DNA from: Bacteroidales bacterium
GTDB lineage: Bacteria > Bacteroidota > Bacteroidia > Bacteroidales > UBA12170
Reading direction: 5' to 3'
Assembly (NCBI GenBank): GCA_016929955.1
Contig: JAFGHU010000073.1
Location: 1 to 51,862 of the forward strand
DNA: 51,862 bases
The first letter of the stretch is position 1. Every line of letters starts with the position of its first letter. The position numbers were made by a program, and so were the translations under genes. The notes under the pieces were generated by a model. The model saw nothing but the letters and a program-made list of their open reading frames with translations, was not told the origin of the DNA and searched no databases. Positions 1-51,862 of this stretch are shown here, piece after piece.

Positions 1-637
1 CAGGCAGCTCAAACACCAAACCTATAGAAAGCGTTACCGTAACAACAGTGCTGATGTATGAGCTTAAAGAGATTTGGTTTTTTACCATTTCGCTTACATG
101 GTAGCCGCCAAAAAAATTAAGCGTTAAAGGAACAATTAAATAATACGCAAAAAATACGCCCAAATAAAACAAAATGGAAAACACAAGAACTGCTCCGCTC
201 GATGTTTTCCGCTCGTTGTCGTATAGCGCCGGCTTAATAAATCGCCAAAACTCATAGATCACATAAGGTGCTGCGACAATAAAACCTACCACAAAACTGA
301 TATACATATGGGTTAAAAACTGTCCCGACATATCGATATTGATAATTTCCAAGGCGAAATCTTTGACGCAGAAATAGTCAATGCCCAATAGTTGTCCTAA
401 AGCGCATAAAATCCGATTGGTTACAAAATCACCATTTTTAGGAGCCAGGATAATTTCGTTAAAAATAAAATCCTTATTTGTAAATGCAACAATAGCCAAT
501 ACAGCTATGGCGACAATCGACCGTACAAAAGTGCCGCGCAACTCAGTAAGATGATCCCAAAAAGACATTTCTTTCTCGTCGTTCACTTTTTCTTGCTTTG
601 GATTTTTGTTTTTCTTGTTGCTGATTTGTTCGGCCAT
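1..637 (-). CDS. tatC: Sec-independent (twin-arginine) protein translocase TatC, partial (C-terminus outside window)
   Basis: Reverse-strand translation from ATG at 637: MAEQISNKKNKNPKQEKVNDEKEMSFWDHLTELRGTFVRSIVAI...APYVIYEFWRFIKPALYDNERK; TatC-type HLTELR and FWRFIKPAL motifs. Confidence 0.93.
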   Translation of the reverse strand, partial: MAEQISNKKNKNPKQEKVNDEKEMSFWDHLTELRGTFVRSIVAIAVLAIVAFTNKDFIFNEIILAPKNGDFVTNRILCALGQLLGIDYFCVKDFALEIINIDMSGQFLTHMYISFVVGFIVAAPYVIYEFWRFIKPALYDNERKTSSGAVLVFSILFYLGVFFAYYLIVPLTLNFFGGYHVSEMVKNQISLSSYISTVVTVTLSIGLVFELP

Positions 638-687
638 TGTAGATAAAAACGCAAATTTATAAATATTTTCAGGCTTTTTACCTGTAC

Positions 688-1257
688 TTAAAGACTATCG
701 CCCATTTTTATCAATTTATTTAAAAGGGCATAAACAGTAAGTCCCGAAACGGTTTTGATACCGAGCTTTCTGGTGATGTTTTTTCGGTGTGTAATAACCG
801 TATGTGTACTGATAAACAATTTATCGGCAATTTCTTTATTTGTGAATCCGCTGGCTACTTCGCGCACAATATCCAGTTCGCGATCGCTTAACACAGAATC
901 CGGTTTTTCGGCTGAGCTGTTTTTATCCATCAACGCCAAATTGCGTTTAAGTATATGTAAGATAGCACTTTCCGTATCGTCCAGAAAGAGATGCTCGGAA
1001 TTGCTGTAATTTGTTTCGAAATAATCCGGACGTGAATCAATCAATTTTATGATTTGGATGTTTTTATATCCGCTTAAATTGATATTTGATACTATTTCTG
1101 CCGATGCCAATACTAAGGCTATTGCTTGTTCTTTTAACAAGCGGTTTAATTCTTCGGCATAGCTTAGCTCAATAATTTTTTTTGCGGGATATAATTCCTT
1201 AATGATATCAGCAAGACCTTTACGAACAATAAAAGAAGAAGTAGCAATAACTATCAT
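688..1257 (-). CDS. LuxR/NarL-type HTH response-regulator-like protein with degenerate receiver
   Basis: C-terminal LSDRELDIVREVASGFTNKEIADKLFISTHTVITHRKNITRKLGI is a GerE/LuxR HTH; the N-terminal region is receiver-like but lacks acidic residues. Confidence 0.85.
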   Translation of the reverse strand: MIVIATSSFIVRKGLADIIKELYPAKKIIELSYAEELNRLLKEQAIALVLASAEIVSNINLSGYKNIQIIKLIDSRPDYFETNYSNSEHLFLDDTESAILHILKRNLALMDKNSSAEKPDSVLSDRELDIVREVASGFTNKEIADKLFISTHTVITHRKNITRKLGIKTVSGLTVYALLNKLIKMGDSL

Positions 1258-1261
1258 GGTT

Positions 1262-2011
1262 TTATTTTTGAGCCAATAGAGTGTTCTCCATTTGCGTAAT
1301 TTGAGGTACGAGCACGTTGTTTTCTATTCGCGAATGATCGTTTAAATCTTGCTCCAGCGTAAATAATTCAACCAATATTCGATTCCGAATATAGCTGTCG
1401 TTGGGCCTAGGTAAATATTTGATTAATATATTTTTTAAATCAAAAAGTTTGGCTTCTATATCCGAATGTTCTTTTTCGTAACTCGTTACAGGAGAGCTGT
1501 TTATTTTATCTCTCAGCGATTGACTTAATTCTTTTTTATGGTAAGCATTGGCAATTTCGATCATATAAGGATACACCACTTTTTCTTCCAAAGAAATATG
1601 GGTGTACAGCTCTTTTTTATACTCTTCGAAAAAATTTTTAACCAGTAAAAACTCGTCTTTACTTAATTGCGAATGCTGGATGAGTAAATTGATACGGTTT
1701 TCAATTTCGGGGATGATGCGCTCTAAATAATAGGAATGTGTTTTTAATAAATAAGCCACAACATCTTTAACCGAATGTACTTGTAATTGCTTCGACAATT
1801 TATCATTTGTATCGAGAAAAGCATTCAGGATAGTGAGAAAAAATTCAACATCAACCTTTTGTTCCGAACAAACTTTTTCTATGGTTTTGTCTTGAAATCC
1901 AAGTTGAATGCCCAGGCGGTTTATCACCGGAAGCAGTAAGTAATTCCGATGAATGGCATCTGCCATTTTCATTTCTTTTTTAATCTGCATAGTGTGCGCT
2001 TTAAAGTACAA
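1262..2011 (-). CDS. Hemerythrin-domain protein (RIC/ScdA-like)
   Basis: His/Glu spacing typical of hemerythrin-like diiron proteins (THISLEEKVVYPYM, YEKEHSDIE, LNDHSRIENNVLVPQI). Confidence 0.75.
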   Translation of the reverse strand: MYFKAHTMQIKKEMKMADAIHRNYLLLPVINRLGIQLGFQDKTIEKVCSEQKVDVEFFLTILNAFLDTNDKLSKQLQVHSVKDVVAYLLKTHSYYLERIIPEIENRINLLIQHSQLSKDEFLLVKNFFEEYKKELYTHISLEEKVVYPYMIEIANAYHKKELSQSLRDKINSSPVTSYEKEHSDIEAKLFDLKNILIKYLPRPNDSYIRNRILVELFTLEQDLNDHSRIENNVLVPQITQMENTLLAQK

Positions 2012-2262
2012 AAATACGAATTTCTTAATCTAAAGCTTTGCGAAAGAGAAAAGTTAGGGAATAAACAAGTTCCTAATAAAAATCAAAAGTAGAATTTGTA
2101 TCTTTATTAGATAAAATAAAAAAATGCCACTCCCTAGGGATGCCTACGGCGCAACTCATTAAAAAGCACTAGAGATAATTAATAAAAATAACACATAAAT
2201 ATTTGATAATTAACTTTATTGAGCCTTTTGGGATTCTTTTTCAATCATAGTATAATTTTTTT

Positions 2263-2372
2263 CTTTGTGAAACTTTGGGTTTTCTCAGTGGTTCTTTTCC
2301 CAAAGAGATGCCTTTGGCAGTGGAATAGCTATTACACTGAGTTACACAAAGAAGACGCAGAGCAGCTCAAAG
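2263..2372. repeat. Degenerate palindromic intergenic repeat (copy A)
   Basis: Left arm CTTTGTGAAACTTTGGGTTTTCTCAGTG (2263-2290) is inverted relative to CACAAAGAAGACGCAGAGCAGCTCAAAG (2345-2372), about 19/28 matches; similar to 41096-41175. Confidence 0.6.
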
Positions 2373-2500
2373 TTAAAATTCTTTTCTTTAATTAAATAGT
2401 ACATCAAATAAGAAATAACTAAAATTATAATGCTTTGCTCCGTAAAGATGGAAAAGTATTCAATTACGAAAATTTTTAACCACCACAAATAAATCATTTA

Positions 2501-2508
2501 TACCTTTG
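2501..2508 (+). promoter_or_regulatory. Bacteroidota -7 element TACCTTTG
   Basis: Match to TAnnTTTG upstream of the ORF at 2525. Confidence 0.55.
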
Positions 2509-2524
2509 TCATTACTTATTTAAA

Positions 2525-3043
2525 TTGAAAATTATGAAACACTTGGTATTCGGTTTTTTATTATTCCTTTATAGTGGATTACAAGCGCAGGAATTAAATA
2601 AAGTGATTATTGATCCTGATTTAAATCGCGAAATTTTGGTGGGCTGGGTTGATCGTGCTGGCATTTCATCAAAAGATTATTTAAGTAACGAGCAGCAAAA
2701 GATGGATGCCTATCAAGCCGATGCTGAAGCCATTTCGTATTTGAAAGAAGCATTTTCTGCCGATAAAAGTTTACGAATTTTAGTGGTCTTTGGTACTTGG
2801 TGTGGCGATTCCAAAATGAATGTCCCCGACTTTTTTAAGGTGGCTGATTTGGCACAAATAAGCAATGTAAAGTATCTGGCTGTAAACAGAAAAAAGAACG
2901 CTAACGGTGTTGATATGAGCAAGATGCATATCGAGCGTGTGCCTACGTTTATTGTTTATCGCGGTGATAATGAAATTGGAAGAATTATCGAAAACCCAAA
3001 TTACACATTAGAAAACGATTTGGTTGCTATTTTAAAGAAATAA
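2525..3043 (+). CDS. Thioredoxin-family protein, exported
   Basis: Signal peptide (MKHLVFGFLLFLYSGLQAQ; ATG at 2534 is the likelier start); VVFGTWCGDSKMNVPDFFK thioredoxin-like fold with a CGDS site and VPTFIVY cis-Pro motif. Confidence 0.8.
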   Translation: MKIMKHLVFGFLLFLYSGLQAQELNKVIIDPDLNREILVGWVDRAGISSKDYLSNEQQKMDAYQADAEAISYLKEAFSADKSLRILVVFGTWCGDSKMNVPDFFKVADLAQISNVKYLAVNRKKNANGVDMSKMHIERVPTFIVYRGDNEIGRIIENPNYTLENDLVAILKK

Positions 3044-3052
3044 ATAATTTCG

Positions 3053-3889
3053 ATGCAAGTATTTGAGCGCAAGGCAGATTTGACTCAATTTGTCGATCAA
3101 ATCAAAGCCGAAAGTAAAAGCATTGGTTTTGTGCCTACTATGGGTGCACTGCATGCCGGGCATATCCTTTTGGTTACAGAGGCAAAAAAGCAAGCCGATG
3201 TCGTGGTGGCCAGCATTTTTGTCAACCCCATTCAGTTTAATAATGCCGAAGATCTTAAAAAATACCCCCGAACTTTTGACAGCGATCGGAAAATGTTGGA
3301 AGAAGCGGGTTGCGATATTGTTTTTTTTCCATCGGTAGAGGAAATGTATCCTGAAGAAGAGATTGAAGAATCTTATGATTTTGGTGCTTTAGAAAAGGTA
3401 ATGGAGGGAGCCGCCCGACCAGGACATTTTAATGGAGTAGCTGTTGTTGTAAAGCGATTATTTGATCTTGTCCGTCCGGATAAAGCCTTCTTTGGCAAGA
3501 AAGATTTTCAGCAATTGGCCATTATCAGAGCCTTGGTAAAACAAATGGCCAGTCCTGTTAAGATAATTGGGCTAGACACGGTCAGAGAAAAAGACGGCTT
3601 GGCAATGAGCTCCCGAAACAGAAGATTATCGGAAGTACAGCGCGAGCAAGCCGTTGAATTATCGCAAGTTCTTAACTTTATCAAGCAAAATAAAAACAAG
3701 TCAAGGCCCGAAGAATTGGAAAAAGAAGCGAGCCGTAAATTAGCGCACAATTTTAAAGTAGAATACATCCAAATAGTGGATGGAAATAGCTTACAACCGA
3801 TAAGCGATTGGAGTCAATCTGATTATCCTGTGGCTTGCGCTGCTGCTTTTCTGGGTGATATTCGTTTAATAGATAATTTGGAGTTATAA
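3053..3889 (+). CDS. panC: Pantoate--beta-alanine ligase
   Basis: GFVPTMGALHAGH, VASIFVNPIQFN, ARPGHFNGVAVVVKRLF, GKKDFQQL, MSSRNRRLS motifs. Confidence 0.96.
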   Translation: MQVFERKADLTQFVDQIKAESKSIGFVPTMGALHAGHILLVTEAKKQADVVVASIFVNPIQFNNAEDLKKYPRTFDSDRKMLEEAGCDIVFFPSVEEMYPEEEIEESYDFGALEKVMEGAARPGHFNGVAVVVKRLFDLVRPDKAFFGKKDFQQLAIIRALVKQMASPVKIIGLDTVREKDGLAMSSRNRRLSEVQREQAVELSQVLNFIKQNKNKSRPEELEKEASRKLAHNFKVEYIQIVDGNSLQPISDWSQSDYPVACAAAFLGDIRLIDNLEL

Positions 3890-3965
3890 GCTTGTATACT
3901 GGGATTCAGTTCTTAAAAATCCATTAAAATATCTAGCTGGCTTGATTGTATTCTAAAATAATGGT

Positions 3966-3973
3966 TAATTTTG
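3966..3973 (+). promoter_or_regulatory. -7 element TAATTTTG upstream of panD
   Basis: TAnnTTTG match whose last base is 7 nt before the panD ATG. Confidence 0.6.
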
Positions 3974-3980
3974 CAGTCTT

Positions 3981-4331
3981 ATGCGAATTGAAGTCTTAAA
4001 ATCGAAAATCCACCGCGTTGGCATTACCGAAGCCAATCTGGATTATATTGGCAGTATTACCATTGATGAAGATCTTATGGATGCTGTTAATATCATTGAA
4101 AATGAACGCGTTCATATTTACAATATAACCAATGGAAATCGTTTTGATACCTATGTCATTAAAGGAGAGCGTGGCAGTAGTGTTATTGGTATTAATGGCG
4201 CCGCAGCACGAAAAGTAGCTGTAAAAGACAAGATTATTATCGTTTCTTACGCCAGCATGGATTTTGAAGAAGCCAAAAAGCATAAGCCGATGATTATTTT
4301 TCCTGACGATAATAATAAAATCCCACTTTAA
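3981..4331 (+). CDS. panD: Aspartate 1-decarboxylase
   Basis: [37 protein letters not shown] self-processing site; adjacent to panC. Confidence 0.96.
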
Positions 4332-5345
4332 GTGAAGGGTATCTTTATAGCTATAATTAAATATCTATTTTTTGTTGCTTTAGGCGTGTCTCTACTTTTT
4401 TTGGCTTTTCGCGGATTGGCATTAAAAGAATTGTGGGAAGAACTGAAAACAGCAAATTATTGGTGGTTTTTGGGTGCTATTTTATTGGCTATTGTTAGTC
4501 ATATTTTCAGAGCTTTGCGATGGAATTTGCTGATTAACCAAATGGGTTATAAAACAAGAACTTCCACAACGTTTTATTCGGTAATGATGGGCTATCTGGC
4601 CAATCTGGCTTTGCCTCGCTTGGGCGAAGTTACGCGCTGTGGTTTTTTGGCAAAGAAAGAAAAAATTCCTTTTAATGCATTGTTTGGAACGGTGATTGCC
4701 GAACGTGTTTTCGATTTGGTTGTTTTGCTACTCATTATTGGCATTGTTGTTCTTGTTCAAATCCAAAAAATTGGCGGCTTTATAAATGAAATGCTGGTGC
4801 AACCTTTGTTGGGAGTTTATTCCGGTAATGTTACCGCCATTGTTTTGGTAACAGCAGGTCTGGCGCTTTTAGTGCTTGTATTCCTTTTTGTCTTTCGGAG
4901 ATCAAAACCCTGGTTAAAAACTACGCTAGCCTATCAAAAGTTGGAATCTTTTATCGATGGTTTTGTAGAGGGATTAAAAAGTATTGGCAAATTGAAGCAA
5001 AGAATACTGTTTCTGTTTCATACTTTTATGATTTGGTTGCTCTATTTATTGATGATAATTTTGCCTTTCAAGGCATTTCCTGAAACCGCTCATCTTAATT
5101 TTCTCGATGGCGTTACCGTATTAGGAATAGGCAGTTTGGGCATAGTAGCTCCGGTTCCCGGTGGAATTGGTTCCTATCATTTTGTTGTAACCGAGGTGCT
5201 ATCGCAATTGTATGAGGTGCCGGTTAAAGTGGCAGCGGCATATGCTACGGCCAATCATGCAGCACAAACACTTATGTTTATAGTGATTGGTATTGTGTCT
5301 TATTTTCTGTTAATTTTGGTAAAAACAAAAGCACGTAATGCATAA
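4332..5345 (+). CDS. Lysylphosphatidylglycerol synthase TM-region (UPF0104-like) membrane protein
   Basis: Multiple TM helices; LRWNLLINQMGYKT, LGEVTRCGFLAKKEKIPFNALFGTVIAERVFD, PGGIGSYHFV motifs; GTG start. Confidence 0.85.
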   Translation: MKGIFIAIIKYLFFVALGVSLLFLAFRGLALKELWEELKTANYWWFLGAILLAIVSHIFRALRWNLLINQMGYKTRTSTTFYSVMMGYLANLALPRLGEVTRCGFLAKKEKIPFNALFGTVIAERVFDLVVLLLIIGIVVLVQIQKIGGFINEMLVQPLLGVYSGNVTAIVLVTAGLALLVLVFLFVFRRSKPWLKTTLAYQKLESFIDGFVEGLKSIGKLKQRILFLFHTFMIWLLYLLMIILPFKAFPETAHLNFLDGVTVLGIGSLGIVAPVPGGIGSYHFVVTEVLSQLYEVPVKVAAAYATANHAAQTLMFIVIGIVSYFLLILVKTKARNA

Positions 5346-5829
5346 GCTGGATAAAATCAAACAGAAAATTCAAACGAAAGCCTCGCTCGATCTTCTGTTA
5401 AAGCAATGGGAAAAACAAAACAAGAAAATCGTTTTCACCAACGGATGTTTCGATTTACTCCATCGTGGGCATATCGAATACCTCTCTAAAGCGGCTGATT
5501 TAGGTGATGTTTTATTTATTGGCGTAAATACGGATGCTTCGGTGCGTAAACTAAAAGGAAATAATAGACCTTTGCAAGACGAATACAGTCGCCTGCTTAT
5601 CTTAAGCGCTTTGGAATTTGTAGATGCGCTTATTCTTTTCGATGAAGAAACCCCTTATGAACTTATCCAAAGGGTGCAGCCCCATGTATTGGTAAAAGGT
5701 GCCGACTATAAACCGGAAAATATTGTTGGTTACGATATTGTAAAAGCAAGAGGTGGTGAAATTAAAACGATCGATTTTTTAAGTGGATTTTCTACCAGTG
5801 AATTGGAACGCAAAATTAAAGAAGGATAA
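5338..5829 (+). CDS. rfaE2: D-glycero-beta-D-manno-heptose 1-phosphate adenylyltransferase (RfaE domain II-like)
   Basis: FTNGCFDLLHRGHIEYLSKAADLGDVLFIGVNTDASVRKLKG nucleotidyltransferase signature; overlaps the preceding CDS by 8 bp. Confidence 0.92.
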   Translation: MHKLDKIKQKIQTKASLDLLLKQWEKQNKKIVFTNGCFDLLHRGHIEYLSKAADLGDVLFIGVNTDASVRKLKGNNRPLQDEYSRLLILSALEFVDALILFDEETPYELIQRVQPHVLVKGADYKPENIVGYDIVKARGGEIKTIDFLSGFSTSELERKIKEG

Positions 5830-5894
5830 TTGCTTTGGTCAATTGCTAATTCAAAGCGAATCGCTTATCTTCGTGCTTTCAAGAATAGATTTTC

Positions 5895-7262
5895 ATGGCT
5901 AAAATTAAAACCACTTTCTTTTGTCAAAATTGCGGTGCTGAATCACCAAAATGGATAGGTAAATGTCCTTCTTGCGGACAATGGAATACTTTTGTTGAGG
6001 AGGTTATTCAAAAAACGGAAGCAAAAGAGCCATGGATAAAGTCAGATGCACACACAAAAAAAATTACACCAAAACGCATTGCTGATATCGAGCTTGGCCA
6101 ACAACAGCGCTTGGATACCCAAAATAAAGAATTAAATCGTGTTTTAGGAGGAGGTTTGGTTCCCGGTTCAATTGTATTGCTTGGTGGCGAACCCGGAATA
6201 GGAAAATCTACATTGCTATTGCAAGTGGCTTTGCAGATGAAAAATCAAAAAGTACTTTATGTTTCGGGTGAGGAAAGTGAGCAGCAAATTCGCATGCGTG
6301 CCGATCGCTTAAACCTGACCATGTCGGAAACCTATATTTTAACAGAGACAAATACCCAAAGAATTGCTCAAGCCATTCGCGATATTCAGCCGGATGTACT
6401 TATTGTTGATTCCATACAAACCATGCAAACAGAGCATATCGAGTCTACTGCAGGAAGTATTTCTCAGATTCGCGAAAGCGCAGGTGAGTTTCATAAATTT
6501 GCAAAACAGAGCAATACTCCTGTACTATTAATTGGCCATATTACAAAAGACGGAAGTTTGGCGGGACCAAAAATTCTGGAGCATATGGTGGATAGTGTTT
6601 TGCATTTTGAAGGCGATCGCAATTATGGCTATCGGATTTTGCGCTCGGTGAAGAATCGTTTTGGTTCCACGTCGGAATTGGGTATTTATGAAATGCAAAA
6701 TACGGGTTTGAGAGAAGTCTCAAATCCATCGGAGATTCTGCTTTCTCATCGCGATCAGATGCTTAGTGGTATCGCTATTGGCTCAACTATGGAAGGCATG
6801 CGGCCGATGTTAATTGAGATTCAGGCTTTGGTAAGCTCAGCCGCTTACGGAACACCACAGCGTTCTACCACCGGATTTGATGGCCGTCGCCTAAATATGT
6901 TGCTTGCTGTATTGGAAAAAAGAGCCGGTTTTCGGTTGGGTGCAAAAGATGTTTTTGTGAATGTGGCCGGCGGAATCAAAGTCGACGATCCGGCCATTGA
7001 TTTAGCAGTAGTATGTGCTATTTTATCATCGAATGAAGATATCGAAATTGATGATAAAACCTGTTTTGCTGCCGAAGTAGGTTTGTCGGGAGAGATTCGC
7101 TCCGTAAATAGAATAGAACAAAGAATATCAGAGGCCGAAAAATTGGGTTTTGAACGCATCATAATTTCCAAATTCAATCAAAAAGCAATTCCCAAAAGTG
7201 CAAAAATAGAAGTGATTGCTGTTAATAAAGTGGAAGAAGTTTTTAAATATGTTTTCGCTTAA
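5895..7262 (+). CDS. radA: DNA repair protein RadA
   Basis: N-terminal zinc finger CQNCGAESPKWIGKCPSC, Walker A GGEPGIGKST, KNRFGS motif, Lon-like C-terminus. Confidence 0.97.
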   Translation: MAKIKTTFFCQNCGAESPKWIGKCPSCGQWNTFVEEVIQKTEAKEPWIKSDAHTKKITPKRIADIELGQQQRLDTQNKELNRVLGGGLVPGSIVLLGGEPGIGKSTLLLQVALQMKNQKVLYVSGEESEQQIRMRADRLNLTMSETYILTETNTQRIAQAIRDIQPDVLIVDSIQTMQTEHIESTAGSISQIRESAGEFHKFAKQSNTPVLLIGHITKDGSLAGPKILEHMVDSVLHFEGDRNYGYRILRSVKNRFGSTSELGIYEMQNTGLREVSNPSEILLSHRDQMLSGIAIGSTMEGMRPMLIEIQALVSSAAYGTPQRSTTGFDGRRLNMLLAVLEKRAGFRLGAKDVFVNVAGGIKVDDPAIDLAVVCAILSSNEDIEIDDKTCFAAEVGLSGEIRSVNRIEQRISEAEKLGFERIIISKFNQKAIPKSAKIEVIAVNKVEEVFKYVFA

Positions 7263-7263
7263 A

Positions 7264-8049
7264 TTACAATTGTTTAAGCTTTTTATAAATTTCGTATTTT
7301 TTTTGCAGTTCCGCAATTAGCTCATAGTCAGTAGAATTTAGCAAGAAGCTGAAGTCGAAGCGACAAAATTCTATAAAAATGTCCAGTTCTTCATTAGGTA
7401 TCATTGGAAGCATTTTTGCAATTCGATTTCTGTTATAGCGGTTTTGGACTTGCTTATTATTTGTATCATTAGCCAAAACTTTACGATACTTTTTCATCAT
7501 TTTTCCCTTATGACTAAAAGTATTATAAAGCGCTGTGATTGGCCCACCTAAAGAAACACTTCCCTGATTTTCGTCATTTTCATCCGGTATATGCCGTTTA
7601 ATTTGCGGCAATTGTATTTCTGCAAAAGCCTTTTCTTCGGGTAAATCCAACTGAACAAGTGCATGTTTGAACTGTAAGACCGTTTTATAGGGTGCAATAG
7701 TAAATTCTTTTAGTTCGTAAGTGCGTGGTTTTAACTGAATGGGGAAATCATTAATTATTTTTGAGGAATCATTAACGATGTAAAATCCATCGTCAAAACC
7801 AATAGCTGTAATCTTTAATAAATCGCCCTGACGAAAAGGAATCACATAGCGTCCATCTTCGTCGGCAACTACTTTTGTTTTGAGCATTTGGTTGCTAATT
7901 ACGGCAAAACTAATGGGATTGTAATTGGAACTATTTCTTACAATACCGATAACAAGATGCGTGGTATCTTGGGCCAATAAAGAAAAGTGTATTCCCAGAA
8001 GCAAAAAGAGCAATACTGCTTTTCGGTTTTTTTGAGCAAGAGCTTTCAT
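7264..8049 (-). CDS. Exported carboxypeptidase-like regulatory-domain protein
   Basis: Signal peptide; GIVRNSSNYNPISFAVISNQMLKTKVVADEDGRYVIPFRQGDLLKITAIGF, CarboxypepD_reg-like beta-sandwich pattern. Confidence 0.75.
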   Translation of the reverse strand: MKALAQKNRKAVLLFLLLGIHFSLLAQDTTHLVIGIVRNSSNYNPISFAVISNQMLKTKVVADEDGRYVIPFRQGDLLKITAIGFDDGFYIVNDSSKIINDFPIQLKPRTYELKEFTIAPYKTVLQFKHALVQLDLPEEKAFAEIQLPQIKRHIPDENDENQGSVSLGGPITALYNTFSHKGKMMKKYRKVLANDTNNKQVQNRYNRNRIAKMLPMIPNEELDIFIEFCRFDFSFLLNSTDYELIAELQKKYEIYKKLKQL

Positions 8050-8143
8050 TTACACTTCTTTTATGCTAAAATATAGAAATTATGGTTTTCCAATTGTTAA
8101 TAAGCAATAATTGCTGTTAATCCTTGTTAAATCGAGTGAGACT

Positions 8144-8166
8144 ATGATTTTGAATTTCAAAATCAT
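8144..8166. repeat. Perfect inverted repeat ATGATTTTGA-ATT-TCAAAATCAT
   Basis: 10-bp perfect arms with a 3-bp loop in the 8050-8456 intergenic gap. Confidence 0.7.
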
Positions 8167-8220
8167 TTGGCCGAACTGATCCCGTGCGATAGTCGAGGGT
8201 TCTAATAGGTTTTATTCCCC

Positions 8221-8262
8221 GTATCTTGATGCGTTTAAGAATTAGTGCCTACATCGAGATAC
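8221..8262. repeat. Inverted repeat GTATCTTGATG / CATCGAGATAC
   Basis: 11-bp arms, 10 Watson-Crick pairs plus one wobble, loop ~20 nt. Confidence 0.6.
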
Positions 8263-8376
8263 AACGTCAGCTTGCTGCAAGGAGTTTCATTCAAGAGCAA
8301 AACGCAGCTTATTCAAAAGGAATTGGCGGCAGATTTTTAACGATTAGCCAGTAACATTTACTTTAATCTAAGCAGC

Positions 8377-8417
8377 AAAAAGGCCACCTGAAGGAAAGCT
8401 GTAACCTTCAAGCAGCC
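8377..8417 (-). terminator. Rho-independent terminator of the OmpP1-like gene
   Basis: Minus-strand RNA: GGCUGCUUGAAGG-uuacagcuuu-CCUUCAGGUGGCC-UUUUU; 13-bp stem including G-U pairs followed by a U-run, just after the stop at 8457. Confidence 0.85.
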
Positions 8418-8456
8418 AATTCAGAAAATAAGTCACTGTATTAATTTACACTGAAC

Positions 8457-9917
8457 TTAGAGTTTATATCCCAACGTAAAAATATAGTTACCTGTCGTAT
8501 TCGTTATACTGGCCGGATTGACATAATCAGGATTGTACATATAATAGGAATTGTCTGTAGTTCTTTTTGAATAGGCGAAATCAAAATACATATTTCCCAT
8601 GCGATAGCCAATTCCCCAAGAGTAGGATGAGCTAATGATATCGTTTACATTAGGATCGGTAGGAGAACTTGTTATGCTATATCCTGTGCGGAAAGTCAGA
8701 TAATCCATTTTCCATTCGCCTCCAATTCGTAAACTGTGTGCAATTTGGAAATCGCCTCTAATGTCTTGATTTTCATTGGCGAAGGAATAGGATGCTGAAG
8801 AAAGTTTAGATTTCCCATAATCCATATATTCATAATCAACACTTATAAAGCCGTTTTTATAAAAGAAAGAACTAAAGCCTAACATAAAGCGAGATGGGGT
8901 GCTTAAATCATAAACCATATTTCCAATTGGAGATTCGCTGTAATAACTGTTGCCATCACCCATAAAGCTCTCAACACTCGAATAATATTCGTCTGTTAAA
9001 TCGCCATAATAAGTGGGTGTGTGATAAGCTCCACTAAAACGAAAACTGGGCGATACAACATAAATAAATCCAATCTTGGCATTGATACCCGTTCCGTCGG
9101 TGAATAAATATTCTGTATAATTCAATACATCAAACTCATAATCAGCTGGTGTATTTAAAGCATATTCGTAATAATCGATTTTACGCTTATAATGAAGATT
9201 GGGGATGCCAATACTTACTCCAATAATAAGTTTGTCGTTATAATTTGCCGACATAGCAAAAGATAATTCATTTATATAACCCTCTGATGTTTCCCAATAC
9301 TGTTGTAAAACACCTTGTGAAGGAGCTGCACTGTAATATTCTGTTGGATTTCCCGAAACGGTATCTAAAATATAAGTATCCCAGGCAAGGCCATCCGAAA
9401 AGGGATGCAATTCATCGGGGTAATATCCCGTTGCATTGGCGCGCCATACATTTGCTAAAGAAGAACTTTGCGATTGTCCATTGATATAGAGTGTATTGTT
9501 AAAATTTTTGGTTCTGTTCAGCGAGATGCCATAATTAATGGCTTTCCAACCTGACGAATTGGCTCTGCTTCCTTCTCTGTATTTATGCGTGGTAACCATC
9601 CCAATCAAGCCATGATTTAAATTGGTCTTCGACGACATGCCCATATCACCATTGTAAATGGCATCGTTGGTAGTATAATTCAAGGTTGGCGAAAAACTAA
9701 ATTCTGAAGACTGAAAAATGCCTAAACCGGCGGGATTGTAATTTAAGGTACTAAGATCGCCGCCCACCGCTCCGTAAGCACCACCAAGCGCAACAAATCG
9801 CGCAGATCCTAATATATCGTAGGATGAAAATCGAAAGGCATCCGAGCTGTTCTGAGTATAGCCGGTTTTAAGAATTAAACCAAAAGCTAGAATTAGAATT
9901 ATATATCGTGTTTTCAT
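8457..9917 (-). CDS. OmpP1/FadL-like outer membrane beta-barrel protein
   Basis: Signal peptide MKTRYIILILAFGLILKTGYTQ; SARFVALGGAYGAVGGDLSTLNYNPAGLG motif. Start trimmed from the ORF-track 9980 to ATG at 9917. Confidence 0.85.
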   Translation of the reverse strand: MKTRYIILILAFGLILKTGYTQNSSDAFRFSSYDILGSARFVALGGAYGAVGGDLSTLNYNPAGLGIFQSSEFSFSPTLNYTTNDAIYNGDMGMSSKTNLNHGLIGMVTTHKYREGSRANSSGWKAINYGISLNRTKNFNNTLYINGQSQSSSLANVWRANATGYYPDELHPFSDGLAWDTYILDTVSGNPTEYYSAAPSQGVLQQYWETSEGYINELSFAMSANYNDKLIIGVSIGIPNLHYKRKIDYYEYALNTPADYEFDVLNYTEYLFTDGTGINAKIGFIYVVSPSFRFSGAYHTPTYYGDLTDEYYSSVESFMGDGNSYYSESPIGNMVYDLSTPSRFMLGFSSFFYKNGFISVDYEYMDYGKSKLSSASYSFANENQDIRGDFQIAHSLRIGGEWKMDYLTFRTGYSITSSPTDPNVNDIISSSYSWGIGYRMGNMYFDFAYSKRTTDNSYYMYNPDYVNPASITNTTGNYIFTLGYKL

Positions 9918-9951
9918 AGTATTCTGTTTATCTTGATTGAAAAAGGTTTTA

Positions 9952-11481
9952 TTAACGTCTACTGGTTCTTCCACCGCCACTAGTTGTCCTGCTGCTTGTT
10001 CCTCCTGAGCTTCTGCTCGAGCCGGAACTGGAGGATGATTTTACAGAAGACGAATTACTCGAACTTCTGCTGGGGTTCGAAATAGATCGTGTTCCTCCGG
10101 AAGATTTTGATTGCTGTACAGATCTTGAAGGGTTTACAGAGCGTTGTATTACGCTTCCGGTATTGTTCGAAGGACTGCTGCTTTTGTAGGTTCTTGCATT
10201 CCTGTAAGATGATTGTGCAGGAACACCAACTCTAACATTGGTATTTTTTGTCGCCGCAGGTCGTTGATAGCGCGTAGCATTTGATCTGGTTGTCGAAAAC
10301 TCTCTACTCGATCTATCCGATGTATTTGTTGGCGTATTGTACTGATAAGTTCGCCCACGATTTTGACTGTTGATACTGGAATTTGTAGCATTAGAACTTC
10401 TTGGATTTTGGTATCTCGATCCTGTATTCGTGTTGGTTGTATTTCGGTCAAATGAATAGCGTGAGCTATTTGTTTTGGTCGAAGTATTTGCTTTATTGTA
10501 TACATTTTGCCTGCTCTCTGATCCAACTCTAAGGTTGCCCGAACTTCCTACATTAACTGTTTTCGACTGAATAGAGCTTCTGTTTTGCGTACGCAATGAG
10601 GCGCTGTTGCGGTCTTCTTTTAAGCTGCTTGATTGGCGACTGCTCGAAAAATAGCCTCTGTTTTCAGCAACGGCTTTGCTTGTTCTGGAACTCGATACCC
10701 GACTACCCAAATTGGCGCTGTTGGAGCTTCTGTTTGTTGTAACTTTACTAGACGGATTTTTTAAGGTGGCTGAACTAAGTGTATTTCGACTTCTTCCATA
10801 GTTGGCCGTTCCGTAACCTCTATGTCCGTAATAGCGCGAGTTTATATCATAAGGGTTTGTTCCATAAGTATATCCGGAATAGTATCCCGTCCAGTATCCA
10901 TTATAATACCAATTGTTATAATAATATGGATTCCAATAGCTATTGTAAGGATTGTAAAAACCAGAATACCAGCCATAATTGTATGGGTAATAATTGGAAT
11001 AGCGATAAAAACTAAAAAATGGAGAATAGAAATTAGTATATCCGTAATAATAATTATAATCATATCCGACATAAATACTTGTTCCCCAATAATACGGATT
11101 GTGATCGTACCAATATAAATTGGTATAATACGAATCGTAATAACCGGCTCCCGCTAAGGGATTGTTGAATCGTCTAATTCTTGATGCATACGAATAATCG
11201 TAATAATCATCGTATTGAAAATTATCTTCATAATAATAATTATCATCAATTAATACTTCGCCGTAGGTATCCGATTGGTTTTGATCCGCTACCTGAGCGT
11301 TATTGTTTTGATTATCATTAACTATATAATCGGGCTCCTGTGCAACAACAACCGGTGTCATTCCTTGGTTTTTTGCACCAAACGAATATACGTCGTCGTC
11401 GTAAACACCCGTATATTGCGGTGTAACACAAGAAACGAGCGGAACCAATAAAAGTGTTAAAAATTTAATGAGCGTCTTCAT
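9952..11481 (-). CDS. Low-complexity Tyr-rich, Ser/Asn/Arg-rich putative lipoprotein
   Basis: MKTLIKFLTLLLVPLVSC lipobox (start trimmed to ATG at 11481); central run such as YNYYYGYTNFYSPFFSFYRYSNYYPYNYGWYSG; C-terminal SSRSSGGTSSRTTSGGGRTSRR. Confidence 0.8.
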   Translation of the reverse strand: MKTLIKFLTLLLVPLVSCVTPQYTGVYDDDVYSFGAKNQGMTPVVVAQEPDYIVNDNQNNNAQVADQNQSDTYGEVLIDDNYYYEDNFQYDDYYDYSYASRIRRFNNPLAGAGYYDSYYTNLYWYDHNPYYWGTSIYVGYDYNYYYGYTNFYSPFFSFYRYSNYYPYNYGWYSGFYNPYNSYWNPYYYNNWYYNGYWTGYYSGYTYGTNPYDINSRYYGHRGYGTANYGRSRNTLSSATLKNPSSKVTTNRSSNSANLGSRVSSSRTSKAVAENRGYFSSSRQSSSLKEDRNSASLRTQNRSSIQSKTVNVGSSGNLRVGSESRQNVYNKANTSTKTNSSRYSFDRNTTNTNTGSRYQNPRSSNATNSSINSQNRGRTYQYNTPTNTSDRSSREFSTTRSNATRYQRPAATKNTNVRVGVPAQSSYRNARTYKSSSPSNNTGSVIQRSVNPSRSVQQSKSSGGTRSISNPSRSSSNSSSVKSSSSSGSSRSSGGTSSRTTSGGGRTSRR

Positions 11482-11539
11482 TTTTGCCTCCTTGATTTTA
11501 TATTTCAATTTTTTCAAATGTCTATTTTTAAATTATGCT

Positions 11540-11547
11540 TAGTTTTG
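11540..11547 (+). promoter_or_regulatory. -7 element TAGTTTTG upstream of proS
   Basis: TAnnTTTG match. Confidence 0.5.
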
Positions 11548-11597
11548 CAGCAATTTAATTCAATCAGAAAAAAGCAAATACTATACCACAATTTAAT

Positions 11598-13070
11598 ATG
11601 GCTAAAAAATTTTCAACACGCGCAGAAGATTATTCACAATGGTACAACGATATCGTAAAAAATGCCGACTTAGCTGAGAATTCATCAGTAAGAGGAAGTA
11701 TGGTTATAAAGCCCTATGGATATGCACTTTGGGAGAATATGCAAAAAGAGTTAGACCGAATGTTTAAAGAAACCGGTCACGAAAATGCCTATTTCCCCTT
11801 ATTTATTCCAAAATCTTTTTTTTCTAAAGAAGCCAGTCATGTGGAAGGTTTTGCAAAAGAATGTGCCGTTGTAACTCATTATCGATTAAAAAATGATGAA
11901 AATGGTGGTGGAATTGTGGTTGATCCGGATGCCAAATTAGAAGAAGAGCTCATTGTTAGGCCAACCTCTGAAACCATAATTTGGGATACCTATAAACGTT
12001 GGGTACAATCTTATCGCGATTTACCCATATTGATAAACCAATGGGCGAATGTAGTGCGTTGGGAAATGCGTACGCGTTTGTTTTTACGTACTGCCGAATT
12101 TTTATGGCAAGAAGGACATACGGCTCATGCTACAGAAAAAGAAGCCATAGCGGAAGCAGAACAAATGCTTGAAGTGTATACCGACTTTGCCGAAAATTAT
12201 ATGGCTATTCCTGTTTTGCGAGGAACAAAATCGCCAAACGAACGCTTTGCCGGTGCTATCGAAACCTATTGTATCGAAGCTATGATGCAGGATGGCAAGG
12301 CTTTACAGGCTGGAACCTCTCACTTTTTAGGTCAGAATTTTGCCAAAGCATTTGATGTTAAATACCTGAGTAAGGATAATAAACTCGAATATGTTTGGGC
12401 AACCAGTTGGGGTGTTTCCACACGTTTAATTGGGGCTATTATTATGGGGCATAGCGATGATAATGGATTGGTATTGCCTCCAAGATTAGCACCAATACAA
12501 GTGGTTATTGTTCCTATCTATAAAAATGAAGAGCAGTTGGATGCTATCTCTGAAGAGGTAAAAACGATTACAAAGCGTTTAAGAGCAAAAGGGATACGCG
12601 TAAAATTTGATAACCGTGACACGCAAAAACCGGGATTTAAATTTGCCGAATATGAGTATAAAGGTGTTCCTGTTCGCTTTGGAATAGGCCCTCGCGACTT
12701 GGAAAACAAGACCATCGAAGTGGCTCGCCGCGATACGCTTACCAAAGAAATTTTGCCAATAGAAGGCATCGAAGATAAAATGCTTGTATTACTCGACGAA
12801 ATCCAACAAAATTTATTCGATAGAGCGCTGGTTTTTAGAGCTAAGAATTCTAAAAAAGTGGATAGCTGGGAAGAATTTAAAACCGAAATAGAAAAAGGCG
12901 GATTTTTATATGCCCATTGGGACGGTACTTCCGAAACAGAGCAGAAAATAAAAGACGAAACCAAAGCCACAATTCGTACTATTCCGTTGGATGCTGATGA
13001 AGAAAGCGGAAAATGCGTGTATTCCGGCAAACCTTCTTCTAAACGTGTGGTTTTTGCACGTGCCTACTAA
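11598..13070 (+). CDS. proS: Proline--tRNA ligase
   Basis: Class II aaRS motifs: [57 protein letters not shown]. Confidence 0.97.
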
Positions 13071-13097
13071 AATGTATACAAAAATTAATTCAATATT

Positions 13098-13868
13098 ATG
13101 GAACGGAAATTAATGGCTTTTGAGCGATTGTTAAATATTATGGACGATTTGCGCACCGGATGTCCGTGGGATAAAAAACAAACGCTGGAAAGTCTCCGTT
13201 ATTTAACTATCGAAGAAGTGTATGAATTGTCAGATGCCATTTTAAACAACGATTTAAACGAGATTAAAAAAGAGCTTGGCGATTTGATGTTGCATATGGT
13301 TTTTTATGCCAAAATTGGATCGGAGAAAAACGCATTTGATATGGCCGATATTTTGGAAGGTATCAGCGAAAAATTAATCTACCGTCATCCTCATATCTAT
13401 GGTGATGTAGAAGCCAATGATGCTGAAACAGTATCGGAAAATTGGGAGCATTTAAAACTTAAAGAGGGGCGAACCTCTGTTTTGGAAGGGGTCCCAAATT
13501 CCTTACCGGCCATGGTAAAAGCCTACCGCATGCAGGAAAAAGTAAAAGGCGTTGGTTTTGATTGGGAAAAGCCCGAACAAGTGTGGGAAAAAGTACAAGA
13601 AGAATTGGGCGAGTTTCATGATGAGGTAAGTCATGCCAAGGATAAAAAGCAAATGGAATCCGAATTTGGTGATGTATTGTTTTCGCTCATTAACTATGCA
13701 CGATTCTTAGATATCAATCCCGAAGACGCTTTAGAGCGTACGAATAAAAAATTTAAAAAGCGCTTCGAATATCTGGAAAAAGAGACCAAGGCTAAAGGCA
13801 AATCTTTACACAATATGAGTCTGGCCGAAATGGACGTTTATTGGGAAGAAGCCAAGAAAATGGACTAG
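13098..13868 (+). CDS. mazG: Nucleoside triphosphate pyrophosphohydrolase MazG
   Basis: GCPWDKKQTLESLRYLTIEEVYEL, two MazG-type EExxE/ELGD segments. Confidence 0.95.
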   Translation: MERKLMAFERLLNIMDDLRTGCPWDKKQTLESLRYLTIEEVYELSDAILNNDLNEIKKELGDLMLHMVFYAKIGSEKNAFDMADILEGISEKLIYRHPHIYGDVEANDAETVSENWEHLKLKEGRTSVLEGVPNSLPAMVKAYRMQEKVKGVGFDWEKPEQVWEKVQEELGEFHDEVSHAKDKKQMESEFGDVLFSLINYARFLDINPEDALERTNKKFKKRFEYLEKETKAKGKSLHNMSLAEMDVYWEEAKKMD

Positions 13869-13871
13869 TTT

Positions 13872-14441
13872 TTATTTCAATAAGAAAAACAAAAAGAGCA
13901 AAGGAATTAGTATTCCAAGGAGGGTGTAAATTCCTCCCCATCCCCAAATGCCATTTTTTCCTCTAACCATAAAGAAACTTGTAATAGCAAATAAGATTAA
14001 TGCTCCGGCATAGATATCTGAAAACCATTTCCACCAACTGTTTGGATTGTAATGCAAATAATTTGATTCGTAAAAAACCGGACGCTTTTTTAAAAACTCT
14101 GCTTGTCCTTTTCCCGTTTCCAGATTTACCAGTACCGACGATCCTCCGGATAAAAATATTTTAATCTGATTGCTTTGAGGATAATAATGCTGTTTATAGG
14201 TGTCCTTAGGTGCAATTTCACCAAGCAGCTCGAGGATATGTTTTTGAATCGCTGCGTTTTTCTCCAGCGAGATTTGTGTTTGAAAGTCCATAACTTCAAC
14301 AGAATAATTTGGATTCCAATCATTCAGATGGTTCAGGGCAATTCCGGATAAGCCATAAATCAGGGTTGTTCCTATAAAGAAAAATCCGATATCACGATGC
14401 AATATACGGCTCCATTTACGTAGCATTTTCATTACGTGCAT
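13872..14441 (-). CDS. PepSY-associated TM protein
   Basis: LRKWSRILHRDIGFFFIGTTLIYGLSGIALNHLNDW typical of PepSY_TM proteins; C-terminal TM helices. Confidence 0.75.
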   Translation of the reverse strand: MHVMKMLRKWSRILHRDIGFFFIGTTLIYGLSGIALNHLNDWNPNYSVEVMDFQTQISLEKNAAIQKHILELLGEIAPKDTYKQHYYPQSNQIKIFLSGGSSVLVNLETGKGQAEFLKKRPVFYESNYLHYNPNSWWKWFSDIYAGALILFAITSFFMVRGKNGIWGWGGIYTLLGILIPLLFLFFLLK

Positions 14442-14525
14442 TTTTTTTGATGGTTAAGAATACGAGTATAGGCTTCCAAAATCATATGGAAACAATTGTA
14501 TTTACATAAATCCATAGGGAATGGA

Positions 14526-15038
14526 TTATTTTACTTTATGCGAAATATAGTCGATCGAATAAAAAGACAAATGATCGACTCCGGCCGCTTGCATAGAATC
14601 TCTATAGCTGTTTATCTGCTTCATTTTTTGAGCGTAAACATCTTCGTTGTCAATGCCTTCTTTGTGTTTTTGGATATGGTCTTGCTCCATTTGCAAACAA
14701 TAGGCCTCATCTACTCTGAATTCTTTTACCACGCCGCTTACAATAATATTGCTTCCGGTTAAAGCATCATCAAAACGCTCTTTTCCATCGATATGTACAT
14801 CACCAAAATCATTCACCAGAAATAGTCGTTTTCCGCCGTGTTTACATACATGATCAACAATTCCTTCGATCTGAATTTCCTGATCGACCCATTTTCCTGC
14901 CTCTGAATTAAAATCAGCCAAGGTTAATACAGCCTGCTCAGTATTTTCAGGGGTTTCGGTTTTATTTGCTTTTTGATTATTATCACCGCACGACATCAAT
15001 ACAGCAATCAAACTAAATAATAAAAGTGTTTTTTTCAT
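14526..15038 (-). CDS. Putative lipoprotein with OB-fold-like region
   Basis: Lipobox LIAVLMSCG; VDQEIQIEGIVDHVCKHGGKRLFLVNDFGDVHID resembles OB-fold strands. Confidence 0.6.
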   Translation of the reverse strand: MKKTLLLFSLIAVLMSCGDNNQKANKTETPENTEQAVLTLADFNSEAGKWVDQEIQIEGIVDHVCKHGGKRLFLVNDFGDVHIDGKERFDDALTGSNIIVSGVVKEFRVDEAYCLQMEQDHIQKHKEGIDNEDVYAQKMKQINSYRDSMQAAGVDHLSFYSIDYISHKVK

Positions 15039-15339
15039 TTTAATTTGTGTTAATTAGTTAACAAAAATAAGAAAACAATTTTACATAAGTATATTTGTTT
15101 ATAGGAAAGGTTTAAAAAGAGCGTCGACTCAAATGCGATGCTTCATTTGCAGAAATTTTTAGTTATTTTTAGGTTTGGGTTTGAGATGAATTTGTCCTTA
15201 ATCCAGATTGTGCAAATAAAATATTGTGCTCATCCCTGTTTTTGTCCATAAAAAGGATATAATCCAAAAATAGGACGTATTTTGTCGATTATTTTGGCTA
15301 AAAACAAGATATTCAATAAATTAAGTATCTGATTTTAGC

Positions 15340-15347
15340 TAAATTTG
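15340..15347 (+). promoter_or_regulatory. -7 element TAAATTTG upstream of TPR kinase
   Basis: TAnnTTTG match 44 nt before the ATG. Confidence 0.5.
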
Positions 15348-15391
15348 TAACAGGCAATTTATACAACAATGTTTTTTATACCATCGAAATA

Positions 15392-17827
15392 ATGAAGCAG
15401 AAAGCTTTAATTATCCTGTTTTTAGGGATAAACTTCTTTGCAGTGCAGGCACAAAACCCAATCGACAGTCTTACTCGTTTAATAAATACGAGTAAAGCAA
15501 ATTCTCACCAAAAAGCAGGTTTGCTTTTTCAACTTGCAGATTTACAGTACAACTCAAATCAAATAGCAGGTTTAAGAGAAACTATTGAGAAAACCCGCGA
15601 AATTACTACGGCTTTAGATGATCCATGCTTAAATGCCAACTTAGAGTTATTGGAGGCCAAAGAGCTCTATTTATTAAGAGCCCTCAAAGAAAGTCGATGG
15701 AAATCGAAAAGTATTATTGCATATGCCCGTAAAAATAATTGTGCAAAGGCAGAGATAGATGCGCTGTTGTATTTGGTGAATATTAATGTAAGGAACAGCA
15801 ATAGAGATTCGTGTTTAATCTTTATCAATCGGGCGAAAAACAAGGCAGCTGAAATAAACGACCAACATCGAATAGTATATGCAAACAGGTTGTTAGGCGT
15901 TTATTATCTTAAAAAAAATCAGTATAAGAAATCGAGAATGATCTTAGACTCTGTGGCAAAAGCACTTTTAGCCTACAACGATTATTTAAAGATAGGGAAT
16001 GCTTATAGTAATATTGCGGAGTCGTATTATTTGGAATCGAAGTATGATTCTGCACTTCTATTTGCAAGTAAAGCTGAACCATACTTGATAAAAGGCTATG
16101 GAAATTATGCATTAGCCGCTAATTACAATATGATAGCGATAATAAACAAAAGCACTGGACGTATTGATAAAGCTATAGATGTTTATTTTAAAGGCTTAAA
16201 AATCGCTGAAGATTACAATATCACATCCTTGCAGAATATTTTCTGGTACAATTTAGGAAACTGTTATTATATTTTAAATGCAAGAGATAAAGCAGCCGAA
16301 AATTTTAAGTTGTGCTTAAATCTGGCCAGGCAAAATAATGATACTTCTTCCATGGTATATTCGCTTTCTGCATTGGGAAATGTCGCTTTGGAGGAAGATG
16401 ATAATAATGCGGCAAACGACTATTTGCTCGAATCGATGAAATTAGCCTTGCTAAGTAATGATACGTATATGCTTAGTTTTTTGTCGTCGAGTATAGCAAA
16501 ACTTAAAATTAATCAACAAAAATATAACGAAGCACAAGCCTATTTGGACAGAGCTTATAACTATGACCGCATTTTAAATTCTCCTGAAAGCAGTATCAAT
16601 ACAAAAATAATCCAAGCACAGCTTTTTGCAGAAACGCAGAGAACACAGAAAGCTATTGAATTGCTACTGCTTATTTTGGATGAAGCCCAAAAGATACAAT
16701 CAGTAGAAAATTATCGTTATTCACTTGAAACACTGAGTGAGGTCTATGAAAAAAGGAAGGATTATGAGAATGCATTAAGATTTCATCGTTTGATTGATCA
16801 GATTGAAGACAGTTTAAATTTAACATCGACACTTGAAAAATTTGTAAATCAAGAATTAGAGTTTGAGCAGGAAAAAATAGAAAGAATACAACAACTCGAA
16901 ACCGAAAAAGCAACGCTCGAGCATCAAAGCAAACTAAAAGAAACGCGCTATATTGCTATTCTGGCCATCTTTACTACCGTCGTTTTTCTGGTTATTTCTT
17001 TTCTTTTTTATTTTTTATCGAAGTCGAGAAGTCGAAGAGCGAAGATTTTTGAAAGAAAGAATCGGATTATTGAAAAGAATAGTCAGGAATTAAGAGTAAC
17101 AGTCGCTAAATTAAGGCAGCTCACTGATGAACTTGATATCGCCAATACAACTAAATCCAAACTGTTTTCCATCATTGGCTACGACTTAAAAAATCCTTTT
17201 AATGTAATTTTGGGTTATGCTAATGAATTGATGACGGATGAACCTGAAGATAAGGAAACGAGACAGATTTTTTATCAAAGAATAGTAAAATCGTCAAATC
17301 AGCTTGTTGAAATGATTAATACTTTGCTTGAATGGGCAATGGCACAATCGGGCAAAATAGCGTATATGCCTGAGCTGGTTAATATTACTAAAGTGCTGAA
17401 TGAGGTTATTGATACTTCAAAAATAAACGCAGATAAAAAGAGCATAAACATTGAGAGAGATTTTGATAGGGATGCAGAATATATGCTTGTGGCAGATAAA
17501 AATATGATGGTTAGGATCTTTCATAATTTAATAAGTAATGCCATAAAATTTACGCAAAAAAATGGTCAAATCAATGTGGGATGGAGCAAAGAACAAGACC
17601 AGATTCGCTTTTTTGTAAAAGACAATGGCATAGGAATGGTCCCGGAAGATGCTGCTGACATTTTTGAAAAATCGCTAGATATGTCGAAAGACGGCACACA
17701 GGGAGAAAAAGGAACCGGACTCGGTTTAAGTATTTGTAAAGAGTTTGTGAATAAACACGAGGGAAATATTTGGGCCGAAAGCGAATTAGGAAAAGGATCT
17801 AAATTCTATTTCAGCATCCCGATTTAA
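15392..17827 (+). CDS. TPR-containing membrane sensor histidine kinase-like protein (atypical H-box)
   Basis: Signal peptide, TPR repeats, TM helix, H-box-like FSIIGYDLKNPFNVILGYANEL, N-box HNLISNAIKFT, G boxes DNGIGM and GTGLGLSI. Confidence 0.9.
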   Translation: MKQKALIILFLGINFFAVQAQNPIDSLTRLINTSKANSHQKAGLLFQLADLQYNSNQIAGLRETIEKTREITTALDDPCLNANLELLEAKELYLLRALKESRWKSKSIIAYARKNNCAKAEIDALLYLVNINVRNSNRDSCLIFINRAKNKAAEINDQHRIVYANRLLGVYYLKKNQYKKSRMILDSVAKALLAYNDYLKIGNAYSNIAESYYLESKYDSALLFASKAEPYLIKGYGNYALAANYNMIAIINKSTGRIDKAIDVYFKGLKIAEDYNITSLQNIFWYNLGNCYYILNARDKAAENFKLCLNLARQNNDTSSMVYSLSALGNVALEEDDNNAANDYLLESMKLALLSNDTYMLSFLSSSIAKLKINQQKYNEAQAYLDRAYNYDRILNSPESSINTKIIQAQLFAETQRTQKAIELLLLILDEAQKIQSVENYRYSLETLSEVYEKRKDYENALRFHRLIDQIEDSLNLTSTLEKFVNQELEFEQEKIERIQQLETEKATLEHQSKLKETRYIAILAIFTTVVFLVISFLFYFLSKSRSRRAKIFERKNRIIEKNSQELRVTVAKLRQLTDELDIANTTKSKLFSIIGYDLKNPFNVILGYANELMTDEPEDKETRQIFYQRIVKSSNQLVEMINTLLEWAMAQSGKIAYMPELVNITKVLNEVIDTSKINADKKSINIERDFDRDAEYMLVADKNMMVRIFHNLISNAIKFTQKNGQINVGWSKEQDQIRFFVKDNGIGMVPEDAADIFEKSLDMSKDGTQGEKGTGLGLSICKEFVNKHEGNIWAESELGKGSKFYFSIPI

Positions 17828-17833
17828 AATACA

Positions 17834-18400
17834 TCACTCAATTTCGATATCGTATTTATATAGCAAACCTCCAATTTCTGTTAGCGAAAATTTTGCCTTT
17901 TTAATCCGATTTAGCTCAGGGTCTATCCTATAGTTAAACGCACTTCTAAAATCGGCTTTTTGAAGCTTGCTGTTTTCGAAATGGGCGCCTGATAAATCGC
18001 AATTATCGAAATGTGAGGCGCTTAAATCGGCTTCAGTAAAATCAACCTCTTGTAAATTACAATTTATAAATGGCGTGTTTTTTTAACTGGCATTTATAAA
18101 AGGAAGAAAAACTTAACTGACAAGCATCAAATTTTACCGAAAACAGAAAATTGTTTGCCTGCTCAAAATGCAAGCCCATCTATTTGCAGTTTTTAAATTC
18201 CGCTTCCTTAAAAGATGTATTCGTAATTTTTGCATTGCTTAAATCGCACGCTTCAAAAATACATTCGGCAAAGCTGAAATTCGCTAAATTAACAGGCGTG
18301 AAAACGCAATTCATAAACGTACAATTCTCGAAATTATTAATGAGTTATGTGTGTAATCAATTTCTTTAACGATCTCGTTTTCGGCAAAAATTTTCTTCAT
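17834..18400 (-). pseudogene. Pentapeptide-repeat protein, disrupted by two frameshifts and an in-frame stop
   Basis: Reverse-strand pieces: MKKIFAENEIVKEIDYTHNSL / NFENCTFMNCVFTPVNLANFSFAECIFEACDLSNAKITNTSFKEAEFKNCK*MGLHFEQANNFLFSVKFDACQLSFSSFYKCQLKK / PFINCNLQEVDFTEADLSASHFDNCDLSGAHFENSKLQKADFRSAFNYRIDPELNRIKKAKFSLTEIGGLLYKYDIEIE*. Confidence 0.88.
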
Positions 18401-18472
18401 TTAATTGAGAGATAAGCAATCAATGTTTAGGGGAAATATGCAATTAAGGAGCCGGAATTTAAGAAAACCTGA

Positions 18473-18613
18473 TTAAAATAAAAACAACAAAACAATTAAA
18501 ATTATCAAGATTAAAATTGTCATGGGCGGTATTCCTTTATCGCTTTTCTTAATGGCCTGAATGGCTGTGTTTAAAACAAGCAATGCTATAAATATGTACA
18601 CAATATATTCCAT
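18473..18613 (-). CDS. Small 46-aa membrane protein (candidate)
   Basis: MEYIVYIFIALLVLNTAIQAIKKSDKGIPPMTILILIILIVLLFLF*; two hydrophobic segments separated by a charged linker; absent from the ORF track because it is short. Confidence 0.5.
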   Translation of the reverse strand: MEYIVYIFIALLVLNTAIQAIKKSDKGIPPMTILILIILIVLLFLF

Positions 18614-18904
18614 ATTAATCCTGCATATTAAGTCGGGTGTATTCTTCTAATGCTGCATAATCTTTAATTCAATAAGTCATAAATAATAAGATGCGTCCCA
18701 AAGTTAGTAAAAGCCTTTTTACGGCATGCGAAAAATGAGTATTTATTTGTTGGATGGCAATAAAAGGAAAAATCGGCTCAATTTATAATCGTTACAAATT
18801 AGCATATTTAGTTCAGAAAAAGGGGAATACAATTATCTTTATAGGCTAGAGCTGCAATAAAGTGTTTTTTTATTGTTGTTTTATTAATAAGCAAAAACAG
18901 ACCT

Positions 18905-19588
18905 ATGACACAGAAAGAAACCAGTCGAAGAGATTTCCTGAAAAAATTAGCCATCGGAGGTGGTGGCGTAGTTGTTTTAGGAAAATATCATTTCTTATTT
19001 GGAAATGAAGCCGCCAATGGAATCCTCAAAGCCATAGTTGTTGATTTTGATAAATGTACGGGTTGCAGAACCTGCGAAACGGTTTGTTCTGCTTTTCATC
19101 ATCCTGTCGAAATTAATGGCGAATATTTAAATGGTTTAGGAAATCCAAAATTGGGTAATATTCAGGTTTATCATTTTAATCCTGATGTTGATATACCTAG
19201 TGTTTGCGCCAATTGTCCAGACACGCCCTGCGTAAATGCTTGTCCGGTAAATGCGGATCCTAATGCACTTATAAAACCCATTTTTCGAGATGAGCAAACT
19301 CAAGCCATTCGAACAAATCATTCCGTTTGCATCAGTTGTGGTTCTTGTGCCGCCGCTTGTGAGGGTGAACGTACGGGTGTTATAAAAATGAATCCTATTA
19401 CCAATCATCCACAACATATCTGTGATCATTGCGGAGGAGATCCACAATGCGTTAAAAATTGTCCTTTTGGTGCCTTATCGTTTAGAGAAGCGGATGTAAG
19501 CAGGGCTTATTTTGGTTTGTCGCCGGAAGAAATTGCCGAAGAATTATTTGAACGTTATTATGCAGGAGAGGAGGTGATCAATGGATAA
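18905..19588 (+). CDS. Tat-signal 4Fe-4S ferredoxin-type electron transfer protein
   Basis: SRRDFLKKLAIGGGGVVVLG twin-arginine signal; clusters CTGCRTCETVC, CANCPDTPCVNACP, CISCGSCAAAC, CDHCGGDPQCVKNCP. Confidence 0.92.
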   Translation: MTQKETSRRDFLKKLAIGGGGVVVLGKYHFLFGNEAANGILKAIVVDFDKCTGCRTCETVCSAFHHPVEINGEYLNGLGNPKLGNIQVYHFNPDVDIPSVCANCPDTPCVNACPVNADPNALIKPIFRDEQTQAIRTNHSVCISCGSCAAACEGERTGVIKMNPITNHPQHICDHCGGDPQCVKNCPFGALSFREADVSRAYFGLSPEEIAEELFERYYAGEEVING

Positions 19589-21389
19589 GATTTGGGGACA
19601 ATATGGAGTTTTATTAGATGTAAATCTAACAACGAAGGAAATTAAAAAAACAGCGATACCCAAGGATGATTTAAAGCATTATCTTGGTGGTCGTGGATTA
19701 GGAATGAAAATATTATGGGATAGGATAAAAGAACCCGGACTCGATGCTTTTTCGCCCGAAAATCCATTATTATTTATGCCCGGGCCATTCAGTGGTTTGC
19801 CTATTCCTTCTTCATCGCGTACAACGATTGTAACAAAATCGCCGCGTACATCACCCATAAATAAAAAATTCGAGCATTCATCTACCATTTCCTATGCCAA
19901 TATGGGCGGGTTTTTTGGACCGGAAATTAAGTATGCCGGCTACGATGGAATTGTAATTACCGGAAAGGCAAGTGCTCCGGTTTATCTGCTTATTGAAGAT
20001 GATAAAGTGGTACTTAAAAGTGCGCGCTCCTATTGGGGAATGGGAACCGATAGTTTCGATAAAATATTAATCGAAAAATACGGTAAAGAATACCAGTCGT
20101 GCTATATAGGTCAGGGTGGCGAAAATCAGGTTTTATATGCTAGCGTTATCAATACAGCAGCACGTGCGGCCGGCCGTGGCGGCGTAGGAGCTGTTATGGG
20201 CTCTAAAAATTTAAAAGCCATAGTAGTTAAAGGCACACAGCAGCCCAATTTGGCTAAACATAAAGAATATCTTGATTTATTGGCTAAAGCTAGGAATGCA
20301 TTTCGCGAAGATATAGAAGGCGTTGAATATTGGCGTTCGGGAGGGACGGCACATGCACTCGAAAGTTCGAGCAATAATGGCACTATGGCCGTAAGAAATT
20401 ACCGCGAAGGCACTTTCAAAGAAATAGAAATGATCAATACCAAAGCGGCAAGAACTCAAATTTGGAAACGTGATTTTGCATGTTTTTCTTGTCAACTTGC
20501 CTGCAAAAAAAGCGGCTTTGCTAAAGGAGCTTATGGTGGTGTTGTTCACGATGGGCCGGAATACGAAACCGGAACTATGGTTGGAGCCAATCTTTTAATT
20601 TCTGACTTAGCAGGGCTGAACAAGATAATCAGTATTTGCGACGATTATGGAATTGATATAATTACGACAGGTGGTGTGCTTGGTTTTTTGATGGAGGCAC
20701 GCGAAAAAGAAATGATTGATCTCGACTATTTGGATGGAATCGATTTAACCTGGGGAAATGTGGATGCTTCAATCGAGATGATTCATAAAATTGTCAGAAA
20801 AGAAGGCATCGGGAAATTGGCCTCGCAAGGTGTAAAAGCTTTGGCTGAAGATATTGGACAAGGGTCAGATGAATTTGCAATTCATGTAAAAGGCCACGAA
20901 TTGGCGGCCTGGAATGTAAATACACGCGCAGAACGGATGATGATTACTTATGGAACTGCAAATCGTGGAGCATGTCATCTCAATAGTTCAAGCCCTAGTC
21001 GCCAAAACCACAACGCAATGCAAGATTCTTTAGGTGCGTGTAGCTTTGCCGGAAGTTGGTATAGAGGAGAAATTTCCTACCGTCATTTTATTGAAGTAAT
21101 TACCGGTATTGAGCACACAGAAGAGGAGTTTGCTCAAATTGGTGAGCGTATTTTTAATTTGGAAAAAATGTTCAACTACCGCGAAGGTTTTACGCGCATT
21201 GACGATAAAATGCCGGAACGCTTTTTTAAAGATGCGCATACTTACGGAAAAGGAGAAGGCGTTTTGGCAACACACGACGATTTTAATCAATGGATAGAAG
21301 CTTATTATAAAGAGCGTGGATGGGCTTTGGAAACAAGTAAACCTAGTCGCGAAAAGCTGGTTGAACTGGGCTTGGAGTTTACAGCCTAA
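19581..21389 (+). CDS. Aldehyde:ferredoxin oxidoreductase family protein (tungsten/molybdenum bis-pterin)
   Basis: LGGRGLGMKILWDRI, GPFSGLPIPSSSRTTIVTKSPRT, AARAAGRGGVGAVMGSKNLKAIVVKG, CFSCQLACKK, DSLGACSFA; overlaps the upstream Fe-S gene by 8 bp. Confidence 0.93.
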   Translation: MDKIWGQYGVLLDVNLTTKEIKKTAIPKDDLKHYLGGRGLGMKILWDRIKEPGLDAFSPENPLLFMPGPFSGLPIPSSSRTTIVTKSPRTSPINKKFEHSSTISYANMGGFFGPEIKYAGYDGIVITGKASAPVYLLIEDDKVVLKSARSYWGMGTDSFDKILIEKYGKEYQSCYIGQGGENQVLYASVINTAARAAGRGGVGAVMGSKNLKAIVVKGTQQPNLAKHKEYLDLLAKARNAFREDIEGVEYWRSGGTAHALESSSNNGTMAVRNYREGTFKEIEMINTKAARTQIWKRDFACFSCQLACKKSGFAKGAYGGVVHDGPEYETGTMVGANLLISDLAGLNKIISICDDYGIDIITTGGVLGFLMEAREKEMIDLDYLDGIDLTWGNVDASIEMIHKIVRKEGIGKLASQGVKALAEDIGQGSDEFAIHVKGHELAAWNVNTRAERMMITYGTANRGACHLNSSSPSRQNHNAMQDSLGACSFAGSWYRGEISYRHFIEVITGIEHTEEEFAQIGERIFNLEKMFNYREGFTRIDDKMPERFFKDAHTYGKGEGVLATHDDFNQWIEAYYKERGWALETSKPSREKLVELGLEFTA

Positions 21390-21446
21390 CCCTGAGTTAC
21401 GCCGTATTTTTTGATCTAAATTAGTAGTATAAAGCTAAAGTTTTGA

Positions 21447-23000
<1,554 letters not shown>

Positions 23001-23020
23001 TTTTACTCAAAATTGCTAAA

Positions 23021-25012
23021 ATGATTAAAAAATGGTTTAGTCTTTTCGGACTGCTTTTACTTTTCAATAGCTTCGGTTTTGCACAGCAAAATACTGATGT
23101 ATTGCTTAGTGTAGGCGATGAAAAAGTAGTTGCGGAAGATTTTTGGGCCATTTATCAGAAAAACAGCAAAATACAAGGGAAGGCCGAAAAAACCAGTTTA
23201 AAAGAATACCTCGATTTGTATATCAACTTTAAACTTAAAGTTAAGGAAGCCAAAGATGCTAAAATGGATACAGCTCAGGCATTTATCAATGAGCTTGAAG
23301 GTTATCGAAAGCAACTTGCCAAACCGTATTTGGTTGTTCAAGAGCTAAACGACGAAACGGTATATCAGCTTTACCAAAGAATGCAAAACAATGTAAGAGC
23401 AAGTCATATTTTGATTCGATTACCCGAAAATCCAATGCCACAAGATACTTTGGCCGCTTTTCAAATGGCGATACAAATTCGGGATGAAATTCAAAAAGGA
23501 AAATATAGTTTTGCAGAGGCTGCAGAAATCTATTCGGAAGATCCATCTGCGCGTGATACAGAAATGGAAAATGGTCGACCCGGTCGTTTGGGAAATAAAG
23601 GCGATTTAGGCTATTTTGGTGTTTTTGATATGGTTTATTCTTTTGAAGAAGCCGTGTATTCTTTGCAGATTGGTGAGATTTCGAAACCTGTTAGAACACG
23701 ATTTGGTTATCATTTGATTTACTTAAGCGATAAGATTCCGGCAATTGGCGAAGTAGAAGTCGCCCATATTTTTATAAAAAAATCGCCATCGGCCGAAATA
23801 GATTCAGCGAAATTAAAAATAGATGCCATTTATAAGCAGCTTCAGGATGGCAAAGCTTTTGATACGCTCGCAAAAGCTTATTCCGACGATAAAGGTTCGA
23901 GTTCTAAAGGAGGTCTTTTACCTAAGTTTGGAGCCAATAGAATGGTTCCGGAGTTTATCTCAACGTTGTCTAAGATGCAGATTGGCGCTATTTCCAAGCC
24001 TATAAAAACGAGTTTTGGCTGGCATATCATACAATTTATCGATCAAGATCCCATCAAAGATTTTGAGCAATCAAAAGCAGAAATTAAGGAAAAGCTAAAA
24101 AGAGATGTCCGCTCGCATAAGGGCGAACAAGCAAAAATAGCGCAGATTAAGAAAGAAGAAAATTTTAAAGAATATCCTGAGAATAGAGAAGAAGCCAATA
24201 GACTTATAACGGTTGATTTTTACGCCAAAGATTTTCGTTTAAAAGGTATGGAAAGCCATGTCAAACCGCTTTTTTCTATTCGGCAGAAAGTGTATACACA
24301 ATACGATTTTTTAAAATTCTTTGCTGAGAATAAAAAAACGCAAGTGCCTTCAAGCCTTCAAACGGTTATAGAAGACAGCTATAAAGCTTTTGTTGATAAG
24401 AGCTGTTTGGAGTTTGAAGAGCAGCATTTGCAAGAAAAATATCCGGAATACCGAATCATTCTAAACGAATATCGCGAAGGCATTTTATTGTTTGATTTAA
24501 TGGATAAAAAAGTTTGGTCGAAAGCAAGTTCGGATAGTTTGGGCTTAATGCAATATTTTAATAAAAACAGAAAGAAATATAGGTGGGAAAAACGTGCTCA
24601 ACTTGTTGTTTTTAAAACAAATGATAAAGAAAAATTAGCAAAAATTGAGCAAGCCTATCAACCTGGAAAACCGGAAGTTGATATTATCAATAGCCTTAAG
24701 CAAGACAGCTTGAATCCAATACCTATTGAACATTTGCTTGTAGAGTCCGGAAAAACAGTTTACGATCAATATAAATGGAAAAAAGGTGCTGTCGTTCAGT
24801 TGATTGATGAAAATGGCGAACAACAAGGTTTGATTTATTTTAGCGCTATTTTGCCTAAAACAGATAAAGAATTAAACGAAACAAGAGGAAAAGTAATAGC
24901 TGATTATCAAAATTACTTAGAAAAATTATGGCTCAAGGATTTAAAACATCGGTATAAAGTACGCGTAAACAAAAAGGTTTATCGTAAACTAAAAGCACGT
25001 GAGAAATTATGA
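23021..25012 (+). CDS. Peptidylprolyl isomerase with two parvulin-type domains
   Basis: Signal peptide; RASHILIRLPENP...YFGVFDMVYSFEEAVYSLQIGEISKPVRTRFGYHLIYL and VAHIFIKKSP...SFGWHIIQF. Confidence 0.9.
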   Translation: MIKKWFSLFGLLLLFNSFGFAQQNTDVLLSVGDEKVVAEDFWAIYQKNSKIQGKAEKTSLKEYLDLYINFKLKVKEAKDAKMDTAQAFINELEGYRKQLAKPYLVVQELNDETVYQLYQRMQNNVRASHILIRLPENPMPQDTLAAFQMAIQIRDEIQKGKYSFAEAAEIYSEDPSARDTEMENGRPGRLGNKGDLGYFGVFDMVYSFEEAVYSLQIGEISKPVRTRFGYHLIYLSDKIPAIGEVEVAHIFIKKSPSAEIDSAKLKIDAIYKQLQDGKAFDTLAKAYSDDKGSSSKGGLLPKFGANRMVPEFISTLSKMQIGAISKPIKTSFGWHIIQFIDQDPIKDFEQSKAEIKEKLKRDVRSHKGEQAKIAQIKKEENFKEYPENREEANRLITVDFYAKDFRLKGMESHVKPLFSIRQKVYTQYDFLKFFAENKKTQVPSSLQTVIEDSYKAFVDKSCLEFEEQHLQEKYPEYRIILNEYREGILLFDLMDKKVWSKASSDSLGLMQYFNKNRKKYRWEKRAQLVVFKTNDKEKLAKIEQAYQPGKPEVDIINSLKQDSLNPIPIEHLLVESGKTVYDQYKWKKGAVVQLIDENGEQQGLIYFSAILPKTDKELNETRGKVIADYQNYLEKLWLKDLKHRYKVRVNKKVYRKLKAREKL

Positions 25013-25869
25013 AAGGAAAAACACGGTCATTTATAAGTTTGTTTTTTTTATTAAGCCTTTTCGCTTGTAATTCAAATGGTATTGACGAAAATGATGTGGT
25101 TTTGGCTCGCGTTGACGATCATTATTTAAAGTATTCTGATATAGGAAGTTATATTGCTCCCGGAACAAGCCCCAACGATTCCTTACAATTGGTTCAGAGT
25201 TTTGTTAATTCATGGGTTCGCAACGAAATTTTAGTGCAGCATGCTGCAAATAACCTTCCTGATAGCTTGAAAAATTTTGATAAACAGTTAGCCGAATACC
25301 GTAATTCCTTATTACTTTTTCAGTTTAAAAAATTGTATGTCGATCAGCAGTTGGATACAGAGGTAACAGATATAGAAATAGAGGAGTATTATCAGCAACA
25401 TATCAATGATTTTGAACTGAAAGAAAGTATTGTGCAGTTTAGTTTTGTGCAGATGGAAGAAAATTCGCCGCAGTTGGAAATGGCTCGCGATTTGTTTAAA
25501 AATCTGGATGATACCAGCACCGAAAAACTCAGTATAGAAAATTTTTGTGTTGAATATGGCGTGGATTATTTTATCGACGACGAGAAATGGATTCTTTTTA
25601 ACGATTTATTAGCCAAGATTCCGATAACAACTTATAATAAAGCGGTTTTTCTTCGCAACAATCGTTTTGTAGAGTTTAAGGATAAACCCTATGTTTATTT
25701 CCTTTATATCAAAGGGTTTAAAGTGGCCGACGAATTATCACCTTTGGAATTTGAAAAGGAGAAGATTAGAAAAATAATAGTAAACAAGCGAAAAGTTATT
25801 TTAATTGAAAATATGGAAAATGCACTGTTCGAACGGGCATTTCAGCAAAAGAACTTTGAGATCTATTAA
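25009..25869 (+). CDS. SurA N-domain-like lipoprotein lacking an evident parvulin domain
   Basis: Lipobox LSLFACNS; DENDVVLARVDDHYLKYSDIGSYI chaperone N-domain-like; 4-bp overlap with the upstream gene. Confidence 0.7.
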   Translation: MKGKTRSFISLFFLLSLFACNSNGIDENDVVLARVDDHYLKYSDIGSYIAPGTSPNDSLQLVQSFVNSWVRNEILVQHAANNLPDSLKNFDKQLAEYRNSLLLFQFKKLYVDQQLDTEVTDIEIEEYYQQHINDFELKESIVQFSFVQMEENSPQLEMARDLFKNLDDTSTEKLSIENFCVEYGVDYFIDDEKWILFNDLLAKIPITTYNKAVFLRNNRFVEFKDKPYVYFLYIKGFKVADELSPLEFEKEKIRKIIVNKRKVILIENMENALFERAFQQKNFEIY

Positions 25870-25932
25870 AAAACAACTACTAATAGGAATATTGTCTTAA
25901 TTTTGGCAGCTATCCGCAAATGAATAATAAAT

Positions 25933-27297
25933 ATGATGAAAAAAACTTTTTCAGTACTTACATTGAGCTTTATAATGAGCCTGCTTGCTCTGGGTCAAGA
26001 GATTGATCAAAAACCACAAACAATTCTTGATGAGGTTGTTGCAGTTGTTGGGAAAAATATTATCCTCCAATCCGATGTCGAAACACAATATCTGCAATAC
26101 CGTATGCAAGGATATATCGAAGGAAGCTCGTCTACTATAAAATGCGATATATTAAAAGAATTGGTTTTCCAGAAACTACTTTTAAATCAGGCGGATATCG
26201 ACAGTATTGTAGTTAGTCCGGTTCAGGTGGAGCAAGAGTTGGATCGTAGGTTCAGGTATTATATTTCGCAATTTGGAAGTCAGGAAAAACTGGAAGAATA
26301 TTACCATAAGTCCGTAGATCAGTTTAAAGAAGAAATGCGTGAAATTATTGCTGATCAGATTGTTCAGCAAGACGTACAGCAAGAAATAACCAAGAATGTT
26401 ACGATAACGCCCAAAGAGATAAAAGTTTTTTATAAAGAGATTTTGCAGGATAGTTTGCCATTAATCAATACTGCCTACCAGGTTGCAGAGATAGTGAAAA
26501 AGCCACCCATTTCAGCCGCCGAAAAATTAGCAGTTAAAGAAAAACTGTTGAATTTAAGAACACGTATTCTTAAAGGCGAAAACTTTGCTACATTGGCCAT
26601 TTTGTATTCCGAAGATCCCGGATCTGCAAAAAAAGGAGGAGAATTAGGCATGTACGGTAGAGGTGAGCTTTACCCTGAATTTGAAACAGCCGCTTTTGGT
26701 TTAAAAGAAGGAGAAATTTCGGGCATTGTCGAAACGGAAGCCGGCTATCATATCATCCAAATGATTGAAAAGAAAGGCGATTTTGTAAATGTTCGTCATA
26801 TTTTGCTACGCCCTAAAATTTCGCCCTATGCCCTTCAGGAAGCCGCAACTTTTTTAGATAGTATTCAAGATTTGATTGTAAAAGATAGCATCACATTTAA
26901 AGATGCAGCATTAAAATTTTCGGATGAGCAGAACCGTTTTAGTGGCGGATTTATTATCAACCAGAAAACGGGCAATGCTATGTTTCAGGCCGAAGATCTC
27001 GATCCTAAAGTTTTTTATGTAATCGATAAGATGCAGGTCGGTCAGGTTTCTAAGGCGATTTCCTATACCACAATCAAAAACCAAGAAGCCTATCGGTTGC
27101 TCAAGTTGGTTAAAAAAGTGCCAGCGCATAAAGCCAATATGATTCAAGATTATGATATTATTCAGAAAGCAGCTATTAATAAAAAGAAACAAGCGGTAAT
27201 TGATGAGTGGGTAAAGGAAAGAGCGGCAAAAACATATATTCACATCAACGATAAATTTAGCAATTGTTCATATTTTGATGCATGGCAATCAAAATAA
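25933..27297 (+). CDS. SurA-like periplasmic chaperone/peptidylprolyl isomerase
   Basis: ILDEVVAVVGKNIILQSDVETQ; ILYSEDPGSAKKGGELGMYGRGELYPEFETAAFGLKEGEISGIVETEAGYHIIQ; second parvulin-like region VNVRHILLRP. Confidence 0.9.
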   Translation: MMKKTFSVLTLSFIMSLLALGQEIDQKPQTILDEVVAVVGKNIILQSDVETQYLQYRMQGYIEGSSSTIKCDILKELVFQKLLLNQADIDSIVVSPVQVEQELDRRFRYYISQFGSQEKLEEYYHKSVDQFKEEMREIIADQIVQQDVQQEITKNVTITPKEIKVFYKEILQDSLPLINTAYQVAEIVKKPPISAAEKLAVKEKLLNLRTRILKGENFATLAILYSEDPGSAKKGGELGMYGRGELYPEFETAAFGLKEGEISGIVETEAGYHIIQMIEKKGDFVNVRHILLRPKISPYALQEAATFLDSIQDLIVKDSITFKDAALKFSDEQNRFSGGFIINQKTGNAMFQAEDLDPKVFYVIDKMQVGQVSKAISYTTIKNQEAYRLLKLVKKVPAHKANMIQDYDIIQKAAINKKKQAVIDEWVKERAAKTYIHINDKFSNCSYFDAWQSK

Positions 27298-27312
27298 TTG
27301 CGCCACGTTTAG

Positions 27313-27897
27313 ATGCTTAATATAGAACAGATAAGCCCGGATATTCCAGAGTCTTTTACTGTTCCTGCCATGCTTTTATTGGCAGGTGCAGGACAAAATG
27401 TGGGGAAAACTACCTTCGCCGTAAATAGCATCAGGCACTTAAAGAAAAAGGGTTTAACGGTATATGGTTTAAAAATAACCCCTCATTTTCATACGGATGA
27501 GCCCGATCATATGTTAATTAAAACGGCCGACTATCAAGTGTCCCTAGAGAAGCATCGGGATGGGAAAAAGGACAGCTCCCGAATGTTGAAGGCAGGTGCA
27601 GATGAGGTGTTTTTTGTTCAAACACTTTCTGATTCTGCTCTGGCGAAAGTGTTTGATTTTGTTCGCCGTATGGCCGATGAAAAAGTAATATGGGTTTGCG
27701 AATCGGGTGGTTTGCGATCTGTAGTAAAGCCTGGCTTGTTCCTTTATTTTAAATTGAAAGATGCAGAGCCCCAAAAAGCTTCAGCTAAACGATTAATGCC
27801 TTTGGCCGATCGAATTGTACAATTTGACGGAACGGACTTTGATTTTTCGGCAGAACAAATTGATTTTGTCAAGCATCGATTTATAATCAAACAATAG
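27313..27897 (+). CDS. P-loop NTPase, MobB-like
   Basis: LLLAGAGQNVGKTTFAVNSIRHLKKKGLTVYGLKITPH resembles molybdopterin-guanine dinucleotide biosynthesis MobB P-loop. Confidence 0.55.
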   Translation: MLNIEQISPDIPESFTVPAMLLLAGAGQNVGKTTFAVNSIRHLKKKGLTVYGLKITPHFHTDEPDHMLIKTADYQVSLEKHRDGKKDSSRMLKAGADEVFFVQTLSDSALAKVFDFVRRMADEKVIWVCESGGLRSVVKPGLFLYFKLKDAEPQKASAKRLMPLADRIVQFDGTDFDFSAEQIDFVKHRFIIKQ

Positions 27898-28462
27898 CTT
27901 CGCTTAACCAGTTCCAAATCATAGTTTTACCCTTTGGTGTTAGTATGGATTCGGGGTGGAATTGGACACCTTTGATATTGTATTTTCTATGGCGTATCGC
28001 CATAATAATTCCCATTTCGCTGCGTGCAACTATCTCTAAATCAGTTGGAAAATCCCCATCGGAAACGGCCCAACTGTGGTATAATCCTACTTGAAAATGA
28101 TCATCTATTGATCTGAATATCGAATCGGTTTTTAATACATTTGTTTTTCGGGCAATGCCATGTACGGGTTGATTCAAATTAAATAATTTTGCTCCAAAAT
28201 ATTCAGCGATGGCATGATGGCCCAGGCAAACACCTAAAATTGGTTTCGAGCTTGCGTATCGATCGATAATTTCCATCATTAAACCTGCTTCAGATGGAAG
28301 TCCGGGGCCGGGTGATAGCATAATCTTATCGTAGTGTTTAATGGTGTCTAAATCGATTTTATCGTTTTTGATAATATCGAGTTTTTGTACACCAAATTGC
28401 ACAATCAATTGTTTCAAATTATGAGTAAAAGAATCGTAATTATCGAGTAAAAGTACTTTCAT
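27887..28462 (-). CDS. pabA: Aminodeoxychorismate/anthranilate synthase glutamine amidotransferase component
   Basis: LLLDNYDSFTHNL, MLSPGPGLP, GVCLGHHAIAEYFGA, VQFHPESILTPKG. Confidence 0.9.
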   Translation of the reverse strand: MKVLLLDNYDSFTHNLKQLIVQFGVQKLDIIKNDKIDLDTIKHYDKIMLSPGPGLPSEAGLMMEIIDRYASSKPILGVCLGHHAIAEYFGAKLFNLNQPVHGIARKTNVLKTDSIFRSIDDHFQVGLYHSWAVSDGDFPTDLEIVARSEMGIIMAIRHRKYNIKGVQFHPESILTPKGKTMIWNWLSEAIV

Positions 28463-28475
28463 CTAAAGCAATTTT

Positions 28476-28483
28476 TATCTTTG
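28476..28483 (+). promoter_or_regulatory. -7 element TATCTTTG upstream of pabB
   Basis: TAnnTTTG match 16 nt before the ATG. Confidence 0.55.
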
Positions 28484-28499
28484 CAATACTATAAAATTT

Positions 28500-29489
28500 A
28501 TGGGGATTATGCTGCAGAAATCAGAAGCGATTGATAAAATGAATGCACTCGGAAAAGCGCGTGTCCCTTTTCTCTTTGTCATCGACTTTTTAGCCGAAAA
28601 TAGTTTGGTCTTGCCCTTGGATGAAATAAAGTCCGATGAGCTGTTGTATGCCCTTGGCGACAAAACAAATGCTCCGGCACTTGCTGATCACACAATAGAG
28701 GAGCATTTGCAATTTGCTAAATATCCTATACGTTTTAAGCAGTATCAAAAGGCGTTTGCACACGTCAAAAAGAATCTCGATTTCGGAAATACGTATTTGA
28801 TTAACCTTACACAAGCAACGCCTATTAGCATAAACAGAACAAGTAAAACGATTTTTTATCAGGCTAAAGCAAATTATAAATTATGGTTGAAAGATCGGTT
28901 TGTCGTTTTTTCGCCGGAAACCTTTGTTCGAATCGCTGATGGAAAAATTGCCTCTTTTCCGATGAAAGGAACAATAGATGCCAAATTACCAGATGCCGAA
29001 AAGCAAATCCTTAATGATTCTAAAGAAACGGCAGAACACAATACGATAGTCGATTTAATCCGCAACGATTTAAGTATTTTGGCAACAAATGTGTATGTAA
29101 AACGCTTTCGTTATATCGATCGCATAAAAACAAATCAGAAAGATTTGCTACAAGTTTGTTCTGAAATAGAAGGCGATATAGCCGATGATTTTTTCGATGA
29201 ATTGGGCACACACTTTTTTAAAATACTACCTGCAGGATCCATTAGCGGAGCTCCGAAGAAAAAAACAGTGGAGATTATTTTAGAGGCAGAAGCGTACGAT
29301 CGGGGATTTTATACCGGTGTTTTTGGGGTATTTGATGGGGAGCGTTTGGATAGCGCGGTGATGATACGCTTTATTGAAGAAAAAAAACAGGAAATGCTGT
29401 TTAAAAGCGGAGGTGGAATTACTACATTTAGCGAAGCAAAAAAAGAATATAACGAATTGATAGACAAGGTGTATGTCCCAATTTATTGA
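28500..29489 (+). CDS. pabB: Aminodeoxychorismate synthase component I
   Basis: SFPMKGTIDA, AEHNTIVDLIRNDLSIL, LPAGSISGAPKKKTVEII, YTGVFGVFDG chorismate-binding motifs. Confidence 0.92.
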   Translation: MGIMLQKSEAIDKMNALGKARVPFLFVIDFLAENSLVLPLDEIKSDELLYALGDKTNAPALADHTIEEHLQFAKYPIRFKQYQKAFAHVKKNLDFGNTYLINLTQATPISINRTSKTIFYQAKANYKLWLKDRFVVFSPETFVRIADGKIASFPMKGTIDAKLPDAEKQILNDSKETAEHNTIVDLIRNDLSILATNVYVKRFRYIDRIKTNQKDLLQVCSEIEGDIADDFFDELGTHFFKILPAGSISGAPKKKTVEIILEAEAYDRGFYTGVFGVFDGERLDSAVMIRFIEEKKQEMLFKSGGGITTFSEAKKEYNELIDKVYVPIY

Positions 29490-30069
29490 AAGCATACGAA
29501 TTCTTAATGGAACGATTGAATTAAGCGATTATCATAACGATCGTTTTAATGCAACGCGTAAATCATTCTTTTGTGTAGATGAAGACATCGATTTAGTACA
29601 GTGTATTGCTATTCCAAAAGCCTTTCGAAAAGGGCTTGTAAAATGCAGAGTTTTATACGATTTGGCTATTTTGGACATGCAATTTGTTCATTATCAGGCG
29701 GCTCCCATTCGAACTTTGCAATTGGTTGATGCTTCGGTGAATTACGCGTATAAATTTGCCAATAGAGAGCAACTGAATGCCTTAAAAGCAAAAGCCAATT
29801 CAGCTGACGAAGTCTTAATTGTGAATAATGGAAAAGTAAGCGATACCTCATTTAGTAATATTCTATTTTATAAAAACGGACATTGGTTTACACCTGATTC
29901 TCCTTTATTGGCGGGAGTTCAGCGTGAGTTTTTGTTGAACAGGGGACAAATTGAAGAGTTGAGAATAAGCCCTCAAGAACTATCGCAATTCGAATCTTTT
30001 ATGCTTATTAATGCCATGTTGCCTTTTGATGAATCACGTGCATTACCCATTCAAAATATATTAAGCTGA
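29473..30069 (+). CDS. Class IV aminotransferase-like (aminodeoxychorismate lyase-like)
   Basis: KANSADEVLIVNNGKVSDTSFSNILFYKNGHWFTPDSPLLAGVQRE; overlaps pabB by 17 bp. Confidence 0.82.
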   Translation: MSQFIESIRILNGTIELSDYHNDRFNATRKSFFCVDEDIDLVQCIAIPKAFRKGLVKCRVLYDLAILDMQFVHYQAAPIRTLQLVDASVNYAYKFANREQLNALKAKANSADEVLIVNNGKVSDTSFSNILFYKNGHWFTPDSPLLAGVQREFLLNRGQIEELRISPQELSQFESFMLINAMLPFDESRALPIQNILS

Positions 30070-30809
30070 TGGGTTTAAGCTTTAGCATAAAAACAATAGA
30101 GAATATAGCGTCCACAAGCCTTTTATTGCGCGACTGGCAAAATAGGGGTAAGCTTATTCATGGCGATGTTTTACGAGCTGTAAACCAAACCGGCGGTATT
30201 GGGCAAGCCGGCAACCGTTGGGAAAGCGAAAAAAACAAAAATTTGACATTTAGTTTCTATATAGAGCCCAGGTTTTTAGCGGCTTCTGATGTGTTTATGC
30301 TTAATAAAATAGTAGCCTTAGCCGTGCACGACTATCTGAGCGAAAAGCAAATTGCCGAAGTTAAGATCAAATGGCCAAACGATATTTATGTTGGTCACAA
30401 AAAGATTACAGGCATGCTTACTCACAATAGTTTTTTGGGCGATAAGCTGGAATACAGTATAGTTGGTTTGGGTTTAAATATCAATCAAACGGAATTTAAA
30501 AGCGAGGCTCCAAATCCAATTTCTTTAAAGCTGCTAAGAAATACTACTTTTGACTTAGAAAATGAATTAAATCTACTGTTAGACTGTATTAAAACGAGAT
30601 ACAGTCAGTTAAAAAATAAGCTTTGGTACTTGCCCGATGCCGACTATTTGAGGCACTTGTATGGGATCAACGAACAACGAAATTTTTCAGATCGCGAGGG
30701 CATATTTACGGGTCGAATCAAAGGTATCGACAACTATGGCCGCTTGTTGGTTGAAAAAGCAAACAAGCAGCTAGCTAGCTACGATATAAAAGAAATAGAA
30801 TTTCTGTAA
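30069..30809 (+). CDS. birA: Biotin--[acetyl-CoA-carboxylase] ligase
   Basis: STSLLLRDW, QTGGIGQAGNRWESEKNKNLTFSF, IKWPNDIYVGHKKITGML, GLGLNIN. Confidence 0.93.
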   Translation: MGLSFSIKTIENIASTSLLLRDWQNRGKLIHGDVLRAVNQTGGIGQAGNRWESEKNKNLTFSFYIEPRFLAASDVFMLNKIVALAVHDYLSEKQIAEVKIKWPNDIYVGHKKITGMLTHNSFLGDKLEYSIVGLGLNINQTEFKSEAPNPISLKLLRNTTFDLENELNLLLDCIKTRYSQLKNKLWYLPDADYLRHLYGINEQRNFSDREGIFTGRIKGIDNYGRLLVEKANKQLASYDIKEIEFL

Positions 30810-30821
30810 ATATGAAGAAAC

Positions 30822-31223
30822 TTAGCTGTATTTTTCTTGCAAGCGATCAACCAAAACATCCACGAAATTTTGCAGAGGCTTTTTAGCCATCATTGCAATC
30901 ATTGCATTCATATCGCCATTAAAAACAACATGAACCTCTGATTGAGCATCATCTATTTTTTTAATATAGGTACTCAAATCGTAGGAAAAAGGATTTTTTC
31001 CTTTTGAAACCATTTCAATTTTTTCGTTTTCCACGTTTTTGCCAAAAGCCATATTCATATGCGCCATATTTTCTATGGTAAAAGCGCAGCTTGTCATAGT
31101 CGAGCTCCAATTTACCACTTTGCTTGGCATTAGGTCTTTTAAATTATTAAAATCGCTCAAAAGTGCGTAAATTGTTTCGGAAGAACTGCTAATTGTTTTT
31201 TTGTGACTGGTAATTGTTGTCAT
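30822..31223 (-). CDS. SRPBCC-fold (START/Bet v1-like) protein
   Basis: SSSETIYALLSDFNNLKDLMPSKVVNWSSTMTSCAFTIENMAHMNMAF; size and pattern of small SRPBCC proteins. Confidence 0.7.
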   Translation of the reverse strand: MTTITSHKKTISSSSETIYALLSDFNNLKDLMPSKVVNWSSTMTSCAFTIENMAHMNMAFGKNVENEKIEMVSKGKNPFSYDLSTYIKKIDDAQSEVHVVFNGDMNAMIAMMAKKPLQNFVDVLVDRLQEKYS

Positions 31224-31232
31224 ACTATTTAT

Positions 31233-31886
31233 TTATTTTCCCCAATTTTCGGGATCTTTTCTCCATTTTTTTAAGGATTCTAAGTCTTTTTCCAGGATAA
31301 ACTCATCGGCAAATGCTTGTTCGGTCAATGCATTGTAATCCGATAAAGTAAGCATCTTGCATTTTGCTTTTTTGAAATTTTCTTTAGCAATATCAAAGTC
31401 GTAGCTGAAAATGGCAACCAATCCTTTTACTTCGCAGTTTAAGGCGCGTATTGCTTCTACGGCTTTTAAACTGCTTCCACCGGTTGAAATTAAATCTTCG
31501 ATAATAACAACTCTTTGTCCGGATTCGACAACACCTTCCACTAAATTTGTCATGCCGTGGGCTTTTTCAGAAGAACGAACATAAGCAAAAGGAAGCCCCA
31601 TATCTTGTGCAACTAATGCGCCTTGCGCTATTCCGCCGGTAGCAACCCCAACGATTAAATCAACATCGCCTATCTCTTCCTGAATGAGCTTAACAAATTC
31701 TTGTCGGATATAGGTTCGGATTTGAGGATAGGATAAAGTAAGTCGATTGTCGCAGTATATTGGAGACTTCCAACCGGAGGCCCAAGTGAAGGGATTGTTA
31801 GGTTGAAGCTTAACTGCTTTTACTTTCAATAATAGTTTCGCTACTTGAAGTGCTATTTCATTCGTATTTTTATCTTCGGCTTGCAT
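31233..31886 (-). CDS. pyrE: Orotate phosphoribosyltransferase
   Basis: FTWASGWKSPIYCDNRLTLSYP, VIIEDLISTGGSSLKAVEA PRPP loop. Confidence 0.96.
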   Translation of the reverse strand: MQAEDKNTNEIALQVAKLLLKVKAVKLQPNNPFTWASGWKSPIYCDNRLTLSYPQIRTYIRQEFVKLIQEEIGDVDLIVGVATGGIAQGALVAQDMGLPFAYVRSSEKAHGMTNLVEGVVESGQRVVIIEDLISTGGSSLKAVEAIRALNCEVKGLVAIFSYDFDIAKENFKKAKCKMLTLSDYNALTEQAFADEFILEKDLESLKKWRKDPENWGK

Positions 31887-32009
31887 TACGCATTATTTTA
31901 AGTGAAGAGAATTTCTCTTTTATTGAAAAGATTCTTTTATTTTTGATTTGAATAAATGTAGTTTATTGCCATTGCTCTAAATTTAGAACAGAAAAACAGA
32001 TCATTTCGT

Positions 32010-32630
32010 ATGCAAAAATATAAAGTTTTCATCAACGACAAGTGGATTTTTTTCGGAGAAGTTTTAAAGAATCAAACGACTGAAAATGAAGAGTATGACA
32101 TCCTGGATGGAACAAGTCTGCTGATACATAATTTTGCTGAAATGGTAAAATCGGGCACTTTTGATAGGAATATCGCTTTAATTTTTACCAAAAATGTGAA
32201 GGAATCCTTTGAGCAGTTTTTAGGTTATTTTGATGTTCTTGAAGCTGCAGGCGGCATTGTAAAACACAAAAACAATGGCTATTTAATGATTAAGCGATTT
32301 GGGGTTTGGGATTTTCCAAAAGGTAAAATTGAAAAAGGAGAGCGCATTGCTGAGGCTGCTCTGCGCGAAGTTGAAGAAGAAACCGGTGTGCAAAATCTTG
32401 AGATTGAGTCGGAATTACCTACAACCTATCATATGTATCGCTATGCCAAGCAATGGATCGTGAAAAGAACATATTGGTTTTTAATGAATAGCGACTATCA
32501 AGGCAAGCTTATTCCTCAGGAAGAAGAGGATATTTTAAAAGCGGTTTGGGTCGATCAAGATAAACTGAGTACCTACCTGAAAGGGACTTATGGTAATTTA
32601 ATAGATTTAGTTAGGCAAGCTGGCATCTAA
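32010..32630 (+). CDS. NUDIX hydrolase
   Basis: Nudix box GKIEKGERIAEAALREVEEETGV. Confidence 0.92.
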   Translation: MQKYKVFINDKWIFFGEVLKNQTTENEEYDILDGTSLLIHNFAEMVKSGTFDRNIALIFTKNVKESFEQFLGYFDVLEAAGGIVKHKNNGYLMIKRFGVWDFPKGKIEKGERIAEAALREVEEETGVQNLEIESELPTTYHMYRYAKQWIVKRTYWFLMNSDYQGKLIPQEEEDILKAVWVDQDKLSTYLKGTYGNLIDLVRQAGI

Positions 32631-32683
32631 AAATTTAGCCATCGAATTCTTCTTATTGCATTTGGAGAAATAGATTATTCGGC

Positions 32684-32691
32684 TAACTTTG
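32684..32691 (+). promoter_or_regulatory. -7 element TAACTTTG upstream of DUF819-like gene
   Basis: TAnnTTTG match ending 5 nt before the ATG. Confidence 0.55.
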
Positions 32692-32696
32692 CGTGA

Positions 32697-33854
32697 ATGA
32701 GAATAGACATCGTACTCCTTATTGCTTTTTATTTTGTTGCACCTGCCCTCATTTTAAAAGCATGTAAAAAAATCCCTTTATTAAAGAAAATCGGTTCTAT
32801 CGCTATTGCTTATATTATCGGTATTTTATTAGGGTTATCAAAATTATTACCAAGCGATATTTATGCTACACAAGATTTGCTTACCAGCATAACGGTGCCT
32901 TTGGCCATTCCGCTGTTATTGTTTCCTTCGAATATCAAAGATTGGTTTCGGTTGGCCGGAACAAGTTTTAAGTCGTTAATCGTTGGATTAGCAAGTGTTT
33001 TAATTACGGTTATTATTGGTTATCAGCTGTTTCGACCTGAAGGAAATCCTGAGTTCTGGAAAGTAGGCGGATTGTTGGTCGGTGTTTATACCGGAGGAAC
33101 TCCCAATTTGGCCTCTTTAAATGTGATGTTGGATGTTAAACCGGCGACTTATTTAATGGTACACTCTTACGATTTAATTATTGGAGCTTTTTATTTTCTG
33201 TTTTTAATAACAATAGGACAGAAATTCTTTAATTTTTTATTGCCCGCCTTTAAACCATCCACAGCAATAGCTTCGGCAGAAGCAGAAGAAGAAATGGAGT
33301 CTTACGATGCGTTATTCAACAGAAAAGCGTTGTGGCCACTAATAAAAGTATTGGGTTTAGCCATCTTGATATTTGTAGTTTCAGGAGGGATTGCTATGCT
33401 CTTTTCGCCTGATTATTTAATGATCGTTGTTATTTTAAGCATTAGTACATTGGCTATCTTGGCGTCCTTAATTCCTGGTGTAAATAAGGTGAACGAATCG
33501 TTTGACTTAGGGATGTATTTAATTCTTGTTTTTAGTATTGTTGTAGCTTCAATGGTTGATTTAACAAACCTGGCATCACCTACATTTGCCATTTTAGGCT
33601 ACCTAACTTTTGTTATTTTCGGATCGCTACTATTGCAAGTGATCCTATCTAAATTTATAAAAACGGATACAGATACGATGATTATAACAAGTACGGCTTT
33701 AATTTGCAGTCCACCCTTTGTACCGGTAGTTAGTGGAGCATTAAAAAACAAAGAAATTCTGGTTCCCGGAATTACAATGGGGATTATTGGTTATGCTTTA
33801 GGGAATTACCTTGGATTTTTAGTGTCTGAGTTTCTCCTGCATTGGCCTTTTTAG
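32697..33854 (+). CDS. DUF819-family membrane protein
   Basis: Polytopic; VGVYTGGTPNLASLNVMLDV and ALICSPPFVPVVSGALKNKEILVPGITMGIIGYALGNYLG motifs. Confidence 0.85.
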   Translation: MRIDIVLLIAFYFVAPALILKACKKIPLLKKIGSIAIAYIIGILLGLSKLLPSDIYATQDLLTSITVPLAIPLLLFPSNIKDWFRLAGTSFKSLIVGLASVLITVIIGYQLFRPEGNPEFWKVGGLLVGVYTGGTPNLASLNVMLDVKPATYLMVHSYDLIIGAFYFLFLITIGQKFFNFLLPAFKPSTAIASAEAEEEMESYDALFNRKALWPLIKVLGLAILIFVVSGGIAMLFSPDYLMIVVILSISTLAILASLIPGVNKVNESFDLGMYLILVFSIVVASMVDLTNLASPTFAILGYLTFVIFGSLLLQVILSKFIKTDTDTMIITSTALICSPPFVPVVSGALKNKEILVPGITMGIIGYALGNYLGFLVSEFLLHWPF

Positions 33855-33986
33855 GATTTGGATTTGTATGTTCACATCTTAATAAGTTGGTGAATAAAAA
33901 TCTAAATTCGAATGAATAAGTCATTAATTTTTAATAATTTTACATTGTTAATAAAACGATAGTAATCAATATTAAATCGATAATAA

Positions 33987-35108
33987 ATGAGATTTATAGT
34001 CAATAGCGTAAGCCTTTTAAGAAGCTTGCAATCCATAAGTGGTGTAATCAATACAAAAAACACTTTGCCCATATTAGATGATTTTTTATTTGAGCTTGAG
34101 GGTAATCAATTAAAAATTACGGGTTCAGATTTGGAAACTACAATGTCTGTAAGCCTTGAACTAGAAAAAGCAGATGAATCAGGGAAAGTGGCTATTCCTG
34201 CACGTATCTTGATAGAGACATTAAAAACATTTGCAAATATTCCTGTAACATTAACTGTTTCTGACGACGATTTTCAGATCGAGCTTACTGCCGGCGAAGG
34301 AAAATACAAGCTTTCCGGTCACGATGCCGCAGAATTCCCGAAATCGGTGCTTATGGATGATATTGTTGAAGTTAAAATTCCGGCTGATGTGCTCGTAAAT
34401 GCGTTTAACAAAACCTTATTTGCAACGGGTAATGATGAATTACGCCCAGTTATGGCCGGTGTATTTTGCACTTTAGCTCCTGAAAGTGCCACTTTTGTCG
34501 CTACCGATGCACATAAATTGGTGCGTTATACGAGAACAGATGTAAAATCAGAAGCCAATATTTCGTTTATTTTACCAAAGAAACCGCTTAATCTTTTAAA
34601 GAATGTACTGCCTCAAGACGAGGAAGAAGTTCTATTGCAATATTCGCAAAAGAATGCGGTATTCCTTTTTGATAATATGATATTGAGCTGTAAATTGGTT
34701 GATGGTAAATATCCGAATTACGACGCGGTTATTCCGGTTGACAATCCCAATAAAATGGCTGTCGATCGTTTGAGCTTATACAATTCCATTAAACGGGTTT
34801 CTATTTATGCCAATCAATCTACCCATCAAATTCGCTTTAAAATACAAGGTCAGGAACTGGTATTGTCTGCCGAAGATTTGGATTATTCGAATGCTGCCAA
34901 CGAGCGTTTAGCTTGTAATTATGCCGGAGAAGATATGGAAATTGGATTCAACTCCCGTTTTTTATTGGAAATGCTTTCCAATATGGATACCGATGAAATA
35001 ACTTTTGAAATGTCGGCGCCCAACCGTGCAGGTTTAATTGTTCCGGTTGATGGCGGAAATGAAGCCGAAGACATATTAATGCTGATTATGCCTGTTATGC
35101 TTAACTAA
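33987..35108 (+). CDS. dnaN: DNA polymerase III subunit beta
   Basis: MRFIVNSVSLLRSLQSISGVINTKNTLPILDDFLFEL...LVLSAEDLDYSNAANE...ILMLIMPVMLN. Confidence 0.97.
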   Translation: MRFIVNSVSLLRSLQSISGVINTKNTLPILDDFLFELEGNQLKITGSDLETTMSVSLELEKADESGKVAIPARILIETLKTFANIPVTLTVSDDDFQIELTAGEGKYKLSGHDAAEFPKSVLMDDIVEVKIPADVLVNAFNKTLFATGNDELRPVMAGVFCTLAPESATFVATDAHKLVRYTRTDVKSEANISFILPKKPLNLLKNVLPQDEEEVLLQYSQKNAVFLFDNMILSCKLVDGKYPNYDAVIPVDNPNKMAVDRLSLYNSIKRVSIYANQSTHQIRFKIQGQELVLSAEDLDYSNAANERLACNYAGEDMEIGFNSRFLLEMLSNMDTDEITFEMSAPNRAGLIVPVDGGNEAEDILMLIMPVMLN

Positions 35109-35130
35109 AAGGGCAGCATAAAAGCACAAA

Positions 35131-35172
35131 AAAACCAGTCTTTTTAAAAAAAATCGACTGGTTTTCTTTTTT
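35131..35172. terminator. Bidirectional Rho-independent terminator between dnaN and the lipid kinase
   Basis: AAAACCAGTC (35131-35140) pairs perfectly with GACTGGTTTT (35156-35165), A-run before and T-run after; flanking genes are convergent. Confidence 0.9.
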
Positions 35173-35189
35173 ATACTCCTGTGCTTGGC

Positions 35190-36077
35190 TTAAGCAAAAA
35201 ACTCAATGGCTTTTGGTTTAACACCAATGGTGATAGGTGTATGTCCTTTTAACTCGCCATCGGGCGAAACGGCTTTTGAGCGCTTGGTTGATATTTTTAT
35301 GTCTTTGCCTTGAATACTCATTACTTCGTGAAGATGGATATGTTCTCCGGTTAAAATTTTAGGAAAAGATTTGATGAGTTGGAAAGTATTCATCTTTTTA
35401 AGAATGGTTACATCTAGTAAACCATCGTCGAAATTAGCGGCTGGTGCCATTAAAAAATTAGAGGTATAACGTGTATTCGAAACTTCAACAAACAGCGTGT
35501 CCAGTTCGTATTTTTTTCCATCCACCTCTAACAGGGTCGGCTCCGTTTTAAGGTTTAAAGCGCGATAAAAAATACCAATGGTATAGGCAAAATTTCCCAG
35601 CCATTTGAATTTTAGTGCGGTAACGGTTACATCCGAAGTAAATCCAACGCCAATAATATTAAAGAAATAAAAAGGAGCACTGCCATTTTGAGCAATACCG
35701 GCATCCACCCATTTTGTATTTGAAACATCCAAATTTTCAATCACTTCCTTTAGCTGTCCTGTTTTATAACCTAAATCACGAATAAAGGCATTGCCCGTTC
35801 CAATTGGGAGTATGCCCAAAGGTGGTTTTTTCTTGGCCGGATTTTGGATATATCCATTGGCCACTTCCATTAATGTACCGTCGCCGCCTGCCGCAAATAC
35901 GCCATCATAAGCTTCGAAACTGGTTTCGCTAACAATTCTACTTGTTTTATCTCCGCCTTGCGTAGCGATGAGTGTAATGTCGTGTCCGGCATTTTTTAAT
36001 AAGTGCAATGCCTTGTCCTTTTGCCTTTTAGCTCTTCCGTTTCCTGCAAAATCATTGTAAAAAAGTAATAGTTTCAC
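35190..36077 (-). CDS. Diacylglycerol kinase/lipid kinase family protein
   Basis: GGDGTLMEVANGYI, LGILPIGTGNAFIRDLG, DDGLLDVTIL DAGK catalytic motifs. Confidence 0.93.
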   Translation of the reverse strand: MKLLLFYNDFAGNGRAKRQKDKALHLLKNAGHDITLIATQGGDKTSRIVSETSFEAYDGVFAAGGDGTLMEVANGYIQNPAKKKPPLGILPIGTGNAFIRDLGYKTGQLKEVIENLDVSNTKWVDAGIAQNGSAPFYFFNIIGVGFTSDVTVTALKFKWLGNFAYTIGIFYRALNLKTEPTLLEVDGKKYELDTLFVEVSNTRYTSNFLMAPAANFDDGLLDVTILKKMNTFQLIKSFPKILTGEHIHLHEVMSIQGKDIKISTKRSKAVSPDGELKGHTPITIGVKPKAIEFFA

Positions 36078-36281
36078 TGGTGTTTTTTTAGTAAATACTT
36101 AAAGAAATTGCGTTTCGGGAGAGACAAATATAGACAAATAATTGAATTTTAAAATTTGTCATTTGCATTTACGCTTTCAATAGGTATTTTTTACAGATAT
36201 AAGGCGCAAGAAAAATTGCGAGTAGAACCAATAGCCCAACTCGGCCTTGCAAAAGGTCTGTTTTGTCTGCAGCGAATTTAC

Positions 36282-38174
36282 TTAGGAGATAATCTCACTC
36301 AGTTCGAGCCAGCGCAATTCTTTGTTTTCGAGTTCTTGACTAAGTTGCTCAAAGCGTTTGGAAATGGATTGAAGCGCTTCCGGTTTTAGCTCTCCGGAAT
36401 TCATTTGTTCCAAAATATCTTCTTTTTCTTCTTCCAGTTGTGCAATTTCCAGTTCGATAGCCTCGTATTCTTTTTGCTCGTTATAAGAAGCTTTTCGTGG
36501 TTTATTTACTATTGTTTTCGTCGGCGCTTCTATTTTTCGATTTGCTTTTTCGGCCTTTTTTTCTTCGCTTGCTTCAATGTCTTGCATTTCGCGATAATCG
36601 GAATAGTTGCCCACAAAATCTTTTATATTTCCTTGTCCGTTAAAAATAAATAGATGATCGGCAAGGCGATCCAAAAAATAGCGATCGTGCGAAACGATGA
36701 TTAAACAGCCCTTAAAATCGAGCAAGAATTCTTCTAATCTGCCCAGTGTGAATAAATCCAAATCGTTGGTGGGCTCATCCAGAATCAGAAAATTTGGATT
36801 CTTGAGTAAGGTGATAACGAGGTGAAGTTTCCGTTTTTCGCCACCACTAAGGCTACTGAAAAAACTATGCTGCAAATTATGCGAAAATCCGAAATGAAAC
36901 AGAAACTGAGCAGCCGAAATCGTGCTGTGTCCCATATCGATCTGATCGGCAATTTCTTTTACAATTTCTAAAACGCGTATATCGTCTTGCAATTGAATCC
37001 CGCTTTGCGTAAAATAGCCAAATCGGGTTGTTTCGCCGGTGATAATTTCTCCTGAATCGGGCCTTATTTTTTGGGTGAGCAAATTTAAAAATGTTGTTTT
37101 GCCGCTGCCATTATCGCCCACAACGCCAATACGTTCGCCGCGTTTAAAAATATAGTCGAAGTTTTCGATTAGCTTTAAGTCACCAAAACTTTTGCTTAGC
37201 TTTTTAAGCTCTAAAATTTTTCGGCCTTGCCGACTCATTTTAACATTAAAGTCGAGCTGTTTTTGTTCCAGGCGTTGTTTGGCTACTTTTTCAATCTCGT
37301 AAAAAGAATCGATACGTGCTTTGGATTTATGCGTTCGCGCCTTAGGTTGTCTCCGCATCCAATCCAGTTCTGTGTGGTATCGGTTTTTCGCTTTTTCTAT
37401 TTCGGCAATCTGATTGGCTTCGCGTTCGGCCTTTTTCTGAACAAAATAGCTGTAGTTTCCACGATAGATAAAGCTAGTTTGTTGATCGATTTCGATAATT
37501 TCGGTACAAACGGCATCCAAAAAATAGCGGTCGTGCGTTACCAGTAATAAACTCATCTTTTGCTTACTAAGGTAATTTTCCAGCCATTCGATCATTTCTA
37601 TATCGAGGTGATTGGTTGGTTCGTCCAAAATCAGCAAATCGGCGTCATCGATTAAAATGGAAGCCATTGCCAGTTTCTTTCGCTGTCCTCCCGAAAGCGT
37701 TTCCACTTTTTGTTCGTAGTTTGTCAACTCAAATTTTTCCAGGATCTCCTTAACTTTTATTTCGTAATCCCAAGCTTCAGCATGATCCATAGCCTGAATG
37801 GCAGCATCCAGTTGTTGCTGCGATTCAGTATTTATCTCTTTTTCGTAGTTTTTTAATGCTTTTTGATACTCTTTTATGATTTCAATATAGCGATTATCGG
37901 CATGGAAAAGCACCTCGTTTATGCTTGCATTATCCTCAAAAACGGATTCTTGTCTTAAATAAGCTATCCGGAGATTTTCTTTTTGTCGAACAGATCCCGA
38001 ATCAGGAATATCTAAGCCGCATAAAATATTCAATAAGCTTGATTTACCGGTTCCGTTCTGTGCTATTAAGGCTGTTTTTTGACCTTCGTTTATTCGTAGG
38101 TTTAGGTTTTGGAAAAGCGGTTTATCTCCCCACGATTTTGTTAAATTTTCTGCAATAATATAAGAAACGGCCAT
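36282..38174 (-). CDS. ABC-F family ATP-binding protein
   Basis: Two Walker A (GTGKSS, GSGKTT) and two signature motifs (LSGGQRKKLAMA, LSGGEKRKLHLV), linker and C-terminal coiled coil. Confidence 0.95.
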   Translation of the reverse strand: MAVSYIIAENLTKSWGDKPLFQNLNLRINEGQKTALIAQNGTGKSSLLNILCGLDIPDSGSVRQKENLRIAYLRQESVFEDNASINEVLFHADNRYIEIIKEYQKALKNYEKEINTESQQQLDAAIQAMDHAEAWDYEIKVKEILEKFELTNYEQKVETLSGGQRKKLAMASILIDDADLLILDEPTNHLDIEMIEWLENYLSKQKMSLLLVTHDRYFLDAVCTEIIEIDQQTSFIYRGNYSYFVQKKAEREANQIAEIEKAKNRYHTELDWMRRQPKARTHKSKARIDSFYEIEKVAKQRLEQKQLDFNVKMSRQGRKILELKKLSKSFGDLKLIENFDYIFKRGERIGVVGDNGSGKTTFLNLLTQKIRPDSGEIITGETTRFGYFTQSGIQLQDDIRVLEIVKEIADQIDMGHSTISAAQFLFHFGFSHNLQHSFFSSLSGGEKRKLHLVITLLKNPNFLILDEPTNDLDLFTLGRLEEFLLDFKGCLIIVSHDRYFLDRLADHLFIFNGQGNIKDFVGNYSDYREMQDIEASEEKKAEKANRKIEAPTKTIVNKPRKASYNEQKEYEAIELEIAQLEEEKEDILEQMNSGELKPEALQSISKRFEQLSQELENKELRWLELSEIIS

Positions 38175-38191
38175 TCATTTTTTGTTTGCTG

Positions 38192-38199
38192 CAAAAGTA
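38192..38199 (-). promoter_or_regulatory. -7 element TACTTTTG upstream of ABC-F gene
   Basis: CAAAAGTA on the plus strand = TACTTTTG on the minus strand. Confidence 0.5.
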
Positions 38200-38345
38200 A
38201 CTATTTGCTTTATAAACTTTGAATTTAGATTTATTAATATCGATAGTCCCATGACTTCCGATTTGCTTAGAAATCCATAATCTGTTTTTATTATTTAATC
38301 CTGAATTAGAATCTCATTTTCAGGGCTAGATTGCGCTAAATTCTT

Positions 38346-38353
38346 TATTTTTG
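38346..38353 (+). promoter_or_regulatory. -7 element TATTTTTG upstream of mvaD
   Basis: TAnnTTTG match 17 nt before the GTG start. Confidence 0.5.
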
Positions 38354-38370
38354 CCTGAAATTATTAATCT

Positions 38371-39456
38371 GTGGATTCTAATCGTTTTATATCTACTTCA
38401 ATTTCTGAAAAGGAAAAATACGAGGGAACTGTTGCCTGGCAGAGTCCTTCTAATATTGCATTAATTAAGTACTGGGGGAAATTTGGTGTTCAAATGCCTA
38501 AAAACCCATCGCTTAGTTTTGCTTTATCAGAAGCGCACTCCAAAACAAGTATAGCCTTTCAGTCAAAAAAATCTTCAACTGCCAAACATCACTTTCTTTT
38601 CGAAGGCAAAGAAAATCCAGCATTTGAAAAGAAAGTTATTCGTTTTATCGAAGATTTGGATGCTATTTTTCCGTTTTTAAAGCAACTTGATTTGGAAATA
38701 GCGAGTGAAAATAGCTTTCCGCATTCTGCAGGAATTGCTTCTTCGGCTTCGTCGATGAGTGCTTTGGCTTTGTGCTTGTGTAGTATCGAGCAGCACCTCA
38801 TCGGAAATTTGCAAGACGAAAACGAATTTTTTACAAAAGCGTCTTATGTGGCGCGACTAGGATCAGGAAGTGCTTGTCGATCAGTATATCAAGGCTTTAG
38901 TGTTTGGGGTGAATTTAGCGAACTCATCGAAAGTAGCAATGCTTATGCTGTGCCTTTTACGTTTGAAGTGCATCCGCTTTTTTTACAGCTTCGCGATAGC
39001 ATATTAATTGTAAGCGATAAAGAAAAGAAAGTTTCGAGCAGAGCCGGACATGCTTTAATGCATGGACATCCCTATGCCGAAGCGCGAATCGCGCAGAGCA
39101 AACAAAATTTGAGTTGGCTTGCTGCTGCTCTTCAACAAGGCGATACCGATCGTTTTATCGAAGTGGTTGAAAATGAGGCTTTGAGTTTGCATGCCTTAAT
39201 GATGAGTTCCAAACCTTGGTACTCTTTATTGCATCCCAATACCTTGATCATTTTGGATAAAATAAGAGATTTTCGAGAAAAAAGCGGATTATTTATTTGT
39301 TTTACTTTGGATGCCGGTCCTAATGTTCATGTATTGTATTCTACTGATGATGAGCAGGAAGTGAAGTCATTTATTGAAAAGGAATTAATCGAATATTGTG
39401 TAAATCAGAATATAATCCACGATAAAATGGGTGATGGCCCGAAAAGAATAGTTTAG
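38371..39456 (+). CDS. mvaD: Diphosphomevalonate decarboxylase
   Basis: SPSNIALIKYWGK, FPHSAGIASSASSMSALALCL, GSGSACRSVYQGFSVW, CFTLDAGPNVHVL; GTG start. Confidence 0.94.
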   Translation: MDSNRFISTSISEKEKYEGTVAWQSPSNIALIKYWGKFGVQMPKNPSLSFALSEAHSKTSIAFQSKKSSTAKHHFLFEGKENPAFEKKVIRFIEDLDAIFPFLKQLDLEIASENSFPHSAGIASSASSMSALALCLCSIEQHLIGNLQDENEFFTKASYVARLGSGSACRSVYQGFSVWGEFSELIESSNAYAVPFTFEVHPLFLQLRDSILIVSDKEKKVSSRAGHALMHGHPYAEARIAQSKQNLSWLAAALQQGDTDRFIEVVENEALSLHALMMSSKPWYSLLHPNTLIILDKIRDFREKSGLFICFTLDAGPNVHVLYSTDDEQEVKSFIEKELIEYCVNQNIIHDKMGDGPKRIV

Positions 39457-39457
39457 C

Positions 39458-40423
39458 ATGATAGAAAAGAGCGAAGTTTTTTATGGGAAGATATTGTTGT
39501 TTGGAGAATATAGTGTCATTTTTAATTCAATGGCTTTAACCATTCCTTACACTCATTTTAAAGGACAACTGAGTTTTAATTCGAATTATAAATACACTGA
39601 TTTTGAATGGGCAAAAGAATCGAATACGTCTATTCGTGAGTTTGCTGATTATCTGGAAGCACTTTATAAAAAGGGAGAATTGCTCTGTACCTTAAATTTA
39701 AAACGCTTGTCTACCGATATCCAAAAAGGTTTGTATTTTGAATCGACTATCCCGCAAGGTTATGGCGTTGGTAGCTCAGGAGCCTTGGTAGCCGCCATTT
39801 ACAACGAATATGCCGAGGAAAAAATTAAAAGCAGTCGGAATTTAAGCAAGAAAAGCATCTTTAAATTGAAAGCGGTTTTTGCACAAATGGAATCGTTTTT
39901 TCACGGAAAAAGTTCGGGCCTCGATCCCTTGAATTGTTATATACAGTTTCCGCTTTTAATTCAAAATTCGAGTGAAATTAAAACCGTTGGAATTCCTCGG
40001 AATAAATTTGATAAAAATGGAGCTATCTTTCTGATTAACAGTGGAAAACCTGGAAAAACAGCGCCGCTGGTAAATGCTTTCTTAGAGAGTTATAAAAGTG
40101 CTGAATACAAAAAAGCAATTGACGAAAAGTTGATTCCTCTAAACAATAAACTTATTGGTAATTTATTGGATGGAAACGGCAAGCCTTTCTTTGAGCTTTT
40201 GAATCAGTTATCGGAGTTTCAATTGCAGTATTTTGATAAAATGATTCCTCAGAGTATTCGCGAAATTTGGCGTGAAGGTGTATCGTCTAAAGTCTATTCG
40301 CTTAAATTATGTGGTTCAGGCGGCGGCGGTTTTATGTTAGGCATTACGAGCGATTATGCACGTGCAAAAAAAGTTTTGCACGAAAAAGGATTCGAGCTTA
40401 TTCCTGTTTATAAAAATTCCTAG
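39458..40423 (+). CDS. GHMP kinase, mevalonate kinase-like
   Basis: GKILLFGEYSVIFNSMALTIP, PQGYGVGSSGALVAAIY, KLCGSGGGGFMLG; adjacent to mvaD. Confidence 0.88.
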   Translation: MIEKSEVFYGKILLFGEYSVIFNSMALTIPYTHFKGQLSFNSNYKYTDFEWAKESNTSIREFADYLEALYKKGELLCTLNLKRLSTDIQKGLYFESTIPQGYGVGSSGALVAAIYNEYAEEKIKSSRNLSKKSIFKLKAVFAQMESFFHGKSSGLDPLNCYIQFPLLIQNSSEIKTVGIPRNKFDKNGAIFLINSGKPGKTAPLVNAFLESYKSAEYKKAIDEKLIPLNNKLIGNLLDGNGKPFFELLNQLSEFQLQYFDKMIPQSIREIWREGVSSKVYSLKLCGSGGGGFMLGITSDYARAKKVLHEKGFELIPVYKNS

Positions 40424-40463
40424 TCGAAATTAATTTAACGCATTTAGCTTTAAATCAGGCTGC

Positions 40464-40952
40464 TTATAGCGTCCTCCATTTAAACGATGTATTGTCAATA
40501 GCACGTGCTGTTGCCAATATTCCATCCAAATGATCAAATTCGTGTTGAAAAAGCTCGGCCAAATCGTTTTCTGCTATCCATTCTTTTAGTTCCCAGTGCT
40601 CATTATAATAAACGAATTTGATCGATTTATGTCTGTTAACTTTTACCAATAGGTTTGGAAAACTCATACAATCGTCCCAAAGCTCAAACATTTCTTTGCT
40701 TTTATAAACTATTTTGGGATTGATAATAACATAAGGTTTATCCAGATTTACATAAACCAAACGCTTCATAATCCCTAATTGGGGCGCAGCAATTCCCCTT
40801 CCGAAATGGTATTTCTTTCGAATATCTTCCATAGCGGAATGGAGATCATTTACCCAATTATTTATTTCTGGCAGCTCCGATTCTAAAACAGGAATACTAA
40901 CTTCGTTTAATCGTGGATTTCCTATGAGGAGGATATCATCAGCGGTCTTCAT
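40464..40952 (-). CDS. Peptide deformylase-like protein
   Basis: GRGIAAPQLGI motif 1, DDCMSFPN variant motif 2, QHEFDHLDGIL motif 3. Confidence 0.85.
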   Translation of the reverse strand: MKTADDILLIGNPRLNEVSIPVLESELPEINNWVNDLHSAMEDIRKKYHFGRGIAAPQLGIMKRLVYVNLDKPYVIINPKIVYKSKEMFELWDDCMSFPNLLVKVNRHKSIKFVYYNEHWELKEWIAENDLAELFQHEFDHLDGILATARAIDNTSFKWRTL

Positions 40953-41095
40953 AATGCGCTACTATTCTAGTAAAAAACACAACGAATTTAGTGATTATTT
41001 TTAATCATTATGGAGCTACTATGAAAGGATAAAAAAAGAGCACTAATCAGTATAGCAAAATGTTAGGATGACAAGTGGTTGCAAAAATTATTAAT

Positions 41096-41175
41096 TTTTC
41101 TGAGTCACTTTTCCCCTTGGTAGTGTAATAGCTATTTCGCAGAGAATCACAGAGGAGACACCGAGTTGCACAAAG
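41096..41175. repeat. Degenerate intergenic repeat (copy B, related to 2263-2372)
   Basis: Shares TTGGnAGTGnAATAGCTATT and a 28-nt arm CACAGAGGAGACACCGAGTTGCACAAAG, about 21/28 identical to CACAAAGAAGACGCAGAGCAGCTCAAAG of copy A. Confidence 0.65.
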
Positions 41176-41217
41176 TTTATTGAAAGATTATCCTATATTT
41201 AAACACTAATTAATTAC

Positions 41218-41248
41218 AAAAAAAGAAGCCGAAATTAAATCGGCTTCT
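41218..41248 (-). terminator. Rho-independent terminator of the leucyl aminopeptidase gene
   Basis: AGAAGCCGA / TCGGCTTCT 9-bp perfect stem, loop of 7, U-run on the minus strand. Confidence 0.92.
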
Positions 41249-41257
41249 CCAGTTAAG

Positions 41258-42703
41258 TTATTTGCTTACCTGCTTTTTGGCAAAATCGAAAAGCAAGCGA
41301 ACGCCAACACCGGTTCCGCCCACGCCACGGTAATTGAATCTTTTTTCAACCAGCGCAGGGCCTGCAATATCCAAATGGATATAAGGATATTTTGTAAATT
41401 TCTCCAGGAATTTTCCGGCCGTAATGGCGCCACCTTCGCCGCCAGCACCCAAATTGGTCATATCTGCAATATCAGACTTTAGTAGCTCTTCATATTCTTC
41501 CCAGAAAGGAAATTCAACAAGACGTTCTCCGGTTTGTTCTCCGCTTATTTTGAGCGTGTTCATATACGTTTTGCTTTTTGATCCCATAGCTACTATGCCG
41601 TATTTTCCAATAGCATTTGCAGCGGCGCCAGTTAAAGTGGCCAAGTCGATAACCAATGCCGGATCGTATTTTTGAGCATAAGCTAAAGCGTCGGCCAAAA
41701 TCATTCGGCCTTCTGCATCGGTATTTAAGACTTCAACGGTCATTCCGTTAAACATCTTAATAATATCTCCCGAAACATAAGCATTGTTATTCAATCGGTT
41801 ATCGGTGGCCGGAATCAATCCGATAACATAAATAGGCAGTTTTGCTTTTGCGATAGCAAATACAGATCCTGCCACAGCAGCGGCACCTCCCATATCTGCT
41901 TTCATATTATTCATATAAGTTCCGGTTTTGATATTTAATCCGCCGGTATCATAAACAACACCTTTTCCAACAAATACAAAGGGTTTTTTATTGATTGCAT
42001 TTTCTGGTTTCCACTCGAAAATACTAAAAGTAGGAGGGTCGATACTGCCTTTATTTACGGCTAATAATCCGCCCATTTTTAAAGCTTCTATCTTACTTTT
42101 GCCTAAAATTTCTACTTTTGCACCGGCATCTTTTGCAAGCATTTCGATTTCTTTGGCCAATTGTGGCGCATTCATATAATTTACCGGCTCATTAACTAAG
42201 GTTCTTGCTATTAAGGTAGCTTCTGCAACAATATTGAGTTGGTCTATTTCTTCTTGATCAAGGGATTGATCTGTAATGAAAACCGTTTGTAGCGTATTTC
42301 TTTTTGTTTCTTTTTCCGTTTTGTATTTATTAAACTGATAATTGGCTAAAACCATGCCTTCGGTAAAAGCTAAACTTTCTTCAGCCGAAAAAGATAGCGT
42401 ATGAATTCCGATGGATTCTATTTTATTTTCATTCAATAAACCTACAAACTTATCGGCTGCAACTCTCAGTTGCTCAAGGAAATAAAAGTGATTGTCTTTT
42501 TCTTTCACGATTTCAACAAAATCCCAACGATTGTAGCGGTTGAATGAAAAAGAGGTTTTTTTATTGTTTTTCGATTGACCTTCGATATAGGTCAGTTCTT
42601 CGTAAGAAAAAACATTGGCATTCAGCTCATCGAATGATTTTACGAGATATAATACACTGCTCGTTTTATCGAGCGACTTTATTTTTTGGACATTTGTATA
42701 CAT
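41258..42703 (-). CDS. Leucyl aminopeptidase (M17 family)
   Basis: FVGKGVVYDTGGLNIKTGTYMNNMKADMGGAAAV, NTDAEGRMILADALAYA M17 signature. Confidence 0.94.
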   Translation of the reverse strand: MYTNVQKIKSLDKTSSVLYLVKSFDELNANVFSYEELTYIEGQSKNNKKTSFSFNRYNRWDFVEIVKEKDNHFYFLEQLRVAADKFVGLLNENKIESIGIHTLSFSAEESLAFTEGMVLANYQFNKYKTEKETKRNTLQTVFITDQSLDQEEIDQLNIVAEATLIARTLVNEPVNYMNAPQLAKEIEMLAKDAGAKVEILGKSKIEALKMGGLLAVNKGSIDPPTFSIFEWKPENAINKKPFVFVGKGVVYDTGGLNIKTGTYMNNMKADMGGAAAVAGSVFAIAKAKLPIYVIGLIPATDNRLNNNAYVSGDIIKMFNGMTVEVLNTDAEGRMILADALAYAQKYDPALVIDLATLTGAAANAIGKYGIVAMGSKSKTYMNTLKISGEQTGERLVEFPFWEEYEELLKSDIADMTNLGAGGEGGAITAGKFLEKFTKYPYIHLDIAGPALVEKRFNYRGVGGTGVGVRLLFDFAKKQVSK

Positions 42704-42840
42704 TGGAAAATCTATTTTATTTTTAAGTCAACAAAGGTAATGAAATTCGTTGCTTGCACTAAAGGCCATCAAATAGAATTCTCATTTTAAGTCAATTTAA
42801 CTTTCGATACGCATTTTTTTGTGGAAAAAGAAATTAGTCT

Positions 42841-42848
42841 TATTTTTG
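42841..42848 (+). promoter_or_regulatory. -7 element TATTTTTG upstream of frr
   Basis: TAnnTTTG match 24 nt before the ATG. Confidence 0.5.
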
Positions 42849-42872
42849 TTAGGCAATAAAAACAGATAAAAC

Positions 42873-43436
42873 ATGACGGAAGAATCGAAAATGATCTTAG
42901 AGGATGCAAAGGAAGGGATGGAAAAAGCCATCGACCATTTAATCCATTCGTTTAAAAAAATACGAGCCGGAAAAGCAAATCCTCAAATGTTATTAGGTGT
43001 AAAAGCAGAGTTCTATGGATCTTTAACACCAATAGAACAGATGTCGAATATTTCCACACCCGATCCTCGTCAGATTACTGTGCAGCCTTGGGATAAGAGC
43101 ACATTAAGCGCTATCGAAAAGGCCATTATGAATGCCAATTTGGGTTTTAATCCGCAAAATGATGGCGAATTAATCCGGATAACGGTTCCGCCACTTACGG
43201 AAGAACGTCGTTTTGATTTGGTTAAATCGGCTAAAAGTGAGTCGGAACACAGTAAAATTACTATTCGTAATATCCGTCGTTCGGCCAATGATATGGCTAA
43301 AGGGATGAAAGACGAAGGTGTTTCTGAAGACGAAATTAAAGACGTTGAAGCCGAAATACAAAATTTAACGAATACCTATATTGCTAAAGCCGATGCGCTT
43401 TGCTCCGAAAAAGAAGAGGAAATCACAACGATTTAA
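42873..43436 (+). CDS. frr: Ribosome recycling factor
   Basis: IRAGKANPQMLLGVKAEFYGSLTPIEQMSNIS, RNIRRSANDMAKGM, EKEEEITTI. Confidence 0.97.
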   Translation: MTEESKMILEDAKEGMEKAIDHLIHSFKKIRAGKANPQMLLGVKAEFYGSLTPIEQMSNISTPDPRQITVQPWDKSTLSAIEKAIMNANLGFNPQNDGELIRITVPPLTEERRFDLVKSAKSESEHSKITIRNIRRSANDMAKGMKDEGVSEDEIKDVEAEIQNLTNTYIAKADALCSEKEEEITTI

Positions 43437-43520
43437 TACTTAAGCATCGCTACCATCAATAACGCAACATCTTGATTATATTAATATTACGCTAAAAAGC
43501 ACGTCAAAATATGCTTGCTC

Positions 43521-44219
43521 TTATTGAACAGCAAAATAAGCTTCCAGCTCGGTAAGCGTATCTTTCTTTGTTTCGATATCATGAACAATTGCTCCTTGGT
43601 GCAAAACTACGATACGTTTGCAAACTTCGGTTACATGATTTAAATCGTGACTGGAAATAAGCATCGTCATTTGTGTTTTTTCTTGAAGTTCTTTGAGCAA
43701 TTTTTTCAGGCGGAATTGGGTAGTTGGGTCTAAGCTCGAAAAGGGTTCGTCGAGGATAAGAATTTCCGGTTTGGTCATAATGGCTGCCGAAATCCCAATC
43801 TTTTTTTGATTTCCTTTGGATAAATCGCGGATATACTTTTTCTTTCCTAAGATTTCATCGTTAAAGAAATCGGAGAAAGAATTCAGAAATGCATCAATTT
43901 CTTCTTGTGGAAGATGATTTATTTTGCCAATAAACTGAAAATACTCTTCCGGAGTAAGGTAATCGATTAAAAAACCCTCATCCAAATAAGAGCCCGTATA
44001 ATCTTTCCAGTGTTCGGAATTGGCAGTAGCCATTTCTTTCGAAAAAACCTGTCCGCTATTTGCTTTAATCAAATCCAGAATTAAACGAAAAAAAGTGGTC
44101 TTTCCTGCGCCGTTATTGCCGACCAGGCCAAAACTTTCGCCTTTATTAATGTTTAATTCCGGTATATTTAAAACGGTTTGTTCGCCGTAAACTTTAGTTA
44201 AATCTTTTACTTTTATCAT
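43521..44219 (-). CDS. ABC transporter ATP-binding protein
   Basis: Walker A GNNGAGKTT, LSKGNQKKIGISAA signature, LILDEPFSSLDP. Confidence 0.93.
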   Translation of the reverse strand: MIKVKDLTKVYGEQTVLNIPELNINKGESFGLVGNNGAGKTTFFRLILDLIKANSGQVFSKEMATANSEHWKDYTGSYLDEGFLIDYLTPEEYFQFIGKINHLPQEEIDAFLNSFSDFFNDEILGKKKYIRDLSKGNQKKIGISAAIMTKPEILILDEPFSSLDPTTQFRLKKLLKELQEKTQMTMLISSHDLNHVTEVCKRIVVLHQGAIVHDIETKKDTLTELEAYFAVQ

Positions 44220-44248
44220 GGAAAATGTTTTTTTTTAATTACGTATGT

Positions 44249-45730
44249 TTAGCCTTTTTGTCTATAGCCTTCGGCAATAGCATAGCGTTTTTTTCGGAAA
44301 TTATTAACGGCTAATTTTATTAAACTCTGATTAAACAGTAAGCCAATAACGCCTAGTCCGCCGAGAGTTAGAACTGCCGGAACAAATCCGAAGAATGCAC
44401 TTACAGGCCAATAAATCAATGCAGGAACAGCCAATAAGGGAATAACCAAAACAAAATTGTTAGCGCCAACACCTTGGTAATTCATCATAGCACCTTTGCT
44501 TAAATCCATCCGTTTTTTATTGAACGAGGCCATATACAATAATAAAGGTGCATTTACGCCTAAGTTGTAGAATAGCGAAGCAAAATTTACCCAAAATATT
44601 TTCATCCCGAAATACAGATAAGGAATAGTGAAAAAATATAAGATAAGCGTTGGGATAACCAATAAAAAGTATTTGGCTTTAAAATAATCCTGAATCCCAA
44701 TATTGGAGCTGAGTATCAGATCGAAATGAGAACTTTCCCAAGCTAAAAGGTACTGGCCATAGGCGATTAAAAAACCGCCGGTGACAAAAATACCCACAAA
44801 AACCAAAAATCCCAGCATGTCTTTGTACGCATCTTGAGGATAAAAAAACAAGCCGTAAAGCAAGAAAAAAGGAATTAGAAATACGACTGATTTAGACCGC
44901 TTATTTCTTAAAATTAGTTTTATCTCGCCCAAAACCAATTCGCCTGTTTTACCAAAATTTTGCAATAGGTTTAGCTTTGCCGAAATATTTTCACCTTCTG
45001 TTTTCTTGGGTGATAAATCGTCGAGGTAGCTGTTTTTATGGATCAAACTCAGATTCCAAAAAACAAAACTAAGTGCTGAAAACAAGGGCAGTAAAACCCA
45101 CAACCAGTTGCTTTGAAGTTGAGTAAAATACCAAAGCGAGATATCTGAAACAGAAAATAAATCGTATCGATCTAAAATACCCAATAGTGCAATAGCCGAG
45201 ATTAAAAGGAGTATTATTTTAGGATTTAGCGTAAATTTTCGTTTGAAATAAATCAGTTTAAAATTGGCGGTAAGCTCGAAAAGGAAAACAGATAGGAACC
45301 ATATAAAGGCCTGAAAACCACTAAACTCCTCGGTCATATAGCCTAAGGCGAAAGGCAGAAACAAAAGGAAAGGAACAAAATTAAAGAAACTGGTCAGCGA
45401 TTTAAAAATCATAAACCATCCAATTGTTCGTCGTTTTATGCGCAGATGCAAATAAGGAATAATTTCCATTGCCGGAAGGCTTTGCAGAAAAAAGCGCATC
45501 ATAAAACCGATGATAAAATAATAAATGATTATTTTCGAGAGCGTGATATCGGCGTTTACATTTTTTACTACCTCTTCTAAAACCTTATCTAGAAAAAGCC
45601 CGAGCATTAAAACATATAAGAGCATTATTAACATAAAAAATCCGATAATAATATTTAGCGCAACATTTTTTTGCCAAATACTCGATCGGATTTCTTGTTT
45701 CCACTGGTGTTGGATAAACCATTTAATCAT
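44249..45730 (-). CDS. DUF5687-like ABC transporter permease
   Basis: Polytopic membrane protein adjacent to the ABC ATPase; WKQEIRSSIWQKNVALNIIIGFFMLIMLLYVLMLGLFLDK N-terminus. Confidence 0.75.
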   Translation of the reverse strand: MIKWFIQHQWKQEIRSSIWQKNVALNIIIGFFMLIMLLYVLMLGLFLDKVLEEVVKNVNADITLSKIIIYYFIIGFMMRFFLQSLPAMEIIPYLHLRIKRRTIGWFMIFKSLTSFFNFVPFLLFLPFALGYMTEEFSGFQAFIWFLSVFLFELTANFKLIYFKRKFTLNPKIILLLISAIALLGILDRYDLFSVSDISLWYFTQLQSNWLWVLLPLFSALSFVFWNLSLIHKNSYLDDLSPKKTEGENISAKLNLLQNFGKTGELVLGEIKLILRNKRSKSVVFLIPFFLLYGLFFYPQDAYKDMLGFLVFVGIFVTGGFLIAYGQYLLAWESSHFDLILSSNIGIQDYFKAKYFLLVIPTLILYFFTIPYLYFGMKIFWVNFASLFYNLGVNAPLLLYMASFNKKRMDLSKGAMMNYQGVGANNFVLVIPLLAVPALIYWPVSAFFGFVPAVLTLGGLGVIGLLFNQSLIKLAVNNFRKKRYAIAEGYRQKG

Positions 45731-45773
45731 AGTGATGTATTTATTTCAAAAGTAGGCTTTTCTTATATTCCAT

Positions 45774-45816
45774 AAAAAAAGAAACTGTTAAAGCTGTGCT
45801 AAATTTTTAACAGTTT
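45774..45816 (-). terminator. Terminator-like hairpin in a divergent intergenic region
   Basis: AAACTGTTAAA (45782-45792) / TTTAACAGTTT (45806-45816) perfect 11-bp inverted repeat with a 7-A run at 45774-45780 (U-run on the minus strand). Confidence 0.65.
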
Positions 45817-45881
45817 ATCAACAACCCAATTTAGGCAAGGCTCGTTAACTAAGTTTTGAAAAAGATTCCTAAAGGATTTAT

Positions 45882-45889
45882 TATCTTTG
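45882..45889 (+). promoter_or_regulatory. -7 element TATCTTTG upstream of KilA-N gene
   Basis: TAnnTTTG match. Confidence 0.5.
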
Positions 45890-45982
45890 TTTAGCTCCAT
45901 TTTGAAGAATTGGACATGCAATTTTACTGTGAATTGGAATATAAGCCTATAGAGAGGCTTAAACACGAATAGATTTTTGATT

Positions 45983-46795
45983 ATGGCTAAATTAAACGTA
46001 AAAGACACAGAAATAACAATTATTTCATTTGCTGAAAAAGATTATATTTCTTTAACTGACATGGCCAATGCAAAAGATAGCGAAAGCCGTGCTGCTGATA
46101 TTATTAAAAATTGGCTCAGAAATAGATATACACTTGAATTTCTGGGTACTTGGGAAATAATACATAATCCAAATTTTAAAGTGGTCGAATTTGACCACTT
46201 TAAATCAAGGGCAGGTTTACCAAGTTTTGTTTTAAGTGTTTCGGAATGGATAGAAAAAACGGATGCAATCGGAATAATTGTAAAAAAGGGTAAATATGGA
46301 GGAACCTATGCTCAAAAAGATATTGCTTTTGAATTCGGTTCAGCTATAAGTGTCACCTTTAAGCTTTATTTGATAAACGAATTCCAACGTTTAAAGGAAG
46401 AAGAACAAAAACTTTTGGGATGGTCGGCAAAGCGAGAATTGGCAAAGCTAAACTATCATATTCACACTGATGCTATAAAACGAAATCTAATACCCGATGA
46501 GCTTTCGTCTGCTCAAACTTCAATTATTTATGCCAATGAGGCTGATGTTTTAAATGTGGCTATGTTTGGGATTACTGCAAAACAATGGCGCGATGCGAAT
46601 CCGAATTTGAAAGGAAATATTCGGGATTATGCTACAATTAATGAATTGATATGTCTTTCGAATATGGAAAACTTGAATGCCGTATTTATAAGCGAGAAAC
46701 TAAAGCAAAAAGAAAGACTGATCAAACTAAATCAAATTGCGATTCAACAAATGAGAATTTTACAAGAAATGGGACAGCGGAAAATATTAAAATAA
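45983..46795 (+). CDS. KilA-N domain-containing protein
   Basis: DYISLTDMANAKDSESRAADIIKNWLRNRYTLEFLGTWEIIHNPNFKVVEFDHF...SVSEWIEKTDAIGIIVKKGKYGGTYAQKDIAFEFGSAIS. Start trimmed to ATGGCTAAA at 45983. Confidence 0.88.
   Translation: MAKLNVKDTEITIISFAEKDYISLTDMANAKDSESRAADIIKNWLRNRYTLEFLGTWEIIHNPNFKVVEFDHFKSRAGLPSFVLSVSEWIEKTDAIGIIVKKGKYGGTYAQKDIAFEFGSAISVTFKLYLINEFQRLKEEEQKLLGWSAKRELAKLNYHIHTDAIKRNLIPDELSSAQTSIIYANEADVLNVAMFGITAKQWRDANPNLKGNIRDYATINELICLSNMENLNAVFISEKLKQKERLIKLNQIAIQQMRILQEMGQRKILK
46175..46204. repeat. Perfect 12-bp inverted repeat inside the KilA-N CDS
   Basis: TTTAAAGTGGTC-GAATTT-GACCACTTTAAA. Confidence 0.7.
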
Positions 46796-46915
46796 ATTAA
46801 TCACTTAGGAATATATACGATAAGCACTTGTGTTTGGATTTGTCTAACATAATCCAAATCTAAAATCATGTCTTTTCTCAAAGTGAAACGCTGACTTATT
46901 TTGATGTAGAATTTC

Positions 46916-46923
46916 TATCTTTG
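46916..46923 (+). promoter_or_regulatory. -7 element TATCTTTG upstream of priA
   Basis: TAnnTTTG match 17 nt before the ATG. Confidence 0.55.
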
Positions 46924-46940
46924 TTAGCGAATAAAACACA

Positions 46941-49430
46941 ATGAATAGAATAACGCTTTTTGCCGACCTTATTTTCCCGCTTCCCATCGAAGGCACATTT
47001 ACTTATCGAATTCCGTTCGAGCTGAATAATGATGTGCGAGTAGGAATGCGTGTAGTGGTGCAGTTTGGTAAAAAGAAAGTGTATACAGCGCTTGTGCGTT
47101 CCATTCACCAAAATCCTCCCCAAAAATATATCCCTAAATATGTATTGGCCGTTCTTGACGAAAAGCCTCTGGTAAATGAAAAACAGTTTGCCTTTTGGGA
47201 GTGGATGGCCGATTATTATATGACTACACTAGGCGAAGTAATGAATGCGGCACTTCCAAGTGCCCTAAAACTGGCTAGTGAGTCTAAGGTGGTGATTCAT
47301 CCGGATTTTGATCGTGATTATAAAAAGCTGAACGAAAAAGAGTATTTAATAGTGGAAGCTTTGGAATTGCAAAACGTATTGAGTCTGTCTGATGTGGAGT
47401 CGATTAGCGAGCAGAAAAAAGTGTTCCCGCTGATAAAGACCTTGATTGAGAAAAAAGTGATTTTACTCGAGGAGGAACTAAAGGAAAAGTATATTCCGAA
47501 AATAGAAACTTATGTTCAGCTCGTTCCTGATTATCAAAGCGATGAAGCCTTAAAACTTTTGTTCGACGAGTTGGAAAAAAGAGCCTATAAGCAGCTTGAA
47601 GTAGTAATGGCTTATCTTCAGTTGGCATCGAATACAGAAGAGCAATTTCCTGAAATAAAAAAATCGATTCTGATCAATCGCGTCGAAAATGGGGCGCCGG
47701 CCTATAACGCCTTAGAGAAAAAAGGCATTTTTACCTCGCTTATGCGCAAAGAAAGTCGCCTGTTTACTAAAGAAGCTACCGATCATTCTTCCTCTATTCT
47801 TTTAAGCGATGATCAAGCCACAGCGCTGTTTGAAATTGAGAATCAGTTTAAAGAAAAGAATCAATGCTTGCTTTATGGAATTACGGGTAGCGGTAAAACA
47901 GAACTTTATATTAAATTAATAGCCGATACTATTGCCGCCGGAAAACAAGTGCTTTATCTATTACCTGAAATAGCATTAACGGCTCAGATTATCAACCGTT
48001 TAAGTCGTTATTTTGGAAAAAAGGTAGGTGTTTATCATTCGCGTTATAACCAAAATGAACAGGTCGAGATTTGGAATAAAGTTTTAGAACAAGACCGTTT
48101 TTCGACAGATGCCTATGAAATTATTTTATCCGCGCGCTCAGGGATATTTTTGCCCTATTCCAATCTGGGTTTAATTATTGTTGACGAAGAACACGATACT
48201 TCTTATAAGCAACACGATCCGGCCCCGCGTTATCATGCGCGTGATGCAGCTTTGGTTTTGGCTCATATGCACAAGGCAAAAGTTTTAATGGGAACGGCAA
48301 CACCTTCTGTGGAGTCTTATTATAATGCCCGTAGAGGAAAGTATGGACTGGTAAATTTATCGAGCCGATTTGGCGAAAGTAGACTCCCTGAAATTTTAGT
48401 AGCCGATATCAAAGTAGAAACACGCAGAAAGATGATGCGATCGCATTTCTCTTCTTTTCTTTTAAATCATATTGAAAAGGCGCTCGAAAATAAAGAACAG
48501 GTTATTTTGTTTCAAAACCGACGAGGTTTTTCTCCTCGATTAGAATGTGAGGTGTGCAATTGGATTCCGGAATGTGTGAATTGCGATATTAGCCTGGTTT
48601 ATCATAAACAACATAACCGACTGAAGTGTCATATCTGCGGATATTCTACTTCTGTACCCACAAAATGCGGCAGTTGTGGGAGTCACGATGTGAAAATGCG
48701 AGGTTTCGGCACGGAAAAAGTAGAAGAAGATTTAGCTATTATTTTGCCTAAAGCCAAGATTAAACGCATGGACTTGGACACCACCCGAAGCAAATATGCT
48801 TATGAGCAAATTTTTAAGGATTTTGAAGAACGAAATATCGATATACTTATTGGAACTCAAATGGTTACCAAAGGCTTGGATTTTGATAATGTGGGCATTG
48901 TGGGTGTTTTAAATGCCGATAATATGCTTAATTATCCTGATTTTCGTTCCTTCGAGCGTAGTTTTCAAATGATGACTCAGGTAAGTGGCAGAGCCGGACG
49001 AAAAAATAAAACGGGGAAAGTAATCATTCAAACCTTTAGTCCTTATCATGCTGTTATTCGCTATGTTATTGACAATAATTATCAAGAAATGTATGATAGT
49101 CAGATATTGGAACGGCGCAATTTTCACTACCCGCCTTATTATCGGTTGATAAAATTTAGTTTAAAACATAAAGATTTTCACTTGTTGAATAATGCAGCCC
49201 AGGAGTTTACTAATTTATTGCGGAAAGCATTTGGTGATGCTGTTTTAGGGCCGGAATATCCAATGGTTTCCAGAGTGCGTGGTTTGTTTGTAAAAGACAG
49301 TATGTTGAAACTTAATAAAGACAAGTCGAATGCGCAAATGAAAGATTTGGCTAAACAATGTATCAAGCAATTTCGTGAACTTAGCATTTATAATTCAGTG
49401 CGATTGATTATTGATGTTGATCCATATTGA
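46941..49430 (+). CDS. priA: Primosomal protein N' (replication restart helicase PriA)
   Basis: LLYGITGSGKTELYIKLI, VDEEHDTSYKQHDPAPRYHARDAA, zinc-binding CEVCNWIPECVNCDISLVYHKQHNRLKCHICGY, GTQMVTKGLDFDNV. Confidence 0.97.
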   Translation: MNRITLFADLIFPLPIEGTFTYRIPFELNNDVRVGMRVVVQFGKKKVYTALVRSIHQNPPQKYIPKYVLAVLDEKPLVNEKQFAFWEWMADYYMTTLGEVMNAALPSALKLASESKVVIHPDFDRDYKKLNEKEYLIVEALELQNVLSLSDVESISEQKKVFPLIKTLIEKKVILLEEELKEKYIPKIETYVQLVPDYQSDEALKLLFDELEKRAYKQLEVVMAYLQLASNTEEQFPEIKKSILINRVENGAPAYNALEKKGIFTSLMRKESRLFTKEATDHSSSILLSDDQATALFEIENQFKEKNQCLLYGITGSGKTELYIKLIADTIAAGKQVLYLLPEIALTAQIINRLSRYFGKKVGVYHSRYNQNEQVEIWNKVLEQDRFSTDAYEIILSARSGIFLPYSNLGLIIVDEEHDTSYKQHDPAPRYHARDAALVLAHMHKAKVLMGTATPSVESYYNARRGKYGLVNLSSRFGESRLPEILVADIKVETRRKMMRSHFSSFLLNHIEKALENKEQVILFQNRRGFSPRLECEVCNWIPECVNCDISLVYHKQHNRLKCHICGYSTSVPTKCGSCGSHDVKMRGFGTEKVEEDLAIILPKAKIKRMDLDTTRSKYAYEQIFKDFEERNIDILIGTQMVTKGLDFDNVGIVGVLNADNMLNYPDFRSFERSFQMMTQVSGRAGRKNKTGKVIIQTFSPYHAVIRYVIDNNYQEMYDSQILERRNFHYPPYYRLIKFSLKHKDFHLLNNAAQEFTNLLRKAFGDAVLGPEYPMVSRVRGLFVKDSMLKLNKDKSNAQMKDLAKQCIKQFRELSIYNSVRLIIDVDPY

Positions 49431-49437
49431 TTTTTTT

Positions 49438-49532
49438 AACGCGAAGAGCGCAAAGTTATTTTCGCAAAGCACGCAATAATGGATCATATTTTATTTGCGA
49501 TCCTTGCGTCACTTCCTAGCGGCCATTGCGTT
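49438..49532. repeat. Degenerate palindromic intergenic repeat (copy C)
   Basis: AACGCGAAGAGCGCAAAGTTATTTTCGCAAAGCACGCAATAA inverted against the reverse complement of TTTATTTGCGATCCTTGCGTCACTTCCTAGCGGCCATTGCGTT. Confidence 0.6.
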
Positions 49533-49684
49533 TATTTTTTTTGCCTGCCTTTGGTATATTTTATAAGATCAAATTGTAAGTGTCACACAAATAGAATTGT
49601 AAGGTTTGTAAGTTGTTTGAGTCATCGAAATAATTTATCTGTACTTGAATAATATAGCAGTTTTATAAAATAATTCAAATATAC

Positions 49685-49718
49685 TTGAATATTATGAGTA
49701 TATTTGTTTAATATTCAA
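49685..49718. promoter_or_regulatory. Promoter TATATTTG bracketed by an inverted-repeat operator candidate
   Basis: TTGAATATTA (49685-49694) and TAATATTCAA (49709-49718) are perfect 10-bp arms; -7 element TATATTTG at 49699-49706 lies in the spacer. Confidence 0.6.
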
Positions 49719-49733
49719 ATAAACCTGAAGAAT

Positions 49734-51005
49734 ATGAAGATTGTTTTTGAAAATATTAGAAAATACAATACTTGGGATGGCATTCCATTTAGTATTGGTT
49801 TTGTGCGAAATGCGTATTTGGAGCAGGTTAAAAGATACTTTGGTAGCAAGCTGATAAAAGTCATTGTTGGACAAAGACGCGCAGGGAAAAGCTATTTGCT
49901 TCGACAGATAATACATCTTTTAATTGCTGAATACCAGGTAAATAACAAAAATATTTTTTACTTAAATAAAGAATTCATTGCATTTGATGAAATCAATACT
50001 GCGAGCGATTTAGACGAATTGTTTCAGTATTACAAGACAAAACTTAAAGTAGAAGGGAAAATTTATATTTTTCTGGATGAAATTCAAAATATTGAAAAAT
50101 GGGAAAAATTTGTCAATTCCTACTCTCAGGATTTTAGCAATGAATATGAATTATTTATCAGTGGTTCCAATTCAAATTTATTATCAGGAGAGCTAGCCAC
50201 CTTGTTGTCAGGAAGGTATGTTGAATTTGTAGCTTACCCTTTTAGCCTTTTGGAATTTTCAAACTATCACAAATTGGCTTTAGGTAAAGCGTCTTTTATT
50301 CGCTATTTAAAAACCGGAGGGCTTCCTGAGTTACTCAATTTTGAAGATAACGAGATTAAAAGACATTATATTGAAGATTTAAAAAATACGATTATACTTA
50401 GGGATATCATTCAACGAAAAAAAATAAAGGACACGGAATTACTTGAAGATGTCTTTAAATTTTTAATTACAAATATTGGAAACCAAACTTCATTATTGAG
50501 TTTGGTTAAATATTTTAAAAGCAAACAGAGAAAAACGAATTACGAAACAATTTCCAGTTATGTTAGTCATTTAACTGAAACATTTGTCATTCACGAAGTC
50601 TCCAGATATGATATTAGAGGAAAGCAAGTATTAAGTGGCGAGAAAAAGTATTATTTGAATGATTTATCCTTTAAGAATTACATATTTGGATATTATCCTT
50701 CAGATATGGGTTATCATTTGGAAAATTTTGTGTATTTAAAATTAAAACGAAATGGATATATCGTTACCATTGGTAAACTTGCGGCAAAAGAAATTGATTT
50801 TATTGCAGAGAAGTCAGGCAAAACCTTATATGTACAAGTTGCCTATTTGCTTAATAGCCATGAAGTCATAGAACGTGAATTTGGTAATTTATTGATGATT
50901 GATGATAATCACGAGAAAATTGTTATTTCAATGGATGATATTCAATTTGCCAACGAAAAAGGAATAAAGCATCTGCGACCATGGGAATTTTTAAATGAAG
51001 TATAG
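49734..51005 (+). CDS. AAA ATPase with DUF4143-type C-terminus
   Basis: GQRRAGKSYLLRQI Walker A, IYIFLDEIQNIEKWEKFV Walker B, ISGSNSNLLSGELATLLSGR sensor region, C-terminal KEIDFIAEKSGKTLYVQVAY. Start trimmed from 49704. Confidence 0.88.
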   Translation: MKIVFENIRKYNTWDGIPFSIGFVRNAYLEQVKRYFGSKLIKVIVGQRRAGKSYLLRQIIHLLIAEYQVNNKNIFYLNKEFIAFDEINTASDLDELFQYYKTKLKVEGKIYIFLDEIQNIEKWEKFVNSYSQDFSNEYELFISGSNSNLLSGELATLLSGRYVEFVAYPFSLLEFSNYHKLALGKASFIRYLKTGGLPELLNFEDNEIKRHYIEDLKNTIILRDIIQRKKIKDTELLEDVFKFLITNIGNQTSLLSLVKYFKSKQRKTNYETISSYVSHLTETFVIHEVSRYDIRGKQVLSGEKKYYLNDLSFKNYIFGYYPSDMGYHLENFVYLKLKRNGYIVTIGKLAAKEIDFIAEKSGKTLYVQVAYLLNSHEVIEREFGNLLMIDDNHEKIVISMDDIQFANEKGIKHLRPWEFLNEV

Positions 51006-51123
51006 TCTTTCAAATGATTAACCAGTAACGTTCCTGTAGAAAAACAAAAAACTATCATTTTTTAAATTCAACTTTTTAATGCAATTTTGTGTTTTACTGT
51101 ATTAGCAGCGAAAAATAATCACA

Positions 51124-51862
51124 ATGAAAATCTTGACAACAGCTATGAAAAAAGAAATACTTGTAATTGGCATTTTGATACTGAGTTTCAATATCTGGGC
51201 TCAAGAAATGTACGTATTCAATGAAAAAGATCAAGCACAATTAACACAAACAGGAGCAGAGCATTTGGCTTCTTTGGCTTTTCATTGCATACAAACGGAA
51301 TATCCAAATAAATTGGGGCATGTCATTTTAGATTCCATACAAGTGCGTGCGCCTATGGATTTACATCCTGCATTTTATGGATGTTTCGATTGGCATTCGT
51401 CGGTTCACGGTCATTGGATGTTGGTTAAGCTGCTTAAATTATTTCCTGAGATGAATAATGCCGACGCTATTAAAGCGGCCATCAATCAAAATATAAGCGC
51501 CAAAAATATTCTGGCCGAAGTGGATTATATGAAAGCGCCTTTGCACAGCAATTACGAAAGAACCTATGGTTGGGCTTGGATTTTTCAATTGGCCAATGAA
51601 TTGAAAACCTGGGACAATCCACAAGCAAAAATCTGGCTTGCTAACTTACAGCCTTTGGTAGATCATTTAAAAGCGAATTTGATGGATTATCTTCCGAAAC
51701 AAACCTATCCAATTCGCACAGGCGTTCATCCAAATACGGCATTTGCCTTGGGTTTTGCTTTGGATTATGCTGATGTAATTGGCGACAAAGAATTTAAAAT
51801 GCTGTTGATAAAAAGAAGCAAGGACTATTTTATGGCCGATAAAAATTATCCTGCCTATTTGG
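51124..51862 (+). CDS. DUF2891-like exported protein, partial (C-terminus outside window)
   Basis: Signal peptide, then HPAFYGCFDWHSSVHGHWMLVKLLKLFP...YGWAWIFQLANEL...YPIRTGVHPNTAFALGFALDYA. Confidence 0.8.
   Translation, partial: MKILTTAMKKEILVIGILILSFNIWAQEMYVFNEKDQAQLTQTGAEHLASLAFHCIQTEYPNKLGHVILDSIQVRAPMDLHPAFYGCFDWHSSVHGHWMLVKLLKLFPEMNNADAIKAAINQNISAKNILAEVDYMKAPLHSNYERTYGWAWIFQLANELKTWDNPQAKIWLANLQPLVDHLKANLMDYLPKQTYPIRTGVHPNTAFALGFALDYADVIGDKEFKMLLIKRSKDYFMADKNYPAYL

Follow-up and report, generated by a model that had tools for sequence, protein, structure and literature searches.

In the chemistry of HisKA kinases, the formation of phosphohistidine needs a phosphoacceptor His, and a sensor kinase that carries Tyr at this position raises the question of whether it is a kinase-dead regulator, a newly inactivated gene or a product of consensus error. 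Such a protein, here P0001, is encoded in a stretch of 51,862 nucleotides (the window) on contig JAFGHU010000073.1 of a Bacteroidales bacterium, whose genome is a draft assembly of 241 contigs, 82.5% complete and with 5.2% contamination. The 2.4-kb frame is fully open, with no internal stop over its 811 codons. Pfam matches to HisKA (36 bits against a cut-off of 26.9) and HATPase_c (90.4 bits) indicate that the frame and the domain assignment are right, and TPR_12, TPR_1 and TPR_2 are matched around residues 284-352. A TPR sensor region, HisKA and HATPase_c are thus combined on one chain, as in TPR sensor kinases, except that the H-box has no phosphoacceptor His. The best NCBIfam match is FimS (NF053520; 3.9e-49, residues 367-810), although its score of 167.4 bits lies well below the curated cut-off of 600 for this equivalog. 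As judged from these matches and the site described below, P0001 is a genuine TPR sensor histidine kinase with FimS-like architecture, in which the phosphoacceptor His is replaced by Tyr597. A structure model of the core, built from a 2-sequence alignment, had a pLDDT of 57.8, which is too low for interpretation.

The H-box of P0001 reads KLFSIIGYDLKNPF, and the wider segment around Tyr597 is TKSKLFSIIG-Y-DLKNPFNVILGYANEL (also given as TKSKLFSIIG-Y-DLKNPFNVILGYA). In tblastn-based alignments with kinases of the same genome and the nearest relatives, this column is His in nearly all sequences. A sequence-only reading of this DNA had proposed that Tyr stands in the H-box where the family normally has His, with the ATP-binding motifs left intact, and our alignments bear this out on each count: the codon is TAC, the nearest relative has His, relatives carry (A/G)HDL(K/R)NP, and the N-box (NLISNAIKF, residues 712-720), the G1 box (DNGIGM, residues 744-749) and the G2 box (GEKGTGLGLSIC, residues 771-782) are all kept. 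The same reading had named an alternative phosphoacceptor His as a finding that would refute it; this is now excluded, since the only His residues in the whole protein are at positions 39, 159, 465, 511, 711 and 789 and none of them falls inside the DHp domain. The three roles suggested in that reading, a pseudokinase or ATP-binding scaffold, a partner in heterodimer trans-phosphorylation and a newly inactivated kinase, all stay plausible. In a 15-sequence alignment of kinase cores, the His column is the only otherwise invariant column lost by P0001; it was not flagged as private to this protein only because L071, another kinase with Tyr here, is part of the alignment. The Asp at +1 and the Asn at +4 are retained, and form the D/ExxN/T signature that affects the phosphatase activity of HisKA proteins, in which the His itself is likewise implicated in dephosphorylation (PMC5727384). 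The coordinates of these features are collected in the table.

Table. Features of the P0001 locus, numbered from the first letter of the window
Feature	Position	Strand	Basis
TPR sensor histidine kinase gene P0001, 811 aa	15392..17827	+	ORF list, translation, Pfam
Probable signal peptide (MKQKALIILFLGINFFAVQA)	15392..15451 (next part starts at 15452)	+	sequence inspection, inference
TPR-containing sensory region, residues about 21-519	15452..16948	+	Pfam; periplasmic location inferred
Single strong transmembrane segment (YIAILAIFTTVVFLVISFLFYFL), residues 520-542	16949..17017	+	hydropathy
HisKA (DHp) domain, residues 588-654	17153..17353	+	Pfam
TAC = Tyr597, phosphoacceptor position	17180..17182	+	codon read, alignments
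Asp +1 and Asn +4 (D598, N601), D/ExxN/T signature	17183..17194	+	translation, alignment
HATPase_c ATP-binding domain, residues 702-810, N/G1/G2 boxes intact	17495..17821	+	Pfam, alignment
Broken pentapeptide-repeat gene, frameshifts and in-frame TAG	17837..18400	-	comparison with congener G008

Relatives were sought in genomes of the same family, order and class, and in the family and order of G304, the genome that yielded the sole full-length relative. This protein, L040 (L056:3667-6168, minus strand), is 38% identical over residues 6-810, has His in its H-box (IIGHDLRNPF) and lies in a different gene neighbourhood; its host belongs to a different family of the same order. A protein scan of genome contigs for relatives found none, and no ortholog was detected at E<=1e-60 in 10 congeneric genomes, in which the only match was a partial one of 30% identity in G002, with His. 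Tyr at the phosphoacceptor position of a full P0001-type protein is therefore seen in one genome only. In a tree of kinase cores P0001 and L040 form a clade with 100/99 support, with L071 outside, and the core branch of P0001 (0.41) is shorter than that of L040 (1.01). Tajima-type tests did not find P0001 significantly faster in any of 13 outgroup comparisons, and L040 was the faster sequence in both of the two with the highest chi-square values (7.7 and 3.8). The shorter branch and these tests therefore give no sign of general or long relaxation in P0001, a rate pattern that fits a constraint still in force as well as a change that happened very recently.

The locus is bordered by genes that are syntenic in the congener G008, namely a 170-residue gene (14526-15038) on one side and, on the other, a 4Fe-4S ferredoxin-like protein paired with an aldehyde ferredoxin oxidoreductase (18905-21389, plus strand). 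Between these borders, the slot held by P0001 is filled in G008 by a gene for an NAD(P)/FAD pyridine nucleotide-disulphide oxidoreductase (L057:17466-18830, plus strand). The 1.1-kb gap behind P0001 holds no hidden response regulator and contains a pentapeptide-repeat pseudogene, whose ortholog in G008 is intact (190 aa, L057:16627-17199). Neither a response regulator nor a partner kinase was found adjoining P0001, and the window has no Rfam elements. The closest paralogs of P0001 in its own genome are at C182:18968-19714, C108:5121-5837 and C46:16511-17323. The position of P0001 in a variable slot beside a decayed gene keeps a recent inactivation of the kinase under consideration.

To gauge how often Tyr occupies this position we carried out pattern surveys at two levels of stringency. 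A strict 26-base pattern for II(G/A)YDL(K/R)(N/S/T)P, run over a collection of genomes from 84,980 species, matched one kinase, L071 (L071:6071-7546, minus strand) of Bacteroidetes bacterium GWE2_42_24, which has Tyr in its H-box (SIIAYDLRSPF), an intact CA domain and 40% core identity to P0001. Its sensor is a Tll0287 domain, unlike the TPR region of P0001, and since it also falls outside the P0001-L040 clade, the change from His to Tyr was probably independent in the two proteins. Six further matches to the strict pattern were rejected, five being non-kinase frames of Methylobacter and one a non-kinase Clostridiales protein. A looser degenerate H-box pattern was run on 393 genomes of the order. 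Of its 11 matches, seven were discarded as short frames and four are real kinases, L080 with intact ATP boxes, L081 with eroded ones, and L084 and L085. The last two are orthologous hybrid kinases from two genomes of one genus, both with Tyr for His (MSYEIRTP), eroded ATP-binding motifs and receiver-like regions, and appear to represent a conserved Tyr pseudokinase. The His version of the looser pattern gave 352 matches in 21 genomes, with about 10 in each of those that lie outside the genus, from which we roughly estimate that Tyr replaces His in about 0.1% of cases, of the order of one per thousand in this group; these pattern counts are lower bounds, because P0001 itself escapes the looser pattern (Leu-Phe precedes its motif). 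The substitution thus looks rare, yet recurrent in unrelated kinases.

The genome that encodes P0001 contains three further kinases without the phosphoacceptor His, carrying Asn, Arg and Gln respectively, which makes four in all. The Asn case is a kinase-like protein of a chemotaxis cluster (L087:1975-2868, plus strand, equivalent to C123:28474-29367; orthologs L090-L097), located at X in the order CheY-CheA-MCP-CheW-CheR-X-CheD-CheB, which is identical in G008. His is replaced by Asn (SNISNEIVNPF) in every one of the nine congeneric genomes compared, at identities as low as 50%, and the G1 box is also altered (NNQGN); the protein has the profile of a pseudokinase conserved within a chemotaxis operon. 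The other two are tandem hybrid histidine kinases on contig C95 (L088:2422-3903 and 1221-2432, both on the minus strand; orthologs L105-L111), both of which retain receiver domains. The downstream kinase has Gln in each of the six genomes in which an ortholog was matched, and the upstream kinase has Arg in three genomes and His in five congeners. As read from these comparisons, the split between Arg and His is a recent step that is still visible, and the pair seems to have lost its phosphoacceptors in two steps. On the strength of their conservation the Asn, Arg and Gln proteins make stronger candidates for genuine His-less regulators than P0001 does. The presence of these three in the same genome, each with counterparts in related genomes for comparison, raises the odds that P0001 has a function. 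Four His-less kinases, three of them with replacements shared by relatives, also suggest that annotation understates how common such proteins are in this group, as profile searches continue to name them histidine kinases.

The reading that we favour, at a little under an even chance, is that P0001 is a functional kinase-dead regulator. Lacking His597, it should be unable to form phosphohistidine and would therefore be unable to start a phosphorelay. Most likely it would work as a TPR-gated, ATP-binding pseudokinase, docking a response regulator that also serves other kinases of the cell; it would then sequester this regulator, sense its phosphorylated form, as DivL of Caulobacter crescentus does, or help to dephosphorylate it through Asp598/Asn601. 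Its intact CA domain could also transfer phosphate to the His of another kinase in a heterodimer. Several observations speak for a function: the frame is open, the HATPase_c match is strong and its ATP boxes are kept, the core has lost no otherwise invariant column but that of the His and shows no general relaxation, Tyr occurs with an intact CA domain in the unrelated L071 and in L080, and DivL is an established precedent. The three other His-less kinases also share their replacement residues with related genomes, which suggests that such proteins are tolerated and retained in this lineage. What speaks against it is that the genus searched yielded no Tyr ortholog, that the sole full-length relative has His and that no regulator or partner kinase was found beside the gene; moreover, a lone private substitution in an otherwise unaltered kinase would also be expected if the inactivation were very recent or the consensus were wrong. 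We consider it unlikely that the more specific combination holds, whereby only the phosphoacceptor has been replaced, a live ATPase domain phosphorylates a heterodimer partner or the protein is a monofunctional response-regulator phosphatase, and the lineage repeatedly converts histidine kinases into His-less regulators that are then conserved (with Asn, Arg and Gln versions in the same genome).

A newly inactivated kinase is a realistic possibility, if a rather doubtful one. Tyr597 would then be a recent loss-of-function mutation in an outgoing gene, or a polymorphism among strains, and would serve no positive function. The lack of an ortholog at E<=1e-60 in the 10 congeners, which offer nothing beyond the partial match of 30%, fits this explanation, and so do the disulphide reductase in the syntenic slot of G008, the adjoining gene that is broken here and intact there, the His of the nearest relative and the fact that this His is the sole invariant core position gone from P0001. 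In addition, two of the three Tyr-kinase lineages in the order (L081 and L084/L085) have eroded ATP-binding motifs, unlike P0001. An outgoing gene sits less well with a frame that is open throughout and with a single inactivating change that falls on the phosphoacceptor instead of at random, and Tyr is found with an intact CA domain elsewhere too (L071 and L080). An error of consensus or assembly in a metagenome-derived or draft contig, the true codon being CAC, is improbable. TAC and CAC are one transition apart and the source is a draft in 241 contigs with 5.2% contamination; however, at ordinary coverage a consensus seldom has a single wrong base, the rest of the gene is clean, and it would be unlikely a priori for an error to hit exactly the one catalytic residue encoded in these 2.4 kb. 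By far the least probable explanation is that Tyr597 is itself the phosphoacceptor, which would make P0001 a bacterial tyrosine kinase built on the histidine kinase fold. Tyr is chemically able to take phosphate and the CA domain of P0001 is intact, but the transfer of phosphate from phosphotyrosine to Asp is energetically unfavourable. The precedent is also against it: DivL, for which such a role was first proposed, was found in 2014 to have no autokinase activity and to need none in vivo (PMC4211667).

Among known systems, FimS of Porphyromonas gingivalis has a similar layout, with a periplasmic TPR region, membrane helices and a histidine kinase (PMC11053733). FimS acts through its autokinase activity with the partner regulator FimR, whereas P0001 has neither the phosphoacceptor His nor an adjacent regulator. 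The laboratory-evolved ChrS pseudokinase of Corynebacterium glutamicum was inactivated by a frameshift in the CA domain, and not at the phosphoacceptor as in P0001; kinase-dead ChrS changes signalling through a paralogous kinase, and there is evidence of heterodimers (PMC9491836).

The closest parallel for the substitution is DivL (Tyr550; PDB 4q20), which has Tyr at the HisKA phosphoacceptor position and keeps the DHp-CA fold, as P0001 does, and which is matched by P0001 in a PDB sequence search (E 8.5e-15). Experiments have established DivL as a Tyr pseudokinase, which binds its response regulator in the form DivK~P; it has PAS sensors and weak ATP binding and shows no kinase or phosphatase activity (PMC4211667), so a phosphatase function does not follow from Tyr and an intact fold. 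P0001 resembles a DivL-like pseudokinase in that its phosphoacceptor position is not occupied by His. It does not belong to the DivL family proper, having Pfam TPR matches instead of PAS and grouping with a His kinase from another family of the same order. The TPR sensor region, the intact ATP-binding boxes and the nearest relatives, which are His kinases, all set P0001 apart from DivL, and the Tyr most likely arose independently. The type of substitution is thus already known from DivL and the architecture from FimS-like TPR kinases, with P0001 itself being new and its function putative. If functional, P0001 would be a further natural case of a Tyr phosphoacceptor position besides DivL, here with an intact ATP-binding domain; it would separate the loss of the acceptor from the loss of catalysis, and would offer a simple test of kinase-dead sensors as phosphatases, as sensors of phosphorylated regulators or as donors in heterodimers.
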